A stretch of DNA of 64,000 bases, from the NCBI RefSeq assembly GCF_011764425.1, contig NZ_BLPF01000001.1, forward strand, positions 4,579,001 to 4,643,000, written 5' to 3'. The notes under the pieces were generated by a model, which was given only the letters and a program-made list of their open reading frames with translations, was not told the DNA's origin and did not search any database. Of the stretch, positions 1 through 64,000 are shown piece after piece. This DNA is from Phytohabitans houttuyneae. Its GTDB lineage: Bacteria; Actinomycetota; Actinomycetes; Mycobacteriales; Micromonosporaceae. The translations under genes were made by a program, and so were the position numbers. Every line of letters starts with the position of its first letter. The first letter of the stretch is position 1.

Positions 1-1
1 G

Positions 2-520
2 GTCAACCCAGGCCCGCTCGGCGAGCGGCTGGAAGGGGCGAGCCGCCCCGGCTTCTTCCACGGCGTGCTGACCGTCGTGCTCAAGCTGCTGCAGCTCACC
101 CGCGCCGACCTGACGTTCTTCGGCGAAAAGGACTATCAGCAGCTCACGCTCGTACGGCGGATGGTCAGGGACTTTGACGTGCCGGTCCGGGTCGTCGGCG
201 TGCCGACCGTGCGCGAGCCCGACGGCCTCGCACTGTCCAGCCGCAACCGGTACCTGGCACCCGCCGAGCGCCAGGCCGCGCTCACCCTCTCAGCCGCCCT
301 CCGGGCCGGGGTGGAGGCCGCCGCGGAGGGGCGCGACCCCGAGGCCGCCGGCCGGGCGCTCTTCGAGTCGGGTACCGCCAAACTGGACTATTTCGTACTC
401 ACCGCACCTGACCTGGGGCAAGCCCCGGCGGAGGGCACCGGCCGGCTGCTCGTGGCCGCCTGGGTGGGCAGCACCCGGCTCATCGACAACGCCACTGTCG
501 AGATTGCGTCACCGACGTAA
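2..520 (+). CDS. panC: Pantothenate synthetase, 3' part (5' end outside window)
   Basis: Joins D-pantoate and beta-alanine with ATP to make pantothenate, in the cytoplasm. The frame is open from the first bases of the window, so the N-terminal part with the HIGH-like ATP motif lies upstream. Visible family marks are [13 protein letters not shown], the [10 protein letters not shown] stretch and the substrate loop [15 protein letters not shown], then the usual small C-terminal domain ending in TVEIA. No panD follows, although panC-panD is a common actinobacterial order; a lipoprotein gene comes next. Identification is secure. Confidence 0.95.
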
Positions 521-622
521 CGTTGAGGAACGTCACTCGCCGGTTGTATCGCAGGAAGTCGGATTTGGCCGGGGTGACGTATGCTCGGCCGTCCGGACAG
601 TGCCCTTGGGGAGGGACGCACG

Positions 623-1531
623 ATGCGACGGTGGATCGCCGCGATCGCTTTAGGCGGCGCGACCGCTCTCACGCTCTCCGGCTGCAGCAATCCCGCGGGC
701 GTCGACGGCGACCTGACCGACGACTGGGTGGCGGTGTCCGAGCCCAAGCCCTTCGTGCCGCCGGCCGAGGTCTGCCACAGCGGTGACTACGCCGATGTCG
801 CCTACCTGTCCTCCTTCAACCCCGTCGACTGCGCCACCTCGCACCGGCTCGAGACCGTGCACGTCGGCGAGTTCACCGGCGGCGCCGCCAGCGGTTCCGC
901 GCCGCCGGCGAAGGGCTCCGCCGAGATCCGCGCGGCCTACGCCGAGTGCGACACAAAGGCCAAGGAGTTCGTGGGCAGCGACTGGCGCAACGGCCGGCTG
1001 TGGCTGGGCGTCGTGCTTCCCTCGCCGCAGGCGTGGTCCGGCGGCTCGCGGTGGTTCCGCTGCGACATCACCGAGGTGGCCAACGTCGAGGACAACGGCG
1101 ACACCACGAGCCGCACCGGCAGCGTCAAGGGCGCGCTCAAGTCGGCCTCGCCGCTGTCGCTCGGCTGCTACCAGGTCAAGCTCGCCCGCGACAGCAGCAT
1201 CGACACGATGCCCGCCGTCCAGTGCACCAAGGATCACAACAGCGAGTTCGTCGGCGTGCACAACGCCCCCGAGGGGGCGTACCCGAGCAAGAGCGCCGAC
1301 TGGGACAAGCTGCACAACGAGTGCCGCAAGGTCATCGCCAAGTTCGCGGGCGTGCCCAACGACGGCAATCTCAAGTACCGCACCGGCGTCGTCTCGCTGC
1401 CCGGCAACGAAGACGAGTGGAAGGGCGGCAACCGGGGCGTCCGCTGCTACCTCTGGCTGAGTGAGCGGAAGGTCAACCGGTCCATGAAGGGCGCGGGACC
1501 CAACGGGCTGCCGATCCAGTACGAGAACTGA
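623..1531 (+). CDS. Septum-formation-domain-type lipoprotein
   Basis: Predicted secreted lipoprotein of 302 residues. The N-terminus MRRWIAAIALGG followed by the lipobox LSGC (lipidated Cys 21) is a clear lipoprotein signal. The mature part has two related modules, each pairing a CxxxH-type segment (VDCATSHRLETVHVGEF; VQCTKDHNSEFVGVH) with later cysteines (WFRCDITEV; VRCYLWLS), as in actinobacterial proteins annotated with the septum formation domain; no activity is known for it. The ATG at 623 is chosen because a GGGAGG sits about 8 bases upstream and only this start gives a signal peptide. Confidence 0.75.
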   Translation: MRRWIAAIALGGATALTLSGCSNPAGVDGDLTDDWVAVSEPKPFVPPAEVCHSGDYADVAYLSSFNPVDCATSHRLETVHVGEFTGGAASGSAPPAKGSAEIRAAYAECDTKAKEFVGSDWRNGRLWLGVVLPSPQAWSGGSRWFRCDITEVANVEDNGDTTSRTGSVKGALKSASPLSLGCYQVKLARDSSIDTMPAVQCTKDHNSEFVGVHNAPEGAYPSKSADWDKLHNECRKVIAKFAGVPNDGNLKYRTGVVSLPGNEDEWKGGNRGVRCYLWLSERKVNRSMKGAGPNGLPIQYEN

Positions 1532-1604
1532 GCCTGGCGGCTCACTCACTTGGCCCTGATCACAGTCTCCGCCGTGCGCGGGTGCTCGGTGGTTGACTGG
1601 TCGG

Positions 1605-3234
1605 ATGGATGTTGCACTGCCAGTGCTACCCAGGCGGCTCGGTGCGCCGCAGCCGGGCTGGTACGAGACCACTGACGTGGTGGTGGTCGGCTCCGGGATC
1701 GCCGGGCTGACCGCGGCTCTGCATTTGCGCGAGGCCGGCCTCCACGTCACCGTCGTCACCAAGGTCAACATCGATGACGGCTCCACCCGCTGGGCGCAGG
1801 GTGGCATCGCCGCCGTGCTCGACCCGCTCGACACTCCCGCCGCACACGCCGCGGACACGCTCGTCGCCGGCGTCGGCCTCTGCGACCCGGCCGCGGTCGA
1901 CGTCCTCGTGGAGGAGGGGCCGCTGCGGGTACGCGAGCTGATGCGCCTCGGCGCCGAGTTCGACCGCAACCCGGACGGCTCGCTCATGCTCACCCGCGAG
2001 GGCGGCCACCGGGCCAACCGCATCGTGCACGCCGGCGGCGACGCGACCGGTGCCGAGGTACAGCGGGCGCTGCACGCCGCGGTCGGCCGTGACCCCTGGA
2101 TCCGCTTGGTCGAGCACGCGCTGGTGCTCGACCTGCTCCGCGCGCCGGACGGCCGGGCCTGCGGCATCACGCTGCACGTGCTGGGTGAGGGCAGCGAGGA
2201 CGGCGTCGGGGCCATCCTCAGCCGGGCGGTCGTGCTGGCCACCGGCGGTATGGGACAGATCTTCTCGGCCACCACCAACCCGTCCGTCTCGACCGGCGAC
2301 GGGGTGGCTCTCGCGCTGCGGGCCGGTGCGGTGGTCACCGATGTGGAGTTCGTACAGTTCCACCCGACCTCGTTCGTGGGCGGGGAGATCCACGAGACCC
2401 AGCGCCCACTGATCTCCGAGGCACTGCGTGGTGAGGGCGCGCACCTTGTCGACGGCGACGGCAGGCGGTTCATGCTCGGGCAGCACGAGCTGGCCGAGCT
2501 CGCCCCCGCGACGTGGTCGCCAAGGCCATCCACCGCGTGATGCTCGCCAGCGGCGCCGACCACGTGTACCTCGACGCCCGCCACCTGCCCGACGTACCGC
2601 ACCGCTTCCCGACGATCACCGCCGCCTGCCTGGCCGCCGGCATCGACCCGACCGTCGACCTGATCCCGGTCGCGCCGGCCGCCCACTACGCGTCCGGCGG
2701 TGTGCGTACCGACCTGCGCGGCCGCAGCTCGATCCCGGGCCTGTACGCGTGCGGTGAGGTGGCCTGCACCGGCGTGCACGGCGCCAACCGCCTGGCCAGC
2801 AACTCGCTGCTCGAAGGGCTCGTGTTCGCCCGGCGGATCGCCGAGGACGTGGCGCGTGACCTCCCGCCGCAGGCCGAGCCGGCGCCGCTCTCGGGCGAGC
2901 CCGGCTGGGTGGTGGGCGAGGACGTCCGCGTGCCGCTGCAGGAGGCGATGACCCGCGGCGCGGGCGTGCTGCGCTCGGCCGACTCGCTCGCCACGGCGGC
3001 GAAGGAGCTGACCCGGCTCGGCGGCACCCGCGGCACACCGCGCACGGCGTCGTGGGAGGCGACCAACCTGCTGACGGTGGCGTCGACGCTGGTCGCCGCC
3101 GCGTACACCCGGCAGGAGACACGCGGCTGCCACTGGCGCGAGGATTACCCGGCGACCAGTGACGAGTGGCTTGGTCACCTGCTCGGGGGATCGGTCCGGA
3201 CGGCGAGGTCACTGAGAGCTGGGGGAAGCTGTGA
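1605..3234 (+). CDS. nadB: L-aspartate oxidase, reading frame interrupted twice
   Basis: FAD enzyme oxidising L-aspartate to iminoaspartate, the first step of de novo NAD synthesis. The N-terminal Rossmann motif VVVGSGIAGLTAALHL, STRWAQGGIAA, and later ACTGVHGANRLASNSLLEGLV are diagnostic. The frame breaks at the C5 run 2503-2507 (after GQHELAELAP, the expected continuation RDVVAKAIHRVM is in the +1 frame) and again at the G5 run 3185-3189, after which the expected tail GPDGEV...WGKL and its TGA are read. Adding one base to each run restores 543 codons and makes the stop overlap the nadC GTG (GTGA). No other damage is seen, so sequencing indels are more likely than decay. ATG 1605 is preferred to TTG 1593. 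Confidence 0.9.
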
Positions 3235-4106
3235 ACCAGTCCACTGTGCAGGCCCTGCGTGCGGTCGGCATCGACCCCGCGGACGTGGCGCGCGTGGTGC
3301 GCACCGCGCTCGACGAGGATCTCGGCCCTTCCCGCCTGGACGTGACCAGCGTCGCGACGATCCCGGACAGCCAGCTGAACAGCGCTGATCTCGTGGCTCG
3401 CGCGGATGGCGTGGTCGCGGGCTTGGCGGTCGCAGCCGCGGTGTTCGAGGAAGTCGATGCCCGTACCAAATGGGAAAGCAAGGCCCACGACGGAGACCGC
3501 GTGGCGCGCGGCGCGGTGCTGGCCACGGTCGCCGGCCCGACCCGAGCCCTGCTCACCGCGGAGCGCACGGCGCTCAACCTGCTCTGCCGCATGTCCGGGG
3601 TCGCGACACACACCCGGGCCTGGGCGGACGAGCTCGCTGGCAGCAAAGCGACCGTGCTCGACACGCGCAAGACCACGCCGGGGCTGCGCGCGCTGGAAAA
3701 GTACGCGGTGCGGGCCGGCGGCGGCACGAACAAACGCATGGGCCTGTACGACGTCGCCATGATCAAGGACAACCACAAGCTGGCGGCGGGCGGGCTGACC
3801 GCCGCGTACCGGCGGGTCCGCGAGCTGTTTCCCGACGTGCCCGTGCAGGTCGAGGTGACCACCGTGGCCGAGGCGGTGGAGTCCGTGGAGGCCGGTGCCG
3901 ACTTCCTGCTCTGCGACAACATGACGCCCGACCTGCTGCGCGAGGTGGTCGAGGCGGTCGGCGACCGGGCCGAGCTGGAGGCCACAGGCGGGCTCACGCT
4001 GCAGGTCGCGGCCGAGTACGCGGCGACCGGCGTCGACTACCTCTCGGTGGGGGCCCTCACCCACTCCTCGCCTATCTTGGATATCGCCCTGGACCTGCGC
4101 CCGTAA
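3231..4106 (+). CDS. nadC: Nicotinate-nucleotide pyrophosphorylase (quinolinate phosphoribosyltransferase)
   Basis: Converts quinolinate and PRPP to nicotinate mononucleotide, CO2 and pyrophosphate, directly serving the NadB branch. 291 residues, the usual size. Family marks: ALDEDLGPSRLDVTS near the N-terminus, TALNLLCRMSGVATHT, LDTRKTTPGLRALEKYAV with the PRPP/quinolinate-binding basic residues, GGGTNKRMGLYD, MIKDNH, and the C-terminal ATGGL and SVGALTHS strands of the TIM-like barrel. Its GTG start overlaps the restored nadB stop, so the two are probably translationally coupled. Confidence 0.96.
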   Translation: MNQSTVQALRAVGIDPADVARVVRTALDEDLGPSRLDVTSVATIPDSQLNSADLVARADGVVAGLAVAAAVFEEVDARTKWESKAHDGDRVARGAVLATVAGPTRALLTAERTALNLLCRMSGVATHTRAWADELAGSKATVLDTRKTTPGLRALEKYAVRAGGGTNKRMGLYDVAMIKDNHKLAAGGLTAAYRRVRELFPDVPVQVEVTTVAEAVESVEAGADFLLCDNMTPDLLREVVEAVGDRAELEATGGLTLQVAAEYAATGVDYLSVGALTHSSPILDIALDLRP

Positions 4107-4116
4107 GAGGTTGCGC

Positions 4117-4875
4117 GTGCTGCTCTGCATAGACATCGGTAACACCAATACGGTGCTCGCCACCTTCGACGGGGACAAGCTGGTCCACTCCTGGCGGATC
4201 AAGACCGACGCCCGGTCCACCGCCGACGAGCTCGGCCTCAAGCTGCGCGGCCTGCTCGCCGGCGACGCCGTGGAGATCACCGGGGTGGCGGCCTGCTCGA
4301 CCGTGCCGGCCGCACTCCGCTCGCTGCGCACGATGCTCAGCCGGTACTACGGCGACACGCCCAGCGTGATCGTCGAGCCGGGCGTGAAGACGGGCGTGCA
4401 GCTGGCGATCGACAACCCCAAGGAGGTCGGCTCCGACCGGGTGGTCAACACCCTCGCGGCGTACACGATCTACGGCGGCCCCTCGATCGTCGTCGACTTC
4501 GGGACGACCACCAACTTCGACGTGATCAGCGCGCGGGGCGAGTTCCTCGGCGGCGCCTTCGCGCCCGGCATCGAGATCTCCTTCGACGCGCTCGCCGCCC
4601 GTGCCGCCCAGCTGCGCAAGGTCGAGCCGACCAGGCCTCGCTCGGTGATCGGCAAAAACACCGTCGAGTGCCTGCAGTCCGGCATGTACTTCGGTTTCGC
4701 CGGGCAGGTCGACCGGATCGTGGAGCGGATGGCCGAGGAGCTGGGCCCGCTGCGAGCGGTGATCGCCACCGGCGGCTTGGCGCCCGTCGTGATCGAGGAG
4801 TGCCGCACGATCACCCACCACGAGCCGATGATCACCCTCATCGGCCTGCGGATGGTCTACGAGCGCAATACCTGA
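4117..4875 (+). CDS. coaX: Type III pantothenate kinase
   Basis: Phosphorylates pantothenate in the first step of CoA synthesis; cytoplasmic, ASKHA-fold. Motifs: LLCIDIGNTNTVLATF (phosphate loop), TPSVIVEPGVKTG, KEVGSDRVVNTLAAY, SIVVDFGTTTNFDV and GGAFAPGIEIS. GTG 4117 is chosen over the in-frame TTG 4111 because AAGAGG lies 6 bases before it, whereas it would touch the TTG; either choice keeps the motifs. It is 10 bases downstream of nadC. The 3' end overlaps the convergent methyltransferase by 19 bases. Confidence 0.95.
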   Translation: MLLCIDIGNTNTVLATFDGDKLVHSWRIKTDARSTADELGLKLRGLLAGDAVEITGVAACSTVPAALRSLRTMLSRYYGDTPSVIVEPGVKTGVQLAIDNPKEVGSDRVVNTLAAYTIYGGPSIVVDFGTTTNFDVISARGEFLGGAFAPGIEISFDALAARAAQLRKVEPTRPRSVIGKNTVECLQSGMYFGFAGQVDRIVERMAEELGPLRAVIATGGLAPVVIEECRTITHHEPMITLIGLRMVYERNT

Positions 4876-5612
4876 GCCCTAAAAACGATCACGCGATACA
4901 GCACGTCGAAGCTCTCCCGCCCGGCCAGGTCGGGATGGGTGGCGGTGAGCTCGCGCACACCTGCCACGATCTCGGCTTGGCGCTCCGGCGTGGCGGTGAG
5001 GAAGTACGAGCGGGTCGAGATCATCGCGACCAGGCTGTCCGGCGTGCGCGACTCCCGGTGCACAAACTCTCTCCGCTCGACCGGCCCGAACATGTCGGTG
5101 AGCTCCAGCGCCACGGTCGGCTCGGGGTCGAAGTTGCCCCGATTGTCCGGTGTGTCGTGCGTGATCCGCGAAAGCTCGGCGATCCACGGCTCGCGGTCGT
5201 CGCGGTGGTTCCAGATGGCGCCGAAATGGCCACCGGTCCGGAGCAGCCGGGCGATCTCCGGATGGGCACGCTCCCGGTCAAACCAGTGGTACGCCTGTCC
5301 CGCGACCACCGCGTCGGCGCTTTCGTCCGGCAGCGGCACGCCCTCCGCGAAGCCCTCGATCGCGGTCACACCTTCGGTCGACTCGGCGAGCTGCGCGCGC
5401 ATGCCCGCGTCCGGCTCCACGGGCGTGACCCTGTAGCCGGCGCCGAGGAGCACGCGGGTCAGCTTGCCGGTGCCCGCGCCCAGCTCGACGACATCGGCCG
5501 GCGGCGGCGCGCCCACCGCCCACCGCACCGCCTCGACGGGATAGCTGGGCCGAAACTGGTCGTACTCCGCTGCGGCGGCCCCGAACGACAGGGCCTGAGT
5601 CTGATCAGCCAT
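4857..5612 (-). CDS. Class I SAM-dependent methyltransferase
   Basis: 251-residue methyltransferase of the UbiE/BioC-like group. The SAM-binding motif I VVELGAGTGKLTRVLL is near residue 40, followed by an acidic motif-II region VEPDAGM, GFAEGVPLPDESADAVVAGQAYHWFD (motif IV) and a post-IV helix. The substrate cannot be told from sequence. Convergent with coaX and divergent from lysS (78 bases between starts). Confidence 0.8.
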   Translation of the reverse strand: MADQTQALSFGAAAAEYDQFRPSYPVEAVRWAVGAPPPADVVELGAGTGKLTRVLLGAGYRVTPVEPDAGMRAQLAESTEGVTAIEGFAEGVPLPDESADAVVAGQAYHWFDRERAHPEIARLLRTGGHFGAIWNHRDDREPWIAELSRITHDTPDNRGNFDPEPTVALELTDMFGPVERREFVHRESRTPDSLVAMISTRSYFLTATPERQAEIVAGVRELTATHPDLAGRESFDVLYRVIVFRAQVLRS

Positions 5613-5690
5613 CGGTTATCGAAGGTACCCGCACCCTGGTTACGAGTACCCTCGTGGCGAATCCGTCCTCTTAATTGAGAAAGCTGTGCC

Positions 5691-7199
5691 GTGACTGAGT
5701 CGACTCCTGCCGCCGCTGACCCCGCCGAGGACCTTCCCGAGCAGATGCGGGTGCGCCGGTCGAAGCGCGACCGCATGCTCGCCGACGGCGTGGAGCCGTA
5801 CCCGCTGAGCTACGCCCGCACCCACACGCTGGCCCAGATCCGCGAGCGGTACGCCGAGCTGCCCACCGACACCGCCAGCGGCGACACGGTGGGCGTGACC
5901 GGGCGCGTCATATTCATCCGAAACAGCGGAAAGCTCTGCTTCGCCACCCTCCGGGAGGGGGACGGCACCGAGCTCCAGGCGATGCTTTCGCTCGACCGCG
6001 TCGGCCCCGAGCGCCTCGAGGATTGGAAGCGCCTCGTCGATCTCGGTGACCATGTGGGCATCACCGGCGAGGTGATTACGAGCCGTCGAGGTGAACTCTC
6101 CGTACTCGCCGACACGTGGTCGATGACCGCAAAGGCACTCCGGCCGCTTCCGGTGGCGCATCGGCCGCTGAGTGAGGAGGCGCGGGTACGGCAGCGGTAC
6201 GTCGATTTGATCGTGCGTCCGCAGGCGCGCGAGACGGTCCGTACACGGGCCAAGGTGGTCCGAAGTCTGCGTGACTCGCTCCACTCTCGCGAGTACCTGG
6301 AGGTCGAGACGCCGATGCTGCAGTTGCTGCACGGCGGCGCCGCGGCCCGGCCATTCGTAACTCACAGCAATGCGTTGGATACCGATCTGTATCTGCGAAT
6401 CGCACCAGAGCTATTCCTGAAGCGCAGTGTGGTTGGTGGGATCGAACGAGTCTTCGAGATCAACCGCAACTTCCGTAATGAGGGAGTTGACTCTTCCCAC
6501 TCTCCCGAGTTCGCGATGCTCGAGGCGTACCAGGCCTACGCGGACTACAACACGATGGCCACGCTGACCCGCGAGTTGGTACAGGAAGCCGCGCGTGCGA
6601 CCTTTGGGTCCTATGTTGTTAGGCATGTGGACGGTGCTGAGTACGACCTCGGCGGTCAGTGGCGCTCCGTAACCCTCTACGGCGTTCTTTCCGAGGCGCT
6701 CGGCGAGGAGGTAACGGTCCGTACGGACATGGCGAGGCTCGTTCAGTACGCAGAGAAGCACAATCTTCCCGTGTCGCCCAAGTGGGGACCCGGCAAACTC
6801 GCTGAGGAACTCTTCGAGGAGCTCGTCGTTCCAAACCTCGTGCTGCCCACCTTCGTACGGGACTACCCGGAGGAGACGTCTCCGCTGACCCGGGCGCATC
6901 GTGACCAGCCCGGTCTCGCCGAGAAGTGGGACCTGTACGCGTTCGGTCTCGAGCTCGCCACTGCCTACTCGGAGCTGGTCGATCCTGTTGAGCAGCGCGA
7001 ACGGCTGGTCCGCCAGGCGCAGTTGGCGGCGAAGGGAGACGACGAGGCGATGCGCTTGGACGAAGACTTCCTCCGCGCCATGGAATATGGGATGCCCCCG
7101 TCCGGCGGGATGGGAATGGGAATCGACAGGCTCCTCATGGCGCTCACCGGGCTAGGTATTCGCGAAACCATCCTCTACCCGCTGGTCCGCCCCGAGTAG
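5691..7199 (+). CDS. lysS: Lysyl-tRNA synthetase, class II
   Basis: Charges tRNA-Lys. 502 residues: an N-terminal OB-fold anticodon-binding domain (about 60-170, with [20 protein letters not shown]) and a class II catalytic core with motif 2 [14 protein letters not shown] and motif 3 [16 protein letters not shown] start preceded by GAGAAAG. From about 6090 onward synonymous positions are visibly less GC-rich than in the first third and in neighbouring genes (for example CATCGG, TTGATC, CCAGAGCTATTC), a mosaic look that may reflect recombination or relaxed codon bias. Position before lsr2-clpC is the usual actinobacterial synteny. Confidence 0.96.
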
Positions 7200-7214
7200 A
7201 TTTCTTCGATCCTA

Positions 7215-7245
7215 TTGACGGCTGGAGCGTGTTCCGGGCTATTGT
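7215..7245 (+). promoter_or_regulatory. Candidate sigma-70-type promoter of lsr2
   Basis: TTGACG (7215-7220) and TATTGT (7240-7245) are separated by 19 bases, slightly long but both hexamers are good. Start of transcription would fall near 7252, leaving a leader of about 38 bases before the lsr2 GTG at 7290. Confidence 0.4.
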
Positions 7246-7289
7246 TCTCTTGTTTGCGGGAGGAACCCTGCTCGGAAGGATAGCGGCCC

Positions 7290-7640
7290 GTGGCCAAGCA
7301 GATCATTCACAAGTTGGTCGACGACCTGGACGGCGGCGACGCCGACGAGACCGTCAAGTTCTCGCTCGACGGCGTTCAGTACGAGATCGACCTGTCCAAG
7401 AAGAACGCCGACAAATTGCGGGAGGCAATCGCCCCTTACGCGGCGGCCGGTTCAAAGATCGGCCGTGGCGGTGTCGTCGTTGGTGGCCGTGCCGCGCGGG
7501 GACGCGGTGGAGCGGCAGCCGACCGCGAGCAAAACAAGGCGATCCGGGCTTGGGCCAAGAAGGAAGGCAAGGAGATCTCCGACCGCGGCCGGATCCCCCA
7601 GGAGATCGTCGACGAGTACCACGCGAAGGCGGGCCGCTGA
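7290..7640 (+). CDS. lsr2: Lsr2 family nucleoid-associated protein
   Basis: H-NS-like bridging protein that coats AT-rich DNA and silences acquired genes. 116 residues. The N-terminal oligomerisation region is MAKQIIHKLVDDLDGG, with EIDLSKKNADKLREA. A Gly/Arg-rich linker covers about 55-78. The C-terminal DNA-binding domain keeps the minor-groove hook RGR (99-101) in SDRGRIPQEIVDEYH. GTG start with AAGGA upstream. Followed by a strong hairpin 30 bases after the stop. Confidence 0.96.
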   Translation: MAKQIIHKLVDDLDGGDADETVKFSLDGVQYEIDLSKKNADKLREAIAPYAAAGSKIGRGGVVVGGRAARGRGGAAADREQNKAIRAWAKKEGKEISDRGRIPQEIVDEYHAKAGR

Positions 7641-7669
7641 GCCTCGCCGTCGCGACCGGACCCGGCAAC

Positions 7670-7698
7670 GGGCCCGTGGCGCAATGCGCCGCGGGCCC
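7670..7698. terminator. GC-rich hairpin after lsr2
   Basis: Arms GGGCCCGTGGCGC and GCGCCGCGGGCCC pair over 13 positions with one T-G wobble around an AAT loop. There is no U-tract, as is usual for actinobacterial terminators. It lies 30 bases after the lsr2 stop. Confidence 0.6.
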
Positions 7699-7778
7699 GC
7701 CCGCATCTGAGGGGTGGCTCCCCTCATGGGCGGATCCAGGACCGGTCGGGCGGGGCCGCGGATCCGTGGAAACGTCTC

Positions 7779-7819
7779 AGGGCCTCCAGCGAGTCCGGCC
7801 GGAATTCGCTGGAGGCCCT
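7779..7819. repeat. Perfect 14-bp inverted repeat with 13-base loop
   Basis: AGGGCCTCCAGCGA (7779-7792) is exactly complementary to TCGCTGGAGGCCCT (7806-7819). It is a second strong stem-loop in the lsr2-clpC gap, about 140 bases after the lsr2 stop and 340 before clpC, so it may be a backup terminator or a structured RNA element. No U-tract follows. Confidence 0.6.
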
Positions 7820-7884
7820 CGGCGTTGCGTACCCGGTGTGGGTCGAGGCGGCTGTCCGCCCGTGACCCGCGATCCCCGCCCGCG

Positions 7885-7949
7885 TTGTCCACAGGGTGGA
7901 CGACGTTGTCCACAGCCTGTGGATGACCCGTGTGGCGAGCTGTGGATTT
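7885..7949. other. Cluster of four DnaA-box-like 9-mers
   Basis: Two exact TTGTCCACA boxes start at 7885 and 7906, 21 bases apart (two helical turns). Two inverted boxes follow: TGTGGATGA (7918-7926) and TGTGGATTT (7941-7949). TTGTCCACA is the usual box form in GC-rich actinobacteria. There is no dnaA or dnaN nearby, so this is not the normal oriC setting; it could be a DnaA-titrating or DnaA-regulated site upstream of clpC. Confidence 0.5.
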
Positions 7950-7960
7950 CGCTCTCCGCG
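7947..7960 (+). promoter_or_regulatory. Candidate ClgR operator upstream of clpC
   Basis: TTTCGC-N5-GCG differs at one base from the reported ClgR pattern GTTCGC-N5-GCG. ClgR activates clp genes in actinobacteria, and the site lies about 17 bases before the -35 of the candidate SigR-type promoter. Support is by position and pattern only. Confidence 0.35.
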
Positions 7961-7976
7961 TAGCGGTCAGGGCGGG

Positions 7977-8002
7977 GGAACAGCGCTCTAGCGCGCACAG
8001 TT
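7977..8002 (+). promoter_or_regulatory. Candidate SigR/SigH-type stress promoter of clpC
   Basis: GGAAC (7977-7981, preceded by GGG) followed after exactly 18 bases by GTT (8000-8002) fits the actinobacterial SigR/SigH thiol-stress consensus GGGAAY-N18-GTT. Transcription would begin near 8008, giving a leader of about 150 bases that contains the 9-3-9 inverted repeat. Confidence 0.5.
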
Positions 8003-8082
8003 GGGGAAAAGGACGCGGACGTGGGCCAGTCCGGCACGCACGGCACAAGCACAGTCGGTCCGCGGCGATAGAGTATTGAGAC

Positions 8083-8103
8083 GGACGTCCCGACGGGACG
8101 TCC
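8083..8103. repeat. 9-3-9 perfect inverted repeat in the clpC leader
   Basis: GGACGTCCC, a GAC spacer, then GGGACGTCC. It sits 54 bases before the clpC start and just after a TAGAGT-like -10 (8069-8074). It could be an operator or a small leader hairpin; it does not resemble the HspR inverted repeat. Confidence 0.45.
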
Positions 8104-8157
8104 CCGGCGCTGGCCCCGCCAAGATCATGGCGCACGGCACGTGAGGAGCACGAGGGC

Positions 8158-10683
8158 ATGTTCGAGCGGTTCACCGACCGAGCGCGACGGGTTGTCGTCC
8201 TGGCTCAGGAAGAAGCCCGGATGCTCAACCACAACTACATCGGTACGGAGCACATCCTGCTGGGTTTGATCCATGAGGGTGAAGGCGTCGCGGCGAAGGC
8301 TTTGGAGAGTCTGGGTATTTCGTTGGAGGGCGTCCGCCAGCAGGTGGAGGAGATCATCGGGCAGGGTCAGCAGGCGCCGAGCGGGCATATTCCGTTCACG
8401 CCGCGGGCCAAGAAGGTGTTGGAGCTGTCGCTGCGTGAGGCGTTGCAGCTTGGTCACAACTACATCGGTACTGAGCACATCCTGCTGGGGTTGATCCGGG
8501 AGGGTGAGGGTGTCGCGGCTCAGGTGCTGGTGAAGTTGGGTGCTGATTTGAACCGGGTGCGGCAGCAGGTGATCCAGTTGCTGTCCGGCTACCAGGGCAA
8601 GGAGCCCGCCGCCGCCGGCGCCGCCGCCGGTGAGGCCGCCCCGTCGACGAGTTTGGTGTTGGACCAGTTTGGTCGGAACCTGACCCAGGCTGCCCGGGAG
8701 GGCAAGCTGGACCCGGTGATCGGGCGGGAGAAGGAGATCGAGCGGGTCATGCAGGTGCTGTCCCGCCGGACGAAGAACAACCCGGTCCTGATCGGTGAGC
8801 CCGGTGTGGGTAAGACCGCCGTGGTGGAGGGGCTGTCTCAGCGGATCGTCAAGGGTGAGGTCCCGGAGACGTTGAAGGACAAGCAGCTGTACACCCTGGA
8901 TTTGGGTGCCCTCGTCGCGGGGTCCCGGTACCGCGGTGACTTCGAGGAGCGGTTGAAGAAGGTCCTCAAGGAGATCCGCACCCGCGGCGACATCATCTTG
9001 TTCATCGACGAGATCCACACCCTGGTGGGTGCGGGTGCGGCGGAGGGTGCGATCGACGCCGCCTCGATTTTGAAGCCGATGCTGGCCCGGGGTGAGTTGC
9101 AGACGATCGGCGCGACCACGCTGGATGAGTACCGTAAGCATTTGGAGAAGGACGCGGCGTTGGAGCGGCGGTTCCAGCCGATCCAGGTCGGTGAGCCCTC
9201 CCTCGCACACACGATCGAGATTTTGAAGGGGTTGCGGGACCGGTACGAGGCCCATCACCGGGTGTCGATCACCGACGCCGCGCTGGTCGCCGCGGCCACC
9301 CTCGCCGACCGCTACATTTCGGATCGGTATCTGCCGGACAAGGCGATCGACTTGATCGATGAGGCGGGTGCGCGGATGCGGATCCGTCGGATGACCGCGC
9401 CGCCGGACCTGCGGGACTTCGATGAGCGGATCGCTCAGGTGCGCAGGGACAAGGAGTCCGCGATCGACGCGCAGGACTTCGAGCGGGCGGCGCAGCTGCG
9501 GGACAAGGAGAAGCAGCTGCTGGGTCAGAAGGCGCAGCGGGAGAAGGAGTGGAAGGCCGGCGACCTCGACGTCGTCTCCGAGGTTGATGACGAGCAGATC
9601 GCTGAGGTGTTGGCGAACTGGACCGGTATTCCGGTGTACAAGCTGACCGAGGAGGAGACCTCGCGGCTGCTGCGGATGGAAGACGAGCTGCACAAGCGGG
9701 TCGTCGGGCAGGAAGACGCGGTCAAGGCGGTGTCCAAGGCGATCCGCCGCACGAGGGCCGGGTTGAAGGACCCGAAGCGGCCTTCTGGTTCGTTCATCTT
9801 CGCCGGGCCGTCGGGTGTGGGTAAGACCGAGTTGTCCAAAGCCCTGGCCGAGTTCCTGTTCGGGTCCGAGGACGCGTTGATTCAGCTGGACATGTCGGAG
9901 TTCCACGACCGGTACACGGTGTCCCGGCTGGTCGGTGCCCCACCCGGGTACGTCGGCTACGACGAGGGTGGTCAGCTGACCGAGAAGGTCCGCCGGCGGC
10001 CGTTCTCGGTGGTGCTGTTCGACGAGATCGAAAAGGCCCACCCGGACGTGTTCAACACCCTGCTGCAGATCCTGGAGGACGGGCGGCTGACCGATGGTCA
10101 GGGCCGGATCGTCGACTTCAAGAACACGGTGATCATCCTGACCACCAACCTCGGCACCCGCGACGTCGCCAAAGCCGTCAGCTTGGGGTTCCAGGCTTCG
10201 GAGGACTCCGAGTCGAACTACGAGCGGATGAAGCAGAAGGTCAACGACGAGCTCAAGCAGCACTTCCGGCCCGAGTTCCTGAACCGGATCGACGACACGA
10301 TCGTGTTCCACCAGCTGCAAGAAGACGAAATCCTGGAGATCGTGGACATCATGATCGCCCGGATCGAAACCCAGCTGCGGAACAAGGACATGTCCATGGA
10401 GCTGACCGACAACGCCAAAAAGTATTTGGCGAAGAAGGGCTTCGACCCCGTCCTGGGCGCCCGCCCACTACGCCGCACCATCCAACGCGACATCGAAGAC
10501 AACCTCTCCGAGCGGATCCTGTTCAACGAACTCAAACCCGGCCAGATCGTCGTCGTCGACTGCGAAGGCGACCCTGCCGACGTCGACAAGTCCAAGCTGG
10601 TGTTCCGCGGTGCGGAGAAGCCGGTCGAGGTGCCCGACGCGGTGCCCGCCGACCTTGGCAGCGCCGCTGAGGCCGCCGAGTAA
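8158..10683 (+). CDS. clpC: ATP-dependent Clp protease ATP-binding subunit ClpC
   Basis: Hsp100 unfoldase that feeds proteins to ClpP. 841 residues: two Clp N-repeats (1-145), first AAA+ module with Walker A GEPGVGKT near 212, a UVR/middle segment (about 415-470), second AAA+ module with Walker A GPSGVGKT near 549, and a C-terminal D2-small domain with the [15 protein letters not shown] signature. ATG with GAGGAG upstream. The first half uses many TTG leucine and GGT glycine codons, unlike neighbouring genes. Ends in a clear bidirectional terminator. Confidence 0.97.
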
Positions 10684-10701
10684 CGGCAGCACCACAAACG
10701 C

Positions 10702-10733
10702 AAAAGGGCGGCTCCGCGAGGAGCCGCCCTTTT
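10702..10733. terminator. Bidirectional rho-independent terminator between clpC and mutY
   Basis: AAAAGGGCGGCTCC, loop GCGA, then GGAGCCGCCCTTTT: a perfect 14-bp stem with A-tract and T-tract flanks, so it can stop both clpC (+) and mutY (-). Confidence 0.92.
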
Positions 10734-10738
10734 CGTGT

Positions 10739-11619
10739 CTACGCTTCGCCGGCCAGCGTGTAGAGACCCTCGCCGGCCGGTGACACAAGCCCGTCGTCCA
10801 GCAGGCTGCGCAGCGCCCGATCGCGTTGCACCGCGTCCGCCCACACCACGTCCAGGGCGCCCGCCGGCACCGGGTCGTGCGACTCGCGCAGGACGGCCAG
10901 CAACAATCCGCGAACCTGACGGTCCGTGCCCGCGTATTGCTGTGGGCGGCGGGTCGGCCCGGTGGGCATCGGCCGGCCCTCCGCCCTCCAGCCGCACGCG
11001 TCCACCACGGGGCAGTCCGCGCAGCGCGGCGAGCGTGCGGTGCACACCACCGCGCCCAGTTCCATGAACGCCGCGCTCGCCCGCGCCGCCCGGGCCGGCT
11101 CGACCGGCAGCAGCGCCTCGGTGTCGGCAAGGTCGGCGGGCGTGGTCGTGGGACCGGCGTCCGCCTTGCCGCGGCTGGCCCGGGCCACGAAGCGCCGCAC
11201 GTTGGTGTCGACCACCGGCTGCCGCTGCCCGTACGCGAACGCCGCCACCGCCCGCGCCGTGTACGCACCCACGCCAGGCAGCGCCAGCAGCGCGTCGAGA
11301 TCGGCGGGCACCTCGCCACCGTGCCGTGCCACGATCGCCACCGCGCACTCGTGGAGCCGCATCGCCCGGCGCGGGTAGCCCAGCCGCCCCACATCCGGAT
11401 CGCCTCGGCGGGCGTGTCCGCCGCGAGGGCCGCCGGCTCGGGCCAGCGCGCGAGCCACGCCTCGTACGCGGGAAGCACCCGCGCCACCGGCGTCTGCTGG
11501 AGCATGATCTCGCTGACCAGTACCGCCCAGGCGCTCGTACCCGGCGCGCGCCAGGGCAGGTCACGGGCGTTCGCGTCGAACCACTCGATGGCCGCATCGG
11601 CCAGGTCGGTCTCAGGCAT
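10739..11619 (-). CDS. mutY: A/G-specific adenine glycosylase, reading frame interrupted once
   Basis: Removes adenine paired with 8-oxoguanine. Family marks: EIMLQQTPVARV with the catalytic Glu, helix-hairpin-helix LPGVGAYTARAVAAF, catalytic Asp in VVDTNV, and the iron-sulphur ligands C-x6-C-x2-C-x5-C (CTARSPRCADCPVVDAC). After EAIRMWG the expected RLGYPRRAMRLH is in another frame: one C is missing on the minus strand near 11386. Restoring it gives 293 codons. It lacks the long C-terminal MutT-like domain of E. coli MutY, as in other short actinobacterial forms. ATG 11619 has GGGGAGAGG upstream. Confidence 0.88.
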
Positions 11620-11725
11620 TCCTCTCCCCGGGAGCGGTGCTCGTCGCGAGGCGGCCCGACGGTACCGGCGGCAAACACAGCGGGTCGATCCTGCCACGCT
11701 GACACGCATCGGGCAGACTCCACCC

Positions 11726-12238
11726 GTGAGTGAGCTTGCGATAACCGTGATCGGCCACGACCGTCCGGGCATCGTCGCCGACGTGTCCGAGGCGCTAGCC
11801 CGGCTCGGCGCCAACCTGACCGACTCGACGATGACCCGCCTGCGCGGCCACTTCACCTGGACGCTGGTATGCACCGGCCCCGCCGCACCCGAGGCCGATG
11901 CCGCACTGGCCCCGCTCGCCGCCGACGGCCGGCTGCTCGCGACGGTCCGGGAGGTCGGGTCCGAGGTCGAAGCGGCGGCGGCCGGTGAGCCGTACATCAT
12001 GAGCGTCCACGGCGCCGACCGCCTCGGCATCGTGGCCGCGGTGACCCGCGTGCTCGCCGAGGCCGGCGGCAACATCACCGACCTCACCACCCGCCTCACC
12101 GGCCCGCTCTACGTGCTGGTCGCGGAGGTGGACCTCCCGAGCGGTACCGCCGACGCCGTCGCCAAGCGGCTCGCCGAAGCGGCCGCCGGGCTGGACGTCG
12201 AGGTCACGCTCCGGCCCGCCGAGATGGATGTGCTGTGA
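11726..12238 (+). CDS. Tandem ACT-domain protein (GcvR-like)
   Basis: 170 residues made almost wholly of two ACT domains: ITVIGHDRPGIVADVSEALARLGANL (start about 5) and MSVHGADRLGIVAAVTRVLAEAGGNI (start about 92). This is the layout of glycine-cleavage regulator GcvR and related amino-acid sensors; it has no DNA-binding domain, so it probably acts through ligand or protein binding. GTG start. Its stop overlaps the def GTG (GTGA), suggesting coupled expression. Confidence 0.75.
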   Translation: MSELAITVIGHDRPGIVADVSEALARLGANLTDSTMTRLRGHFTWTLVCTGPAAPEADAALAPLAADGRLLATVREVGSEVEAAAAGEPYIMSVHGADRLGIVAAVTRVLAEAGGNITDLTTRLTGPLYVLVAEVDLPSGTADAVAKRLAEAAAGLDVEVTLRPAEMDVL

Positions 12239-12783
12239 GCCCGTTACACGGCTGGACGCCCGAGGCGCTCGGCGACGCCGGAGAGGTGCTCCCGGTGGTC
12301 ACCGCGCCCGACGCCGTGCTCAGCCGGCCCGGTCCCGAGGTCGATCCCAGCGACCCCAAGGTCGTGCGACTCGCCGCCGACCTGCTCGCCACCATGCGCG
12401 TCTCGCCCGGCTGTGTGGGCCTGGCCGCGCCGCAGGTCGGCGTCGCCGCCCAGGTCTTCGTCGTGGACGTCAGCGGCCACCCGAAGGCGGCCACGGTGCA
12501 CGGCGCCATCGCACTGTGCAACGCCAAGGTGGTCGAGGCCAGCCGGTGGCGGCCCGGCCGGGAGGGCTGCATGTCGGTGCCCGACCTGACCGGCGACGTG
12601 AAGCGCGCCGCCCGGGTGGTGGTCGAGGCCGCACTGCCCGGCACCGGCGAACCCGTACGGCTCACGACGGACGCCTTCGAGGCCCGTGCCCTGCAACACG
12701 AGATCGACCACTGCGCCGGCCTGCTCTTCCTCGACCGCGTCGCCGGCGCCCACGCGATCCACCAACGCAAGGTCTATCTCTAG
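12235..12783 (+). CDS. def: Peptide deformylase
   Basis: Metalloenzyme removing the N-formyl group from new proteins. 182 residues with all three catalytic motifs: GCVGLAAPQ (59-67, motif 1), EGCMS (110-114, metal Cys) and HEIDH (155-159, metal His and catalytic Glu). GTG start overlapping the upstream ACT gene stop. Confidence 0.95.
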   Translation: MSPLHGWTPEALGDAGEVLPVVTAPDAVLSRPGPEVDPSDPKVVRLAADLLATMRVSPGCVGLAAPQVGVAAQVFVVDVSGHPKAATVHGAIALCNAKVVEASRWRPGREGCMSVPDLTGDVKRAARVVVEAALPGTGEPVRLTTDAFEARALQHEIDHCAGLLFLDRVAGAHAIHQRKVYL

Positions 12784-12846
12784 CTTTGCGAGCGGGCGGC
12801 GCGTCGCCGGGATCCTCGCGGCCCACCCCTATACCGTGAGGACATC

Positions 12847-13533
12847 ATGAGACTGACGGTTGGTCCCCTTCCTTCCGCCGTCTATTGGCGGCGTCGCGCC
12901 ATTGTGCTCGGTGCCCTGTTCATCGTCCTCCTGGTGCTCTTCACGACCTGTCGCGGCGGTGGCGGCTCAGGGGCGGCCAGGACGAGCGCCAGCAGCACCC
13001 CCACCGCTGACGCCGGCGACGCACCGTCCACTCCGGACGCCGAGGAGTCGCCGACCGCGGCGCCCACGCAGGCCCCCACGTCCGAGGCACCCGCCGCGCC
13101 ACCGCCCACCACCACGGGTGCACCGGCCGCCCCGCCCGCTGGCGGATGCACCGACGCGGAGATGAAGGTCACGCCGGTGCCGAGCCTGACCAACGCACCC
13201 GCCGGCCAGACGATCGTCATCAAGCTGCGGATCAAGAACGAGTCCGACCGCCAGTGCAGCCGCGACGTCGGTCCGGACGAGCAGGAGATCTACATCAAGC
13301 GGGGCGCGGAGACGATCTGGTCGTCCGACCGGTGCAGCACGTACCGGGGCTCGGAAGTGAAGCCATTTCCGCGCAACCTCGAGATGGAGTTTTCGGTCAC
13401 CTGGAACGGGCGGCTGAGCACCGGCTGCAAGGACGGCGTGGCCACCGGCAGCGCTCCCAAGCCCGGCGAGTACGAAGTCTTCGGCCGCCTCGGCACCGAC
13501 CTCAGCGCCCCCGTCAAGCTGACCCTGACCTAA
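12847..13533 (+). CDS. Membrane-anchored exported protein of unknown function
   Basis: 228 residues. A short basic N-terminus and one hydrophobic helix (about 18-36) precede a long Ala/Pro/Thr/Ser linker (about 40-98) and a compact extracytoplasmic domain with four cysteines (GGCTDAEM, RQCSRD, DRCST, TGCKDG), probably two disulphides in a beta-sandwich. I do not recognise a named family. It stands alone between def and a terminator-like palindrome. Confidence 0.6.
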   Translation: MRLTVGPLPSAVYWRRRAIVLGALFIVLLVLFTTCRGGGGSGAARTSASSTPTADAGDAPSTPDAEESPTAAPTQAPTSEAPAAPPPTTTGAPAAPPAGGCTDAEMKVTPVPSLTNAPAGQTIVIKLRIKNESDRQCSRDVGPDEQEIYIKRGAETIWSSDRCSTYRGSEVKPFPRNLEMEFSVTWNGRLSTGCKDGVATGSAPKPGEYEVFGRLGTDLSAPVKLTLT

Positions 13534-13553
13534 ACAGGGCCCAGGCCCTGTTT
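13532..13553. terminator. Palindromic terminator after 13533
   Basis: AAACAGGG-CCCAGG-CCCTGTTT, with A-flank and T-flank, begins inside the TAA stop codon. It is suited to terminate both this gene and the convergent disA. Confidence 0.7.
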
Positions 13554-13627
13554 GGAAAATCCTTGCCGGGCTGCGCCCGGGCCCAGTCGACGCCCGGCGG
13601 CGCCGAGCGCAAGGCCGCGTACAGGGT

Positions 13628-14680
13628 CTAGACGTAGCGCTCCAGGATCGACGCCTCGGCCAGGCGGGACAGGCCCTCGCGGACGCCGCGGGCGCGCGCG
13701 TCACCGACGCCGTCGACGGCCTGCAGGTCTTCGACCGTGGCGCCGAGCAGCCGCTGCAGGCTCCCGAAGTGCCCCACCAGCCGGTCGACGACCGTGCCGG
13801 GCAGGCGTGGCACCTTGGCCAGCAGGCGGAAGCCGCGCGGGCTGACCGCGGCGTCGAGCGAGTCGGAGGCGCCCGGGTAGCCGATCGCCTTGGCGACCGC
13901 CACCAGGTCGATCATCTCGGTGGCGGTGAGCAGGTCGAGCTCGACCAGCGCCTCGTCGAGGGTGCGGGCCTTGCGCCCGGCCGGCAGGTAGTCGCGGATG
14001 ACCAGCGTGCGGTCGGCGTCGACACCGGCCATCAGCTCGTCGAGCTGGAGGGCGAGCAGGCGGCCGTCGGTGCCGAGCTCCACCACGTATCCAGCGATCT
14101 CGTCGGCGATCCGGCGGACCATCTCCAGCCGCTGCACCACCGCCACCGCGTCGCGCACGGTCACCAGGTCTTCGATCTCCAGCGCGGAGAGGGTGCCGGA
14201 GACCTCGTCGAGGCGCAGCTTGTACCGCTCGAGCGTCTGCAGCGCCTGGTTGGCCCGGGACAGGATCGCGGCCGAGTCGTCGAGGACGTGGCGCTGCCCA
14301 TTCACGTACAGCCCGATGATGCGCATCGACTGGCTGACCGAGATGACCGGAAAGCCGGTCTGCTTGGCGACCCGCTCCGCGGTGCGGTGCCGGGTGCCCG
14401 ACTCCTCGGACGGAATGGACGGATCGGGCATGAGGTGCACCGCGGCGCGCACGATGCGGGTGCCGTCGCTGGAGAGCACGACCGCACCGTCCATCTTGCA
14501 CAGCTCACGCAGGCGGGTGGCGGAGAACTCGACGTCGAGGGGGAAACCGCCGGTGCAGAGCGACTCGACCACCTTGTCGTAGCCGAGGACGATCAGCGCG
14601 CCGGTGCGGCCACGCAGGATCCGCTCCAGCCCGTCGCGCAGGGCGGTGCCTGGCGCCATCAACGCCAGATTGGCGCGCAG
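13628..14680 (-). CDS. disA: DNA integrity scanning protein, diadenylate cyclase
   Basis: Makes cyclic di-AMP and scans DNA for branched structures. From the start used here it has 350 residues: DAC domain with DGA (KMDGAVVLS) and [10 protein letters not shown], a helical spine, and a C-terminal helix-hairpin-helix domain ([23 protein letters not shown]). An ATG at 14836 would add 52 Ala/Pro-rich residues not expected in the family. Instead an unusually perfect Shine-Dalgarno GGAGGTGAT (minus strand, 14687-14695) sits 7 bases before an in-frame CTG at 14680, giving [12 protein letters not shown], which matches the normal DisA N-terminus. A rare CTG start is therefore proposed. Downstream of radA by 95 bases. 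Confidence 0.9.
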
Positions 14681-14931
14681 GGGATCACCTCCCGGGACGG
14701 GGCCGGCGGCCGGGCCAGGCACAGCGGCGGTCGCTCCGGCGCTGACAGTGCGCGCGGGCGAGCCGACCACGCCCGCGCGGCCGGCCAGGCTGGCGGCGGC
14801 GGTTCTGTTCGCATCGCGGTCGATCGGCACGGGCACAGTCTACGGACCGTCATCCGACCTGTGCTGTTGCGGTTCGGCGGCAGATCCGTAGCGTGACGTC
14901 GACTAACCTCTTGTCACATAGACACGCGACT

Positions 14932-16374
14932 CTATTCGGCTGAGGCGCGCGCCGCCCACTGTAGCGCTGCCCGCACATTGGCCACTTCGACCACCCGCAC
15001 GCCCTTGGTGCGCACACCCGTCGCGTCGGGCCCGCAGCCCGCCGGCACCAGCGCGAACGTGAAGCCCAGCCGGGCCGCCTCCGCCAGCCGTCGAGGCACC
15101 GCCCCCACCCGGCGTACCTCTCCCGTGAGACCGACCTCGCCGATCGCGACGAGGTGCGGCGCGACCGCCAGGTCGAGGCCGCCGGACGCGACGGCGAGCG
15201 CGACGGCCAGGTCAGCGGCCGGCTCGACCACGCGGATGCCGCCGACCGTGGCCGCGAAGACCTCCCGATCATGCAGCTTGAGGCTGTCGGTGCGGCGCTG
15301 CAGGACGGCGAGCACCATCGCCAGCCGGGCACTGTCCAGCCCAGACACCGTGCGCCTCGGCGAGCCGGGCACCGCCGCGCCGATGAGCGCCTGCACCTCG
15401 GTGACCAGCGCCCGCCGCCCCTCCATCGCCACCGTCACGCAGGTGCCCGGCACCGCCTCGGTGGAGCGGGTCAGAAAGAGGCCGGACGGGTCGGGCAGGC
15501 TGGAGATGCCGCTCTCGTGCATCTCGAAGCAGCCCACCTCGTCAGCGGTGCCGAACCGGTTTTTCACGCCGCGCACGAGCCGCAGCGACGAGTGCTTGTC
15601 GCCCTCGAAGTGCAGGACCACGTCGACGAGGTGCTCCAGGACGCGCGGGCCGGCCACCTGACCGTCCTTTGTGACGTGCCCGACGAGGATCGTGGCGATG
15701 CCCCGCTCCTTGGCCACCGAGACAAGCGCGGCCGTGACGGCCCGCACCTGGGTGACTCCGCCTGCCACACCCTCGGCGCCCGGCATGGAGATGGTCTGCA
15801 CCGAGTCGAGCACCAGCAGGCCGGGCTTGACCGCGTCGAGGTGGCCGAGCACCGCGCTCAGGTCGCTCTCGGAGGCGAGGTAGAGCCGCTCGTGGAGCGT
15901 GCCCATGCGCTCGGCGCGCAGGCGCACCTGGCTGACCGACTCCTCGCCGCTCACCACCAGCGAAGGGCTGCCCGCGCCGGCCGCCCACTGCTGTGCGACG
16001 TCGAGCAGGAGGGTCGACTTGCCCACGCCGGGCTCGCCGGCCAGCAGCACGACCGCACCGGGCACGAGGCCGCCGCCGAGCACCCGGTCGAGCTCCGTCA
16101 CGCCGGTGGGGCGGGCCTGGGCCGGTGCCGCGCTGATCTCGGCGATCGGGCGAGCCGGCTCGGACGGCATGCGCGAGCTGACCACGCGGCCGGCGGCCAT
16201 CGGACCGGTCACCGTGCACTCGACGACCGAACCCCACTCGCCGCACTCAGGGCAGCGGCCGACCCACTTGGGTGGCTGGTGCCCGCAGGCGTCACACTCA
16301 TACGCCGGGCGTGGCTCACGGGCCGCGGTGCGGCCCTTGGCCGGGCTCCGCGGGATCGATCTCGACGTCGTCAC
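14932..16374 (-). CDS. radA: DNA repair protein RadA
   Basis: RecA-like branch-migration ATPase. 480 residues: C4 zinc finger (Cys 27, 30, 41, 44, in YECDACGHQPPKWVGRCPEC), Walker A GEPGVGKST near 113-121, the RadA-specific KNRFG motif (271-275), and a C-terminal Lon-protease-like domain (about 320-460). Encoded just upstream of disA, a conserved actinobacterial and Bacillus pairing linking repair to c-di-AMP signalling. Confidence 0.96.
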   Translation of the reverse strand: MTTSRSIPRSPAKGRTAAREPRPAYECDACGHQPPKWVGRCPECGEWGSVVECTVTGPMAAGRVVSSRMPSEPARPIAEISAAPAQARPTGVTELDRVLGGGLVPGAVVLLAGEPGVGKSTLLLDVAQQWAAGAGSPSLVVSGEESVSQVRLRAERMGTLHERLYLASESDLSAVLGHLDAVKPGLLVLDSVQTISMPGAEGVAGGVTQVRAVTAALVSVAKERGIATILVGHVTKDGQVAGPRVLEHLVDVVLHFEGDKHSSLRLVRGVKNRFGTADEVGCFEMHESGISSLPDPSGLFLTRSTEAVPGTCVTVAMEGRRALVTEVQALIGAAVPGSPRRTVSGLDSARLAMVLAVLQRRTDSLKLHDREVFAATVGGIRVVEPAADLAVALAVASGGLDLAVAPHLVAIGEVGLTGEVRRVGAVPRRLAEAARLGFTFALVPAGCGPDATGVRTKGVRVVEVANVRAALQWAARASAE

Positions 16375-16411
16375 GCCGGCACCCTAACCAAGCGGTACGA
16401 CGAAACCCCGC

Positions 16412-17098
16412 TCAGTGCTCGCCTTCGCCCGCCTCGGCGGAGCCGCGCGGCACCGGAGTGAGCGGCACGCCCATCGGCACGGCCAAGGTCAGCTTGGCGC
16501 CACCGCCGAAGTCGAGGACAAGCTCGACCATCTCGCCCGGCTTCAGCTCCTCGCTGAGCCCGACCAGCTCGATGAACTGCTGGCCACCGGCGTTCAGCGC
16601 GGCGAAGCTCCCGGCCGGGATCTGCACGCTCGCGGGCCGCGCGGGCGGCTCGGCGGCCGGGGTCGGCTCCGCGGACGGCGTGGCCTCGCCCGTGGGCGTC
16701 GCGGTCGGGGTGCCCGACGGGGTGGCCGTCGCGGACGGCGTGGGCGATGGCGATGCGGACGGCGATGCGGACGGCGACGGCGTGCCCTTCGCCCCGGCGG
16801 CCAGCGTGACCGACTCGGCGTCCGGGCTCGTCACGGTCACCGTGACGTCCTTGCCCGTGTTGTTGAAGATGTGCAGGTCGAGCGGGGCGTCAGCGCCCGC
16901 CTCGTAGCCACCGCCGTGGTAGACCACCAGGGCGTTGCGGACCGAGAAGGAGCCGTCGGTCGAGGTGACGTCGCCGCTGACACCCGGCACCGACGGGACC
17001 TTCGCCGCGGTCTCGGCGATCTGGCCTGCGCTGCACCCCGATGCAAGCAGGGCGGTCACCGCCGCCGCGCCGGCCAACAGCGTCATCGAGCGCCTCAC
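16412..17098 (-). CDS. Lipoprotein with PCu(A)C-like fold and repeat-rich insert
   Basis: 228 residues. Signal MRRSMTLLAGAAAVTALLASGC gives lipidated Cys 22. The core resembles copper-chaperone-like PCu(A)C/DUF461 beta-sandwiches (LDLHIFNNTGKDVTVT ... QFIELVGLSEELKPGEMVELVLDF). The usual H-x-M copper ligands are absent, so copper binding is doubtful. A low-complexity Ser/Pro/Ala/Thr insert (about 106-155) interrupts the domain; its DNA is a short imperfect tandem repeat around 16730-16800. Upstream of radA by 37 bases on the same strand. Confidence 0.6.
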   Translation of the reverse strand: MRRSMTLLAGAAAVTALLASGCSAGQIAETAAKVPSVPGVSGDVTSTDGSFSVRNALVVYHGGGYEAGADAPLDLHIFNNTGKDVTVTVTSPDAESVTLAAGAKGTPSPSASPSASPSPTPSATATPSGTPTATPTGEATPSAEPTPAAEPPARPASVQIPAGSFAALNAGGQQFIELVGLSEELKPGEMVELVLDFGGGAKLTLAVPMGVPLTPVPRGSAEAGEGEH

Positions 17099-17218
17099 GT
17101 CGGTCCTCCCTGTCGTGTCTGACCGGGGCCCAGCGTAGTTGCCCGTGATCGCCCGTTCGCGCCAGGCCCGCCAGTTGTGTCCCGCCGAACCCGGACGGAC
17201 CCGTCGGTGCGCGCCGTC

Positions 17219-18055
17219 TCAGACCACGCGACCGCTGGTGACGAGCAGGAGAACGTCGATCAGGGCCACCACGAGAACCGCGCGGAAGACGGCCACCGGC
17301 CGGGCGCCGCGGGATGAGGCGAGGCGCCCGGCGTACCACCCCGCGGGGAGGACCACGACGGCGGCGGCGATCGCGGCGATTCCGTACCAGCTGGGGCGTC
17401 CGGGTGGCCCGAAGACGAGGGTGACCGTCGCCGCGAAGAGAAGCACCGCGGCGGCCGCCCGCGACCATGCCGGTCCGATGCGGTGCGGCAGCCCGCGGAC
17501 GCCGGTGCGTACGTCGTCGCTGAGGTCCGGCAGCACGTTGGCGAAGTGCGCGCCGGCGCCGAGCAGCCCGCCGGCCGCCACGATCCACACCGGCGGCCGC
17601 GGCGCGCCGGGAAGGGCGAGGATCACGAACGCGGGCAGGGTGGCGAACGAGAACGCGTACGGCAGGACGGAGGCCGGCGTGAACTTGAGCGGCCAGTTGT
17701 AGAGCAGCGCGCTGACCAGGGCGGCCGTGATCGCGGCCGCGGCTGGCACGCCGAGCGTGAGCCCGACCAGCGGCGTGGCGACGGCTGCCGCGATGCCCGC
17801 GATGCCCACGGCGCGCCGGCTGACCGCGCCGGTGGCCAGCGGCTTGTCGCTCCGCGCCACAGCGGTGTCCCGCTCGGCGTCGAGCCAGTCGTTGGTCCAG
17901 CCGACGGCGAGCTGGGTGGCGAGCACGGTGAGACCCACCAGCGTGGCGTCGGCCGCGTCGTGGCCGACCCCGACGGCGAGCAGGATCGCGACGAGCGTCA
18001 CGGCCGCACCGGGCTCCGGGTGGCTGGCGCGAAGGAGGCCCCACAGGACACGCAT
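17219..18055 (-). CDS. UbiA-family prenyltransferase
   Basis: Integral membrane enzyme of 278 residues with about eight hydrophobic helices. The first Asp-rich motif is NDWLDAERD (55-63) and the second is DLSDD (about 177), both needed for Mg-prenyl diphosphate binding. Divergent, with only 47 bases between starts, from a methyltransferase, acyl-CoA-dehydrogenase-like and type III PKS run, so it most likely prenylates that pathway's aromatic product. A menaquinone-type role is possible but the context argues against it. Confidence 0.82.
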   Translation of the reverse strand: MRVLWGLLRASHPEPGAAVTLVAILLAVGVGHDAADATLVGLTVLATQLAVGWTNDWLDAERDTAVARSDKPLATGAVSRRAVGIAGIAAAVATPLVGLTLGVPAAAAITAALVSALLYNWPLKFTPASVLPYAFSFATLPAFVILALPGAPRPPVWIVAAGGLLGAGAHFANVLPDLSDDVRTGVRGLPHRIGPAWSRAAAAVLLFAATVTLVFGPPGRPSWYGIAAIAAAVVVLPAGWYAGRLASSRGARPVAVFRAVLVVALIDVLLLVTSGRVV

Positions 18056-18102
18056 ACCGCGAAGTCTGGCCGTTACCGGTCAGTCGTGCCACGCTCAAAC
18101 CC

Positions 18103-18822
18103 ATGCGCATCCTGCCGCGCAACGATCCCCGGCAGTACGACGATCTTGCCGGGGAATGGTGGCGGCCCGATGGTGCCTTCGCCATGCTGCACTGGCTGGC
18201 ACAAGCCCGCGCGCGGCTCGTGCCGCCGGCGTCCCGCCCGGGCGCGATCCTCGTCGATGTCGGCTGCGGCGGCGGGCTCCTCACCCCGCACCTGCTCGGA
18301 AAGGGCTACCGGCACATCGGGCTGGACCTCACCGCCTCCGCCCTGGAGCAGGCCGCCGCGCACGGCCTCACACCGGTCAACGCTGACGCCGGTGCCCTCC
18401 CGCTCGCCGACGGCTGTGCCGACGTCGTCGTCGCCGGCGAGATCCTCGAGCACGTGCCCGACCTGCCCCGAGCGGTGGCCGAGGCGTGCCGCGTACTGCG
18501 CCCGGGCGGCCTGCTGGTGCTCGACACCCTCAACTCCACCGCGCTGAGCCGGCTGGTCGCCGTGAAGCTCGCCGAGCGCTTCCGCGGCGTACCACGCGGA
18601 CTGCACGATCCGGCACTCTTCGTCGATCCGCGGGTATTAGAGCGGGAGTGTGCCCGGCACGGGGTGGCGCTCGCCGTGCGCGGCGTACGCCCGACCGTGC
18701 CGGCGGTGGCCGGCTGGCTCGCCGGTGTGGGTCAAGGTCGCGGCCGGATCGTGCCCACCTGGTCGGCGGCCATCCTCTACCAGGGGCGGGGCATCAAAAA
18801 CGGCCAGGGCAACAGAGGCTAG
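18103..18822 (+). CDS. UbiG-like SAM methyltransferase
   Basis: 239 residues with motif I LVDVGCGGGLLTPHL near 50, LTASALEQA, and the post-motif AGEILEHVPDLPRAVAEACRVLRPGG typical of UbiG-type O-methyltransferases, plus VPRGLHDPALFVDP near the C-terminus. Lies 21 bases before the acyl-CoA-dehydrogenase-like gene and is divergent from the UbiA gene. The context suggests O-methylation of a phenolic polyketide. Confidence 0.8.
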   Translation: MRILPRNDPRQYDDLAGEWWRPDGAFAMLHWLAQARARLVPPASRPGAILVDVGCGGGLLTPHLLGKGYRHIGLDLTASALEQAAAHGLTPVNADAGALPLADGCADVVVAGEILEHVPDLPRAVAEACRVLRPGGLLVLDTLNSTALSRLVAVKLAERFRGVPRGLHDPALFVDPRVLERECARHGVALAVRGVRPTVPAVAGWLAGVGQGRGRIVPTWSAAILYQGRGIKNGQGNRG

Positions 18823-18843
18823 TGGCCACGAGAGGGGCAGGGC

Positions 18844-20013
18844 ATGGCGGGTGACGCGATAGCGGCTGCACGGCGGTTGGCGCCGCGGCTGGCGGCGCGG
18901 GCGGCGGAGCACGATCGCGACGGGACGTTTCCGGTCGACGATTTCGCGGACCTGCGCGCCGCGGGGCTCTTCGGTCTGATGGTGCCGAGCAGGCTGGGCG
19001 GCCACGAGGCGGGGTTCGCCGAGTACGCGGCCGTGGCGTACGAGTTGGCCCGCGGCAACGGCGCGACCGCCCTCGTCTTCAACATGCACGCCTCCGTGAC
19101 AGGTGCGCTCACCGCCGTCAACGAGGAGGTCGCCGAGGCGCTCGGCGTGCCCGACGAGGCCCTGGCCGCCCGCGACCGCATGCTCGCCGAGGCGGCGGCC
19201 GGATCGTGGTACGGCGTGGCGATGAGCGAGCGCGGCGCCGGCTCGCGCCTCTCCCAGCTCACCACCTCGTACGAGCAGGTGGACGGCGGCTATCACATCA
19301 AGGGCGCCAAGACGTTCTGCTCCGGCGCCGGCCACGCGGACGCATACCTGGTGGCCGCGCGAAACGCGGGGGACCAGTCGGTGGTCTCGCAATTTCTGGT
19401 ACCGGCGACGGTGGACGGGCTGAAGGTCGAGCCCACCTGGGACTCGCTCGGCATGCGCGCCACCGCCTCCCACGACCTGCACATCGACGCGGTGGTACCG
19501 GACGACACCCTGCTCGGCGGCGTCGAAGGGCTTGCCCTGGTCGTCGCCCAGCTCATGCCCCACTGGCTGATCGCCAGCTACGCGGCCGTGTACGCCGGCG
19601 TCGCCCAGGCAGCCGTCGACGCCGCTGTCGAGCACGTGGTCAAGCGCGGCGTATCCGAGCTCCCGTCGGTGCGCGCCCGCATCGGCCGCGCCGACGCGGC
19701 TGTGGCGGCCACCCGCCTGGCCGTGGCGGAAGCCGCCCGCCGGGTCGACGAGGAGCCGGGTGCGGAGGAGACCAACCGCTGGGTGTGGCGGGCGAAGCTG
19801 CTGGCCGGTACCACGGCTGCCGAGGTCGCGGCGTCTGTGCTGGAGGCGGCCGGCACCTCGGCCACCCGGCGCGGCCATCCGCTCGAACGGCTGTACCGCG
19901 ACGCCCGCTGCGGCTCCCTCCACCCGGCCACCTCCGACGTGTGTGCGGACTGGCTCGGTGTGGCCGCGATCGGCGGCGACCCGGACCGCGAGGGGACCGC
20001 TCCCCGATGGTGA
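18844..20013 (+). CDS. Acyl-CoA-dehydrogenase-fold flavoprotein
   Basis: 389 residues with an N-terminal helical domain (FADLRAAGLFGLMVPSRLGG), the central beta-domain (WYGVAMSERGAGSRLSQLTTSYEQV and IKGAKTFCSGAGHAD) and a C-terminal helical domain. Such proteins are either acyl-CoA dehydrogenases or group D flavin hydroxylases. Next to a type III PKS, an aromatic-ring hydroxylase or acyl-starter role are both plausible. The stop lies inside the PKS start region (7-base overlap, ATGGTGA), indicating coupling. ATG with GAGAGGGG upstream. Confidence 0.75.
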   Translation: MAGDAIAAARRLAPRLAARAAEHDRDGTFPVDDFADLRAAGLFGLMVPSRLGGHEAGFAEYAAVAYELARGNGATALVFNMHASVTGALTAVNEEVAEALGVPDEALAARDRMLAEAAAGSWYGVAMSERGAGSRLSQLTTSYEQVDGGYHIKGAKTFCSGAGHADAYLVAARNAGDQSVVSQFLVPATVDGLKVEPTWDSLGMRATASHDLHIDAVVPDDTLLGGVEGLALVVAQLMPHWLIASYAAVYAGVAQAAVDAAVEHVVKRGVSELPSVRARIGRADAAVAATRLAVAEAARRVDEEPGAEETNRWVWRAKLLAGTTAAEVAASVLEAAGTSATRRGHPLERLYRDARCGSLHPATSDVCADWLGVAAIGGDPDREGTAPRW

Positions 20014-21056
20014 GCGCCACGATCGCCGGGTTGGGTATCGCGACGCCCGCCCAGGCCTTCCAGGACGAGCTGTGGCGGGGCTTCTTCGCCAACCACTACG
20101 CGGGGACCACCAAGGCGCTGGCCGAGCGGATCTTCGCGAACGCCGGTGTGCGCACCCGCTGCGCCGTCGTCAACCCGCTCATCGAGGACGTCTCACACTG
20201 GCCGACCGAGCGCCGGATGAGCAGGTACCTCATCGAAGCCCTGCCCCTCGGCAAGGAGGCGGTCGACCGGGCGCTCGTCGACGCCGGCGTGAGCGCCGGT
20301 GACATCGGCCTCTTCGCGGTCTGCTCGTGCACCGGCTACGTCACGCCGGGATTGGACATCCTGCTCGCGCGGGACATGGGCATGGCAGTCGACACGCAAC
20401 GGCTCTTCGTCGGACATATGGGTTGTTACGCCGCGATGCCTACCATCGGGGCGGCGGCCGACTTCGTGACCGCTCGCGGCCGGCCCGCGCTCCTGCTCTG
20501 CAACGAGCTCACCAGCCTCCACCTGCAGCCCGCCTCGACCCGGGCGGACACCCAGCAGATCGTCGCCCACGCGCTCTTCTCGGACGCCGCGGCCGCCGCC
20601 GTGCTCGTTCCTGGTGCCAGCGGGGGGTACGCGGTCCGTGAGGTCGCCTCGGTCACCGACACCTCGGCCGTCGACCACATGACCTGGGACGTCACCGACA
20701 TGGGCTTCCGGATGGGGCTCTCGCCACGGGTGCCTCAGGTGCTGTCGCTGCACGTACGCCGGTTCGTCGACGGTCTCCTCTCCCGCCACGGGCTCACGCT
20801 GTCCGATGTGGACGGCTGGGCGGTGCACCCCGGCGGGCCGCGCATCCTCAACGTCGTGGAGCGCGAGCTGGCCCTCGGCACCGAGGCGCTGGGCGACTCG
20901 CGGGCGACGCTCTCCGCGTACGGCAACTGCTCCTCGCCAACCGTGCTGCTGATCCTGGAGGCGATGCGGCAGCGCCCCAACCCGCCGAGATGGGTGGTGA
21001 CGCTGGCTTTCGGCCCCGGCCTCACGCTCTACGCGGCCCTGCTGCAGCGCACCTGA
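20007..21056 (+). CDS. Type III polyketide synthase (chalcone/alkylresorcinol synthase family)
   Basis: Homodimeric ketosynthase that extends an acyl-CoA with malonyl-CoA and cyclises it. 349 residues with the full Cys-His-Asn triad: Cys 140 in FVGHMGCYAAMP, His 274 in GWAVHPGGPRIL and Asn 307 in AYGNCSSPT. The product cannot be read from sequence. Methyltransferase, flavoprotein and UbiA partners fit a methylated, hydroxylated, prenylated alkylresorcinol or hydroquinone. The agq locus of Actinoplanes missouriensis, as I recall it, has the same kind of gene set. Confidence 0.92.
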   Translation: MVSATIAGLGIATPAQAFQDELWRGFFANHYAGTTKALAERIFANAGVRTRCAVVNPLIEDVSHWPTERRMSRYLIEALPLGKEAVDRALVDAGVSAGDIGLFAVCSCTGYVTPGLDILLARDMGMAVDTQRLFVGHMGCYAAMPTIGAAADFVTARGRPALLLCNELTSLHLQPASTRADTQQIVAHALFSDAAAAAVLVPGASGGYAVREVASVTDTSAVDHMTWDVTDMGFRMGLSPRVPQVLSLHVRRFVDGLLSRHGLTLSDVDGWAVHPGGPRILNVVERELALGTEALGDSRATLSAYGNCSSPTVLLILEAMRQRPNPPRWVVTLAFGPGLTLYAALLQRT

Positions 21057-21084
21057 CATCGGCGCAAGCCGCTACAGTGCCTCC

Positions 21085-21585
21085 GTGGAGCTGACGGACG
21101 GGCGGCTGAGCCTCGCTGTGCTGTCCGCGTGTGCGGCCCTGGTCCTCGGCGCCGGCGGGGCCTGGTGGGTCGCCGCCGACCCGGAGCGCGGGGCGGCGCC
21201 GACACCGACGCTCGCGCCGGTGGTCGTGCCCGAGGAGGAGGTCGCGCCGGAGCCCCCGCAGGAGGATCTGGAGAGTTACCTGCCGGTCTTTCCGAACACG
21301 GTCACCCGCCATGTCGGCCGCATCGAGTCACAGGACACGTTCGTGATGCACGTGCCCACGCAGAAGGACGGCGAGTACCGCCTGCAGTACGTCTGCCTGG
21401 GCCCGGGTGAGCTGTCGGTGCGGATCAAGCGTACGACCGAGGGCGAGATGCTCTACGACGCCGACTGCGGTGGCAACCTCAGCACCTTTCAGTTTCGGGC
21501 CGCGGGCGCCGACGCGGTGATCGAGGTGTACCGGCCGGACTCACTGGCGGCCGACATCGGCATCCAGGTCATCGACGTGGAGTGA
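21085..21585 (+). CDS. Membrane-anchored exported protein of unknown function
   Basis: 166 residues: one N-terminal hydrophobic helix (about 9-30), a Pro/Glu-rich linker (about 33-60) and an extracytoplasmic domain with two cysteines (YVCLGPGEL, DADCGGNL). Not recognised. TACAGT (21073-21078) lies 6 bases before the GTG, the arrangement expected of a leaderless actinobacterial transcript, so it is probably transcribed separately from the PKS gene. Confidence 0.6.
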   Translation: MELTDGRLSLAVLSACAALVLGAGGAWWVAADPERGAAPTPTLAPVVVPEEEVAPEPPQEDLESYLPVFPNTVTRHVGRIESQDTFVMHVPTQKDGEYRLQYVCLGPGELSVRIKRTTEGEMLYDADCGGNLSTFQFRAAGADAVIEVYRPDSLAADIGIQVIDVE

Positions 21586-21589
21586 GCGC

Positions 21590-22372
21590 TCAGGACAGCG
21601 TCGCGAGCTCGGCCCGAAACTGCTCGATCGTCTGCGCGGCCGGGATCGTCGAAATGATCTCGCCGGTGCGCGCCACGAGCAGCACCGTGGCCACCTGGCC
21701 CGTCCCCTGCGTGCCGAGCTGAAGGCTGCCGCGCAGCTCACCGGTCGGATCGGCGAGCCTGCGCACGCCCGCCGCCCCGGAGCCCGGCGCGCGTGGCGTG
21801 CTGGCGCGCGGGGGTGGGGCGGAGGACTTGGTGACCATGACCACCGTGACGCCCGGCTTTGCCGCGGCCGCGGTGTCGGCGACCAGCCGCGTGCACTCGC
21901 AGCCGTCGGTGAGCATCACGGCGGCCGGCAGGAGGCCGCGCAGCGACACGGTGGACCCGTCGACGTCGATGAGGTCGAGCGCAGGCATCGTGCGGGTCGG
22001 CGCCGGCGCGCTGCCGGAGTGGCGGGCGACCGGCGGCGCGACCGGCTGCTGCCGGCCAGGCCAGGTGACCGCGAAGAGGCTGGTCAGCGTCGCGAGCACG
22101 GCGACCGCCATGATCAATAGAGGGATGCGTAGGGAGGACTGGCTGGCACCGCCGCCGACCGGCCGGCCGAGCCGGCGCCGCCACACCTCCTGGCGAGCCT
22201 GGCGGCGCAGGTCCTTACGTACCGCCTCCGACTCCTCGGCGAGCTCGCTCAGGTCGTCCGGGATCACCACGGTCCCCCACTCCGGGGGCAGGTCGGGCAC
22301 GCCTTCGGGGCGTCCGCCGCCTTCTGGCGGGGTGCCACCGTTGCCGTTGCCCATGCTTCCCATGTCCCCCAT
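21590..22372 (-). CDS. Membrane-anchored thioredoxin-fold-like protein
   Basis: 260 residues. A Gly/Pro-rich cytoplasmic N-terminus with basic helix (EAVRKDLRRQARQEVWRRRLG), one transmembrane helix (about 85-105) and an extracytoplasmic domain. That domain reads PALDLIDVDGSTVSLRGLLPAAVMLTDGCECTRLV ... VATVLLVARTGEIIS, which resembles a TlpA/thioredoxin-like fold with a CxC instead of CxxC. Redox activity is therefore uncertain. Convergent with 21085-21585, divergent from carD. Confidence 0.55.
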   Translation of the reverse strand: MGDMGSMGNGNGGTPPEGGGRPEGVPDLPPEWGTVVIPDDLSELAEESEAVRKDLRRQARQEVWRRRLGRPVGGGASQSSLRIPLLIMAVAVLATLTSLFAVTWPGRQQPVAPPVARHSGSAPAPTRTMPALDLIDVDGSTVSLRGLLPAAVMLTDGCECTRLVADTAAAAKPGVTVVMVTKSSAPPPRASTPRAPGSGAAGVRRLADPTGELRGSLQLGTQGTGQVATVLLVARTGEIISTIPAAQTIEQFRAELATLS

Positions 22373-22656
22373 CCGCGCGCCGCGAAGTCGATCGGGGTCA
22401 ACCTTTAGGGTCTCGCACGGAGGGGTGGGACCGCTAGGGGGCAGCGGTCCTTACGGCGGGTCCCGCATAGACCGCCGGCGTCGCGCAGTGCTGATTTGGG
22501 CATTACTCTGCGTACCGGATGGTCGATGGAATCCTCCTGTCAAGCTGGAGAAAGGCCTCTCACAGTGCCCCTGAGCTGCGCTAACGGCCAGGACCGGGAC
22601 GGGACATCGGTGCCTGAGCGTGTTACCCTAGACACAGCGAAAGGGGTTTCGAACCT

Positions 22657-23142
22657 ATGGTTTTCAGTGTCGGCGAGACCGTTGTTTACCCCCACCACGG
22701 GGCCGCACTCATCGAGGCAATCGAGACTCGGGTCGTCAAGGGCGAGGAAAAGCAGTACCTCGTCCTCAGGGTCGCTCAGGGTGACCTGACGGTGCGGGTG
22801 CCCGCCGAGAATGCCGAGATCGTTGGCGTGCGTGAGGTGGTTGGCGAGGAAGGCCTGGGCAAGGTCTTCGACGTCCTCCGTGCTCCGCACACTGAGGAGC
22901 CGACCAACTGGTCGCGGCGTTACAAGGCGAATCTGGAGAAGCTGGCCTCTGGCAACCCGCTCAAGGTGGCCGAGGTTGTTCGTGACCTGTGGCGTCGGGA
23001 GCGCGAGCGGGGCCTGTCGGCTGGCGAGAAGCGCATGCTGGCCAAGGCTCGCGACATCCTCGTCGGCGAGGTCGCTTTGGCGGAAAAGAGCACCAAGGAC
23101 GAGGCGGAGATCCTCCTCGACAAGGTGCTCACCGAGGCCTGA
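22657..23142 (+). CDS. carD: CarD family RNA polymerase-binding regulator
   Basis: 161 residues. The N-terminal RNA-polymerase-interacting module ([25 protein letters not shown] ... KQYLVLRV) and the helical DNA-contacting C-terminal part ([13 protein letters not shown], with the conserved Trp that stabilises open promoter complexes) are intact. Essential housekeeping transcription factor in actinobacteria. Directly upstream of ispD-ispF, a conserved order. Weak AAAGGGG ribosome-binding site. Confidence 0.96.
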
Positions 23143-23186
23143 CCCTCCGGCTGACCCGTTTACAACTTATCCACGGGGACCGCGAC

Positions 23187-23882
23187 GTGACCGCGCAGCT
23201 CAACCCGCGCGGTGACGTCGCGGTCCTCGTTCCTGCTGCTGGTGCCGGGGTGCGGCTCGGTGCCGGCGGTCCCAAGGCTCTCCGCGAGCTTCGCGGCGAG
23301 CCGATGCTCGTGCACGCCATCCGTCGTGTGGCGGCGGCGCCATCCGTGTGCGCGATCGTCGTCGCGGCTCCGCCGTCCGACGTCGAAGCCGTGCGCTCCC
23401 TGCTCGCTCCTGTGGCACCGGTGATAGTTGTGGCCGGTGGTACGGAGCGGCAGGAGTCGGTGGCGGCCGCCCTCGCCGCGGTGCCCGAGGGTCCGGACAT
23501 CATCCTCGTGCACGACGCAGCCCGGGCGCTCGCCCCGGCCTCGCTCGTCGAGTCCGTGGCGGCCGCCGTCCGCGCCGGCAGCGCCGCCGTCATCCCGGTC
23601 CTTCCCGTGATCGACACGGTCAAGGAGGTCGGCGCCGACGGAGTGGTGCTCGGCACGGTCGACCGTTCCGCGCTGCGCGCTGTGCAGACCCCGCAGGGCT
23701 TCAAGCGGTCGGTCCTCACCGCCGCGCACGCCAGCGCCGCCGCGACCCTCACCGACGACGCCGGCCTGGTGGAGAAGCAGGGGGTACCCGTGACCTGCGT
23801 CCCCGGCCACGAACACGCCTTGAAGATCACTCGCCCGTTCGACCTCGCGGTCGCCGAGCTCTTGCTGGAATGGCCGTCGTGA
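23187..23882 (+). CDS. ispD: 2-C-methyl-D-erythritol 4-phosphate cytidylyltransferase
   Basis: Third step of the non-mevalonate isoprenoid pathway. 231 residues. Nucleotide-binding [51 protein letters not shown] and [14 protein letters not shown] are all present. GTG 23187 chosen as the start giving the normal N-terminus. A near-consensus DnaA box TTATCCACG lies at 23167-23175 just upstream. Confidence 0.95.
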
Positions 23883-24352
23883 TCATTCCCCGTGTCGGCA
23901 TCGGCACCGACGTACACGCGTTCGCGCCCGGGCGCCCGTGCTGGGTGGCGGGCCTCTCGTGGCCCGGCGTCGACGGCCTGGCCGGCCACTCCGACGGTGA
24001 CGTCGCGGCGCACGCGGCCTGCGACGCGCTCCTGTCCGCCGCCGGCCTGGGCGATCTCGGCGCCAACTACGGCACCGACCGTCCGGAGTGGGCCGGCGCT
24101 TCCGGCGTCGCCCTGCTCATCGAGACCGCGCGGCGGGTACGCGGGGCCGGCTTCGAGATCGGCAACGTCTCTGTCCAGGTCGTCGGCGTGCGGCCGAGGA
24201 TCGGGCCGCGCCGGGCCGAGGCCGAGGCGGCACTCTCGGCTGCCGTGGGGGCCACCGTTTCGGTCTCCGGTACCACCACCGACGGGCTCGGCCTCACCGG
24301 GCGAGGCGAGGGTCTGGCCGGTCTCGCGGTAGCCGTCGTGTACCCGCGCTGA
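23870..24352 (+). CDS. ispF: 2-C-methyl-D-erythritol 2,4-cyclodiphosphate synthase
   Basis: Cyclises CDP-methylerythritol 2-phosphate, two steps after IspD. 160 residues. Metal ligands are in GIGTDVHAF (Asp-x-His) and [18 protein letters not shown]-terminal [15 protein letters not shown] matches the cytidine site. ATG 23870 overlaps ispD by 13 bases; an in-frame GTG at 23879 would give a 4-base GTGA overlap and is an equally good start. Confidence 0.95.
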
Positions 24353-24367
24353 CGTAGGCTCGGCCTC

Positions 24368-25387
24368 GTGCCCAGCGATGCGCCGTCGGACCGGGACGCC
24401 ACTCCGGACAGCTACGTTCAGCGCGCTGCCCTGCTGGCGGATCTGGGCCGCTACGACGAGGCGGCCGGGGAGCTGGCGGACGCCCTCGCCCTCGATCCAC
24501 AGCACCCGAAGGTGTATTCGACCCTGGCCAGCGTTCACCTGGCCGCCGAGCGGCCCGCCGAGTCCCTTCAGGCCGCGGACGCCGCGGTGGCCGCCGCTCC
24601 CGGTGACGTGCCGGCGCTGGTGACCCGCGCGATGGCCCTGACCGACCTGCGCCGCTTCGCGGAGGCCACCGCCGTGGCGGAAGAGATCCTCCGGCTCGGC
24701 CCGGCGGATCCGTTCGCGCAGCGCAGCGCCGCCGCCGTCCTCGCCGATTCGCGCAACGGCCAGACCGCCATGGACGCGGCCTGGCGAGCGGCCCAGCTGG
24801 CACCCCGCGACCCGCTGGCCCACCTCGTGCTCGCGCTGGTCGCCGGCCGGCTGGGACGCTTCGAGCTGGCCGAGCGGGCGTACCACGAGGCGCTGGAGCT
24901 CGACCCCACGCTGACCGACGCCGCCAACGAGCCCGGCATCGTGCGGCTCGACCGCCGCCGCTACGCGCAGGCGCTGGAGCGGGTCTCCGAAAACGCGGTC
25001 TTCCAGCCGATGCCCACGTTTCAGCCGGCGGCGGAGCCGGCCGTCAAGCGGCCCGTGGAGCGCGTGCGCCCACTCGTGCTCTTCGGCGCCACGCACAGCC
25101 TGGTGACGGCGATCCTGGTGGCGTTCGTGTCGGCGGCCGGGGGTGCCAGCTCGCGCCTGCTGGCCGGCGTGCTCGGCGGCATCGGCCTGCTCGCGCTCGG
25201 CGTGCTGGTCGGCCGGCTGCCGCGGGGCGACCGGTTCGGCGGCCGGGCGGGGCGGCTGGCCACGCTCGCGGTGGCGGCCGGCCCGTTGCTCATCCTGCTG
25301 TACGCGTTCATCGGCACGCCTTGGCCGCTGGTGCTCGCGATCGTCTCCGCGGTGGCCGGCCTCACCCTCCTCACCCGCATGGGGTGA
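24368..25387 (+). CDS. TPR-repeat membrane protein
   Basis: 339 residues: about five tetratricopeptide-like helical pairs (10-200, for example YVQRAALLADLGRYDEAAGELADALALDP) then three or four hydrophobic helices (about 235-335). A scaffold or secretion-related role is possible; no specific function can be assigned. TAGGCT (24355-24360) is 7 bases before the GTG, a leaderless-type promoter, so it may be transcribed independently of ispF. Confidence 0.65.
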   Translation: MPSDAPSDRDATPDSYVQRAALLADLGRYDEAAGELADALALDPQHPKVYSTLASVHLAAERPAESLQAADAAVAAAPGDVPALVTRAMALTDLRRFAEATAVAEEILRLGPADPFAQRSAAAVLADSRNGQTAMDAAWRAAQLAPRDPLAHLVLALVAGRLGRFELAERAYHEALELDPTLTDAANEPGIVRLDRRRYAQALERVSENAVFQPMPTFQPAAEPAVKRPVERVRPLVLFGATHSLVTAILVAFVSAAGGASSRLLAGVLGGIGLLALGVLVGRLPRGDRFGGRAGRLATLAVAAGPLLILLYAFIGTPWPLVLAIVSAVAGLTLLTRMG

Positions 25388-25394
25388 GGAGCCG

Positions 25395-26564
25395 CTATCC
25401 GGTCGGGCGCCGGGCCCACGTCCAGGCGTAGCCGGTGTCCTCACAGGACAGTCCTGGCTCGCAGAGGTCCAGCGGCCGGAAGGTGTCGACCATCACCGCC
25501 AGCTCGTCGAAGTAGTCGACCCCGATGGCCCGCTCCGCGGCGCCGGGCTGCGGCCCGTGGGTGAAGCCGGACGGGTGCAGCGAGATCGACCCCTGCTCGA
25601 TGCCGGAGCCGCGCCGCGCCTCGTAGTTGCCTCCGGTGTAGAAGAGCATCTCGTCAGAGTCGACGTTGTGGTGGTTGTACGGCACTGGGATCGCGAGCGG
25701 GTGGTAGTCGACCTTCCGCGGCACGAACGAGCAGATCACGAAGTTTGGCCCCTGGAACGTCTGGTGCACCGGTGGCGGCTGGTGCACCCGGCCCGTGATC
25801 GGCTCGAAGTCGTGGATCGAGAAGGCCCACGGGTACAGGTGGCCGTCCCACCCCACGACGTCGAACGGGTGGTGGGCGTACACGTAGCGGGTCCAGCCGC
25901 GCCGGTGCTGGACGTACACCTCGACGTCCGTGTCCTCGACCAGCAGCGGGGCGCCGGGTCCGCGTACGTCCCGCTCGCAGTACGGCGAGTGCTCCAGGAA
26001 CTGCCCGCGCACCGAGAGGTACCGCTTCGGCGGTCCAATGTGGCCGGTCGCCTCGATGGTGAGCAGGCGGACAAGGTCGCTGGTGGGCACGATGCGGTGG
26101 ATCACGGAGGTCGGGATCAGCACGTAGTCGCCGCTGGCCACGTCGAGCGTCCCGAACGTGGACTCCACCCGCGCGGTGCCGGCCTCCACGTACAGGCACT
26201 CGTCGCCGATGGCGTTGCGGTAGAGCGGCGACGGTCGGTCGGCCACCACGTACGAGATGCGCACGTCGTCGTTGGCGAGCAGGTGCTGCCGCCCGAGCAC
26301 CGCGTCGGCCCCGCCCGCGTCCAGCTTGTGGGTGCGCAGGTGGCGGGGCTTGAGTGGCCGGTTGGCGATGCGGGTCCAGGCGGGCGGGTCGTACTCGTCC
26401 GCCGCCACGATCGCCGTGGGCAGGTAGCGGTGGTAGAGGAGGGAGGAGTCGGAGGAGAAGCCCTCCTGGCCCATCAGCTCCTCGGCGTACAGGCTGCCGT
26501 CCGGCTGCCTGAACTGCGTGTGTCGCTTGCGCGGGACCTCCCCCACGCTTCGGTAGTAGGGCAT
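25395..26564 (-). CDS. hmgA: Homogentisate 1,2-dioxygenase
   Basis: Iron-dependent ring cleavage of homogentisate to maleylacetoacetate in tyrosine and phenylalanine degradation. 389 residues, double-cupin fold, with the iron-site region DYHPLAIPVPYNHHNVDSDEMLFYTGGNYEARRGSGIEQGSISLHPSGFTHGPQP reading as in the family. ATG has GGAGGG 6 bases upstream. No fumarylacetoacetase gene is adjacent. It is convergent with the TPR gene (7-base gap) and divergent from an unknown gene across a palindrome at 26604-26618. Confidence 0.9.
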   Translation of the reverse strand: MPYYRSVGEVPRKRHTQFRQPDGSLYAEELMGQEGFSSDSSLLYHRYLPTAIVAADEYDPPAWTRIANRPLKPRHLRTHKLDAGGADAVLGRQHLLANDDVRISYVVADRPSPLYRNAIGDECLYVEAGTARVESTFGTLDVASGDYVLIPTSVIHRIVPTSDLVRLLTIEATGHIGPPKRYLSVRGQFLEHSPYCERDVRGPGAPLLVEDTDVEVYVQHRRGWTRYVYAHHPFDVVGWDGHLYPWAFSIHDFEPITGRVHQPPPVHQTFQGPNFVICSFVPRKVDYHPLAIPVPYNHHNVDSDEMLFYTGGNYEARRGSGIEQGSISLHPSGFTHGPQPGAAERAIGVDYFDELAVMVDTFRPLDLCEPGLSCEDTGYAWTWARRPTG

Positions 26565-26603
26565 GTCCTACCCTCCGTTATGTCCTGTTCACCGGCCGAA
26601 AGC

Positions 26604-26618
26604 GTCCGATTATCGGAC
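26604..26618. promoter_or_regulatory. Perfect 7-1-7 palindrome between hmgA and the divergent gene
   Basis: GTCCGAT-T-ATCGGAC, 40 bases before the hmgA start and just upstream of TTGTCC (26623-26628), which is 18 bases before TAGGTT (26647-26652). It is placed to control both divergent transcripts and is a good candidate operator for a pathway regulator not encoded in this window. Confidence 0.55.
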
Positions 26619-26660
26619 GGTGTTGTCCGCTCCTTGTAGCGTCCATTAGGTTCTCTGTTC

Positions 26661-27518
26661 GTGTCAACCGGACTGATTCCGGCGCTCTTCACTCACCTCG
26701 TGGATGACGCCGCCGTGTTCCCTCCCGGGAGCGCACCCCTGCCTGAGGCGATCATGGGGCATCGGGCGCACCGCACGGCGTGGTATGCCGAACTTGTCGG
26801 CCCTCTCCTCCTGCCGTCGTCGTCCCTGCCCGAGGCCGCCCGCCTCCTGGAGCCGGACGAGCGGCTGGAGGTCGGCCTGATCGGCGACGGCGGTGTCGAC
26901 GCCCTGCCGGCCGCTCTCGACGCCGCCGACCCGCGGCTGGCCATCGGCCAGGTCGAGGTCGCGGTCGCCAAGCGCGGCGAGGATCCCGAGCCCGGCCTCC
27001 GCCGGCTGCTCGCGGTCCTGGCCGACCGGCCCTCCATCAGCGGGTACGCCGAGATCCCGCTCACCTGGGGCCTGCTGGCGGCCCTCGACACCGTCGCCGA
27101 GGCGCGGGCCGCCGGCGTGACCGTGGCGGCCAAGTTTCGCACCGGCGGGTTGGCGGCCGAGCTCTTTCCGACACCCGTCGAGCTGGCCGCGGTGATCTGC
27201 GCCTGCCGCGACCGCGAGCTGCCCTTCAAGCTCACGGCGGGGCTGCACAACGCGATCCGGCACACCGACCCGGAGACGGGGTTCGTGCACCACGGCTTTC
27301 TCAACGTGCTGGTCGGCACCGCCGCGGCGATGGACGGCGCCGAGGTGGCCGACGTGGCCGAGCTGCTCGCCGCGACCGACCCGGTGCCGTTGATCGAACC
27401 GGCCCGTGCGCTGCGCGAACGGCCCCGTCCACTCTGGATCGGCTTCGGCTCGTGCAGCGTCGTCGAGCCGCTGACGGATCTCATCCGGCTCGGGCTTGTC
27501 AACGGCGGCTTCTCCTGA
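26661..27518 (+). CDS. Conserved protein of unknown function divergent from hmgA
   Basis: 285 residues, soluble, no signal or membrane helix. Its pattern of repeated short strands and Ala-rich helices (EVGLIGDGGVDALPAAL, VAAKFRTGG, PFKLTAGLHNAIRH, PLWIGFGSCSVVEP) suggests a TIM-barrel-like enzyme. The conserved-looking polar groups KFRTGG and KLTAGLHNA could form an anion or active site. I do not recognise the family. Its location suggests a link to aromatic amino acid catabolism. GTG start; TAGGTT 8 bases upstream suggests a leaderless or very short leader. Confidence 0.6.
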   Translation: MSTGLIPALFTHLVDDAAVFPPGSAPLPEAIMGHRAHRTAWYAELVGPLLLPSSSLPEAARLLEPDERLEVGLIGDGGVDALPAALDAADPRLAIGQVEVAVAKRGEDPEPGLRRLLAVLADRPSISGYAEIPLTWGLLAALDTVAEARAAGVTVAAKFRTGGLAAELFPTPVELAAVICACRDRELPFKLTAGLHNAIRHTDPETGFVHHGFLNVLVGTAAAMDGAEVADVAELLAATDPVPLIEPARALRERPRPLWIGFGSCSVVEPLTDLIRLGLVNGGFS

Positions 27519-27589
27519 CTTGTGTTTGTCGGGTAATTGGCTGGGATACACCGGGTGACGGGCGTACCGTAATTCGCGGGGGAGGCGCG

Positions 27590-28066
27590 ATGTCCACGGT
27601 GGCGGTTACCAGGTTGATTGACGCTCCGGTGATGCGCGTGTGGCGGGTGTTCACCGACCTGCCGGCACGGGCCACCTGGTTGTCCACTGTGGACGCGATC
27701 GAGGTGATGACGCCCGGCCTCTTCGGCGCCGGCACCGTGTGGCGGGAGACCCGCACGATGCCCGGCGACATCCAGGTGACCGAGGAGTTCACCGTCCTCC
27801 GGTGCGACGCGCCGACCCGTTTCGTGGTCGCCTCGCCCGGCATCGGTGCCGACTACCGGATGACCTACACGTTGACGCCCGTCGAGGTCGGCCGCCACCG
27901 CGGGGGCACGGCGGTCACGGTCGTGCAGGAGGGCGCCCCCTCCGCACCCGGCGGCCGCCTGCTGGTCCTGGTCTTCGGCGGTCTCGCCGCGCGCACCGTC
28001 GAGGGCGCGCTCCGGCAGGATCTCACCGATCTTGCGTCCGCCGCCGTTCGGCCCGCGGCTGCCTAG
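27590..28066 (+). CDS. SRPBCC (START-like) family protein
   Basis: 158 residues with the polyketide-cyclase/START-like pattern: VTRLIDAPVMRVWRVFTDLPARATWLSTV at the N-terminus, a central curved sheet and a long C-terminal helix (GGLAARTVEGALRQDLTDL). A hydrophobic-ligand pocket is expected; the ligand is unknown. Strong ribosome-binding site GGGGGAGG. Confidence 0.7.
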   Translation: MSTVAVTRLIDAPVMRVWRVFTDLPARATWLSTVDAIEVMTPGLFGAGTVWRETRTMPGDIQVTEEFTVLRCDAPTRFVVASPGIGADYRMTYTLTPVEVGRHRGGTAVTVVQEGAPSAPGGRLLVLVFGGLAARTVEGALRQDLTDLASAAVRPAAA

Positions 28067-28085
28067 GTTAGGTAACCTGCCCGGC

Positions 28086-29342
28086 GTGGGCATCCGACCT
28101 TCGACGTGGTTCCGCGTGGGCGCGGTGGCTGTGGCGGTCGCCGGAGTCGTGGCAGTCGGAGGGCTGATCGCCTACCGGGTGCTGGCCCCCGCCGAGACCG
28201 TGACGGTCGCCACGACCGCCTACCCGGCGGCGCCCGCCGCGCGGCCCGGCGTGATCGGCTCGCTGCCCGCCGCACCGCTCATCGTGGACGGACGGCTGCG
28301 CATCTACGCCGCCACCCGCCAGGTGCGCGCCGACGGCCCTGTCGACGCCCGCACCCAGCGGACCCCGTACTGGTCGTACCGGCGGTGGCCGGAGGAGCTC
28401 CTGGGCGTCGTGGCGGCCGGTACGACGGTGATCGGGCGGTGGTCGGACGGTGACGTCGTCGCGCTCGACGCCCGCACCGGCAAGGTCATCTGGCGCACCG
28501 CCGGCAAGCCGCCGCAAAAGTCCGGGTACGAGGGTGGCAGCACCGGGGCGGAGACGGTGTACGAGCCGGACGGGTTGTACACATCCGGCAGCATCGTGCT
28601 CGTCCGGGACGCCGCCCAGCTGCGGGCGCTCGACGTCGCCACCGGGCGGGAGCAGTGGCACAGGGCGATGGCGCAATGCCGCCAAGGTGGCTTTACGACC
28701 GCGGGTCACCATTTCGTCACCACGGACGCCTGCGGAGGCGCGGCCGCGGTCGAGTTCTACGACGTGGCGACCGGACAGCCACGCGGCCGCTGGGCGCCGC
28801 CCGCGACCGGGTCGACGCTGAAGGTGGAGCCGCTCGGCTGCGCGCCCGCCCATTCGGGCTGTACGGCCATGCGCACCCTGGACGCGACGGGGTCGCGCGG
28901 CTGGCTCATGGGCGAGACGGACGGGGCGGGCGAGGTGACTCTGACCGCCGTCCCGGCGCTCGACCCACCCGGCGCGCTGATCGCTGGTGAGATTGGGGTG
29001 AGCCACGTCGGTGGCGATGTAGTTGGCCGCTCACTACGCGATGGCACAGAGATATGGCGTTGGCGTGGTGATGGCACTTCGGAACTGCTCGGCACACAGT
29101 CCGGATCCGTGCATTTGCTAACTGAAAATTGCGACCTCGTCACTCTCGATCCAACTTCTGGAAGAGAGAAGTCGCGCTTCTTGCTCGCGTACGGACGGGA
29201 AGGCGTCGACTGGCAACCGGGGTTGGTTCGGGCCGGCGATGGCTTCGTCGCGGTCGAGCGGCTGGTCAAGCCGGAGAACGGTGATGCCGATGAGGCGGAT
29301 GAGTATTTTGGTGCGCTGCCGGTAATCCTCGCGCGCACCTAG
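28086..29342 (+). CDS. Membrane-anchored PQQ-type beta-propeller protein
   Basis: 418 residues: one N-terminal transmembrane helix (about 10-32) and an extracytoplasmic WD/PQQ-like propeller built of blades such as VVALDARTGKVIWRT, LRALDVATGREQWHR and LVTLDPTSGREKSR. There is no catalytic PQQ-dehydrogenase signature, so it is probably a sensor or assembly scaffold. TAACCT (28073-28078) lies 7 bases before the GTG (leaderless type). From about 28990 the coding sequence becomes less GC-rich and uses codons avoided earlier in the gene. Similar propellers occur at 34198-35601 and in the C-terminal half of 47368-50049. Confidence 0.7.
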   Translation: MGIRPSTWFRVGAVAVAVAGVVAVGGLIAYRVLAPAETVTVATTAYPAAPAARPGVIGSLPAAPLIVDGRLRIYAATRQVRADGPVDARTQRTPYWSYRRWPEELLGVVAAGTTVIGRWSDGDVVALDARTGKVIWRTAGKPPQKSGYEGGSTGAETVYEPDGLYTSGSIVLVRDAAQLRALDVATGREQWHRAMAQCRQGGFTTAGHHFVTTDACGGAAAVEFYDVATGQPRGRWAPPATGSTLKVEPLGCAPAHSGCTAMRTLDATGSRGWLMGETDGAGEVTLTAVPALDPPGALIAGEIGVSHVGGDVVGRSLRDGTEIWRWRGDGTSELLGTQSGSVHLLTENCDLVTLDPTSGREKSRFLLAYGREGVDWQPGLVRAGDGFVAVERLVKPENGDADEADEYFGALPVILART

Positions 29343-29369
29343 AACCCCTTTACCGACAGCAAGCAAACG

Positions 29370-29391
29370 GGGGCACCCGGTGAGGTGCCCC
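29370..29391. terminator. Hairpin after the propeller gene
   Basis: GGGGCACC, loop CGGTGA, then GGTGCCCC: a perfect 8-bp stem 27 bases after the stop at 29342, followed by CGAAAAG and no U-tract. The rest of 29392-29544 holds nothing I can name. Confidence 0.6.
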
Positions 29392-29544
29392 GAAAAGCAA
29401 ACTACGGCCCCCTAGGGAACGAACTTCTTTCAACCTCGAACTGACCGGGTCCTGCGTCCCGACCCTCACCCTCGTGTCGAGACGGGCCTGAAGAGGAGGT
29501 TGAAAGGTGCCTTGGAGAGCCGTTGCGGTTGCGTCGTGCGGTCG

Positions 29545-29754
29545 TCAGCGGTGAAGATCAAACTCCCCGTTCTTCGCACCGGCGACGAAGCTGTCCCAGT
29601 TCGCCGGTGCGAAGAGCAGCACCGCTCCGCTCCGGTCTTTCGTGTCGCGCACCGCGACCCCGCGGTCGAGGATTGCGACCTCAACGCAGTTGCCGTTCCC
29701 GCTACTGCGCGTGCTCTTGAACCACGCTGCACGGGTCAGGTCCAGGGCGGCCAT
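29545..29754 (-). CDS. DUF397 domain protein
   Basis: 69 residues, nearly the whole DUF397 domain: WFKSTRSSGNGNCVEVAIL, VAVRDTKDRSGAVLLFAPANWDSFVAGAKNGEF. DUF397 proteins in actinobacteria almost always follow an XRE/DUF5753 regulator, as here (25-base gap), and are thought to be its small partner, sometimes described as toxin-antitoxin-like or developmental (whiJ-type). Confidence 0.88.
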   Translation of the reverse strand: MAALDLTRAAWFKSTRSSGNGNCVEVAILDRGVAVRDTKDRSGAVLLFAPANWDSFVAGAKNGEFDLHR

Positions 29755-29779
29755 TCCGCACCCCTTGTCCCTAGATTGA

Positions 29780-30622
29780 TTACGGACGGTTGCGAGAAGC
29801 CTTGCGAATCCAGGCGGTCGATTCGTCGGGAGCGAGCGCCATTTTGCGCAGCCTCTCGTGGACGAGTGTATACCCGCGCACGTGATCCTGCTCTTCCAAG
29901 GCTTGACCGTTCGTCAAATTCTCTAGATAGACCACAGGCTCGTCCGCTGCGTCGGGAAAGCTTATGATCACGTAGGGTGTTGTCATTGCCGGATGGCCAC
30001 CAACGGAAAAGGGCAGTACCTGAATAGTCACGTTAGGTAGCTCTGACAGATCCGCCAGATGGTCGAGTTGCTGGCTCATCACCTCTGGGCCGCCCACTGA
30101 GCGCAAGAGAACGGCTTCGTTGAGTACTGCTGACAACTCGACGGGATTTTCGCGATGCAGAACCTCTTGCCGGCGGATCCGGGCCGCGACCTTGCGATCG
30201 AGGTCGTCCTCGCCGGCCGTCAGGCGGTAGACGGCACGCGCGTAATCCTCGGTCTGCATGAGACCCGGCACGGTTTCGGCCTCATATGTCCAAACGGCGG
30301 ACGCCTCCGCCTCCAGACCGACGTAGAACTCGAACCAGACGGGTAACACATCGCTGTAGTTTTGCCACCACCCACGCTGCTGTGCGCCGCGGGCGATATC
30401 GATGAGTGCTTCGGCGTCCGTTCCGGTCACCTGATAGAGCGCCAGTGCGGCGCGTACATCGCGCGGTTTTATCCCGATCTGCGCATTTTCGATGCGGGAC
30501 AGGTTGCTCTTCGACATATCGAGTTGGCGCGCGGCCTGTTCAAGGTTCATCCCCGCCCGCTCGCGCAGGTGGCGGAGCTCACGGGCGATACGGCGGCGGC
30601 GAACTGTCGGACTTCCAGACAC
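29780..30622 (-). CDS. XRE-family regulator with DUF5753 sensor domain
   Basis: 280 residues. The helix-turn-helix is in RRRRIARELRHLRERAGMNLEQAARQLDMSKSNLSRIENAQIGI (about 6-55). The rest is the DUF5753 domain (QNYSDVLPVWFEFYVGLEAEASAVWTYEAETVPGLMQTEDYARAV). GTG 30622 gives the usual N-terminus; an upstream ATG at 30679 would add 19 poorly fitting residues. It and its DUF397 partner lie in a patch of lower GC, consistent with acquisition as a unit. Confidence 0.88.
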   Translation of the reverse strand: MSGSPTVRRRRIARELRHLRERAGMNLEQAARQLDMSKSNLSRIENAQIGIKPRDVRAALALYQVTGTDAEALIDIARGAQQRGWWQNYSDVLPVWFEFYVGLEAEASAVWTYEAETVPGLMQTEDYARAVYRLTAGEDDLDRKVAARIRRQEVLHRENPVELSAVLNEAVLLRSVGGPEVMSQQLDHLADLSELPNVTIQVLPFSVGGHPAMTTPYVIISFPDAADEPVVYLENLTNGQALEEQDHVRGYTLVHERLRKMALAPDESTAWIRKASRNRP

Positions 30623-30821
30623 GGCAGCGAGTTTCGCACCTCTATCCACGGCGCGCCACCAAGGTCGTCCGCGAATCAAAACGGGAGTTGCGTTGCATGT
30701 GTGTCAGGTGCATTCTGGTGTGGCTACCGGGTGAATAGGGATATGTCAACTGGTTCACGCCCGGTGTGCGAGTCGCTGCGTTCCGTTCTCAACAATTAGA
30801 CCCAAATCGGGGAGAACGCCG

Positions 30822-31421
30822 TTGAGGCACCTGTCGATCGTGCGAGCCGACCACGGCGATGTGGAAGCCATCATCGACCTCATCACCGACTCGTTCCAAC
30901 ATCTTGCCGTTTCGGTCTGGCTCGTGCCCCGTCGCCACGAGCGGTGGGCGGTGCTGCACGGCCACATCCGGATCCACGTCGAGCACGCGATGCGGTACGG
31001 CTACGTGCACGTCACCGGCGACCGGCTGGGTGTCGCGGTCTGGCTGCCGCACGACCGCCGGATCCCCGCGCCGGCAGACTACGAGGAGCGCCTGGTGAAG
31101 GCGTGCGGCCAGTGGACCGACAGGTTTCGCACCGTCGACCGGCTCTTCGCCGGGCATCACCCTCGGGAGCCGCACCACCACTTGACGTACCTGGCGGTGC
31201 ACACCGACCGCCGGGGTGAGGGCATCGGCTCGATGCTCCTGCGCCACCACCACGCCCGGCTGGACGCGGCCGGCATCGGGGCCTACCTGGAGGCCAGCAG
31301 CTCGCCCAGCCGCGACCTGTACGCGCGGCACGGGTACCGCACGGGCGAGATGTTCGCGGTGCCGGACGGCGCACCCTTCTGGCCGATGTGGCGTGAGCCC
31401 TACCTCCCGGTCGAGCGCTAA
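30822..31421 (+). CDS. GNAT-family N-acetyltransferase
   Basis: 199 residues. The acetyl-CoA-binding motif A is HHHLTYLAVHTDRRGEGIGSMLLRHHHARLDAAG (about 124-155), followed by YLEASSSPSRDLYARHGYRTGE (motif B). The substrate is unknown. TTG start supported by GGGGAGAA about 6 bases upstream. Its 3' end overlaps the convergent aminotransferase by 4 bases. Confidence 0.8.
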   Translation: MRHLSIVRADHGDVEAIIDLITDSFQHLAVSVWLVPRRHERWAVLHGHIRIHVEHAMRYGYVHVTGDRLGVAVWLPHDRRIPAPADYEERLVKACGQWTDRFRTVDRLFAGHHPREPHHHLTYLAVHTDRRGEGIGSMLLRHHHARLDAAGIGAYLEASSSPSRDLYARHGYRTGEMFAVPDGAPFWPMWREPYLPVER

Positions 31422-32494
31422 AGGGCGGCCTCCGCGGCGGCGAGGAACGCGTCGTTTTCGGCCGGTGTGCCGACCGTCACACGAACACCGTCACCGGGGA
31501 AGGGGCGCACGATCACGCCGCGCGCCTCACAGGCCGCGCCGAAGGCCGCCGACCGGTCGCCGAGCGGGAGCCAGACGAAGTTGGCCTGGCTGTCCGGCAC
31601 GTCGATGCCCAGCTTGCGGACGGCCTCGCCGAGCCGGTCGCGTTCGGCGATGACGAGCGCGCAGCGGCGCTGTACCTCCTCCTGCTGCCGCAGTGCGGCG
31701 AGCGCCGCCGCCTGGGCGACCGCGCTGGTGGAGAACGGGGTCACGACCTTGCGTACGGCAGCGGCCACCTCAGGCTGCGCGACGAGGAAGCCCACCCGCA
31801 GGCCGGCGAGGCCCCACGCCTTGGACAGGGTGCGCAGGACGGCGACGTTGGGGCGGTCGCCGTACACCTGGAGGCCGTCCGGCACGCCCGGGTCGGTGAC
31901 GAACTCGCGGTACGCCTCGTCGAGCACGACCAGCACGTCGTCCGGCACCGCGTCGAGGAAGCGGTCGAGGTCGGCGCGGCGGATCGAGGTACCCGTCGGG
32001 TTGTTGGGGTTGCAGACAAGGATCATGCGCGTGCGGTCGGTGACCGCGGCCGCCATCGCCGGCAGGTCGTGGTTGTGCCCGGCGTCGTTCGGCACGCGCA
32101 CGCTTGTCGCGCCGGTGGTGGCCGCGATGATGGGGTACGCCTCGAAGGAGCGCCACGAGTAGAGGATCTCGTCACCGGGCAGGCAGGTGGCCCGGGCGAG
32201 GTGCTCGCAGAGGGCGACTGAGCCGCAGCCGGTGGCGATCCGCTCGGGCGCCACCGCGTACCGCTCGGCGAGCGCCTCGCGCAGCGCGACAACGCCCATG
32301 TCCGGGTACCGGTGCACGCCGGCGGCCGCCTCGGCGACGGCCTCGACCACGCCCGGCAGAGGTCCGTACGGCACCTCGTTGCTGGCCAGCTTGATCGCCT
32401 CCGGCAGACCCAGCTCGCGGGCAAGGTCGGCGGGGCTGCGGCCGGGCACGTAGCTGGGCAGCGCCTCGAGGTCGGCGCGGGTCAGCCTGGTCAT
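31418..32494 (-). CDS. hisC: HisC-family PLP aminotransferase (aromatic amino acid type)
   Basis: 358-residue fold-type I aminotransferase. The PLP lysine is in LRTLSKAWGLAGLRVGF; NPNNPTGTS, LDEAYREFV and the C-terminal GDGVRVTVGTPAENDAFL are present. The set resembles the mycobacterial HisC2/Pat-type enzymes that transaminate phenylalanine and tyrosine, and the gene is away from any his operon, so an aromatic aminotransferase is more likely than true histidinol-phosphate transaminase. Its ATG lies 4 bases inside the end of the RDD gene (ATGA), suggesting coupling. Confidence 0.85.
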   Translation of the reverse strand: MTRLTRADLEALPSYVPGRSPADLARELGLPEAIKLASNEVPYGPLPGVVEAVAEAAAGVHRYPDMGVVALREALAERYAVAPERIATGCGSVALCEHLARATCLPGDEILYSWRSFEAYPIIAATTGATSVRVPNDAGHNHDLPAMAAAVTDRTRMILVCNPNNPTGTSIRRADLDRFLDAVPDDVLVVLDEAYREFVTDPGVPDGLQVYGDRPNVAVLRTLSKAWGLAGLRVGFLVAQPEVAAAVRKVVTPFSTSAVAQAAALAALRQQEEVQRRCALVIAERDRLGEAVRKLGIDVPDSQANFVWLPLGDRSAAFGAACEARGVIVRPFPGDGVRVTVGTPAENDAFLAAAEAAL

Positions 32495-33446
32495 TGGGTA
32501 CCTCCGGGTGCGTCCGCGGTCGCGGTCTGTGGCACCTCGACGACGACGGTCTGCGCGGACTTGTCGTGCAATGCCTGGTACAGCGGCCGGTCAAAGAACG
32601 GGAAGATGCAGTCGACGAGCTGCAGGATGAAGCCGATGCAGAAGCACGACCACAGGAACGTGGGCAGACCCATGAGGTTCCACCGGCGCAGCGAGCGGCC
32701 GAAGCCGATCGCCTTGGGGCTCTCCACCGGCATCACCTTGATCCGCATGATGCGCTTGCCCAGCGTCTGGCCGCTGTTGGCCGTGCTGGGCACCTCGTAT
32801 GCGAACCAGAGTGCGACACCGATGATGAAAATTGCCACCTGCAGCGCATCGGCCTGACCGCCCGGCTGGGGCAGGTTTTGCAGCAGCGGCTCGCGCGCCT
32901 CGACCCGGCGGTTCCACTCCTCGATGACCGGCCTGTACTCCTGGAACAGGCGGTAGATGAACCACCCGTTGACCACGAGGTTGAGCAGCAGCACCATGCC
33001 GATGTCGATCAGCCTGGCCACGACCCGGGGCCGAGCGAGGCGATCCGCAACCCGTGCGGGCGGGGCGGCGGCGCGGGCGGGCGGTACGCGTACGGCGGGT
33101 AGGGGTAGCCGGGCGGCGGCCGCATCCCGGGAGGCGGCGTCATCGGCGGCCACGGCTGCTTGCCGGGCATCCCGTGCGGCGGGAACGCGCCGTTGTGCGG
33201 GGGCGGTGGCGGCACGGGCGGGGCCGGCGACTGGGGCGCCTGCGGTGCGGGAGGCGCCTGCGGCGGGACCGGTGTCGTGGGCGCGACCTCGGGTGGAGGT
33301 GGCGGTGCCGGCGCGCTGACCGGGGGCGGACCCTCCGGCGGGGTTGCGTCTGCGGGCAGCGAATCGCCTATCCAGCCTTCACCGTCCCAGTAGCGCTGGG
33401 TGCTCGGTTCAGCCGGATCCTTGTACCAGCCAGGTGCGACACTCAC
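32491..33446 (-). CDS. DUF2510-RDD membrane protein, reading frame interrupted once
   Basis: The N-terminal part (from 33446) is a DUF2510 motif APGWYKDPAEPSTQRYWDGEGW and a very Pro-rich linker. The C-terminal part (to 32491) is an RDD domain starting ARLIDIGMVLLL, with three hydrophobic segments and the signature SGQTLGKRIMRIKV. The two halves are in different frames; one missing base near 33024-33032 (CCCGGGGCC) joins them as HGLRIASLGPRVVARLID over 318 codons. Function unknown. The GTG overlaps the stop of the next RDD gene by 4 bases. Confidence 0.75.
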
Positions 33447-34066
33447 GCAGGAACCTTAACGACCACGGTGCCGGCGAACTTGTCGTGGAGGCACTGCTGG
33501 TATGGCTTGTCCCACAGCTGCCACAGTCCGTCGACGTAGATGAGGCCCGGAAGGAAGCTCGTCGCGACGTAGCTGACCAGCCAGCGTTTGGCCGCCGCGC
33601 CTCGGGTGAGCTTCGCGTCCGGGTCGAGCGGCACGACTTTGATCTTCATTGCGCGCTTGCCGAGCGTCTGCCCGCTACGAAGGAGCATCTCCACGTAGTA
33701 GACGTACGACAGGACGAGCAGCACCAGGAAAAGGCCGAGCTCGATCAGCAGCAGCGGCACGAAGAAGTCCATGAAGTCGGGCTCGACCGGCGTGCCGTCG
33801 GGCTGCACCTCCAGCAGGTCGGGCGCGATGGAGAAGAAGAGGATGACGACCGCGGGGAGCGCGAGGACGAGGGTGACGCAGAAGAGCACGGCGTAGTCGA
33901 TCAGGTACGCCAGGAAGCGGTCGGCGAAGGACGCCAGCGGCTGCCCGGCGGGGCTCAACGCGGGCGGCGGCTGGGGTGGCCGCATCGGCGGTGTGGCCCA
34001 CGGTGGCGGCGGCAACTGCCAGCTCGCCTGCTGTGGCGCGGGTGGAGGGGTGGAGGGGTGGGTCAC
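33443..34066 (-). CDS. RDD family membrane protein
   Basis: 207 residues: Pro-rich cytoplasmic N-terminus (about 1-45), then an RDD domain with FADRFLAYLIDYAVLFCVTLVLALPAVVILFF, a second helix (LLLIELGLFLVLLVLSYVYYVEML) and the signature RSGQTLGKRAMKIKV, ending in YQQCLHDKFAGTVVVKVP. It is a paralogue of the downstream gene (both end in a CLHDK/ALHDK...TVVV tail), coupled by a 4-base overlap. RDD proteins are membrane proteins, some of them ion transporters; the role here is unknown. Confidence 0.8.
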   Translation of the reverse strand: MTHPSTPPPAPQQASWQLPPPPWATPPMRPPQPPPALSPAGQPLASFADRFLAYLIDYAVLFCVTLVLALPAVVILFFSIAPDLLEVQPDGTPVEPDFMDFFVPLLLIELGLFLVLLVLSYVYYVEMLLRSGQTLGKRAMKIKVVPLDPDAKLTRGAAAKRWLVSYVATSFLPGLIYVDGLWQLWDKPYQQCLHDKFAGTVVVKVPA

Positions 34067-34197
34067 GCGGACAGTGTTACAGGTTTCCGCGACGGGACAG
34101 CGCCCGAGATCACGTACAGGAAGATCGCCTCAAACCGCATCGACACGGACGGATCGCGCTCTCGGGATTAGATCCCGCGTGTCGTTACCGTGGCGAC

Positions 34198-35601
34198 GTG
34201 GCGAAAGGGGCGGCCAGCGGAAGGACGGGGTGGGTCGTCGCCGCCCTGATTGTGCTGGTCATCCTGGTTAGCACCAATACCTGGAACCCATTTCCGGGCA
34301 TATGGGAGTGGGTCAGCACCAGCCAGCCGGTCGCCTCGTCGAACGTGGTCTGGCAGCAGCGGCTCGGCAGCGGCCCGAAAAGCGTGACAATCGCCGGCAA
34401 CTCGGTCGTGGTCGAGCACCGTACCTCCGTCGAGGCGCGCGGCATCAGCTCCGGCGCCCAGCTGTGGGAGAAGGACAAGGACTGGGCCGCGGTCGCCGGC
34501 GAAGGGCTCGACTCGGTCGTCGTCGTGGGCGAGCTGCTGAAAAAGGGGTACGAGGTGCTGGACCCCCTCAGCGGTTTCGTGCGCCGCAGCGACAAGCGTG
34601 CCGTGGCGGTGTGGACGTACCGCAACGCGCTGCTCGACGTGCACTGCGACGACGCCAAGGAGTGCCAGCTGACCGCGTGGGAGCCGCGCGGCACCACTCC
34701 TATGTGGACGGTCGAGCTGCCGGGTGTCGGGTTCGTGCTGTTCGCCGACAACCCGGACCTGCTCGATGCCAAGCCCCTCAGCGCGCGCCGGGTCGAGGGC
34801 GGCGCGGGCGGCCCGGTCCTGATGCCCTCGCTGCTGGGCTTTCCGGTGGACGGCAAGGTGCGGGTCGTGGACACCGCGGCGGGCCGCGTCGTGCAGGACT
34901 TCGAGCCGGACCGCCACGACCGCCACGTGGTGGTGGGCGGCCGGGTGATCCGGGTACAGGCCCGCTCGGCGGATGGCACCTGCTACTTCACGGTCTTCGC
35001 CACCGACCCCGCGTTGCAGCGCGAGGTGTGGCGGCACGAGGCGGTCAACCTGCGTACCGCCGAGGGGGCGGGCTGCGCGCAGCGGGAGGATCCGGCCGGC
35101 GGGCAGAACGTGATCGTCGGCGTGACCGCGGACGGGCGGGAAGCGGTGCTCGACGCGTACGACGGCCGGGTGCTGTGGCTGGGCGCGCAGGGTGAGAAGC
35201 TCGTCGCGGTCGACGACCAGTTCGCGCTCGTACGGGCGTCCGGCGGCAAGGCGATCACGACGTACCAGTTCGGCGTGAAGCGGGCGCGGTGGAGCTTCAC
35301 GACCGCCGATACGAAGGCGAGCGTGGCGATCACCAGGTTCGCCGCGATCGTCGCGCCGGAGGAACCGGACCGCATCGTGGCCCTCGACCCCGCCACCGGT
35401 CGCACGCTCGTCGAGGTGCGGTCGTCGGCGAAGGTCCTGGCCGTGGGGCCTACCGGCATGATCATCGGAGAGCAGCGCGAGATCGGCTTCGTGGCGTTCG
35501 GCGGAACGACCCAGCCCGCCTCACCGGGCTCGGTGCCGGCGCCCGCCGACACCTCGCTCTGCGACGGGCCGAAGGATCCCCTCTGCGGTCAGGGCAAGTG
35601 A
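34198..35601 (+). CDS. Membrane-anchored PQQ-type beta-propeller protein
   Basis: 467 residues. One N-terminal helix (WVVAALIVLVILVST, about 12-27) then a propeller with blades such as GSGPKSVTIAGNSVVVEHRTSVEARGISSGAQLWEKD, RVVDTAAGRVVQDFEP, EAVLDAYDGRVLWLG and RIVALDPATGRTLVEV; Cys pairs suggest an oxidising location. No enzyme signature. TACCGT (34186-34191) is 6 bases before the GTG, a leaderless arrangement. Structural relative of 28086-29342. Confidence 0.7.
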   Translation: MAKGAASGRTGWVVAALIVLVILVSTNTWNPFPGIWEWVSTSQPVASSNVVWQQRLGSGPKSVTIAGNSVVVEHRTSVEARGISSGAQLWEKDKDWAAVAGEGLDSVVVVGELLKKGYEVLDPLSGFVRRSDKRAVAVWTYRNALLDVHCDDAKECQLTAWEPRGTTPMWTVELPGVGFVLFADNPDLLDAKPLSARRVEGGAGGPVLMPSLLGFPVDGKVRVVDTAAGRVVQDFEPDRHDRHVVVGGRVIRVQARSADGTCYFTVFATDPALQREVWRHEAVNLRTAEGAGCAQREDPAGGQNVIVGVTADGREAVLDAYDGRVLWLGAQGEKLVAVDDQFALVRASGGKAITTYQFGVKRARWSFTTADTKASVAITRFAAIVAPEEPDRIVALDPATGRTLVEVRSSAKVLAVGPTGMIIGEQREIGFVAFGGTTQPASPGSVPAPADTSLCDGPKDPLCGQGK

Positions 35602-35665
35602 CCGAGCGGGCCATGGTGCCCGGCGGGTGGGACGCGCCGGGAGCGCTGGCCTAGGCTTGCCGCTC

Positions 35666-35745
35666 ATGAGCGAGCGGAGCGAGCGAATCGTCGAACTCAG
35701 CGTGGATGGAGCCTCGTGCCCGCCCGCAGCGAATCGAGGACGGGT

Positions 35746-35749
<4 letters not shown>
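35666..35749 (+). CDS. 27-codon leader ORF coupled to class I fumarase (element copy 1)
   Basis: Begins [11 protein letters not shown], ends [10 protein letters not shown]; its TGA overlaps the fumarase ATG as ATGA. TAGGCT (35652-35657) lies 8 bases before its ATG, so a leaderless transcript starting at or near this ORF is likely. Two other genes in the window (44622 minus strand, 62136 plus strand) carry homologous ORFs in the same position. No Shine-Dalgarno. Function unknown: a coupled leader peptide, or a mobile or duplicated element that brings its own start. Confidence 0.5.
35667..35684 (+). repeat. GAGCGAGC-type 18-mer, copy on plus strand
   Basis: TGAGCGAGCGGAGCGAGC at the head of leader-ORF element copy 1. 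The minus-strand copy at 44684-44701 differs at one base (TGAGCGAGCGCAGCGAGC). Confidence 0.7.
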
Positions 35750-37422
<1,673 letters not shown>

Positions 37423-37464
37423 CCGGACACGATCGGTAAAGGGTTGTCACGCAGGGTAGTTGAC

Positions 37465-37527
37465 GTGATCTCACGCGGCTCCCTCGCCGAGGTGGCAAAG
37501 CCCGTGCTGACCGTCGGCCGGCGCTGA
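37465..37527 (+). CDS. Possible 20-codon small ORF
   Basis: GTG-started frame reading MISRGSLAEVAKPVLTVGRR. The peptide has a natural-looking composition and sits in an otherwise non-coding gap, but no ribosome-binding site is visible, and nothing in the window resembles it. Could be a leader peptide, a remnant or chance. Confidence 0.15.
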   Translation: MISRGSLAEVAKPVLTVGRR

Positions 37528-37728
37528 GATCGTCGTCGCCCGCCCATATAGTCGCCTGTCCCTTTTTGCGGAAAGACGACCCCCCGTTATGAGCGGCAAG
37601 GGCCTCGCCACCTGGTTCCCGCGCGTCCATCCTGGTTGTCCCGGCTCTCATTCCGCTGCCATCTCGCTCTCGCGCGGGTGGCTGAAGATCGTCGCGGAGC
37701 TGGCCGCACGCGTTCCCAGCAGTGGGAC

Positions 37729-37756
37729 ATCGCTTTCACTGGTGTGAAACAGCGAT
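37729..37756. promoter_or_regulatory. Stem-loop / inverted repeat before the SARP gene
   Basis: ATCGC-TTTCAC, loop TGGT, GTGAAA-(CA)-GCGAT: an 11-bp stem with a 2-base bulge, ending 34 bases before the SARP ATG. It could be an operator (possibly autoregulatory) or a leader hairpin. Confidence 0.45.
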
Positions 37757-37790
37757 AGATTTCATCAAGGCCGATCTACCGGGAGCGGAC

Positions 37791-40700
37791 ATGCGGTTCG
37801 GGATCCTGGGGCCGCTGCGGGTGGGCGGCTCGGAGGACGCCACGGTCACCGCCGGGCGGGACCGTGTGGTCCTCGCCATGCTCCTGCTCAATGCCGGCCG
37901 GGTGGTGCCGGTCGACCGCCTCGTCGACGCCATGTGGGACGGCACCCCGCCCAACACCTCCCGTGGCCAGCTGCAGACCTGCGTCTCCCGGCTGCGCCGG
38001 TCGCTCGCCGCGACCGTCGGCGACGAGGTGATCGTCACGGACCCCGCCGGGTACTCCGCGCGGATCGCGCCGGAGGAGCTGGACGCCACCGTCTTCGCCC
38101 GGCTGACCATGGCCGCGCGCGCGGCCGCGGACGCCGACCGGTTGGAGGAGGCGCGTGAGTCGTTCCGTGCCGCCTTGAAGCTGTGGCGCGGCCCGGCGCT
38201 GTCCGGCATCGCGAGCCGGGCGGTGCAGCGCGGTGCCGCCGCGCTCGACGAGCAGCAGGCCGTGGCGATCGAGGAGTGCGTCGAGGTCGAGCTGCGGCTG
38301 GGCCGCGAGCGCGAGCTGCTCGGCGAGCTCACCGACCTCGTCGAGCGGTACCCGTTGCGGGAGCGCCTCCGCGCCCAGCTGATGCTCGCCCTGTACCGGG
38401 CGGGGCGGCAGGCCGACGCGCTGGCCGTCTACCGCGAGGCGCGCGCGGTGCTCGCCGAGGAGCTCGGCGTCGAGCCCGGCCAGGCCCTGCGGGAGATGCA
38501 GCAGCGGATCCTCGTCGGCGACGTGGGCGCGCCCGCCGACGACCGCCGGCCACACCCGCCCGCACGCTGCCTGCCGCGCACGGCCGCCGACTTCACCGGC
38601 CGAAACGAGGTCGTGGCGCGGCTTGTCGAGGCGGTCGAGCGCGCCGACCCGAGCGGGCCGGTGATCCAGCTGATCGACGGCATGGCCGGGAGCGGCAAGA
38701 CCACGCTGGCCGTTCACGTGGCAAACCTGCTCTCCGGGCGCTACCCGGACGCCCAGCTCTTCGTCGACCTTCACGGGCACAGCGAGCGGCAGCCGCTGGA
38801 GCCGACCGCCGCGCTGGTCACGCTGTTGCGCCAGCTTGGCGTGCCGAGCGAGCGGATACCGCCGTCGCCCGACGAGCGGGTGGCGCTGTGGCGCACGGAG
38901 CTGGCCGCCCGCCGGGTGCTGGTGGTGCTCGACAACGCCGCGAGCACCGCACAGGTCGGCCCGCTGCTGCCCGCCGCACCCGGCTGCCTGGCGCTGGTCA
39001 CCAGCCGCCGCCGGCTTGTCGGGCTGGACGGTGTCCACCCGGAGCCTCTGCCCGTGCTCGCCGAGCCGGAGGCCGTCGAGCTGCTCGCCCGGGTGGCCGG
39101 CCCGGAGCGGATCGCCACCGAGCCGGCGGCCGCCGTCGAGGTCGTGCGGCGCTGCGGGTACCTGCCGCTGGCCATCCGACTCGCCGGCGCCCGCCTCGCC
39201 CACCGCCGCAGCTGGCGCGTCGCCGACCTGGCCGCGCGCCTGCGCCGGGAGCGCCCGGTGCTGCCCGAGCTGGCGGCCGAGGACCGGACGGTGTCGAGCG
39301 CGTTCGCGCTGTCGTACCGGCAGCTGCCCGAGCCGGCACAGCGCATGTTCCGGCTGCTCGGGCTCTATCCGGGCGGGTGGTTCAACGCGCTGGGTGCGGC
39401 GGCGCTCGCCGACCTCCCGCTGGCCGAGGCCCAGGACCACCTCGACGAGCTGGTCGACCGGCACCTGGTGGAGGAGCCGGGCGCGGGGCGCTTCCGGCTG
39501 CACGACCTCATGCGGGAGTACGCGCGGGAGCTCGTCACCGCGACCGAGCCGGAGGCCGCCCGCCAGGCCGCGATCGGGCATCTGCTCGACTGGGCGCTGC
39601 ACGCCGTGGCGGGTGCAACCGCCGAGCTGGAGCGTGGCCTGCTGCACGGCTCGCTCAACCTCCGCCGGCCGATGCGCCCGGACCTGGTGGTGCCGTTTGC
39701 CGACGCGGGCTCGGCGTGGCTGGAGGAGCAGCGGCTCAACCTGCCGGCGCTGGTGCGGTGCGCGGCGCAGACCGGCCACCACGAGTACGCGTGGAAGCTG
39801 GCCCGCGCGATGTGGCGGTTTCTCTTCATCCGGTGCTACAGCGACGACCTCCTCGCCACCCAGCTCGACGGCCTGGCGGCCGCGCAGCGCTCCGGTGACG
39901 ACGCCGCGGTGGCGACAATGCACAACTACCTGGCATCCGTCTACTTCCGGGCCGGCGAGTACCTCGACGCGATCGAACACGTGGAGGCCGCGCTGAAGCT
40001 GCGCGAGCGGCTGGGTCACGAGCGGGACGCGGCGGTCTGCCGGGGCAACCTCGGCGTCGTGATGATCCAGCTCGGCCGCCTGTCCGAGGGCGTCGAGTGC
40101 TCGCTCCAGGCGCTCGCGACCTGGCGCCGGCTCGCCAACGACCGGGGCATCTCGTCCGCCCTGGCCGACCTGGGCATGGCGCACATGCTGCTCGGCCGGT
40201 ACGACGAGGCCCTGGCCATGCACCGCCGGCACCTGCTGCTCGCGGTCGAGCACGGGCTGGACTTCCAGGTCGGCGTGGCGCTCGGCCACATCGCCCAGGT
40301 GCGGCTGCGGCTCGGACAGCTCCCGGTGGCGATCCGCCTGCTCAACAGCGCCGTGCACCTCAAGCGGCGCACGGGCAACCGGTACGGCGAGGGCGAGGTG
40401 CTCAACGACCTCGGCGTCGCGTACCGCCTCTGCGGCGACCGGGCCACGGCGGAGCGCTACCACCGCGACGCCCTCAAGATCATGCGGGAAATCGGCGACC
40501 GGCGGGGTGAGGCGCTGGTCCGAAACGACCTGGGGTTCACGCTCGCGAGCGGCGGGCGGTCGAGCGAGGCGGGTGAGCAGCACACGCAGGCGCTGGCCAT
40601 CGCCCGGAAGATCATGCATCGGTACGAGGAGGCCCGCGCCCTCGACGGCCTCGCCGCCGGCCTGCGGTGCTCGGACCCGTCCCAGGCGCGCCGCTACTGG

Positions 40701-40808
40701 GAGCGCTGCCTGACCATCCAGCGCGACATGGGCATCCCGGAGGCGGCCGCGGTCGTGGTCAGCCTGGCTGAGCTGGACGCCGAACGGGTCGCCGCCGCCC
40801 ACCGTTGA
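37791..40808 (+). CDS. SARP-family regulator with NB-ARC and TPR domains (AfsR-like)
   Basis: 1005 residues. OmpR-type winged helix at the N-terminus ([13 protein letters not shown] ... [32 protein letters not shown], 1-92), bacterial transcriptional activation domain (about 98-245), NB-ARC ATPase with Walker [10 protein letters not shown] near 297-305 and [12 protein letters not shown], then a C-terminal array of TPR repeats (about 690-980). The layout matches AfsR-type activators of secondary metabolism or development. No biosynthetic cluster is adjacent; it lies between two fumarase genes, so its targets are unclear. ATG 37791 with GGGAG chosen; an in-frame GTG at 37722 is possible. Confidence 0.9.
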
Positions 40809-40854
40809 TGCCTGTCGACACGCGGCCGACCGGTCGTTGGGTCAGGATGGGTGT

Positions 40855-42246
40855 GTGACTGAGCAGGCTTGGCGCGTAGAACGAGACACGATGGGCGAGG
40901 TCCGGGTGCCCGCCGAGGCCCTTTGGCGGGCGCAGACCCAGCGGGCCGTGGAAAACTTCCCGGTCTCCGGCCGTGGGCTGGAGCCTGCGCACATCAAGGC
41001 CCTCGCCCAGATCAAGGGGGCGGCCGCGCAGGTCAACGTGCGGCTGGGCGTGCTGCCGGCCGACGTGGGTCAGGCGATCGCGACGGCGGCGGCGCACGTG
41101 GCCGACGGCGGCTACGACGACCAGTTTCCGGTGGACGTCTTCCAGACCGGCTCCGGCACCTCCTCCAACATGAACGCGAACGAGGTGCTCGCCACCCTGG
41201 CCACCCGTGAGCTGGACCGCCCGGTGCACCCCAACGACGAGGTGAACGCCTCGCAGTCGAGCAACGACGTCTTTCCCTCGTCGATCCATCTGGCCGCCAC
41301 CGACGCGGTGATGCACGACCTGCTGCCCGCGCTGCGGCACCTCGGCTTCACGCTGGAGGCGAAGGTCGACGAGTTTGCCAGCGTGGTGAAGGCCGGCCGG
41401 ACGCACCTGATGGACGCCACACCGGTCACGCTCGGCCAGGAGTTTTCCGGCTACGCGGCCCAGGTGCAGTACGGCATCGAGCGGCTGGAGTCGAGCCTGC
41501 CCCGCCTCGCCGAGCTGCCCTTGGGCGGCACCGCGGTCGGTACCGGCGTCAACACCCCTCCCGGCTTTGCGTCCGAGGTCATCGCGAAGCTGCGCGAGAT
41601 GACCGGGCTCCCGCTGAACGAGGCACGCAACCACTTCGAGGCGCAAGGCGCGAGAGACGCGCTCGTGGAGGCATCCGGCCAGCTGCGCACGATCGCGGTC
41701 GGGCTCTACAAGATCGCAAATGACATCCGCTGGATGGGCTCAGGTCCGCGGGCCGGCCTGCGCGAGCTGCAGATCCCTGATCTCCAGCCGGGCTCCTCGA
41801 TCATGCCGGGCAAGGTGAACCCGGTGGTGTGCGAGTCGGTGCGCCAGGTGTGCGCGCAGGTCATCGGCAACGACGCCACGGTCGCCTTTGCCGGCTCCCA
41901 GGGCGACTTCGAGCTCAACGTGATGCTCCCCGTCATGGCCCGCAACCTGCTGGAGTCGATCCGGCTGCTGGCCGCCGCGAGCCGCCTCCTCGCCGACCGG
42001 TGCGTCGCCGGCCTGGTGGCCAACGTGGAGGTCTGCCGCGACTACGCCGAGGCGTCGCCGTCGATCGTCACCCCGCTCAACCGCTTCCTCGGCTACGAGG
42101 AGGCGGCCTCGATCGCCAAGCAGGCGCTCAGCTCGGGGCAGTCGATCCGCGCCGTGGTGCACGACCGGGGCCACGTCGAGGCGGGCCGGATCACCGAGGA
42201 GCAGCTCGAGGAGGCGCTCGACGTGCTCCGGATGACCCGCCCGTGA
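40855..42246 (+). CDS. fumC: Class II fumarate hydratase
   Basis: Cluster-free fumarase, a homotetramer of the aspartase/fumarase superfamily. 463 residues: N-terminal [61 protein letters not shown] (active-site region), [21 protein letters not shown], and the superfamily signature [12 protein letters not shown]. It is oxygen-stable, complementing the iron-sulphur enzyme upstream. GTG 40855 chosen for the normal N-terminus; the stop overlaps the next gene start (GTGA). Confidence 0.96.
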
Positions 42247-42974
42247 CGCTGCCGTCCATCACCACCGTCGTCTTCGACGCGGACGAGACGGTGGTCGACC
42301 TCTCGCCCGCGGTCACGGGCGCGCTCGACGCCGTGCTGGTGGAGATGCGGCGGTTGACCCCCGCCGCCGAGGCGCTGACCGTGGCGGAGCTGGCCGAGGA
42401 CTGGCCAGCGGTCTTTGCCGCGATGAGCGCCTCGCCGACGCCCGACATCCGGCGGGCCGCGATCGCCCGCTCGCTCGCACGCGTGGGGCTGGAGGCGGAG
42501 CTCGACCGCATCGCCGAGATCTTTTTCGCCCGGCGCTTTGCCTTGAGCCGCCCCTTTGCCGACGTGCTGCCGGCCCTCGCCGCGCTCCGGGCGGCCTACA
42601 CCCTCGGCTTTGCCACCAACGGCAACAGCCGCGCGGAGCGGTGCGGGCTGGCCGGCGAATTTGCCTTTGAGGTCTACGCCCATGAGGGTGGCCTGCCGAA
42701 GAAGCCGGCACCCGCGTTTTTCGCGGCGGTGGTCGACGCGGCGGGCTGCGCGCCGGCGGCGGTCGTGCACGTGGGCGACTCGTGGGAGCACGACGTGCAG
42801 GCGGCCCGCGCCGCCGGCCTGCGCGCGGTGTGGCTCAACCGCACCGGGCGGCCGCGCCCGGCCGGCCAGCCGCCCGATGGCGAGGTGCGCTCGCTCGCCG
42901 AGCTGCCCGGCCTGCTCGCCGGGCTGCTCACGGCTGCCACCCCCGATCGAGAAGGGCAAAGCGCACCGAGGTGA
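42243..42974 (+). CDS. HAD-superfamily hydrolase
   Basis: 243 residues, probable small-molecule phosphatase. HAD motif I is altered to [10 protein letters not shown] (Asp-x-Asp retained), motif II is in LGFATNGNS, motif III Lys in [11 protein letters not shown], motif [28 protein letters not shown]; the helical cap lies between residues about 15 and 95. The substrate is unknown. GTG overlaps the fumC stop; the 3' end overlaps the convergent gene by 47 bases. Confidence 0.82.
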
Positions 42975-43848
42975 CGAAGCCGGTGAACTCGCGCCGCATC
43001 TGGTAAAGCGTCACCGGCAGAACGCTCCAGCCCGCGGCGGCCATCTGCTGCCTGCCATGGCCGTGCACCAGCTCGGGATCGACGCCGTCGAGGCAGGGGG
43101 ACCGCTCACCGGGGCACCTGCCCTCGATCACGACGGCCACCCGAAACTCCGGCCAGGCCAGCTCCGGGTGCAGCACCCGCCCGTCGGTCAGCTCGACCGG
43201 GTGGCGAGCCACCGCGCGCGGGAGCCCGGCGGTGATCAGCCGGATGCGCAGGCTGGACTCGGTGGCGGAGCGCGCCCGCGGATCGGTCAGGTCGAAGACC
43301 CGCACCGCCCGACTGCGGCTCAGGTGCGTGGCGTGGCGCTCCAGCACCTCGTCGAGGTCGGCCCGGCTGACCTGGCCGCGCCGGAGCAGGCGGTCGATGA
43401 TCGACACGGCGTGGGTCAGCTCCGCCCAGCACGCGACATCCCACCCCGTGCGGGCCACGGTGGTGCGGCGCAGCCCGTCGCGCGTCTCGACCTCGTCGGC
43501 CTCGATCTCCGTGGCGTGGATCCGCAGCCCATGGCTCGACCGGGGGCGCAGGTCGGGCGGCAGGATGACGTGGACGTCGTCGTTGAATCCGGCAGCGTGC
43601 GCGACGCCGTGCAGAAAGGCGGCGGATGGGCCGGCGAAGACCGCGCTCACCGGCAGCCGCAGCGCCGTGGCTCGGCACGCCAGCGTGTGATCGAGCCGGA
43701 TCCGGGAGTCGGCGTAGACGTCGTGGCGCACCCGGATCCACGCGGTGCTCCGCAACTGGTTGGTGGAGACGAGATCGCGACGGACCGCGTCACTGCCCCG
43801 GAAGACCTGCCACTGCAGCGGTGACGGCCGCTGGGATGTGCGTGCCAT
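42928..43848 (-). CDS. AbiEi/DUF559-like protein of unknown function
   Basis: 306 residues resembling the many stand-alone actinobacterial proteins with an AbiEi-type N-terminal winged helix (VFRGSDAVRRDLVSTNQLRSTAWIRVRHDVYAD) and a C-terminal endonuclease-like (DUF559/Vsr-like) region (PEFRVAVVIEGRCPG ... AAAGWSVLPVTLYQM). The EYDG-x-H type motif usual in the C-terminal part is not seen; EGRCPGERSPC stands in its place, so nuclease activity is doubtful. No cognate AbiEii-like toxin is adjacent. Confidence 0.55.
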   Translation of the reverse strand: MARTSQRPSPLQWQVFRGSDAVRRDLVSTNQLRSTAWIRVRHDVYADSRIRLDHTLACRATALRLPVSAVFAGPSAAFLHGVAHAAGFNDDVHVILPPDLRPRSSHGLRIHATEIEADEVETRDGLRRTTVARTGWDVACWAELTHAVSIIDRLLRRGQVSRADLDEVLERHATHLSRSRAVRVFDLTDPRARSATESSLRIRLITAGLPRAVARHPVELTDGRVLHPELAWPEFRVAVVIEGRCPGERSPCLDGVDPELVHGHGRQQMAAAGWSVLPVTLYQMRREFTGFVTSVRFALLDRGWQP

Positions 43849-43889
43849 GCGGCTTAGCGTCGCGACCCGCGCGACTGATCAGTACTCCC

Positions 43890-43933
43890 TGTGGACAACG
43901 GCGGCGTATTGATCCACTGTCGCCTGTGGACAA
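43890..43933. other. Pair of exact DnaA boxes
   Basis: TGTGGACAA (complement of TTGTCCACA) occurs at 43890-43898 and 43925-43933, in the short gap between the divergent-looking 43848 start and the IclR gene end (43972). The starts are 35 bases apart in the same orientation. Confidence 0.5.
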
Positions 43934-43971
43934 CCGCACGGCCACGGCGAATGCCGGTACCATGCGCCGCC

Positions 43972-44622
43972 TCAGCTGAGCGCCTGCGCCACTGCCGTCG
44001 CCGCCTCGATCACCCGCGGGCCGACCACCTCCGGGTCGAGCGGTCCCAGCGCGACCACGCCGACGCTCGCCTCCAGCCCTTCCAGGCCCAGCACGGGCGC
44101 CGCCACGCCGTAGGCCCCGGGCTGCAGCTCGCCGGTCGTGGTGACCGCGCTCTGGTCACCCTGCCGTCCGGCGAGGATGGCTCGGCCGGCCGCGCCCCGG
44201 TCGAGCGGGTGGCGGGACCCCGTGCGGTACGCCACGTGGAACGCGGTCCAACTCGGCTCCACCACCGCCAGCGCGACAGCCTCACCGCCCTCGGCGACCG
44301 TCAGGTGTGCGGTCGCGCCCACGGCCTCGGCGAGCCGCCGCAGCGGAGGTCGCGCGGCATCGGCCAGCAGCGGCTGGGCGCGGTTGGCCAGGTGCAGGAG
44401 GCCGGCGCCGAGCCGCAGCCGCCCGCGCCCGTCGCGCCGCACCATCCCGTGCTCCACCAGCGCGCCGACCAGCCGGTACACGACCGCGCGGCCCACGTCG
44501 AGCCGGGTCGCCGCCTCGGTCACACTCATCCCGCCTGGGGCGTCCGCGATGAGGAAGAGCAGGCGCAGCCCACGGTCGAGGGTCTGGGCGGTCTCCGGCG
44601 GCCGGCCACTTCCTTCGCTCAC
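43972..44622 (-). CDS. IclR-family transcriptional regulator
   Basis: 216 residues: N-terminal winged helix (TLDRGLRLLFLIADAPGGMSVTEAATRLDVGRAVVYRLVGALVEHGMV) and a C-terminal effector-binding domain (LTVAEGGEAVALAVVEP ... GAAGRAILAG ... LEASVGVVALG), slightly shorter than the usual 240-260 residues. Effector unknown. Its GTG start overlaps the stop of leader-ORF copy 3. Divergent from cysS. Confidence 0.88.
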   Translation of the reverse strand: MSEGSGRPPETAQTLDRGLRLLFLIADAPGGMSVTEAATRLDVGRAVVYRLVGALVEHGMVRRDGRGRLRLGAGLLHLANRAQPLLADAARPPLRRLAEAVGATAHLTVAEGGEAVALAVVEPSWTAFHVAYRTGSRHPLDRGAAGRAILAGRQGDQSAVTTTGELQPGAYGVAAPVLGLEGLEASVGVVALGPLDPEVVGPRVIEAATAVAQALS

Positions 44623-44702
44623 GGCAGTGCCCGCTTCGCCGCTGCCGGCCGCGCGGCTCCAAGCCCGCTGTGCCCGATGGTTTGCTCGCTGCGCTCGCTC
44701 AC
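44619..44702 (-). CDS. 27-codon leader ORF coupled to the IclR gene (element copy 3)
   Basis: On the minus strand, GTG-AGC-GAG start reading MSERSEQTIGHSGLG and ending PAAAKRALP; its TGA overlaps the IclR GTG as GTGA. TAGGCT (44709-44714, minus strand) is exactly 6 bases before its GTG, the leaderless signature. It aligns codon for codon, without gaps, with the fumarase leader ORF (35666-35749). Confidence 0.5.
   Translation of the reverse strand: MSERSEQTIGHSGLGAARPAAAKRALP
44684..44701 (-). repeat. GAGCGAGC-type 18-mer, copy on minus strand
   Basis: Minus-strand TGAGCGAGCGCAGCGAGC, one mismatch from 35667-35684, at the head of leader-ORF element copy 3. Confidence 0.7.
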
Positions 44703-44738
44703 GGGGTGAGCCTACGAGTACAGGACTTTCCGGGTCGG

Positions 44739-44744
44739 TACCCT
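44739..44744 (+). promoter_or_regulatory. Leaderless-type -10 of cysS
   Basis: TACCCT lies exactly 6 bases before the cysS GTG at 44751, so the transcript probably begins at the start codon. No Shine-Dalgarno is present, in agreement. Confidence 0.5.
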
Positions 44745-44750
44745 TGTACG

Positions 44751-46163
44751 GTGACGCTACGCCTGTATGACACCGCCACCAGATCGGTGCGGGACTTCGT
44801 CCCGCGTGAGGCCGGCCGGGTGGGGATCTACCTGTGTGGCCTCACCGTGCAGTCCGAGCCCCATATCGGCCACCTTCGTTCCGGTGTCAACTACGACGTG
44901 TTGCGCCGGTGGCTGCTGCGCGGCGGCAGTGAGGTGACGTTCATCCGCAACATCACCGACATCGACGACAAGGTGCTCGCCAAGTCGATCGAGTACGGGC
45001 GGCCGTTCTGGTCCATCGCGTATGCGAACGAGGTCGTGCTCGCCGCGGCGTACCGGACGCTCAACGTGCTCCCGCCGACCTATGAGCCGCGCGCCACCGG
45101 GCACATCCCCGACATGCACGAGCTGATCGCGAAGCTGATCGCCGACGGCCATGCGTATGTGGCGGCCGACGGCTCCGGCGACGTCTACTTCGACGTGCGT
45201 TCCTACCCGGCGTACGGAGCACTTTCCGGCCAGCAGCCCGACGCGATGCAGCACCCCGACGACGGGCCGGCGCGGGCAAAGCGCAGCCCCAACGACTTCG
45301 CGCTGTGGAAGGGGCAGAAGGCCGGCGAGCCCGCCGACGCCACCTGGCCTTCGCCGTGGGGTCGCGGCCGTCCGGGCTGGCACATCGAGTGCTCCGCGAT
45401 GTGCTGGCGCTACCTCGGTGCCGAGTTCGACATCCACGGCGGTGGGCTCGACCTGACGTTCCCGCACCACGAAAACGAGATCGCCCAGTCGCGCGCGGCG
45501 GGCATGCCGTTCGCCCGCTTCTGGGTGCACCACGCGCTGCTCAACCTCGGCGAGGCCAAGATGAGCAAGTCGCTGGGCAACGTCATCGACCTCGACCACG
45601 TGGCCGCGATGGGCATCCGCCCGATCGAGCTGCGGTACTACCTGCTTGAGTCGCACTACCGCTCGCGGATCGACTACACCGACGAGAGCCTGCGGGAAAA
45701 GGCGGTCGCCCTGCGGCGCATCGAGGGCTTCGTCCAGCGGGCCGTCGAGCGGGTCGGCCCGGTGCCGGCCGGCGAGCTGCCCGCCGGATTCGTGGCCGCG
45801 ATGGACGACGACCTCAACACCTCCGCGGCGCTGGCCAGCCTGCGTGAGGTGGTCCACCACGGCAACACCGCGCTCGACACGGGCGACGAGGCCGCGGTCC
45901 GCGACGCGCTGGGCGCGGTGCGCGGGATGCTCGATGTGCTCGGCATCGACCCGCTCGACCCGGCCTGGGGTCGTGGCGGTGACGGTCACCTCAAGGAGGT
46001 GGTCGACTCGCTCGTCGCCCTCGCGCTCGACCAGCGCGCGCAGGCCCGGGCGCGCAAGGATTGGACCGCCGCCGACGCGGTGCGCGATCAGCTCAAGCAG
46101 GCAGGGGTCATCGTGGAGGACACGCCCGCAGGACCGCGTTGGACGGTCGACGTTGGCCGGTAA
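44751..46163 (+). CDS. cysS: Cysteinyl-tRNA synthetase
   Basis: Class I synthetase, 470 residues. HIGH motif as [10 protein letters not shown], zinc-binding CGLTVQ (CGPTVQ is more usual), second zinc site GWHIECSAM and [17 protein letters not shown], and KMSKSLGN. C-terminal helical anticodon domain (about 310-470). The rlmB start overlaps its end, the conserved cysS-rlmB order of actinobacteria. Confidence 0.96.
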
Positions 46164-47274
46164 CTCGCAGCGGCGGGGCCGGCGGGTCACCCCGAAGAAG
46201 GGCGCGACCGCCGGGTCCGGCGGGAAAAACCGTGACGGTCTCGCCGGCCGCGGGCGCACGCTCCCGGCCGACGAGCGGCCGTGGCACAAGGGGTACTCGG
46301 GGACCGAGAAGCTGCCCCAGCGCACCGCGTGGAAGCAGGAGAAGGAGCGGCGTGCGGCCGCCGAGGAGGGGCGCGCTCCCAAGATCGGCATGCCGGGCAC
46401 CAAGGACACCACGTGGGGCAAGGGCACCAAGGGCATGAAGCCGATCAAGCGCGGCGCCGGTGGCGGCGGGGCGACTGGTCGACGCAGCGGTCCAAAGGTG
46501 TCCCCCGGCCGCAAGTCCAACCCGGCCAAGGGCACGCCCGAGCTGCTCGTCGGGCGCAACCCGGTGGTCGAGGCGCTGCGCGCGCACGTGCCGGCCACCG
46601 CGCTGTACGTGGCGCTCGGCCTCGACATCGACGACCGGGTCAACGAGCTCGTCCGCACCGCCTCCGACCGGGGCATCCCCCTGCTGGAGGTCAGCCGCAA
46701 CGAGCTGGACCGGATGACCGGTGGCGTGCTGCACCAGGGCGTGGGTTTGCAGGTCCCGCCGTACTCGTACGAGCCGTTCGAAGACATGCTGGCCGCCTCC
46801 GCGGAGTCGGCGGCACCGCTGCTCGTCGCCCTCGACGGCGTGACCGACCCGCGCAACCTCGGCGCGGTGATCCGCTCGGCGGCGGCGTTCGGCGCGCAGG
46901 GCGTGTTCATGACCGAGCGGCGGGCCGCCGGGATGACCGCGACGGCGTGGCGCACCAGCGCGGGCGCCGCGGCGCGCCTCCCGGTCTCCCAGGTGACCAA
47001 CCTGACCAGGGCCATCAAGACCTGCCAGCGGGCCGGCTTCGTCGTTGTCGGGCTCGACGCGGACGGCGAGACCGACGTGTACCACCTGGAGGCCGCAGTC
47101 GGCCCCGTGGTGGTCGTCGTCGGCTCCGAGGGCCGTGGCTTGTCGCGGCTCGTCGGCGAGACCTGTGACCTGCGGGTCAGCATTCCGATGGCTTCCACGG
47201 TCGAGTCGCTCAACGCGAGCGTCGCGGCCGCCGTGGCGCTCGCGGAGATCACCCGCCGCCGCGCGGCGGGCTGA
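46153..47274 (+). CDS. rlmB: 23S rRNA 2'-O-methyltransferase (RlmB/TrmH family)
   Basis: SpoU-class enzyme methylating a guanosine ribose in 23S rRNA. 373 residues: a long basic, disordered N-terminus (about 1-120) typical of actinobacterial members, then the substrate-binding domain ([15 protein letters not shown]) and the knotted catalytic domain with [24 protein letters not shown] (motif 1), [13 protein letters not shown] (motif 2) and [20 protein letters not shown] (motif 3). TTG start gives the family-like [12 protein letters not shown]-terminus and overlaps cysS by 11 bases. Confidence 0.93.
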
Positions 47275-47367
47275 GGCCGGCCGCCGGCCAGCAGGCGCGG
47301 GGAGGCTGCGCCGCCCCCGTAACATGCTTGGCCGGGGATCCCCTCACCCCCGTGAGGAGCGGCAGAG

Positions 47368-50049
47368 ATGGCAGGCCCGGACGGCGGTTACGCGCTCGGC
47401 GTCGACGTCGGCACGTCCAACACGGTCGCCGTCCTGCGCTGGCCGGACGGGCGCACCCGGCCGCTGCTCTTCGACGGCCAGCCGATCACGCCGTCCGCCG
47501 TCTTCCTCGACGACGGCGGCCTGCACGTGGGCCGGGACGCCCAGCGGCTCGCCCAGGGTGACCCCTCGCGCTACGAGCCAAACCCCAAGCGCCGCATCGA
47601 CGAGCCCGGCGTGCTGCTCGGTGGGCGCGAGGTGCCCACCGCCGACCTGCTCGCGGCCGTGCTCGGGGCGGTCGCCCGTACCGCGGTGGAGGCGGTCGGC
47701 TTCCTGCCCCCGGCGGTGGTGACCTACCCGGCCGCCTGGGGCTCGCGCCGTCGCGAGGTGCTGAGCGCGGCGATCGTCCGGGCCGGCTGGCCACCCGCCG
47801 GCGAGCAGGGCACCAGGCTGGTGCCCGAGCCGGTGGCCGCCGCGCGCTACTTCGCCGAGGTGCTGCGCCGTCCGGTGCCCGTGGGCGCCTCGCTCGGGGT
47901 GTTCGACTTCGGCGGCGGCACGCTGGATATCGCGGTCGTCCGCAACGAGGGCAACGGGTTCGCGGTCATCGGCTCGGGCGGCGTCGCGGAGCTCGGCGGG
48001 CTCGACATCGACGCGGCGCTCGTCGACCACCTCGGCCGCGTGCTCGCTCCCGCCCACCCGCAGGCGTGGCAGGCGCTGGCCCATCCGGTGAGCGCGGCGC
48101 AGTGGCGCAGCCGGCGGCAGTTCTGGGACGACGTGCGCGGCGCGAAGGAGATGCTCTCGCGCACCGCCGCGGCGCCGGTGCCCGTCCCCGGTCTGGACCA
48201 GGCCGTCCACCTGACCCGCGAGGAGCTGGAGCGACTTGTCACGCCGCTGCTGCGCCGCGGCGTCTACGAGGCGGCCTCCGTGATCGGCGCCTGCGGCCTC
48301 ACGCCGAGCCAGCTCGCCGGCCTCTTCCTCGTGGGCGGGTCGTCGCGGGTGCCGCTCGTGGCCCGCCTGCTCCACGCCGAGCTGGGCATCGCACCGACCG
48401 TGCTGGAGCAGCCCGAGCTGCCGGTCGCCGAAGGCGCGCTCGCCGAGCTAGCCCCGCCGCGCACGAGGGCGGTGGCCAGCGTGCCGGCCGCGACCGCCGC
48501 GGTCACCTCGGCGCCACCGAGCCCGGTGCCGACGAGCGGGCCGGGCCTGCCGGTCTCCTCGATCCCGGTGTCGCCCTCCGGCTCGCCGGTCTCCGCCGTG
48601 CCCGGCGCCTCCGTCTCACCCGCCCCGGCGGGTCCGCCCACCCCACCCGGTCCGTTCGTCCCGCCGCCCGGACCACAGGCAGCGCGGCGCCCGCTGTACA
48701 AGCGGCCGGTCCTGTGGATCGCCGCGGCGGCGGCGGCGCTGCTCGGTGTGGTGGTGGCCGGCGCGCTTGTGCTGCTGCCCGGCGACGAGGTCGACTTCCA
48801 GCCGGTGGCCGAGGTGGGTCGCATCCCGAGCGCCGACGACCAGCCCTATTACGTCTACACGGACATCGTGGGCGACCGGGCCTACCTGGCGTACGAGCGG
48901 GAGGACGACGGCCGGCTCGAGATCATCGCGGTGGACACCAGGACAGCGGGCGTCGCCTGGCGCGTGCAGACGCTGAGCACCGCCGAGCGGTGGGACGGGA
49001 TCAGCGCCCTGCCCAACGCGGTGATCGCGTTTCAGAGCAGCAGCATCTCCAGCACCGAACTTCGCGACATGGTCGTGCACAACCCGGCCGACGGGGTGCA
49101 GCTGTGGCACCGGCTGATCGGACCCAACGACGTCGTGTACCCGTTCAAGGATGTGCTCGTGCTCGTCCAGTCGAGCGAGCAGCGGCTGCTCGGGCTCGAC
49201 ATGAAGACCGGCACCGTCCGGTGGGAGCGGCAAAACCCGGGCAAGTCGGAAGGGTTGACCGGCACGGCTGTGTACCCGGTGCAGAGCATCGAAGACGTCT
49301 CCGGCCCGGCGAACTCGAGCGGCCGCCCCTTCGCGCCGGTGACCGACGACGACCAGCGGTTCGTGCAGATCGGCGCCGACCGCTCGGCCACCGTGATCGA
49401 CGCGGCCGACGGCAGCGAGAAGAAGAAGCGCACCAACGTGGCCGACCCGGACGACGACGTGGTGGCCTACAACGGGCGGCTGCTGGTGGCTACGGCCGAG
49501 GACGGGTACCGGCTGGCGGCGTACAACCTCGACACGATGGGCGAGCCGGCCAACCTGTACACCGCACCGGACGACCGCCGCCAGCTCGACGTCCTCGCCA
49601 TGTGCGGCGAGCACAGGGCATGCCTGCTCGAATCGGTCGGCTCCGACAGCAAGTCCACCTCGCTGGTGGCGATCGATCTGGAAAAGGGCGGCGAGCTGTG
49701 GCGCAAGGAGGCGCCGGACGCCGACCTCCTCATCCACTTCGACCAGCAGGTCGTGGCGCGGTCGACGAGCGGCGACTACCTGTTCCGCATCTTCGACCCG
49801 GACGGCAACAAGATCCTTGAGCGGGAGGGTGCGGTCGGCCGCGTCGACGCCGGCAACCTGCTGCTCTTCAACGAGATCTCCAGCGTCGCCGACGACTACA
49901 GCGTGGCCGGCCTGCACGTCGGGTCGAAGGACGTGATCGAGATGGGCCAGCTGAAGGACGTGAAGACCGACAGCTGCTCGTGGAACACCACGTACATCGT
50001 CTGCGCCGGCACCAAGGACTTCCTGGTCGCCCGCTTCGCCCGCGAATAG
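47368..50049 (+). CDS. Hsp70-type ATPase joined to a membrane helix and an extracytoplasmic propeller
   Basis: 893 residues with an unusual layout. Residues 1-365: actin-like Hsp70 ATPase domain with phosphate-1 GVDVGTSNT (11-19), the catalytic-Lys segment NPKRRID, phosphate-2 FDFGGGTLD (179-187) and adenosine motif LVGGSSRVP (321-329), so ATP binding looks intact. Residues 365-442: Pro/Ser/Val linker. 448-470: single transmembrane helix. 475-893: PQQ/WD-like propeller (AVDTRTAGVAWRV, LGLDMKTGTVRWERQ, VIDAADGSEKKKR, AIDLEKGGELWRKE) outside the membrane. The Hsp70 peptide-binding domain is missing. This suggests transmembrane signalling or extracytoplasmic quality control. ATG with GAGGAG upstream. 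Confidence 0.8.
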   Translation: MAGPDGGYALGVDVGTSNTVAVLRWPDGRTRPLLFDGQPITPSAVFLDDGGLHVGRDAQRLAQGDPSRYEPNPKRRIDEPGVLLGGREVPTADLLAAVLGAVARTAVEAVGFLPPAVVTYPAAWGSRRREVLSAAIVRAGWPPAGEQGTRLVPEPVAAARYFAEVLRRPVPVGASLGVFDFGGGTLDIAVVRNEGNGFAVIGSGGVAELGGLDIDAALVDHLGRVLAPAHPQAWQALAHPVSAAQWRSRRQFWDDVRGAKEMLSRTAAAPVPVPGLDQAVHLTREELERLVTPLLRRGVYEAASVIGACGLTPSQLAGLFLVGGSSRVPLVARLLHAELGIAPTVLEQPELPVAEGALAELAPPRTRAVASVPAATAAVTSAPPSPVPTSGPGLPVSSIPVSPSGSPVSAVPGASVSPAPAGPPTPPGPFVPPPGPQAARRPLYKRPVLWIAAAAAALLGVVVAGALVLLPGDEVDFQPVAEVGRIPSADDQPYYVYTDIVGDRAYLAYEREDDGRLEIIAVDTRTAGVAWRVQTLSTAERWDGISALPNAVIAFQSSSISSTELRDMVVHNPADGVQLWHRLIGPNDVVYPFKDVLVLVQSSEQRLLGLDMKTGTVRWERQNPGKSEGLTGTAVYPVQSIEDVSGPANSSGRPFAPVTDDDQRFVQIGADRSATVIDAADGSEKKKRTNVADPDDDVVAYNGRLLVATAEDGYRLAAYNLDTMGEPANLYTAPDDRRQLDVLAMCGEHRACLLESVGSDSKSTSLVAIDLEKGGELWRKEAPDADLLIHFDQQVVARSTSGDYLFRIFDPDGNKILEREGAVGRVDAGNLLLFNEISSVADDYSVAGLHVGSKDVIEMGQLKDVKTDSCSWNTTYIVCAGTKDFLVARFARE

Positions 50050-50054
50050 CGACC

Positions 50055-51344
50055 TCAGGTGGCGAGCGTGCCGTTCGCCTGGTTGAGGAACTGCTCCGCG
50101 GCCTGCTTCGGTGACCGGCGGCCCAACTGCACGCTCTCCGCGGCCGCCGTCAGCATGGAGCGGATCTTCGCGTGCCCCTTCGGCGGCGGCGCGGGCGCGG
50201 CGCCGAAGCGGGGGGTGATGGCGTTTTCGAAGTCGATCGTGGCGCGGGCGGTGGGGTCGGTCAGCGAGTCGCCGACCACCTTGCGGACGTCGGTGTTCGG
50301 GCTGAGACCGCGCTCGGTGCCCAGGATCTTGCCCGCCTCCGGGTCGTTGACAAGGAAGTTCATCACGTCGACGACCACATCGGGGTGGCGCGTGCCGCGG
50401 AACGCGGACCAGTACATCGAAGCGCGCGCCCACTGACCCTTCGGGTCGCCGGGGTACGACACGAGGGCCAGCTCGTCCTTCGTGTTGCCCTGCAGCTCGG
50501 GCAGCTGGTTGGACCACATGAAGCTCGTCGCCGCGCGGCCGGTCGCGACCAGCTGTTTGGTCACGTCGCCGCCGTTGGCCTCCTTGATCACCGCCGGGGC
50601 GGGTGCGGCCCCGGTGTCGCGCGCGGTCTGCCACATCTCGAACCAGGTGGTCAGGTCGGCGGCGGTAAAGCCTATCTGCTTGCCCGAGTACAGCTCCTTG
50701 CCCTGCCCGCGCAGCCACAGCCACAGCGCCTTGTAGTCGGCGGACGGGTCCATCGTGCCGGCCACGCGGCCGTTGGTGGCCTCGGTGATCTGCGTGGCCC
50801 ACTCGAAGAGCTGGTCGTACGTCATGCCGACCGTGGGCTCGGGGAGGTTGAGGCTGCGTACCAGCGTGCGGTTGTAGACCATCGCCGGCGTGTTCTCGGC
50901 GCTCGCGACGCCCACCTGCCGGCCGCCGACCTGCCCGTACTTGGCGAGGCTGTCGGGGAGTTTGCCGATCTCGAGCGCGCCGCTCGTCACGTACGGCGTG
51001 AGGTCGAGGGTGACCTTCCGGTCGGCGTACTCGGTCAGGTAGTTGTCGTCGATCTGGAAGAGGTCGGGCCCGTCCGGCCCGGCGGCCTGGGTGGCCAGGT
51101 TGTCGTAATACCCCTGGTTGCCCTGCCAGTGCGTCTTGAACGTGACCTTGGGATGCCGGGAGGTGTAGAGGGCGAGCGCCTTCTCCGTGATCTGGGCCCG
51201 CTTTTCGCCGCCCCACCAGAAGATGTTGATCTCGACCTTCTGATCTTGGACCTGGCTTTCGCCGGAGTCACCGCTGCACCCGCTCGCCGCGAGCAACACC
51301 GCCGCGGCCAGGCACCCGATCGCGCGCATCCCGATAGTCCGCAC
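50055..51344 (-). CDS. Family 1 solute-binding lipoprotein of a sugar ABC importer
   Basis: 429 residues. Signal and lipobox LLAASGCSG; mature domain with EINIFWWGGEKRAQITEKALALY, NQGYYDNLATQAAGPDGPDLFQIDDNYLTEYA and the family-like WARASMYWSAFRG. Close paralogue of the solute-binding protein at 54015-55325 in the same operon (shared YSGKQ-GFTA, ADYKA-W-W, WSNQLPEL/WANQMPEL segments). GTG 51344 chosen (AAGG 9 bases upstream, short signal n-region); in-frame starts at 51401 and 51329 are alternatives. Convergent with the Hsp70 gene. Confidence 0.85.
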   Translation of the reverse strand: MRTIGMRAIGCLAAAVLLAASGCSGDSGESQVQDQKVEINIFWWGGEKRAQITEKALALYTSRHPKVTFKTHWQGNQGYYDNLATQAAGPDGPDLFQIDDNYLTEYADRKVTLDLTPYVTSGALEIGKLPDSLAKYGQVGGRQVGVASAENTPAMVYNRTLVRSLNLPEPTVGMTYDQLFEWATQITEATNGRVAGTMDPSADYKALWLWLRGQGKELYSGKQIGFTAADLTTWFEMWQTARDTGAAPAPAVIKEANGGDVTKQLVATGRAATSFMWSNQLPELQGNTKDELALVSYPGDPKGQWARASMYWSAFRGTRHPDVVVDVMNFLVNDPEAGKILGTERGLSPNTDVRKVVGDSLTDPTARATIDFENAITPRFGAAPAPPPKGHAKIRSMLTAAAESVQLGRRSPKQAAEQFLNQANGTLAT

Positions 51345-51432
51345 GGATATCGACCTTAGGGCGCGATTCCTCCCGGTGGGAGGGCCGTACGGACGACTCA
51401 TGATCAGGGCCGTGCCTCTTTCGGCGTCCTTC

Positions 51433-52056
51433 TCAACGTGCCGGGAGGCGGCGGGCGACCGCGTGCATGGCGAGGATGGCGTAGCCGCCGAGCACCGGTA
51501 CCAGTACCGGAATGATCATCATGCCCAGCGCCGCGACAAGGGCGACCACGCCGGCGCACGCCAGCACCGCTGCCGGCCTGCGCTGCCCGTCGGCCAGCGC
51601 CGCCTTCGCGGCGGCGCGCCACCCCACCCCGCCGGTCCGCCCGACCTCGACCACCGTCAGGCCGGCCAGGCCCGCGGCCGCGACAAGGATGAGCAGCGTG
51701 GGTACGGCGACTGCGACGCCGCCGGGCACGACGCCGCGGGTGATCGCGGCCAGGTTGAGCACGAGCAGGCCGCCGCCGATGGCCGCCACGAGCGCGGGAA
51801 GCATGCCCGGCACCAGCCCGCGGGCGAAGCGGCCGAGGGTCACGCGGACCCCCGGCCACCGCTCGTCCGCGGACCAGTCGTGCACGGCGGCGCTGGCGGC
51901 CGCCACCGCCGCGCCGGCCGTCACGACGCCGAGCGAGCCGACCGTGACGAGGATGCCGAGCAGCGCCAGGTCGCTGGCGTTGCGAACGGTGTCCAGCCAC
52001 CCGCCGTGCACCATCCGCTGCTGGTCCTCGGCCTCCGTGGTCGCTTCGGTGGTCAT
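51433..52056 (-). CDS. DUF624-like membrane protein
   Basis: 207 residues with about five hydrophobic helices (for example LALLGILVTVGSLGVVTAGAAVAAASAAV and VALVAALGMMIIPVLVPVLGGYAILAMHAVA). DUF624/YesL-type proteins commonly sit in carbohydrate and rhamnogalacturonan/uronate ABC operons, as here; the function is unknown. Start has GAGG spacing consistent with translation after the permease gene. Confidence 0.6.
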   Translation of the reverse strand: MTTEATTEAEDQQRMVHGGWLDTVRNASDLALLGILVTVGSLGVVTAGAAVAAASAAVHDWSADERWPGVRVTLGRFARGLVPGMLPALVAAIGGGLLVLNLAAITRGVVPGGVAVAVPTLLILVAAAGLAGLTVVEVGRTGGVGWRAAAKAALADGQRRPAAVLACAGVVALVAALGMMIIPVLVPVLGGYAILAMHAVARRLPAR

Positions 52057-52126
52057 CGCTTACCTCGCTTCGTCGTTCGGCGCTCGTCCGCCGTTGTGGT
52101 CGATGCCCGTAGGCTCACGACTCCGC

Positions 52127-53002
52127 TTAACCCTTGAGGCCGCTCGTGTTGATGCCCTCGACCAGCATGCGCTGGAAGGCGACGAAGAACAGGAACACCG
52201 GCAGTAGCGACAGCACCGACATCGCGAACATCGGCCCGATCGAGCTCTGCCCGCTGGAGTCGATGAACAGCGTCATCGCCACCGGCAGCGTGTAGTCCTT
52301 CAGGTCGGACAGGTACACCAGCTGCCGGAAGAACTCGTTCCAGGTCCAGATGAACGAGAAGATGGCGGTGGTGACGAGTGCCGGGCGGCTGAGCGGCAGG
52401 ATCACGTAGCGGAAGATGCCGAAGGGGCTCGCGCCGTCGATCTTCGCCGCCTCGTCGAGCTCGCGCGGGATGCCGCGCATGAACTGGACCATCAGGAAGA
52501 CGAAGAACGCCTCGGTGGCGAGGAACTGCGGCACCAGCAGCGGCACGTACGGCCAGTCGCCGCCCACCCAGCCGAACTGCTTGAACAGTATGTACTGCGG
52601 CACGGTCAGCACGTGCTGCGGCAGCAGCAGCGTGCCGATCATGATGGCGAACCAGAAGCCGCGCATCGGAAACCGCAGCCGCGCGAAGGCGTACGCGGCG
52701 ACGAGGCAGGAGAAGGCGTTTCCGACCACGGTCAGCAGCGCCACCATCGTGCTGTTGAGGAAGAACCGCGCGAAGCTGACGTCGAAGTGGTTCCAGCCGT
52801 CGGTGTAGTTGCGCGGCGTGAACTCCTCCGGCAGAAGGCCGGTGTTGCTCGCGATCTCGGGCTGCGACTTGAGCGACGTGCCGACCATCCAGACAAGCGG
52901 GTAGAGCACGATGCCGAGAATCGCGATGAGCACCAGCATGCGCACCACGCCGCGCGCGACTCCGGAAGGGCGGCGGGACACCGTTATCGAGGGGGCGTCC
53001 AT
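52127..53002 (-). CDS. Sugar ABC transporter permease, MalG type
   Basis: 291 residues, six membrane helices, with the EAA-loop ELDEAAKIDGASPFGIFRYVILPLSRPAL that contacts the ATPase. Its ATG shares one base with the upstream permease stop (TGATG). No ATPase gene is present in the locus, so a shared MsiK-type ATPase elsewhere is expected. Confidence 0.92.
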   Translation of the reverse strand: MDAPSITVSRRPSGVARGVVRMLVLIAILGIVLYPLVWMVGTSLKSQPEIASNTGLLPEEFTPRNYTDGWNHFDVSFARFFLNSTMVALLTVVGNAFSCLVAAYAFARLRFPMRGFWFAIMIGTLLLPQHVLTVPQYILFKQFGWVGGDWPYVPLLVPQFLATEAFFVFLMVQFMRGIPRELDEAAKIDGASPFGIFRYVILPLSRPALVTTAIFSFIWTWNEFFRQLVYLSDLKDYTLPVAMTLFIDSSGQSSIGPMFAMSVLSLLPVFLFFVAFQRMLVEGINTSGLKG

Positions 53003-53985
53003 CAGCGGTCATCTCCATCCGAGTAGTGCACCCAGAACCGCCCGGTCGTGAAGAACACGGCGGTGATGATGCCGATCGCCAGCAGGAACACCCACGCCAT
53101 CGCCGACGCGTAGCCCATCTCGTAGTCGGTGAAGCCCTTGATGTAGAGGTTGAGCGTGTACATCAGGGTGGAGTCGACCGGGCCGCCCGTGCCGTTGCTC
53201 AGCACGAAGGCCGCGGTGAATCCCTGGAAACCGTTGATGGTCTCCAGCACGAGGTTGAAGAAGATGACCGGCGAGAGCATCGGCAGCGTGACGCTGCGAA
53301 ACTGGCGGAACCGGCCGGCACCGTCGACCGAGGCGGCCTCGTAGAGCTCCGTCGGCACCTGCTTGAGCCCGGCCAGGAAGATCACCATCGGCGCGCCGAA
53401 CTGCCAGATGGCGAGCACCATCAGCGTCTCCAGCGCCCACGACGGGTCGTTGACCCACGGCTTGCCGTCGATGCCGAAGAGGCCGAGGAAGCCGTTGAAG
53501 GCGCCCTCGCGGTTGAACATGTTCACCCAGACGATGGCGAGCGCGACGCTGCCGCCGATGAGTGAGGGCAGGTAGAACAGGCCCCGGAAGAGGCCGACAC
53601 CCCGCCACGCCCGGTTGAGCAGCAGCGCGACGCCGAGCGCGACGGCCAGCTTGAGGGGCACCGCGATCAGCGCGAACGAGACCGTGACCGTCACCGACCG
53701 CCAGTACGACGGGTCGTTTGTGAACATGCGCTTGTAGTTGTCGAACCCCACCCACTCGACCTCGCTCAGCGGGCTGAGGATGTCGTAGTTGGTGAAGCTG
53801 ATGTAGAGCGACAGGAGCATCGGCACCGCGGTGACGGCCATGAGGCCGAGCAGCCACGGCGACAGGAAGACGTAACCCGCCGCTGCCTCGCTTCGCCGGC
53901 CACGCCGGGACCCCCGCCGCTTGGCGGGGATCCCGGGGGCTCGGCTCGCGCGCACCGACGGCTGTTCCGCCGTGGTCAACGCCAC
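53002..53985 (-). CDS. Sugar ABC transporter permease, MalF type
   Basis: 327 residues: a basic N-terminus, then six helices starting GYVFLSPWLLGLMAVTAVPMLLSLYISFTNYD, and the EAA-loop ELYEAASVDGAGRFRQFRSVTLPMLSP. GTG 53985 chosen, with GAGAGGAG about 7 bases upstream. Lies 29 bases after the main solute-binding protein gene. Confidence 0.92.
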   Translation of the reverse strand: MALTTAEQPSVRASRAPGIPAKRRGSRRGRRSEAAAGYVFLSPWLLGLMAVTAVPMLLSLYISFTNYDILSPLSEVEWVGFDNYKRMFTNDPSYWRSVTVTVSFALIAVPLKLAVALGVALLLNRAWRGVGLFRGLFYLPSLIGGSVALAIVWVNMFNREGAFNGFLGLFGIDGKPWVNDPSWALETLMVLAIWQFGAPMVIFLAGLKQVPTELYEAASVDGAGRFRQFRSVTLPMLSPVIFFNLVLETINGFQGFTAAFVLSNGTGGPVDSTLMYTLNLYIKGFTDYEMGYASAMAWVFLLAIGIITAVFFTTGRFWVHYSDGDDR

Positions 53986-54014
53986 GAGCGAACTCCTCTC
54001 AGTACCTGTGGGGG

Positions 54015-55325
54015 CTAACCGAGCTTCGGCTGGACGACGGCGATCAGGTCGGCGGCGGCCTTTTCCGGCGTCGCCTTGCCGAACTGGACGTTTTCCGCGG
54101 CCTTTACCAGCTCGGACCGGAAGGTGCTGTGCCCCTTCGGCGGTACCTGCGGCGCCTTGCCGAACTTCGGTGCGAGGTCGTTTTCGACCTGGATCGAGAG
54201 CTTCATGTTGGCGTCGCTGACGGTGCTCGCGAACGCGGTCCGCAGGTCCATGTTGGACGGAAGACCGCGGTCGGTGCCCAGGATGTTGACCGCCGCCTGG
54301 TCGTTGACCAGGAAGTTGATGACGTCGATCGCGGTGTCCTTCTTGTCGCTGCTGCGAGCCACGCTCCAGTACATGGAGGAGCGCGCCCACTGGCCACTCG
54401 GGTCACCCGGGTAGGCCACGACACCCAGCTCGTCCTTGGTGTTCTTCTTCAGCTCCGGCATCTGGTTGGCCCACACCCACGAGGTGGCCGCCTTGCCGGT
54501 GACGACGAGCTGCTTGCTGATGTCGGTGACGTTGCCCTCGTGGATGACGTCCGGCGTCGGGGTGGCCTTCTTATCGCGCGCGCCCTTCCAGAGGGTGAAC
54601 CACTTGGCCAGGTCGTCGGCGGTGAAGCCGAGCTGCTTGCCGCTGTACAGGTCCTTGCCCTGCTGGCGGATCCACACCCAGAACGCCTTGTAGTCGGCGC
54701 TCGGGTCCTGCGTGCCGGGGACCTTGGTCTTCGCGGCGACCTGGGCGGCCCAGTCGATGTGCTGCTCCCAGGTCTGTCCGGTGGTCGGCTCGGGCAGGCC
54801 GTTCTTGGTCAGCAGCGTCTTGTTGTAGACAAGGCCCTGCGTGTTCTCGCCGGCCGAGATGCCGACAAGCTTGCCGTCCACCGTGCCGTACTCGACCAGG
54901 CTGGGCGGGAACTTCGAAACGTCGATCTTGTTGCCCTTGTACTCCGTCAGGTCCGCGGTCACGTTGCGGGTGGCGAAGTCGGAGAGCATGTTGTCGTCGA
55001 GGGCGAACAGGTCGGGCACGTCACCGCCGGCGGCGAGCGTGGCCAGCTTGTCGGCGTAGCCCTGGTTGGCCTGCCAGGTCACCTCGAACTCCACGTTCGA
55101 GTGCTTGGCCTTGTAGGCGTTGAGCGCTTCCTCGGTCAGCTTGGCGCGGGCCTCGCTGCCCCAGTAGAAGACGGAGAGGCGGACCGGGGCGTTGGGGTCG
55201 GCGGAGCTGCCGCCGCCCTCGTCGTCGCCGCATGCTGCGGCTCCGAGAACCAGCGGTACTGCGATGGCCGCCGCGACGAGCCCGCGGAGCAGGCGGCGTC
55301 GGTGCGTACGCAACGGGGGGTGCAT
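54015..55325 (-). CDS. Family 1 solute-binding lipoprotein (main binding protein)
   Basis: 436 residues. Basic n-region, hydrophobic core and lipobox GAAAC; mature domain RLSVFYWGSEARAKLTEEALNAYKAKHSNVEFEVTWQANQGYADKLATLAAGGDVPDLFALDDNMLSDFA. The substrate is probably a uronate or oligo-uronide given the neighbouring catabolic genes. First transporter gene after the LacI regulator (7-base gap); its AAGGAG overlaps the end of the lacI-like gene, indicating one operon. Confidence 0.9.
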   Translation of the reverse strand: MHPPLRTHRRRLLRGLVAAAIAVPLVLGAAACGDDEGGGSSADPNAPVRLSVFYWGSEARAKLTEEALNAYKAKHSNVEFEVTWQANQGYADKLATLAAGGDVPDLFALDDNMLSDFATRNVTADLTEYKGNKIDVSKFPPSLVEYGTVDGKLVGISAGENTQGLVYNKTLLTKNGLPEPTTGQTWEQHIDWAAQVAAKTKVPGTQDPSADYKAFWVWIRQQGKDLYSGKQLGFTADDLAKWFTLWKGARDKKATPTPDVIHEGNVTDISKQLVVTGKAATSWVWANQMPELKKNTKDELGVVAYPGDPSGQWARSSMYWSVARSSDKKDTAIDVINFLVNDQAAVNILGTDRGLPSNMDLRTAFASTVSDANMKLSIQVENDLAPKFGKAPQVPPKGHSTFRSELVKAAENVQFGKATPEKAAADLIAVVQPKLG

Positions 55326-55332
55326 TCTCGAG

Positions 55333-56336
55333 TCACTCCTTGACAGTGTGCGGTTTGCCCGTTGGTGCTGGGCCTGTCGAGTCGCGGATCACCAGTTCGG
55401 TCTGGAGCGTTACCTGTGCGGTAGTGCGACGGTCGTCGCCGTGCTGCAGCAGCATGTCGACGGCCGCCCGGCCGGCGGCCCCGGTGGGATTGGCCACCGT
55501 CGTCAACTTGGGCCGGGTGAGGCGGCTCAGCGAGATGTCGTCGATGCCGACGATGCTGACCTCCTCGGGAACCCGAACCCCAGCGAGTCGAGCCCTTCGA
55601 TGAGGCCGATCGCCATGAGGTCGTTGTAGGCGAGCACCGCGGTGGCACCCAGGCGGCGCACGTGCTCCGCCTGGCCGATGCCACCGTGCTCGGTGGGCTG
55701 GTTCGGGCCGAGCACGGTGAGCTCCGCGTCGGCTGTGCGCGCCGCTGCCGTGGCGGCGCGGCGGATCTCGCGGCTGGTCCACGAACCCCGCGGGCCGCCC
55801 AGCAGGGCGATGTGGCGGTGCCCGAGACCGGTCAGGTGCTCCACCGCGAGGCGGGCACCCTGGCCGACGTCCATCACCACGGACGGCAGGCCGGTGACCT
55901 GCCGGTTGATGACGACGAGCGGCACCTCGCGGCTGAGCTGCTCGATGAGGCTGTTGCTCATGCGTGGGCTGCAGAGCAGCACCCCGTCGACCTGCTTCGC
56001 GAGGGCGTGGACGAGCTCCTCCTCGACCGCCGGATCCTCGTTCGTATCAGTGACGAAGATGTGGTAGTCGCGGTGGCGTGCGGCGCTCTCCGCCGCCTTG
56101 ATCAGGGGCGGGAAGAACGGATTGGCGATGTCGGCGACAATCAGGCCGATGTTGTGCGTGCGGCCGGTGATGAGCGCCCGGGCGGCCCGGTTTGGCCGGT
56201 AGCCCAGGTGCTCGGCACAGGCGAGCACGCGGCTGCGGGTCTCCGGATTGACCAGATGCGGTGCCGAGAACGTGCGCGACACGGTGGAGATGTGCACTCC
56301 CGACGCACGCGCGACGTCGCGGATCGTGGCTGGCAC
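55333..56336 (-). CDS. LacI-family regulator, reading frame interrupted once
   Basis: Repressor of the locus by context. Helix-turn-helix and hinge ATIRDVARASGVHISTVSRTFSAPHLVNPETRSRVLACAEHLGYRPNRAARAL at the N-terminus, then the periplasmic-binding-like effector domain (TGRTHNIGLIVADIANPFFPPL, MDVGQGARLAVEHLTGLGHRHIALLGG). The frame breaks at the C4 run 55578-55581 (plus strand): after EGLDSLG, the expected VRVPEEVSIVGIDDISLSRLTRPKLTTV is in another frame. One extra base restores 334 codons. GTG 56336 with GGAGAGGAG upstream is preferred to a start at 56366. Confidence 0.88.
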
Positions 56337-56378
56337 GCGCACTCCTCTCCGTGTGTCACCGGTCACTCAGGTGGGCCA

Positions 56379-56407
56379 ATTAATGCAAACGGTTGCTCAC
56401 GTGTCAA
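56379..56407 (-). promoter_or_regulatory. Promoter of the LacI-ABC operon with operator in the spacer
   Basis: On the minus strand TTGACA (56402-56407) and ATTAAT (56379-56384) are separated by 17 bases. The spacer begins with GCAAACGGTTGC (56385-56396), a LacI-type operator with central CG. Repressor bound here would block its own operon. Confidence 0.65.
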
Positions 56408-56443
56408 CGGGCTTAGATTGCGGGTTCGTTACGACGGAGCCGT

Positions 56444-56457
56444 TGGAAAGCGCTTGC
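56444..56457. promoter_or_regulatory. cre-like LacI-family operator
   Basis: TGGAAAGCGCTTGC resembles the LacI/CcpA-family consensus (A-AGCGCT-T core). It lies 113 bases before the dehydrogenase start in the divergent control region. Confidence 0.5.
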
Positions 56458-56536
56458 TTCAGGCGTCGAAGGCGACATACCTGGACATTTGGCAGTGAGC
56501 GTTGACTCCTCTGGGCTCCCCGTGGCACCTTGCGTC

Positions 56537-56550
56537 TGCAAACCTTTGCA
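56537..56550. promoter_or_regulatory. Perfect palindrome before the uronate catabolic operon
   Basis: TGCAAA-CC-TTTGCA, 19 bases before the ATG at 56570 and sharing the GCAAAC half-site with 56385-56396. Probably the operator on the catabolic side, placed to block transcription or early elongation. Confidence 0.55.
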
Positions 56551-56569
56551 TACCCAGAGAGGATGCTCG

Positions 56570-57906
56570 ATGCCGGATCAAGCGCCGCGGCGGCGTCGCT
56601 ACGCCCTCGTCGGCACCGGCTCCCGCGCGGAGATGTTCGTCCGGTCGCTGCTCGCCCACGCGGACCACGCCGAGCTCGTCGCATTCGCCGACGTCAACCA
56701 GGCCCGGATGGATGCGCACAACGCCTGGCTGACCAGCGCGGGGGCGGCCGCCGTGCCAACGTATCCGGCCAGCGACTTCGCCACGATGCTGGACAAGGAG
56801 CGGGTCGACGTCGCGCTGGTGACAAGCGTCGACCGCACCCACGACGAGTACATCGTGGCCGCGCTGCAGGCCGGGTGCGACGTGGTGACCGAAAAGCCGA
56901 TGACCACCGACGTGCCCCGGTGCCAGCGCATTCTCGACGCGGTGGAGGAGACCGGGCGCCAGGTGACCGTCGCCTTCAACTACCGGTACAACCCGCTGCA
57001 CGAGAAGGTGCGCGAGGTGCTCGCCTCCGGCGAGATCGGTGAGGTCGGCTCGGTGCACTTCGAGTGGCTGCTCGACGTGCGGCACGGTGCTGACTACTTC
57101 CGCCGCTGGCACCGTGACAAGGCCAACTCCGGGGCCTCATGGTGCACAAGGCCAGCCACCACTTCGACCTGGTCAACTGGTGGCTCGGCGCCGCGCCCGT
57201 CGAGGTCATGGCCTACGGGCGGCTCTTCTTCTACGGCGAGGCCGGGCAGCGCCACGGGTACGCGCGCGGCTACGACCGCGCGCACGGCTCGCCCGAGGCG
57301 GCGGACGACCCGTTCGCGATCGATCTGGCGGCAAACCCCCACCTGCGCGCGCTCTACCTGGAGGCGGAGGCCGAGGACGGCTACCACCGCGACCAGAACG
57401 TCTTCGCGCCCGGCGTGACGATCGAAGACGACATGTCGGTGCTCGCCCGCTACACGAACGGCGCCACGATGACCTACCACCTGACGGCGTACTCGCCGTG
57501 GGAGGGCTACCGGGTCATGTTCAACGGCAGCCGCGGTCGGGTGGAGCTGCACGTGGTGGAAAACGACTTCGTCAGCCCGGCCGGGGCGAAGGGCGTCAAG
57601 GGCGCGCTGCATGGCGCCGAGGCGGCGGTCGAGGACGGCTCGGCCAGGATCACCGTGCACCCGTTCTGGGACAAGCCGCGCGAGGTGCAGGTACCCGGAC
57701 ACACGCGCGAAGGCCACGGAGGCGCGGACGCCCGGATGACCGCGGTGCTCTTCGGCGGCGAAAATGACCCGATGGGCCGGGAGGCGAGTGCCCGCGACGG
57801 CGCGTTGGCGCTGCTCACCGGGCTGGCAGCCAACCGATCGTTCGAGACCGGTCTGCCGGTCCAGGTCGCCGACCTCCTCACCGCCGACCTCCTCACCGTG
57901 GATTAG
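56570..57906 (+). CDS. Gfo/Idh/MocA-family dehydrogenase, reading frame interrupted once
   Basis: NAD(P)-dependent sugar/uronate oxidoreductase. N-terminal Rossmann fold RRRYALVGTGSRAEMFVRSLL, catalytic-region motif CDVVTEKPMTTDVPRC (EKP), FNYRYNP, then the C-terminal domain with MVHKASHHFDLVNWWLGAAPVEVMAYG. The frame breaks at the G4 run 57131-57134: RDKANSG should continue GLMVHKASHH. One added G restores 445 codons. ATG 56570 has AGAGAGG upstream. First gene of the catabolic operon. Confidence 0.88.
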
Positions 57907-57915
57907 GAGCCCGAC

Positions 57916-59325
57916 GTGACCCGAGCCGACCTGCTCTTTCCGTCCGAACCCACGCAGCGAGCCATCGCCCGGGAGCTGTACGCCCAGGCGAAGGACCAGC
58001 CGATCATCTCGCCGCACGGGCACGTCGACCCCACGATCCTCGCCGACGACGCGCCGTTTCCCGACCCGGCCCAGCTGATCATCTGCCCGGACCACTACGT
58101 CACGCGGATGCTGCTGAGCCAGGGCGTGCCGCCCTCTTCGCTGGGCGTGCGCACGCTGGACGGCGAGCCGTACGAGACGGACGGTCGGACGATCTGGCGG
58201 CGGTTCGCCGAGCACTGGCACCTCTTCCGCGGCACCCCGTCGCGGCTGTGGCTCGAGGAGACGTTCCGCGAGGTCTTCGGCGTGACCACGCCGCTCGGGC
58301 CGGGCACGGCCGACCAGGTGTATGACGCGATAGCCGCGAAACTGGCCGAGCCGGAGTTCCGCCCGCGGGCGCTCTTCGAGCGGTTCAACATCGAGGTCCT
58401 GGCCACCACCGAGTCGCCGCTGGACGACCTCGGCCGGCACGCGAAGCTCGCCGCCGACGGCTGGGGCGGTCCCGGTGGGCGGGTCATCACCACGTTCCGC
58501 CCGGACAACGTCGTGGACCCGGAGTTTGAGGACTGGGCCGGCAACGTCGCCCGGCTCGGCGAGATGACCGGCGAGGACACCGCCACCTACGGCGGGTACC
58601 TCGCCGCGCTGCGCAAGCGGCGGGAGGCGTTCATCGCGGCCGGCGCCACGTCCTCCGACCACGGCCACCTGACCGCACGCACGCTGATGCTCGACGAGGG
58701 CGAGGCGACAGCGCTCTTCGAGGCACACCTGCGCGGCGGGGGCGACCCGGCCAAGGCGGAGGCGTTCCGCGCGCACATGCTTGTCGAGCTGGCCCGGATG
58801 TCCATCGAGGACGGTCTGGTGATGCAGCTGCACCCGGGCGCGGTGCGCAACCACAACCGGTGGCTCTACGCGAAGAACGGCCGTGATGTCGGCGGCGACA
58901 TCCCGCAGGCGGTCGACTTCGTGCACGGGCTCGAGCCGCTGCTGTCCGCGTACGGCAACGACCCGCGCCTGCGCCTCGTCGTCTACACGATGGACGAGGA
59001 CACGTTCACCCGTGAGCTGGCCCCGCTCGCCGGTGGCTACGCGGCCATGTACCTCGGTGCTCCCTGGTGGTTCCTGGACTCCCCGGAAGTGCTCCGCCGC
59101 TTCCGCGAGGCCGTCACCGAGAGCGCCGGCTTCTACAACACCACCGGCTTCGTCGACGACACCCGGGCGTTCTGCTCCATCCCGGTGCGTCACGACGTCG
59201 CCCGCCGGGTCGACGCCGGCTTCCTCGCCCGGCTGGTGGCCGAGCACCGCCTGCCGCTGGACGAGGCGGCCGAGACCATCGTCGACCTGGCCTACCGACT
59301 GCCCAAGGGGATCTTCCGACTGTGA
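57916..59325 (+). CDS. uxaC: Uronate isomerase
   Basis: Converts D-glucuronate to D-fructuronate and D-galacturonate to D-tagaturonate. 469 residues of the amidohydrolase-related UxaC family: PIISPHGHVDP near the N-terminus (metal His pair), FNIEVLATTESPLDDL, TFRPDNVVDPEF, VMQLHPGAVRNHN, YLGAPWWFLDSPEVLRRFREAVTESAGFYNTTGFVDDTRAFCSIPVRHDVARR. Its stop overlaps the next gene start (GTGA). Confidence 0.93.
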   Translation: MTRADLLFPSEPTQRAIARELYAQAKDQPIISPHGHVDPTILADDAPFPDPAQLIICPDHYVTRMLLSQGVPPSSLGVRTLDGEPYETDGRTIWRRFAEHWHLFRGTPSRLWLEETFREVFGVTTPLGPGTADQVYDAIAAKLAEPEFRPRALFERFNIEVLATTESPLDDLGRHAKLAADGWGGPGGRVITTFRPDNVVDPEFEDWAGNVARLGEMTGEDTATYGGYLAALRKRREAFIAAGATSSDHGHLTARTLMLDEGEATALFEAHLRGGGDPAKAEAFRAHMLVELARMSIEDGLVMQLHPGAVRNHNRWLYAKNGRDVGGDIPQAVDFVHGLEPLLSAYGNDPRLRLVVYTMDEDTFTRELAPLAGGYAAMYLGAPWWFLDSPEVLRRFREAVTESAGFYNTTGFVDDTRAFCSIPVRHDVARRVDAGFLARLVAEHRLPLDEAAETIVDLAYRLPKGIFRL

Positions 59326-60602
59326 TCACCGCTCTTGATGTACACGATGTGCGGTTTCCGACCGCGGACGCCGGCGACGGATCCGATGCGATCAACCGGG
59401 GTGACTACTCCGCCACGTATGTGTCCCTGAAGACGGACGCCGGGGTGGAGGGGGCCGGCTTCACGTTCACAAACGGCCGCGGCAACGAGATCACCTGCGC
59501 CGCCGTGCGGGCCCTGGCCCACCACGTGGTCGGGCGCTCGGTCGACGACATCTTCGCCGAGCCGGTCGCCTTCTGGCGCTCGCTCTCGGCCGACGTGCAG
59601 CTGCGCTGGCTGGGCCCGGAGAAGGGCGTCATCCACATGGCCACCGGCGCGATCGTCAACGCCGTGTGGGACCTGCGGGCCAAGCTCGAAGGCAAGCCGT
59701 TGTGGCAGCTGCTGGCCGAGATGCCGACACAGGAGCTCGTCAGCAACGTCGACTTCCACCACATCACCGACGCGCTCACGCCCGACGAGGCCGCCGCGAT
59801 CCTCGACAAGGGACTGTCGGGTCTGGACGATCGTCGCGCCGAGCTCGAACGGGACGGCTTCCCCTCGTACACGACGTCGGTCGGCTGGCTCGGCTACCCG
59901 GACGACAAGGTGCGGGCGCTGACCCAGCAGGCGTACGCCGAAGGCTGGCGCGCGATGAAGATGAAGGTCGGCGGCCCGATCGACGACGACGTGCGCCGCG
60001 CCCGGATCATCCGCGAGGAGATCGGACCGGACGCGCTGCTGATGATGGACGCCAACCAGGTGTGGGACGTCGACGAGGCGATTGCCAACATGGCGCGGCT
60101 CGCCGAGTTCGACCCGTACTGGATCGAGGAGCCGACGCACGCCGACGACGTGCTCGGCCACGCCCGGATCCAGCGCGCGGTGGCACCGATACGCGTCGCC
60201 ACCGGCGAGGTCGCGGCCAATCGGGTCATTTTCAAGCAGCTGCTCCAGGCCGAGGCGATCGGCGTGATGCAGATCGACGCCTGCCGCGTGGGCGGGGTCA
60301 ACGAGGTGCTCTCCGAGATCCTGATGGCCGCCAAGTTCGGCGTGCCGATCTGCCCCCACGCGGGTGGGGTCGGGCTCTGCGAGCTGGTACAGCACCTCGC
60401 CGTCTTCGACTACCTGCGGGTCGGCACCTCGCTCGAAGGGCGCATGGTCGAGTACGTCGACCACCTGCACGAGCACTTCACCGACCCGGTGCGCACCCGC
60501 GGCGGCCGCTATCTGCTGCCCACCGAGCCGGGTTACAGCGCGACGATGAAGCCCGCCTCCATCGCGGAGTACAGCTTCCCGGAGGGGCCGGCATGGCGAT
60601 GA
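59322..60602 (+). CDS. Enolase-superfamily dehydratase, L-fuconate dehydratase type
   Basis: 426 residues of the mandelate-racemase-like group. KMKVGG (catalytic Lys-x-Lys), MMDANQVW, WIEEPTHADD and ATGEVAANR (metal Asp/Glu/Glu) and CPHAGGVGLCELVQH (catalytic His) match L-fuconate dehydratase closely. In an operon with uronate isomerase and a hexuronate reductase it may act on L-fuconate or on a related aldonate such as mannonate or altronate in place of UxuA/UxaA, neither of which is present here. Confidence 0.85.
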   Translation: MITALDVHDVRFPTADAGDGSDAINRGDYSATYVSLKTDAGVEGAGFTFTNGRGNEITCAAVRALAHHVVGRSVDDIFAEPVAFWRSLSADVQLRWLGPEKGVIHMATGAIVNAVWDLRAKLEGKPLWQLLAEMPTQELVSNVDFHHITDALTPDEAAAILDKGLSGLDDRRAELERDGFPSYTTSVGWLGYPDDKVRALTQQAYAEGWRAMKMKVGGPIDDDVRRARIIREEIGPDALLMMDANQVWDVDEAIANMARLAEFDPYWIEEPTHADDVLGHARIQRAVAPIRVATGEVAANRVIFKQLLQAEAIGVMQIDACRVGGVNEVLSEILMAAKFGVPICPHAGGVGLCELVQHLAVFDYLRVGTSLEGRMVEYVDHLHEHFTDPVRTRGGRYLLPTEPGYSATMKPASIAEYSFPEGPAWR

Positions 60603-62068
60603 GGCTGGGCCTTGGGACCCTCCGGCAGGTACCCGTGGAGAGCCGCCCCCGCGTGCGGCCCGGCACCGTGCCCGCGGGGATCGTCCACCTCGGACTCGGC
60701 GCGTTCCACCGGGCGCACCAGGCGGTGTTCACCGAGGCGGCGGTCGCGGAGGCCGGCGGCGACTGGGGCATCGTCGGCGTGGCGCCGCGCAGCACCGAGG
60801 TCTTCGACCGCCTCACCGAGCAGGACAACCTCTTCAGCGTCACCTCGCTGTCCAACGACGAGGCGCGCACTCACGTGATCGGCGCCCTCGCCGGCGTCCG
60901 CCACGCGGCCAGCGATCCGATGGCCGTGGTCGCGCTGCTCGCCGACCCGGCGATCCGGGTGGTGACGCTGACGGTCACCGAGAAGGCGTACCAGATGGAT
61001 CCCGCGACCGGCCGGTTGCGACCGGATCCGGCCGTGGCGGCCGACCTCGTGGGCGACGGCCCGCCGGCGACCGTGCCCGGCCTGCTGGTGCGGGGCCTGA
61101 TCGCGCGGGCCCGTGCCGGCGCCGGCCCGATCGCGCTGGCCAGCTGCGACAACCTGCCGTCCAACGGAAAGCGCCTGCGCGGCCTCGTTACGCAGGCCCT
61201 CGAGTACGGCGGCACCGAGGACGCGCTCGTCGAGTGGGTGCGCGAAAACGTCACATTCCCCGGCACGATGGTCGACCGCATCGTCCCGGCCACCACGGCC
61301 GAGACGCTGGCCACCGCCGAACGGGTCCTGCACGTCTCCGACCGCGCCGCGGTGGCCGCCGAGCCGTACCAGCAGTGGGTCATCGAGGACGACTTCCCGG
61401 CCGGCCGCCCGGCCTGGGAACGGGCCGGCGCGGTGCTCACCGGCGACGCCAGCCCGTGGGAGCGGCTCAAGCTGCGCTCGCTCAACGGCGTGCACTCCGC
61501 CATCGCGTACCTGGGTGCGCTCGCCGGGCGCGAGACGATCTCGGAAGCGCTGGAGATCCCCGGCATGTCCGCGATGCTGCGCCGCTTCGTGGCCGAGGAC
61601 GTGGCCGGCAGCTTCAGCCCGCCGGACGGCGTATCGGTCGTCGAGTACGGTGACTCGGTGCTGGAGCGCTTCGCGAACGCGGCCATCCGCCACCGGACCA
61701 TCCAGGTGGCGATGGACGGCTCGCAGAAGCTGCCGCAGCGCGTGCTGCACACGATCGCCGACCGCCGCGCGACCGGCGCCGCGCCCAGGTGGGGCACGCT
61801 CGTGCTGGCCGCCTGGATGCGCTTCGTGCAGGGTGAGAGCGACGCGGGCCAGCCGCTGCCGCTCGACGACCCGCTCGCCGAGCGGATCCGTACCGCGCTG
61901 GCCGAAGGCAAGCCCACCCCGGAGGGCGTGGTCGACGCGCTCTTCGGCCTCAGCGAGGTGTTTCCCGACGAGCTTGCCGCCGACGGCGTCGTGCGCGAGC
62001 TTGTCGCCGGCTGGCTGAGCGCACTGGAGCGGCACGGGGTGGAGCCGGTACTACTGGAGCTGCGATGA
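60593..62068 (+). CDS. Mannitol dehydrogenase family reductase (fructuronate/tagaturonate reductase type)
   Basis: 491 residues: N-terminal Rossmann domain VPAGIVHLGLGAFHRAHQAVFT, TLTVTEKAYQMD, LASCDNLPSNGKRL, and the C-terminal helical domain with KLRSLNGVHSAIAYLGALAG and DGSQKLPQRVL, containing the catalytic Lys-x5-Asn-x2-His. By context it reduces D-fructuronate to D-mannonate (or tagaturonate to altronate). GGAGGGG 6-7 bases before ATG 60593; a second ATG at 60599 overlaps the preceding stop. Confidence 0.88.
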   Translation: MAMRLGLGTLRQVPVESRPRVRPGTVPAGIVHLGLGAFHRAHQAVFTEAAVAEAGGDWGIVGVAPRSTEVFDRLTEQDNLFSVTSLSNDEARTHVIGALAGVRHAASDPMAVVALLADPAIRVVTLTVTEKAYQMDPATGRLRPDPAVAADLVGDGPPATVPGLLVRGLIARARAGAGPIALASCDNLPSNGKRLRGLVTQALEYGGTEDALVEWVRENVTFPGTMVDRIVPATTAETLATAERVLHVSDRAAVAAEPYQQWVIEDDFPAGRPAWERAGAVLTGDASPWERLKLRSLNGVHSAIAYLGALAGRETISEALEIPGMSAMLRRFVAEDVAGSFSPPDGVSVVEYGDSVLERFANAAIRHRTIQVAMDGSQKLPQRVLHTIADRRATGAAPRWGTLVLAAWMRFVQGESDAGQPLPLDDPLAERIRTALAEGKPTPEGVVDALFGLSEVFPDELAADGVVRELVAGWLSALERHGVEPVLLELR

Positions 62069-62139
62069 GCCAGCGATTCATCGGGCGCGGTCCCATTCGA
62101 GCCGCACGGCCGCCCGCGGCGATGCGAGGGCGGCCATGA
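62065..62139 (+). CDS. 24-codon leader ORF bridging two catabolic genes (element copy 2)
   Basis: Reads MSQRFIGRGPIRAARPP and ends AAMRGRP. Its ATG overlaps the stop of the upstream reductase and its TGA overlaps the ATG of the downstream dehydrogenase, both as ATGA. It aligns with the leader ORFs at 35666 and 44702 after an in-frame gap of three codons; the last 30 bases are very like copy 1 (CCGCCCGC-GCGA-CGAGG-CGG). Confidence 0.5.
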   Translation: MSQRFIGRGPIRAARPPAAMRGRP

Positions 62140-63311
62140 GCGCTGCGGCACGGGTGGCCCTGATCGGGGCGAACGGGCACGGCGGGTGGCACCGGCGGCA
62201 GATCGCCGCGCTCCAGGCGACCGGCGTGGTCGAGCTGGCGGCCCTCGTCGACGTACGCGAGATCGAGCCCGGACCGGACGCGGCACCGCACTTCACCGAC
62301 CACCGCGAGATGCTCCGCGCGGTGGCGCCCGACGCGGTCGTGATCTGCACCCCGCCGCACACCCACCTCCCGATCGCCACGGACGTACTCCGCGCGGGCG
62401 CGGACGTCCTGCTGGAAAAGCCGCCGGTCCTCTCGGTCGCCGAGCACCGCGCGCTCTCCGAGGTGCTCCGCGAGACCGGCCGGGCCTGCCAGATCGGGTT
62501 TCAGGCGCTCGGCTCGGCGGCCCTGCGGGAGCTGCAGCGCTCCATCTCGTACGGCGTGATCGGCTCGGTGATCGGCGTCTCGACCGTCGGCGCCTGGCAG
62601 CGGGACGACGGCTACTACCGGCGCTCGCCGTGGGCCGGAAAGCGCACGGTGGACGGCCGGCCGTCGCTCGATGGCGCGCTCGCCAACCCGCTCGCACACG
62701 CGTGGATGCAGTGTCTGGCCATTGTGGACGGTGATCCGCCGGTCGGTGTCGAGCTGGAGCGCTACCGCTGCCGCGACATCGAGGTGGACGACACCTCCTG
62801 CCTGCGCATCACGCTCGCCTCCGGGCGCCCCCTCGTCGTCGCGGTGACCCTGTGCGGCGAGGAGAAGATACAAGGCGAGGTCATCGTGCACGGCACTGCC
62901 GGCCGCGCCATTCTCGAGTACCCGACCGACCGGCTGCGGCTTCCGGGAGACGCCGACTTCCGTGAGATCCCCGGCCGCGTCAACCTTCTGGAAAACCTCA
63001 TACAGCACCGGGCGGACGGCACTTCGCTGATCGCGCCGCTGGCGCGCACGGCGCCGTTCACGGCGGTGCTCGACGTGCTCAACTCCGCTCCCGTGCCGGC
63101 ATTCCTCGGCGGTGACGTGGTCGTCGAGGAAGGCGAGTCGCCGGCACGTACAGTCACGATCAAGGGCGTCAACGCGGCGCTCCGGCAGGCGGCGGAGAAG
63201 CTGGCGCTGCTGTCGGAGCTGCCGGTGCCGTGGGCGGTGGGCCCGCATCGCGTGCGCATCACGGCAACTGCGGAAAACACACTGCAAACCACGGAGGAAA
63301 CCGTCCGGTAA
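62136..63311 (+). CDS. Gfo/Idh/MocA-family oxidoreductase
   Basis: 391 residues. N-terminal RVALIGANGHGGWHRRQIAALQ (nucleotide loop), VVICTPPHTHLPIATDVLRAGADVLLEKPPVLS with the EKP motif, FQALGSAALREL, and a C-terminal sheet domain. It is distinct from the first dehydrogenase of the operon. The substrate is unknown, likely a sugar acid or glycoside. ATG overlaps the leader ORF stop. Confidence 0.85.
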   Translation: MSAAARVALIGANGHGGWHRRQIAALQATGVVELAALVDVREIEPGPDAAPHFTDHREMLRAVAPDAVVICTPPHTHLPIATDVLRAGADVLLEKPPVLSVAEHRALSEVLRETGRACQIGFQALGSAALRELQRSISYGVIGSVIGVSTVGAWQRDDGYYRRSPWAGKRTVDGRPSLDGALANPLAHAWMQCLAIVDGDPPVGVELERYRCRDIEVDDTSCLRITLASGRPLVVAVTLCGEEKIQGEVIVHGTAGRAILEYPTDRLRLPGDADFREIPGRVNLLENLIQHRADGTSLIAPLARTAPFTAVLDVLNSAPVPAFLGGDVVVEEGESPARTVTIKGVNAALRQAAEKLALLSELPVPWAVGPHRVRITATAENTLQTTEETVR

Positions 63312-63427
63312 AAATCGGACGAGGCACCAGCTTTCTCGGCAATTCGACGCCGGGTAATTCGCCCTTGCCTCCTTTTACTGCAACATACCTGCAAACGCAG
63401 GGCATTGACACTCTTAAGCGTAAATAC

Positions 63428-63446
63428 CTACTTTCTCGTTAAGTAG
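63428..63446. promoter_or_regulatory. Inverted repeat upstream of the pectate lyase
   Basis: CTACTT-TCTCGTT-AAGTAG lies in an AT-rich 189-base gap (63312-63500). Ten bases on is TTCGTTACGA (63455-63464), which also occurs at 56425-56434 in the control region of the uronate operon, so a common regulator is possible. Confidence 0.35.
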
Positions 63447-63500
63447 ATTTCGACTTCGTTACGAGATCTATTTCGAGTACCGGCATACGCGGAGAGTGCG

Positions 63501-64000
63501 ATGCAACTTAAGGTATTGACCGCTGTAGCGGTAGGAGTCGGTCTCGTCGCGGCGCTGGGCCCATCGGGCGCGGCATCCGCCGGCGGTGACCGCCATAGTG
63601 GACACACCCTCAAGCTGGGCCGGCAGGTGCTGCCGGCCAACGACGGTTGGGCCGCCTCCGGGCCCGGCACGACCGGCGGTTCGGCTGCCGCCAGCGGCGA
63701 TGTGCACGTCGTCGAGACGCGCGCCGAGCTCATCGACGCTCTCGGCGGCGACAACGCGACCAACCGCACCAACGCCACCCCGAAGATCGTTATTGTCCGG
63801 GGCACCGTAAACGGGTTCGAAGGACTGCCCGGCCGCTGCGCCGACCTCGCCGACCCGGCCTATTCGCTGGACGCCTATCTCGCCGCGTACGACCCGGCGG
63901 TGTGGGGCCGGGTCAACCCGAGCGGCCCGCTGGAAGAGGCGCGGGTGCGGTCCGTGGCCAACCAGACGCGGTACACGCAGATCAATGTCGGCCCCAATAC
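63501..64000 (+). CDS. Secreted pectate lyase, 5' part (cut by window end)
   Basis: Cleaves polygalacturonate outside the cell. Signal peptide MQLKVLTAVAVGVGLVAALG ending near ASA, then the family 1 pectate lyase N-terminal pattern LPANDGWAASGPGTTGGSAAASGDVHVVETRAELIDALGG, PKIVIVRGTVNG, CADLADPAYSLDAYLAAYDPAVWG. The catalytic helix lies beyond the window. It would supply the galacturonates used by the neighbouring importer and uronate operon. GGAGAG before the ATG. Confidence 0.88.
   Translation, partial: MQLKVLTAVAVGVGLVAALGPSGAASAGGDRHSGHTLKLGRQVLPANDGWAASGPGTTGGSAAASGDVHVVETRAELIDALGGDNATNRTNATPKIVIVRGTVNGFEGLPGRCADLADPAYSLDAYLAAYDPAVWGRVNPSGPLEEARVRSVANQTRYTQINVGPN

What the first reader, a model, noticed from the sequence alone, without database searches (positions are those of the whole stretch)
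35666..35749. Family of short RTG-AGC leader ORFs coupled to the next gene (copy before class I fumarase)
Three genes in this window (class I fumarase 35746, IclR regulator 44622 on the minus strand, MocA dehydrogenase 62136) are each preceded by a homologous ORF of 27, 27 and 24 codons. All three start RTG-AGC, end with a TGA overlapping the downstream RTG-AGC start, and align codon by codon with a single 3-codon gap (conserved MS at the head; PAA-R toward the end). In each pair the start codon of the element equals that of the gene (ATG/ATG, GTG/GTG, ATG/ATG), leaving 6-8 base direct repeats at its ends, as if inserted with duplication of the gene start. This could be a mobile or duplicating element that supplies a leaderless start and couples translation. 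I know of no named element like this.
Basis: partly seen in the sequence, partly recalled or inferred. Interest (0 to 1): 0.88.

Follow-up and report, generated by a model that had tools for sequence, protein, structure and literature searches.

The report
Mobile repeat inserted at start codons
A short repeated DNA element in soil actinobacteria has jumped many times into the exact starts of genes, where it adds a tiny leader gene and a new start codon, and it appears to find those starts by base pairing with them.

Summary
The three ORFs are copies of one interspersed element: this genome has 22 exact left ends (22 of 22 with a stop overlapping RTGA) and 48 covariance-model hits at E<=0.01. 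Empty orthologous sites at 21 loci show precise insertion, usually of 80 bp, at a gene start.

"Duplication of the gene start" is also wrong. The left RTGA is the old gene start; the right RTGAG is the element's and replaces it: at 10 loci with left ATG and right GTG, 34 of 35 empty orthologs have ATG.

New here is covariation between the old start and bases inside the element: base 1 pairs with position 23 (Watson-Crick in 99 of 102 distinct copies), and C at base 5 goes with G19 (4 of 4). This resembles guide/target pairing of IS608 (IS200/IS605), but no Y1 transposase was found in the six genomes.

I read it as a MIRU-type coupling element that probably chooses its target by self-encoded base pairing. 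The enzyme is unknown; coupling and mobility are inferred.

The parts
35652..35657 (+). TAGGCT, -10-like box of the old leaderless fumarase promoter, 8 nt before the ATG
   Evidence: present at the empty sites of relatives, e.g. L100, L102
35666..35671 (+). Left hexamer ATGAGC: the gene's original start (target), now the leader start
   Evidence: position shown by empty sites; that the left, not the right, start is the old one rests on other loci
35672..35751 (+). Inserted element, 80 bp, copy before class I fumarase
   Evidence: absent in G005, G003, G004 and eight other genera, present in G000, G001, G002
35666..35749 (+). Leader ORF, 27 codons, stop overlaps next ATG
35683..35688 (+). Guide-like bases (positions 18-23, GCGAAT) complementary to the left hexamer
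   Evidence: covariation 1-23 and 5-19
35713..35750 (+). Right hairpin that holds the gene's new start ATGAG (pairs 48-57 with 76-85)
35736..35740 (+). GAGGA, Shine-Dalgarno-like, before the fumarase start
   Evidence: a Shine-Dalgarno-like 4-mer lies here in 97 of 106 copies elsewhere
35746..37422 (+). Class I fumarase, now started from the element-borne ATGAGC
   Evidence: PF05681, PF05683
44619..44702 (-). Leader ORF, 27 codons, before the IclR regulator; inserted element about 44617-44696
   Evidence: shortened remnants in G001, G002, G005, no empty site seen
43972..44622 (-). IclR-type regulator
   Evidence: PF09339, PF01614 (scanned from one codon upstream of the start)
62065..62139 (+). 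Leader ORF, 24 codons; left ATGA also ends the upstream reading frame; inserted element about 62071-62141 (71 bp)
   Evidence: empty in G001, G002, G005
62136..63311 (+). Gfo/Idh/MocA oxidoreductase
   Evidence: PF01408

Best explanation
A non-autonomous mobile element of the MIRU kind. It inserts just 3' of a gene-start hexamer (RTGA[G/C]N) without target duplication. The old start becomes the start of a 24-27 codon leader ORF. The element's right end brings a Shine-Dalgarno-like GAGG and its own RTGAG, which replaces the gene's start and overlaps the leader's stop by 4 nt, so ribosomes that finish the leader can restart on the gene. The left hexamer folds against bases 18-23 of the element around a GNA-loop mini-hairpin (R1-Y23, T2-A22, G3.A21, A4.G20, G5-C19, C6-G18). 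This pairing probably selects the target, as the guide/target pairing of IS608 does. Shown: insertion, empty sites, element-borne right start, frame rule, covariation. Inferred: mobility in trans, pairing as the selector, translational coupling. Unknown: the enzyme.
For: Family and copy-number variation. Empty sites at 21 loci. At 10 loci with left A/right G, 34 of 35 empty orthologs have A; at 3 loci with left G/right A, 5 of 9 have G (read; Fisher p=0.0006). Pair 1-23 in 102 distinct copies: AU 77, GC 21, CG 1, GU 2, AC 1; pair 5-19 GC 96, CG 4, other 1, gap 1; pair 52-81 UA 70, CG 24, other 8; pair 54-79 GC 49, CG 41, other 12; 100 double-change cells against 33.0 (sd 3.6) in shuffles, 0 of 500 reaching it. 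In 130 distinct copies from named actinobacteria R1-Y23 is AT 75, GC 46, AC 6, GT 3 (p=8e-25). In 19 of these whose left and right start bases differ, Y23 fits the left base in 16 (counted from the list). The four ATGACC/ATGACT copies, at four unrelated loci, all have G19, and their empty orthologs are ATGACC in 8 of 12. Leader stop overlaps RTGA in 104 of the 106 copies (of 130) with an ORF of at most 99 nt and a readable end.
Against: Compensation after insertion could also give covariation. At position 5 the target evidence is modest (8 of 12 against 17 of 54 hand-read empty orthologs, fumarase's left out; p=0.045), and at each of the four C5 loci one empty ortholog has ATGAGC, like the right end. 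Left positions 5-6 may be partly element-borne: L020 and L002 have left GTGAGC where two and one relatives have GTGACG, and L352 has ATGAGC where both empty sites have C5. No Y1 transposase in 6 of 6 genomes. The whole fumarase copy folds no better than its shuffles as RNA (z +0.59) or DNA (z +1.66), and the left hairpin alone is weak in standard energies. On the first 20 copies the number of pairs with double changes was reached by 54 of 500 shuffles. G.U pairs (39 outside pair 51-82) exceed A.C (9), which hints at RNA rather than DNA pairing. The right-end CTCRY is missing in 62 of 104 copies from other actinobacteria. Orientation along the chromosome is only weakly biased. Related copies are not independent events.
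Confidence: 0.66

Rival explanations
1. Same insertion and coupling, but pairing is a structural need that is restored after insertion; the target is only RTGA and no guide choice occurs.
For: Right-hairpin pairs (52-81, 54-79) covary although both sides are element-borne, so structure alone can drive covariation. Left hexamer sometimes departs at positions 5-6 from the empty sites.
Against: Base 1 is target-derived and matches position 23 in 99 of 102 copies.
Confidence: 0.22
2. The machinery is an IS200/IS605 or REP-type Y1 transposase acting on single-stranded DNA.
For: Insertion 3' of a retained target, no target duplication, a hairpin at each end, end sites complementary to internal bases: as described for IS608 (PMC5934647, passages).
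Against: PF01797: 0 of 6 Phytohabitans genomes; 54 of 82 genomes with and 149 of 218 without Y1_Tnp carry the element, p=0.68. Left guide lies 3' of the hairpin, not 5'. Orientation bias weak.
Confidence: 0.15
3. RNA-mediated spread: the transcribed element pairs with target DNA or is copied by reverse transcription.
For: G.U pairs tolerated more than A.C (39 against 9 outside pair 51-82). The strong copies lie at the start of genes, hence in transcripts (inference).
Against: No enzyme identified or searched for; G.T is also tolerated in DNA.
Confidence: 0.1
4. One reading: insertion with duplication of the gene start.
For: Similar RTGAGC at both ends in most copies.
Against: Left and right starts differ (A/G 12, G/A 7) in 19 of 102 copies, and at the A/G loci the empty sites match the left.
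Confidence: 0.03
5. Ordinary leader-peptide genes that arose in place and sense something.
For: Short ORFs before metabolic and regulatory genes.
Against: Unrelated downstream genes in the window, empty sites, tandem copies, and equal variability at codon positions 1, 2, 3 (0.103, 0.099, 0.113 in 19 copies), so no sign of a conserved peptide.
Confidence: 0.02

Closest known systems
MIRU (mycobacterial interspersed repetitive units; Supply et al. 1997, known here through passages of PMC12548453)
   Same: Short repeats that appear mobile, insert at start codons and carry an ORF coupled to the gene with -4 spacing. Copies found here by a recalled motif, in a genus inferred to be Mycobacterium, form tandem arrays and, at the 12 loci read, share a GAGCGTAGCGA core and GGAG before a right DTGA.
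   Different: Sequence otherwise different. MIRU units read here are 53 bp in three arrays (L346, L347, L350); other arrays have periods of 46 and 50-53, so the 2-mod-3 rule is not kept in all. By eye they lack the left hairpin with the AAY guide. Guide/target covariation and the element-borne right start were not tested on MIRUs.
IS200/IS605 family (IS608)
   Same: Insertion precisely 3' of a short target retained in the left flank; cleavage sites recognised by base pairs with internal guides near hairpins (PMC5934647, abstract and passages).
   Different: No transposase gene inside, no Y1 enzyme in the six genomes, 80 bp only, left guide 3' of the hairpin, right end supplies a start codon.
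REP elements / TnpA-REP
   Same: Short interspersed repeats with hairpins and a guide-like motif (PMC8266576, passages).
   Different: No fixed GTAG (it occurs only where the free loop base is T), located at gene starts, with an ORF across it.
IS110 bridge RNA
   Same: Target recognised by a sequence encoded in the element (PMC11208160, search listing only; details recalled).
   Different: No recombinase or bridge RNA found or searched for; resemblance by analogy only.

Membership tests
MIRU | Interspersed short repeat (tens to about 100 bp), also in tandem | tested here: met
   80 bp unit, 48 hits at E<=0.01, tandem period 80
MIRU | Small ORF overlapping the next gene's start by 4 nt | tested here: met
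   22 of 22 in own genome; 104 of 106 short-ORF copies elsewhere
MIRU | Insertion at start/stop DTGA sites | tested here: met
   Empty sites at 21 loci
MIRU | Sequence homology to mycobacterial MIRU | tested here: inconclusive
   Shared core GAGCGNAGCGA and GGAG only, read by eye
IS200/IS605 | Y1 HUH transposase available | tested here: not met
   PF01797 0 of 6 in the genus, no association in 300 genomes
IS200/IS605 | Insertion 3' of a target kept in the left flank, no target duplication | tested here: met
   exact cut (after base 4, 5 or 6) not settled
IS200/IS605 | Guide sequences pair with cleavage sites | tested here: inconclusive
   Covariation 1-23, 5-19, 52-81 agrees; cleavage itself was not testable
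IS200/IS605 | Guide 5' of the hairpin at both ends | tested here: not met
   Left guide (18-23) is 3' of the mini-hairpin; right (48-52) is 5'
IS200/IS605 | Lagging-strand orientation bias (recalled feature) | tested here: inconclusive
   22 of 29, 10 of 18, 6 of 8 co-directional; p=0.0065 against 0.5 but 0.22 against 0.6
REP / TnpA-REP | GTAG-type motif at the hairpin foot and a TnpA-REP | tested here: not met
   No fixed GTAG; no PF01797 in the six genomes
Translational coupling | Gene expression depends on leader translation | not testable with these tools
   Needs expression data

The most novel reading that the evidence does not exclude
A self-guided mobile element that finds translation starts by base pairing: each copy carries a 6-nt guide complementary to the start hexamer it enters, and it replaces the gene's start codon with its own. 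Changing the guide (T23 to C23, C19 to G19) would retarget it from ATGAGC to GTGAGC or ATGACC starts. Its machinery is not a known Y1 transposase.
Probability: 0.5. Interest if true: 0.86.

Novelty: new variant of a known kind. Interest (0 to 1): 0.74.

Why it matters
How MIRUs move has, as far as I know (recall), not been worked out. Here is a relative in kind with empty sites, target/guide covariation and an element-borne start codon, which turns the question into a testable one. If pairing selects the target, it is a natural short-guide insertion system aimed at start codons. It also rewrites gene starts (ATG to GTG; Met-Thr to Met-Ser at the ATGACC loci) and affects annotation: the old start may be the leader's.

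Tried and rejected
Y1 transposase as mobiliser: absent in the six genomes, no association in 300. Plasmids and phages: no match to one copy with short flanks (low-complexity filter on). Phylum-wide covariance search: 3 of 396 genomes at E<=1e-4; the model is fitted to one subfamily and filters were strict, so spread outside the family rests on the left-end pattern. Longer autonomous version: all 22 own-genome left ends have a coupled RTGA within 204 nt; among 130 copies elsewhere the 22 with an ORF over 99 nt read as fusions, truncations or tandems by eye, none clearly as a long element. Peptide conservation: none seen. Replication-strand bias: weak (typed by hand, contig C1 only for this genome with tandems collapsed, and only rows listed for two others, 18 of 21 and 8 of 11 hits). 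Left-hairpin energetics: not better than shuffles. Prior description outside mycobacteria: none seen in the listings of searches (open-access PMC only; Supply 1997 itself not read).

Rows dropped or chosen: A2 left out L003 (tandem), L016 and L022 of the 22 and added the MocA copy. A3 came from 100 chosen loci at E<=1e-6, leaving out weaker own-genome hits and some odd-length loci, and it is fitted to the model. L076 was dropped from the query because it is a tandem copy. The position-5 tally (17 of 54) and start-base tallies were read by eye from alignments, some with gaps; fumarase's empty sites were not put into them. Copy counts per genome are capped by the number of candidates scored (14 and 11).

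Full report
What was checked. The three leader ORFs are as described. The window lies in an 11.34 Mb genome (G000), which has 22 exact matches of the left-end 18-mer and none of the reversed control. All 22 give an ORF that starts RTGAGC and ends in a TGA overlapping an RTG; 19 are 84 nt long, the others 75, 72 and 204 nt, the last a tandem. A covariance model built on 20 copies finds 57 hits at E<=1, 48 of them at E<=0.01, including an array with period 80. Of the 38 hits at E<=3.6e-7, 32 are coupled by the -4 overlap and 33 have a downstream ORF of at least 90 codons. Of the other five, four lie inside tandem arrays and one (C3:1394166) has 45 codons. Six of the 38 have a TANNNT box ending 5-9 nt before the left start (0 in shifted windows), i.e. 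look leaderless, fumarase and IclR among them.

It moves. In six genomes of the genus, this one included, the model finds 48, 21, 84, 4, 1 and 11 hits at E<=0.01. At fumarase the element is present in G000, G001 and G002, and the site is empty in G005, G003, G004 and eight other genera. The empty site reads ctggcctaggcttgccgctcATGAGT in G005, against the same flank followed by the element in G000. Empty orthologs were read at 21 loci in all: fumarase; L002, L020, L016, MocA and L018; L074, L355, L375, L383, L046, L048 and L042; L352, L063, L067, L369, L395, L372, L378 and L381. IclR had no empty site: three relatives carry shortened remnants.

No duplication: the right start is the element's. 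If the start were duplicated, left and right should agree. Among 102 distinct copies they differ as A/G in 12 and G/A in 7. At ten A/G loci (L352, L063, L067, L369, L395, L372, L378, L381, L048, L355) the empty orthologs have A in 34 of 35; the exception is L497 at L352. At three G/A loci (L020, L002, L016) they have G in 5 of 9. So the left start is the old gene start, and the right RTGAG, whose G85 is invariant in 102 of 102 copies, belongs to the element. At clear cases the gene's codons continue just after it, as in L369 (empty ATGAGC-TCCGTT, filled GTGAGC-TCCGTT).

Covariation. RNAalifold on 20 copies found two hairpins without guidance. Left: pairs 1-23, 2-22, 5-19, 6-18, 9-15, 10-14, interrupted by two tandem G.A mismatches (3-4 with 20-21; 7-8 with 16-17) that are nearly invariant (GA/GA in 98 of 102 for the first; 83 of 102 for the second, most of the rest being gaps) and closed by a GNA loop whose N is free (A 21, C 27, T 16, G 24). 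Such d(GCGNAGC) mini-hairpins are known as very stable DNA (recalled; listing only). Right: 48-57 with 76-85, holding the new start RTGAG against CTCRY. On 102 distinct copies 98.0% of cells pair against 93.2% in shuffles, and 100 cells have changes on both sides against 33.0; 0 of 500 shuffles reach either (the alignment is fitted to the model, which favours it). On the first 20 copies the cell counts were likewise beyond all shuffles, but the number of pairs with double changes was not (54 of 500). Pair 1-23 is AU 77, GC 21, GU 2, CG 1, AC 1. In 130 distinct copies from 120 named stretches, where the search left R1 and Y23 free, they match in 121. There CTCRY is found in 42 of 104 copies, and where it is, its last base fits the right start in 38 of 42.

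Target and guide. Base 1 of the left hairpin is the target's, and it matches element base 23. At position 5, four copies at unrelated loci have ATGACC or ATGACT on the left, G19 (with A18 opposite T6 in L074) inside, and RTGAGC on the right. Their empty orthologs are ATGACC in 8 of 12, with one ATGAGC at each locus, against C5 in 17 of 54 empty orthologs of G5 copies (hand count; p=0.045). The element therefore seems to carry a complement of the hexamer it enters. Choice at insertion and repair after insertion are not yet separated. In IS608, insertion is precisely 3' of a TTAC that stays in the left flank, and the guide that pairs with it can be changed to retarget the element (PMC5934647, abstract and passages). 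The parallel is close in logic, but the left guide here lies 3' of the hairpin, and Pfam Y1_Tnp is absent from all six genomes and unlinked to element presence in 300. The enzyme is open.

Coupling. The leader keeps the frame rule: in 104 of the 106 copies (of 130) with an ORF of at most 99 nt the stop overlaps RTGA. At several longer-ORF copies the start-to-start distance is 0 mod 3 and the leader is fused in frame to the gene (by eye). A Shine-Dalgarno-like 4-mer lies before the right start in 97 of 106, and before the left start in 64 of 106. The right hairpin closes the new start at -20.6 to -27.1 kcal/mol as RNA in the five stretches folded, so initiation on the gene probably needs a ribosome arriving from the leader (inference). 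The peptide itself shows no codon-position signal.

What it is. [quoted passage not shown] A MIRU motif that I recalled was found in 23 of 148 genomes of a genus that I infer to be Mycobacterium. The twelve loci read show a GAGCGTAGCGA core and GGAG before a right DTGA; array periods are 53 in three of them and 46 or 50-53 in others. A common origin is possible but not shown. Against my reading: weak left-hairpin energies, G.U tolerance that suggests RNA, weak strand bias, modest position-5 statistics, and related copies counted as if independent.

Noticed in passing
L003 (G000:C1:712017 region) and L205: Tandem copies that have lost the internal stop/start and read as one longer in-frame leader (204 nt in L003).
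   Followed up: partly
L140, L143, L194, L203, L223 (named actinobacteria): Copies with start-to-start distance 0 mod 3 by eye, so that the leader becomes an N-terminal extension (MSERSE...) of the host protein.
   Followed up: partly
window 44617-44702 and L304, L305, L311: IclR locus: relatives carry shortened remnants of the element, apparently by deletion between its own AGCGA repeats.
   Followed up: partly
L308 (G002:C23) against L002 and L307: Seemingly the same insertion with a different upstream flank and ATG/T23 in place of GTG/C23: left half exchanged as a unit, perhaps by gene conversion.
   Followed up: no
   Followed up: partly
L035 / L019 (G000:C3:1394166): Strong copy whose downstream ORF stops after 45 codons; gene perhaps broken or very short.
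   Followed up: no
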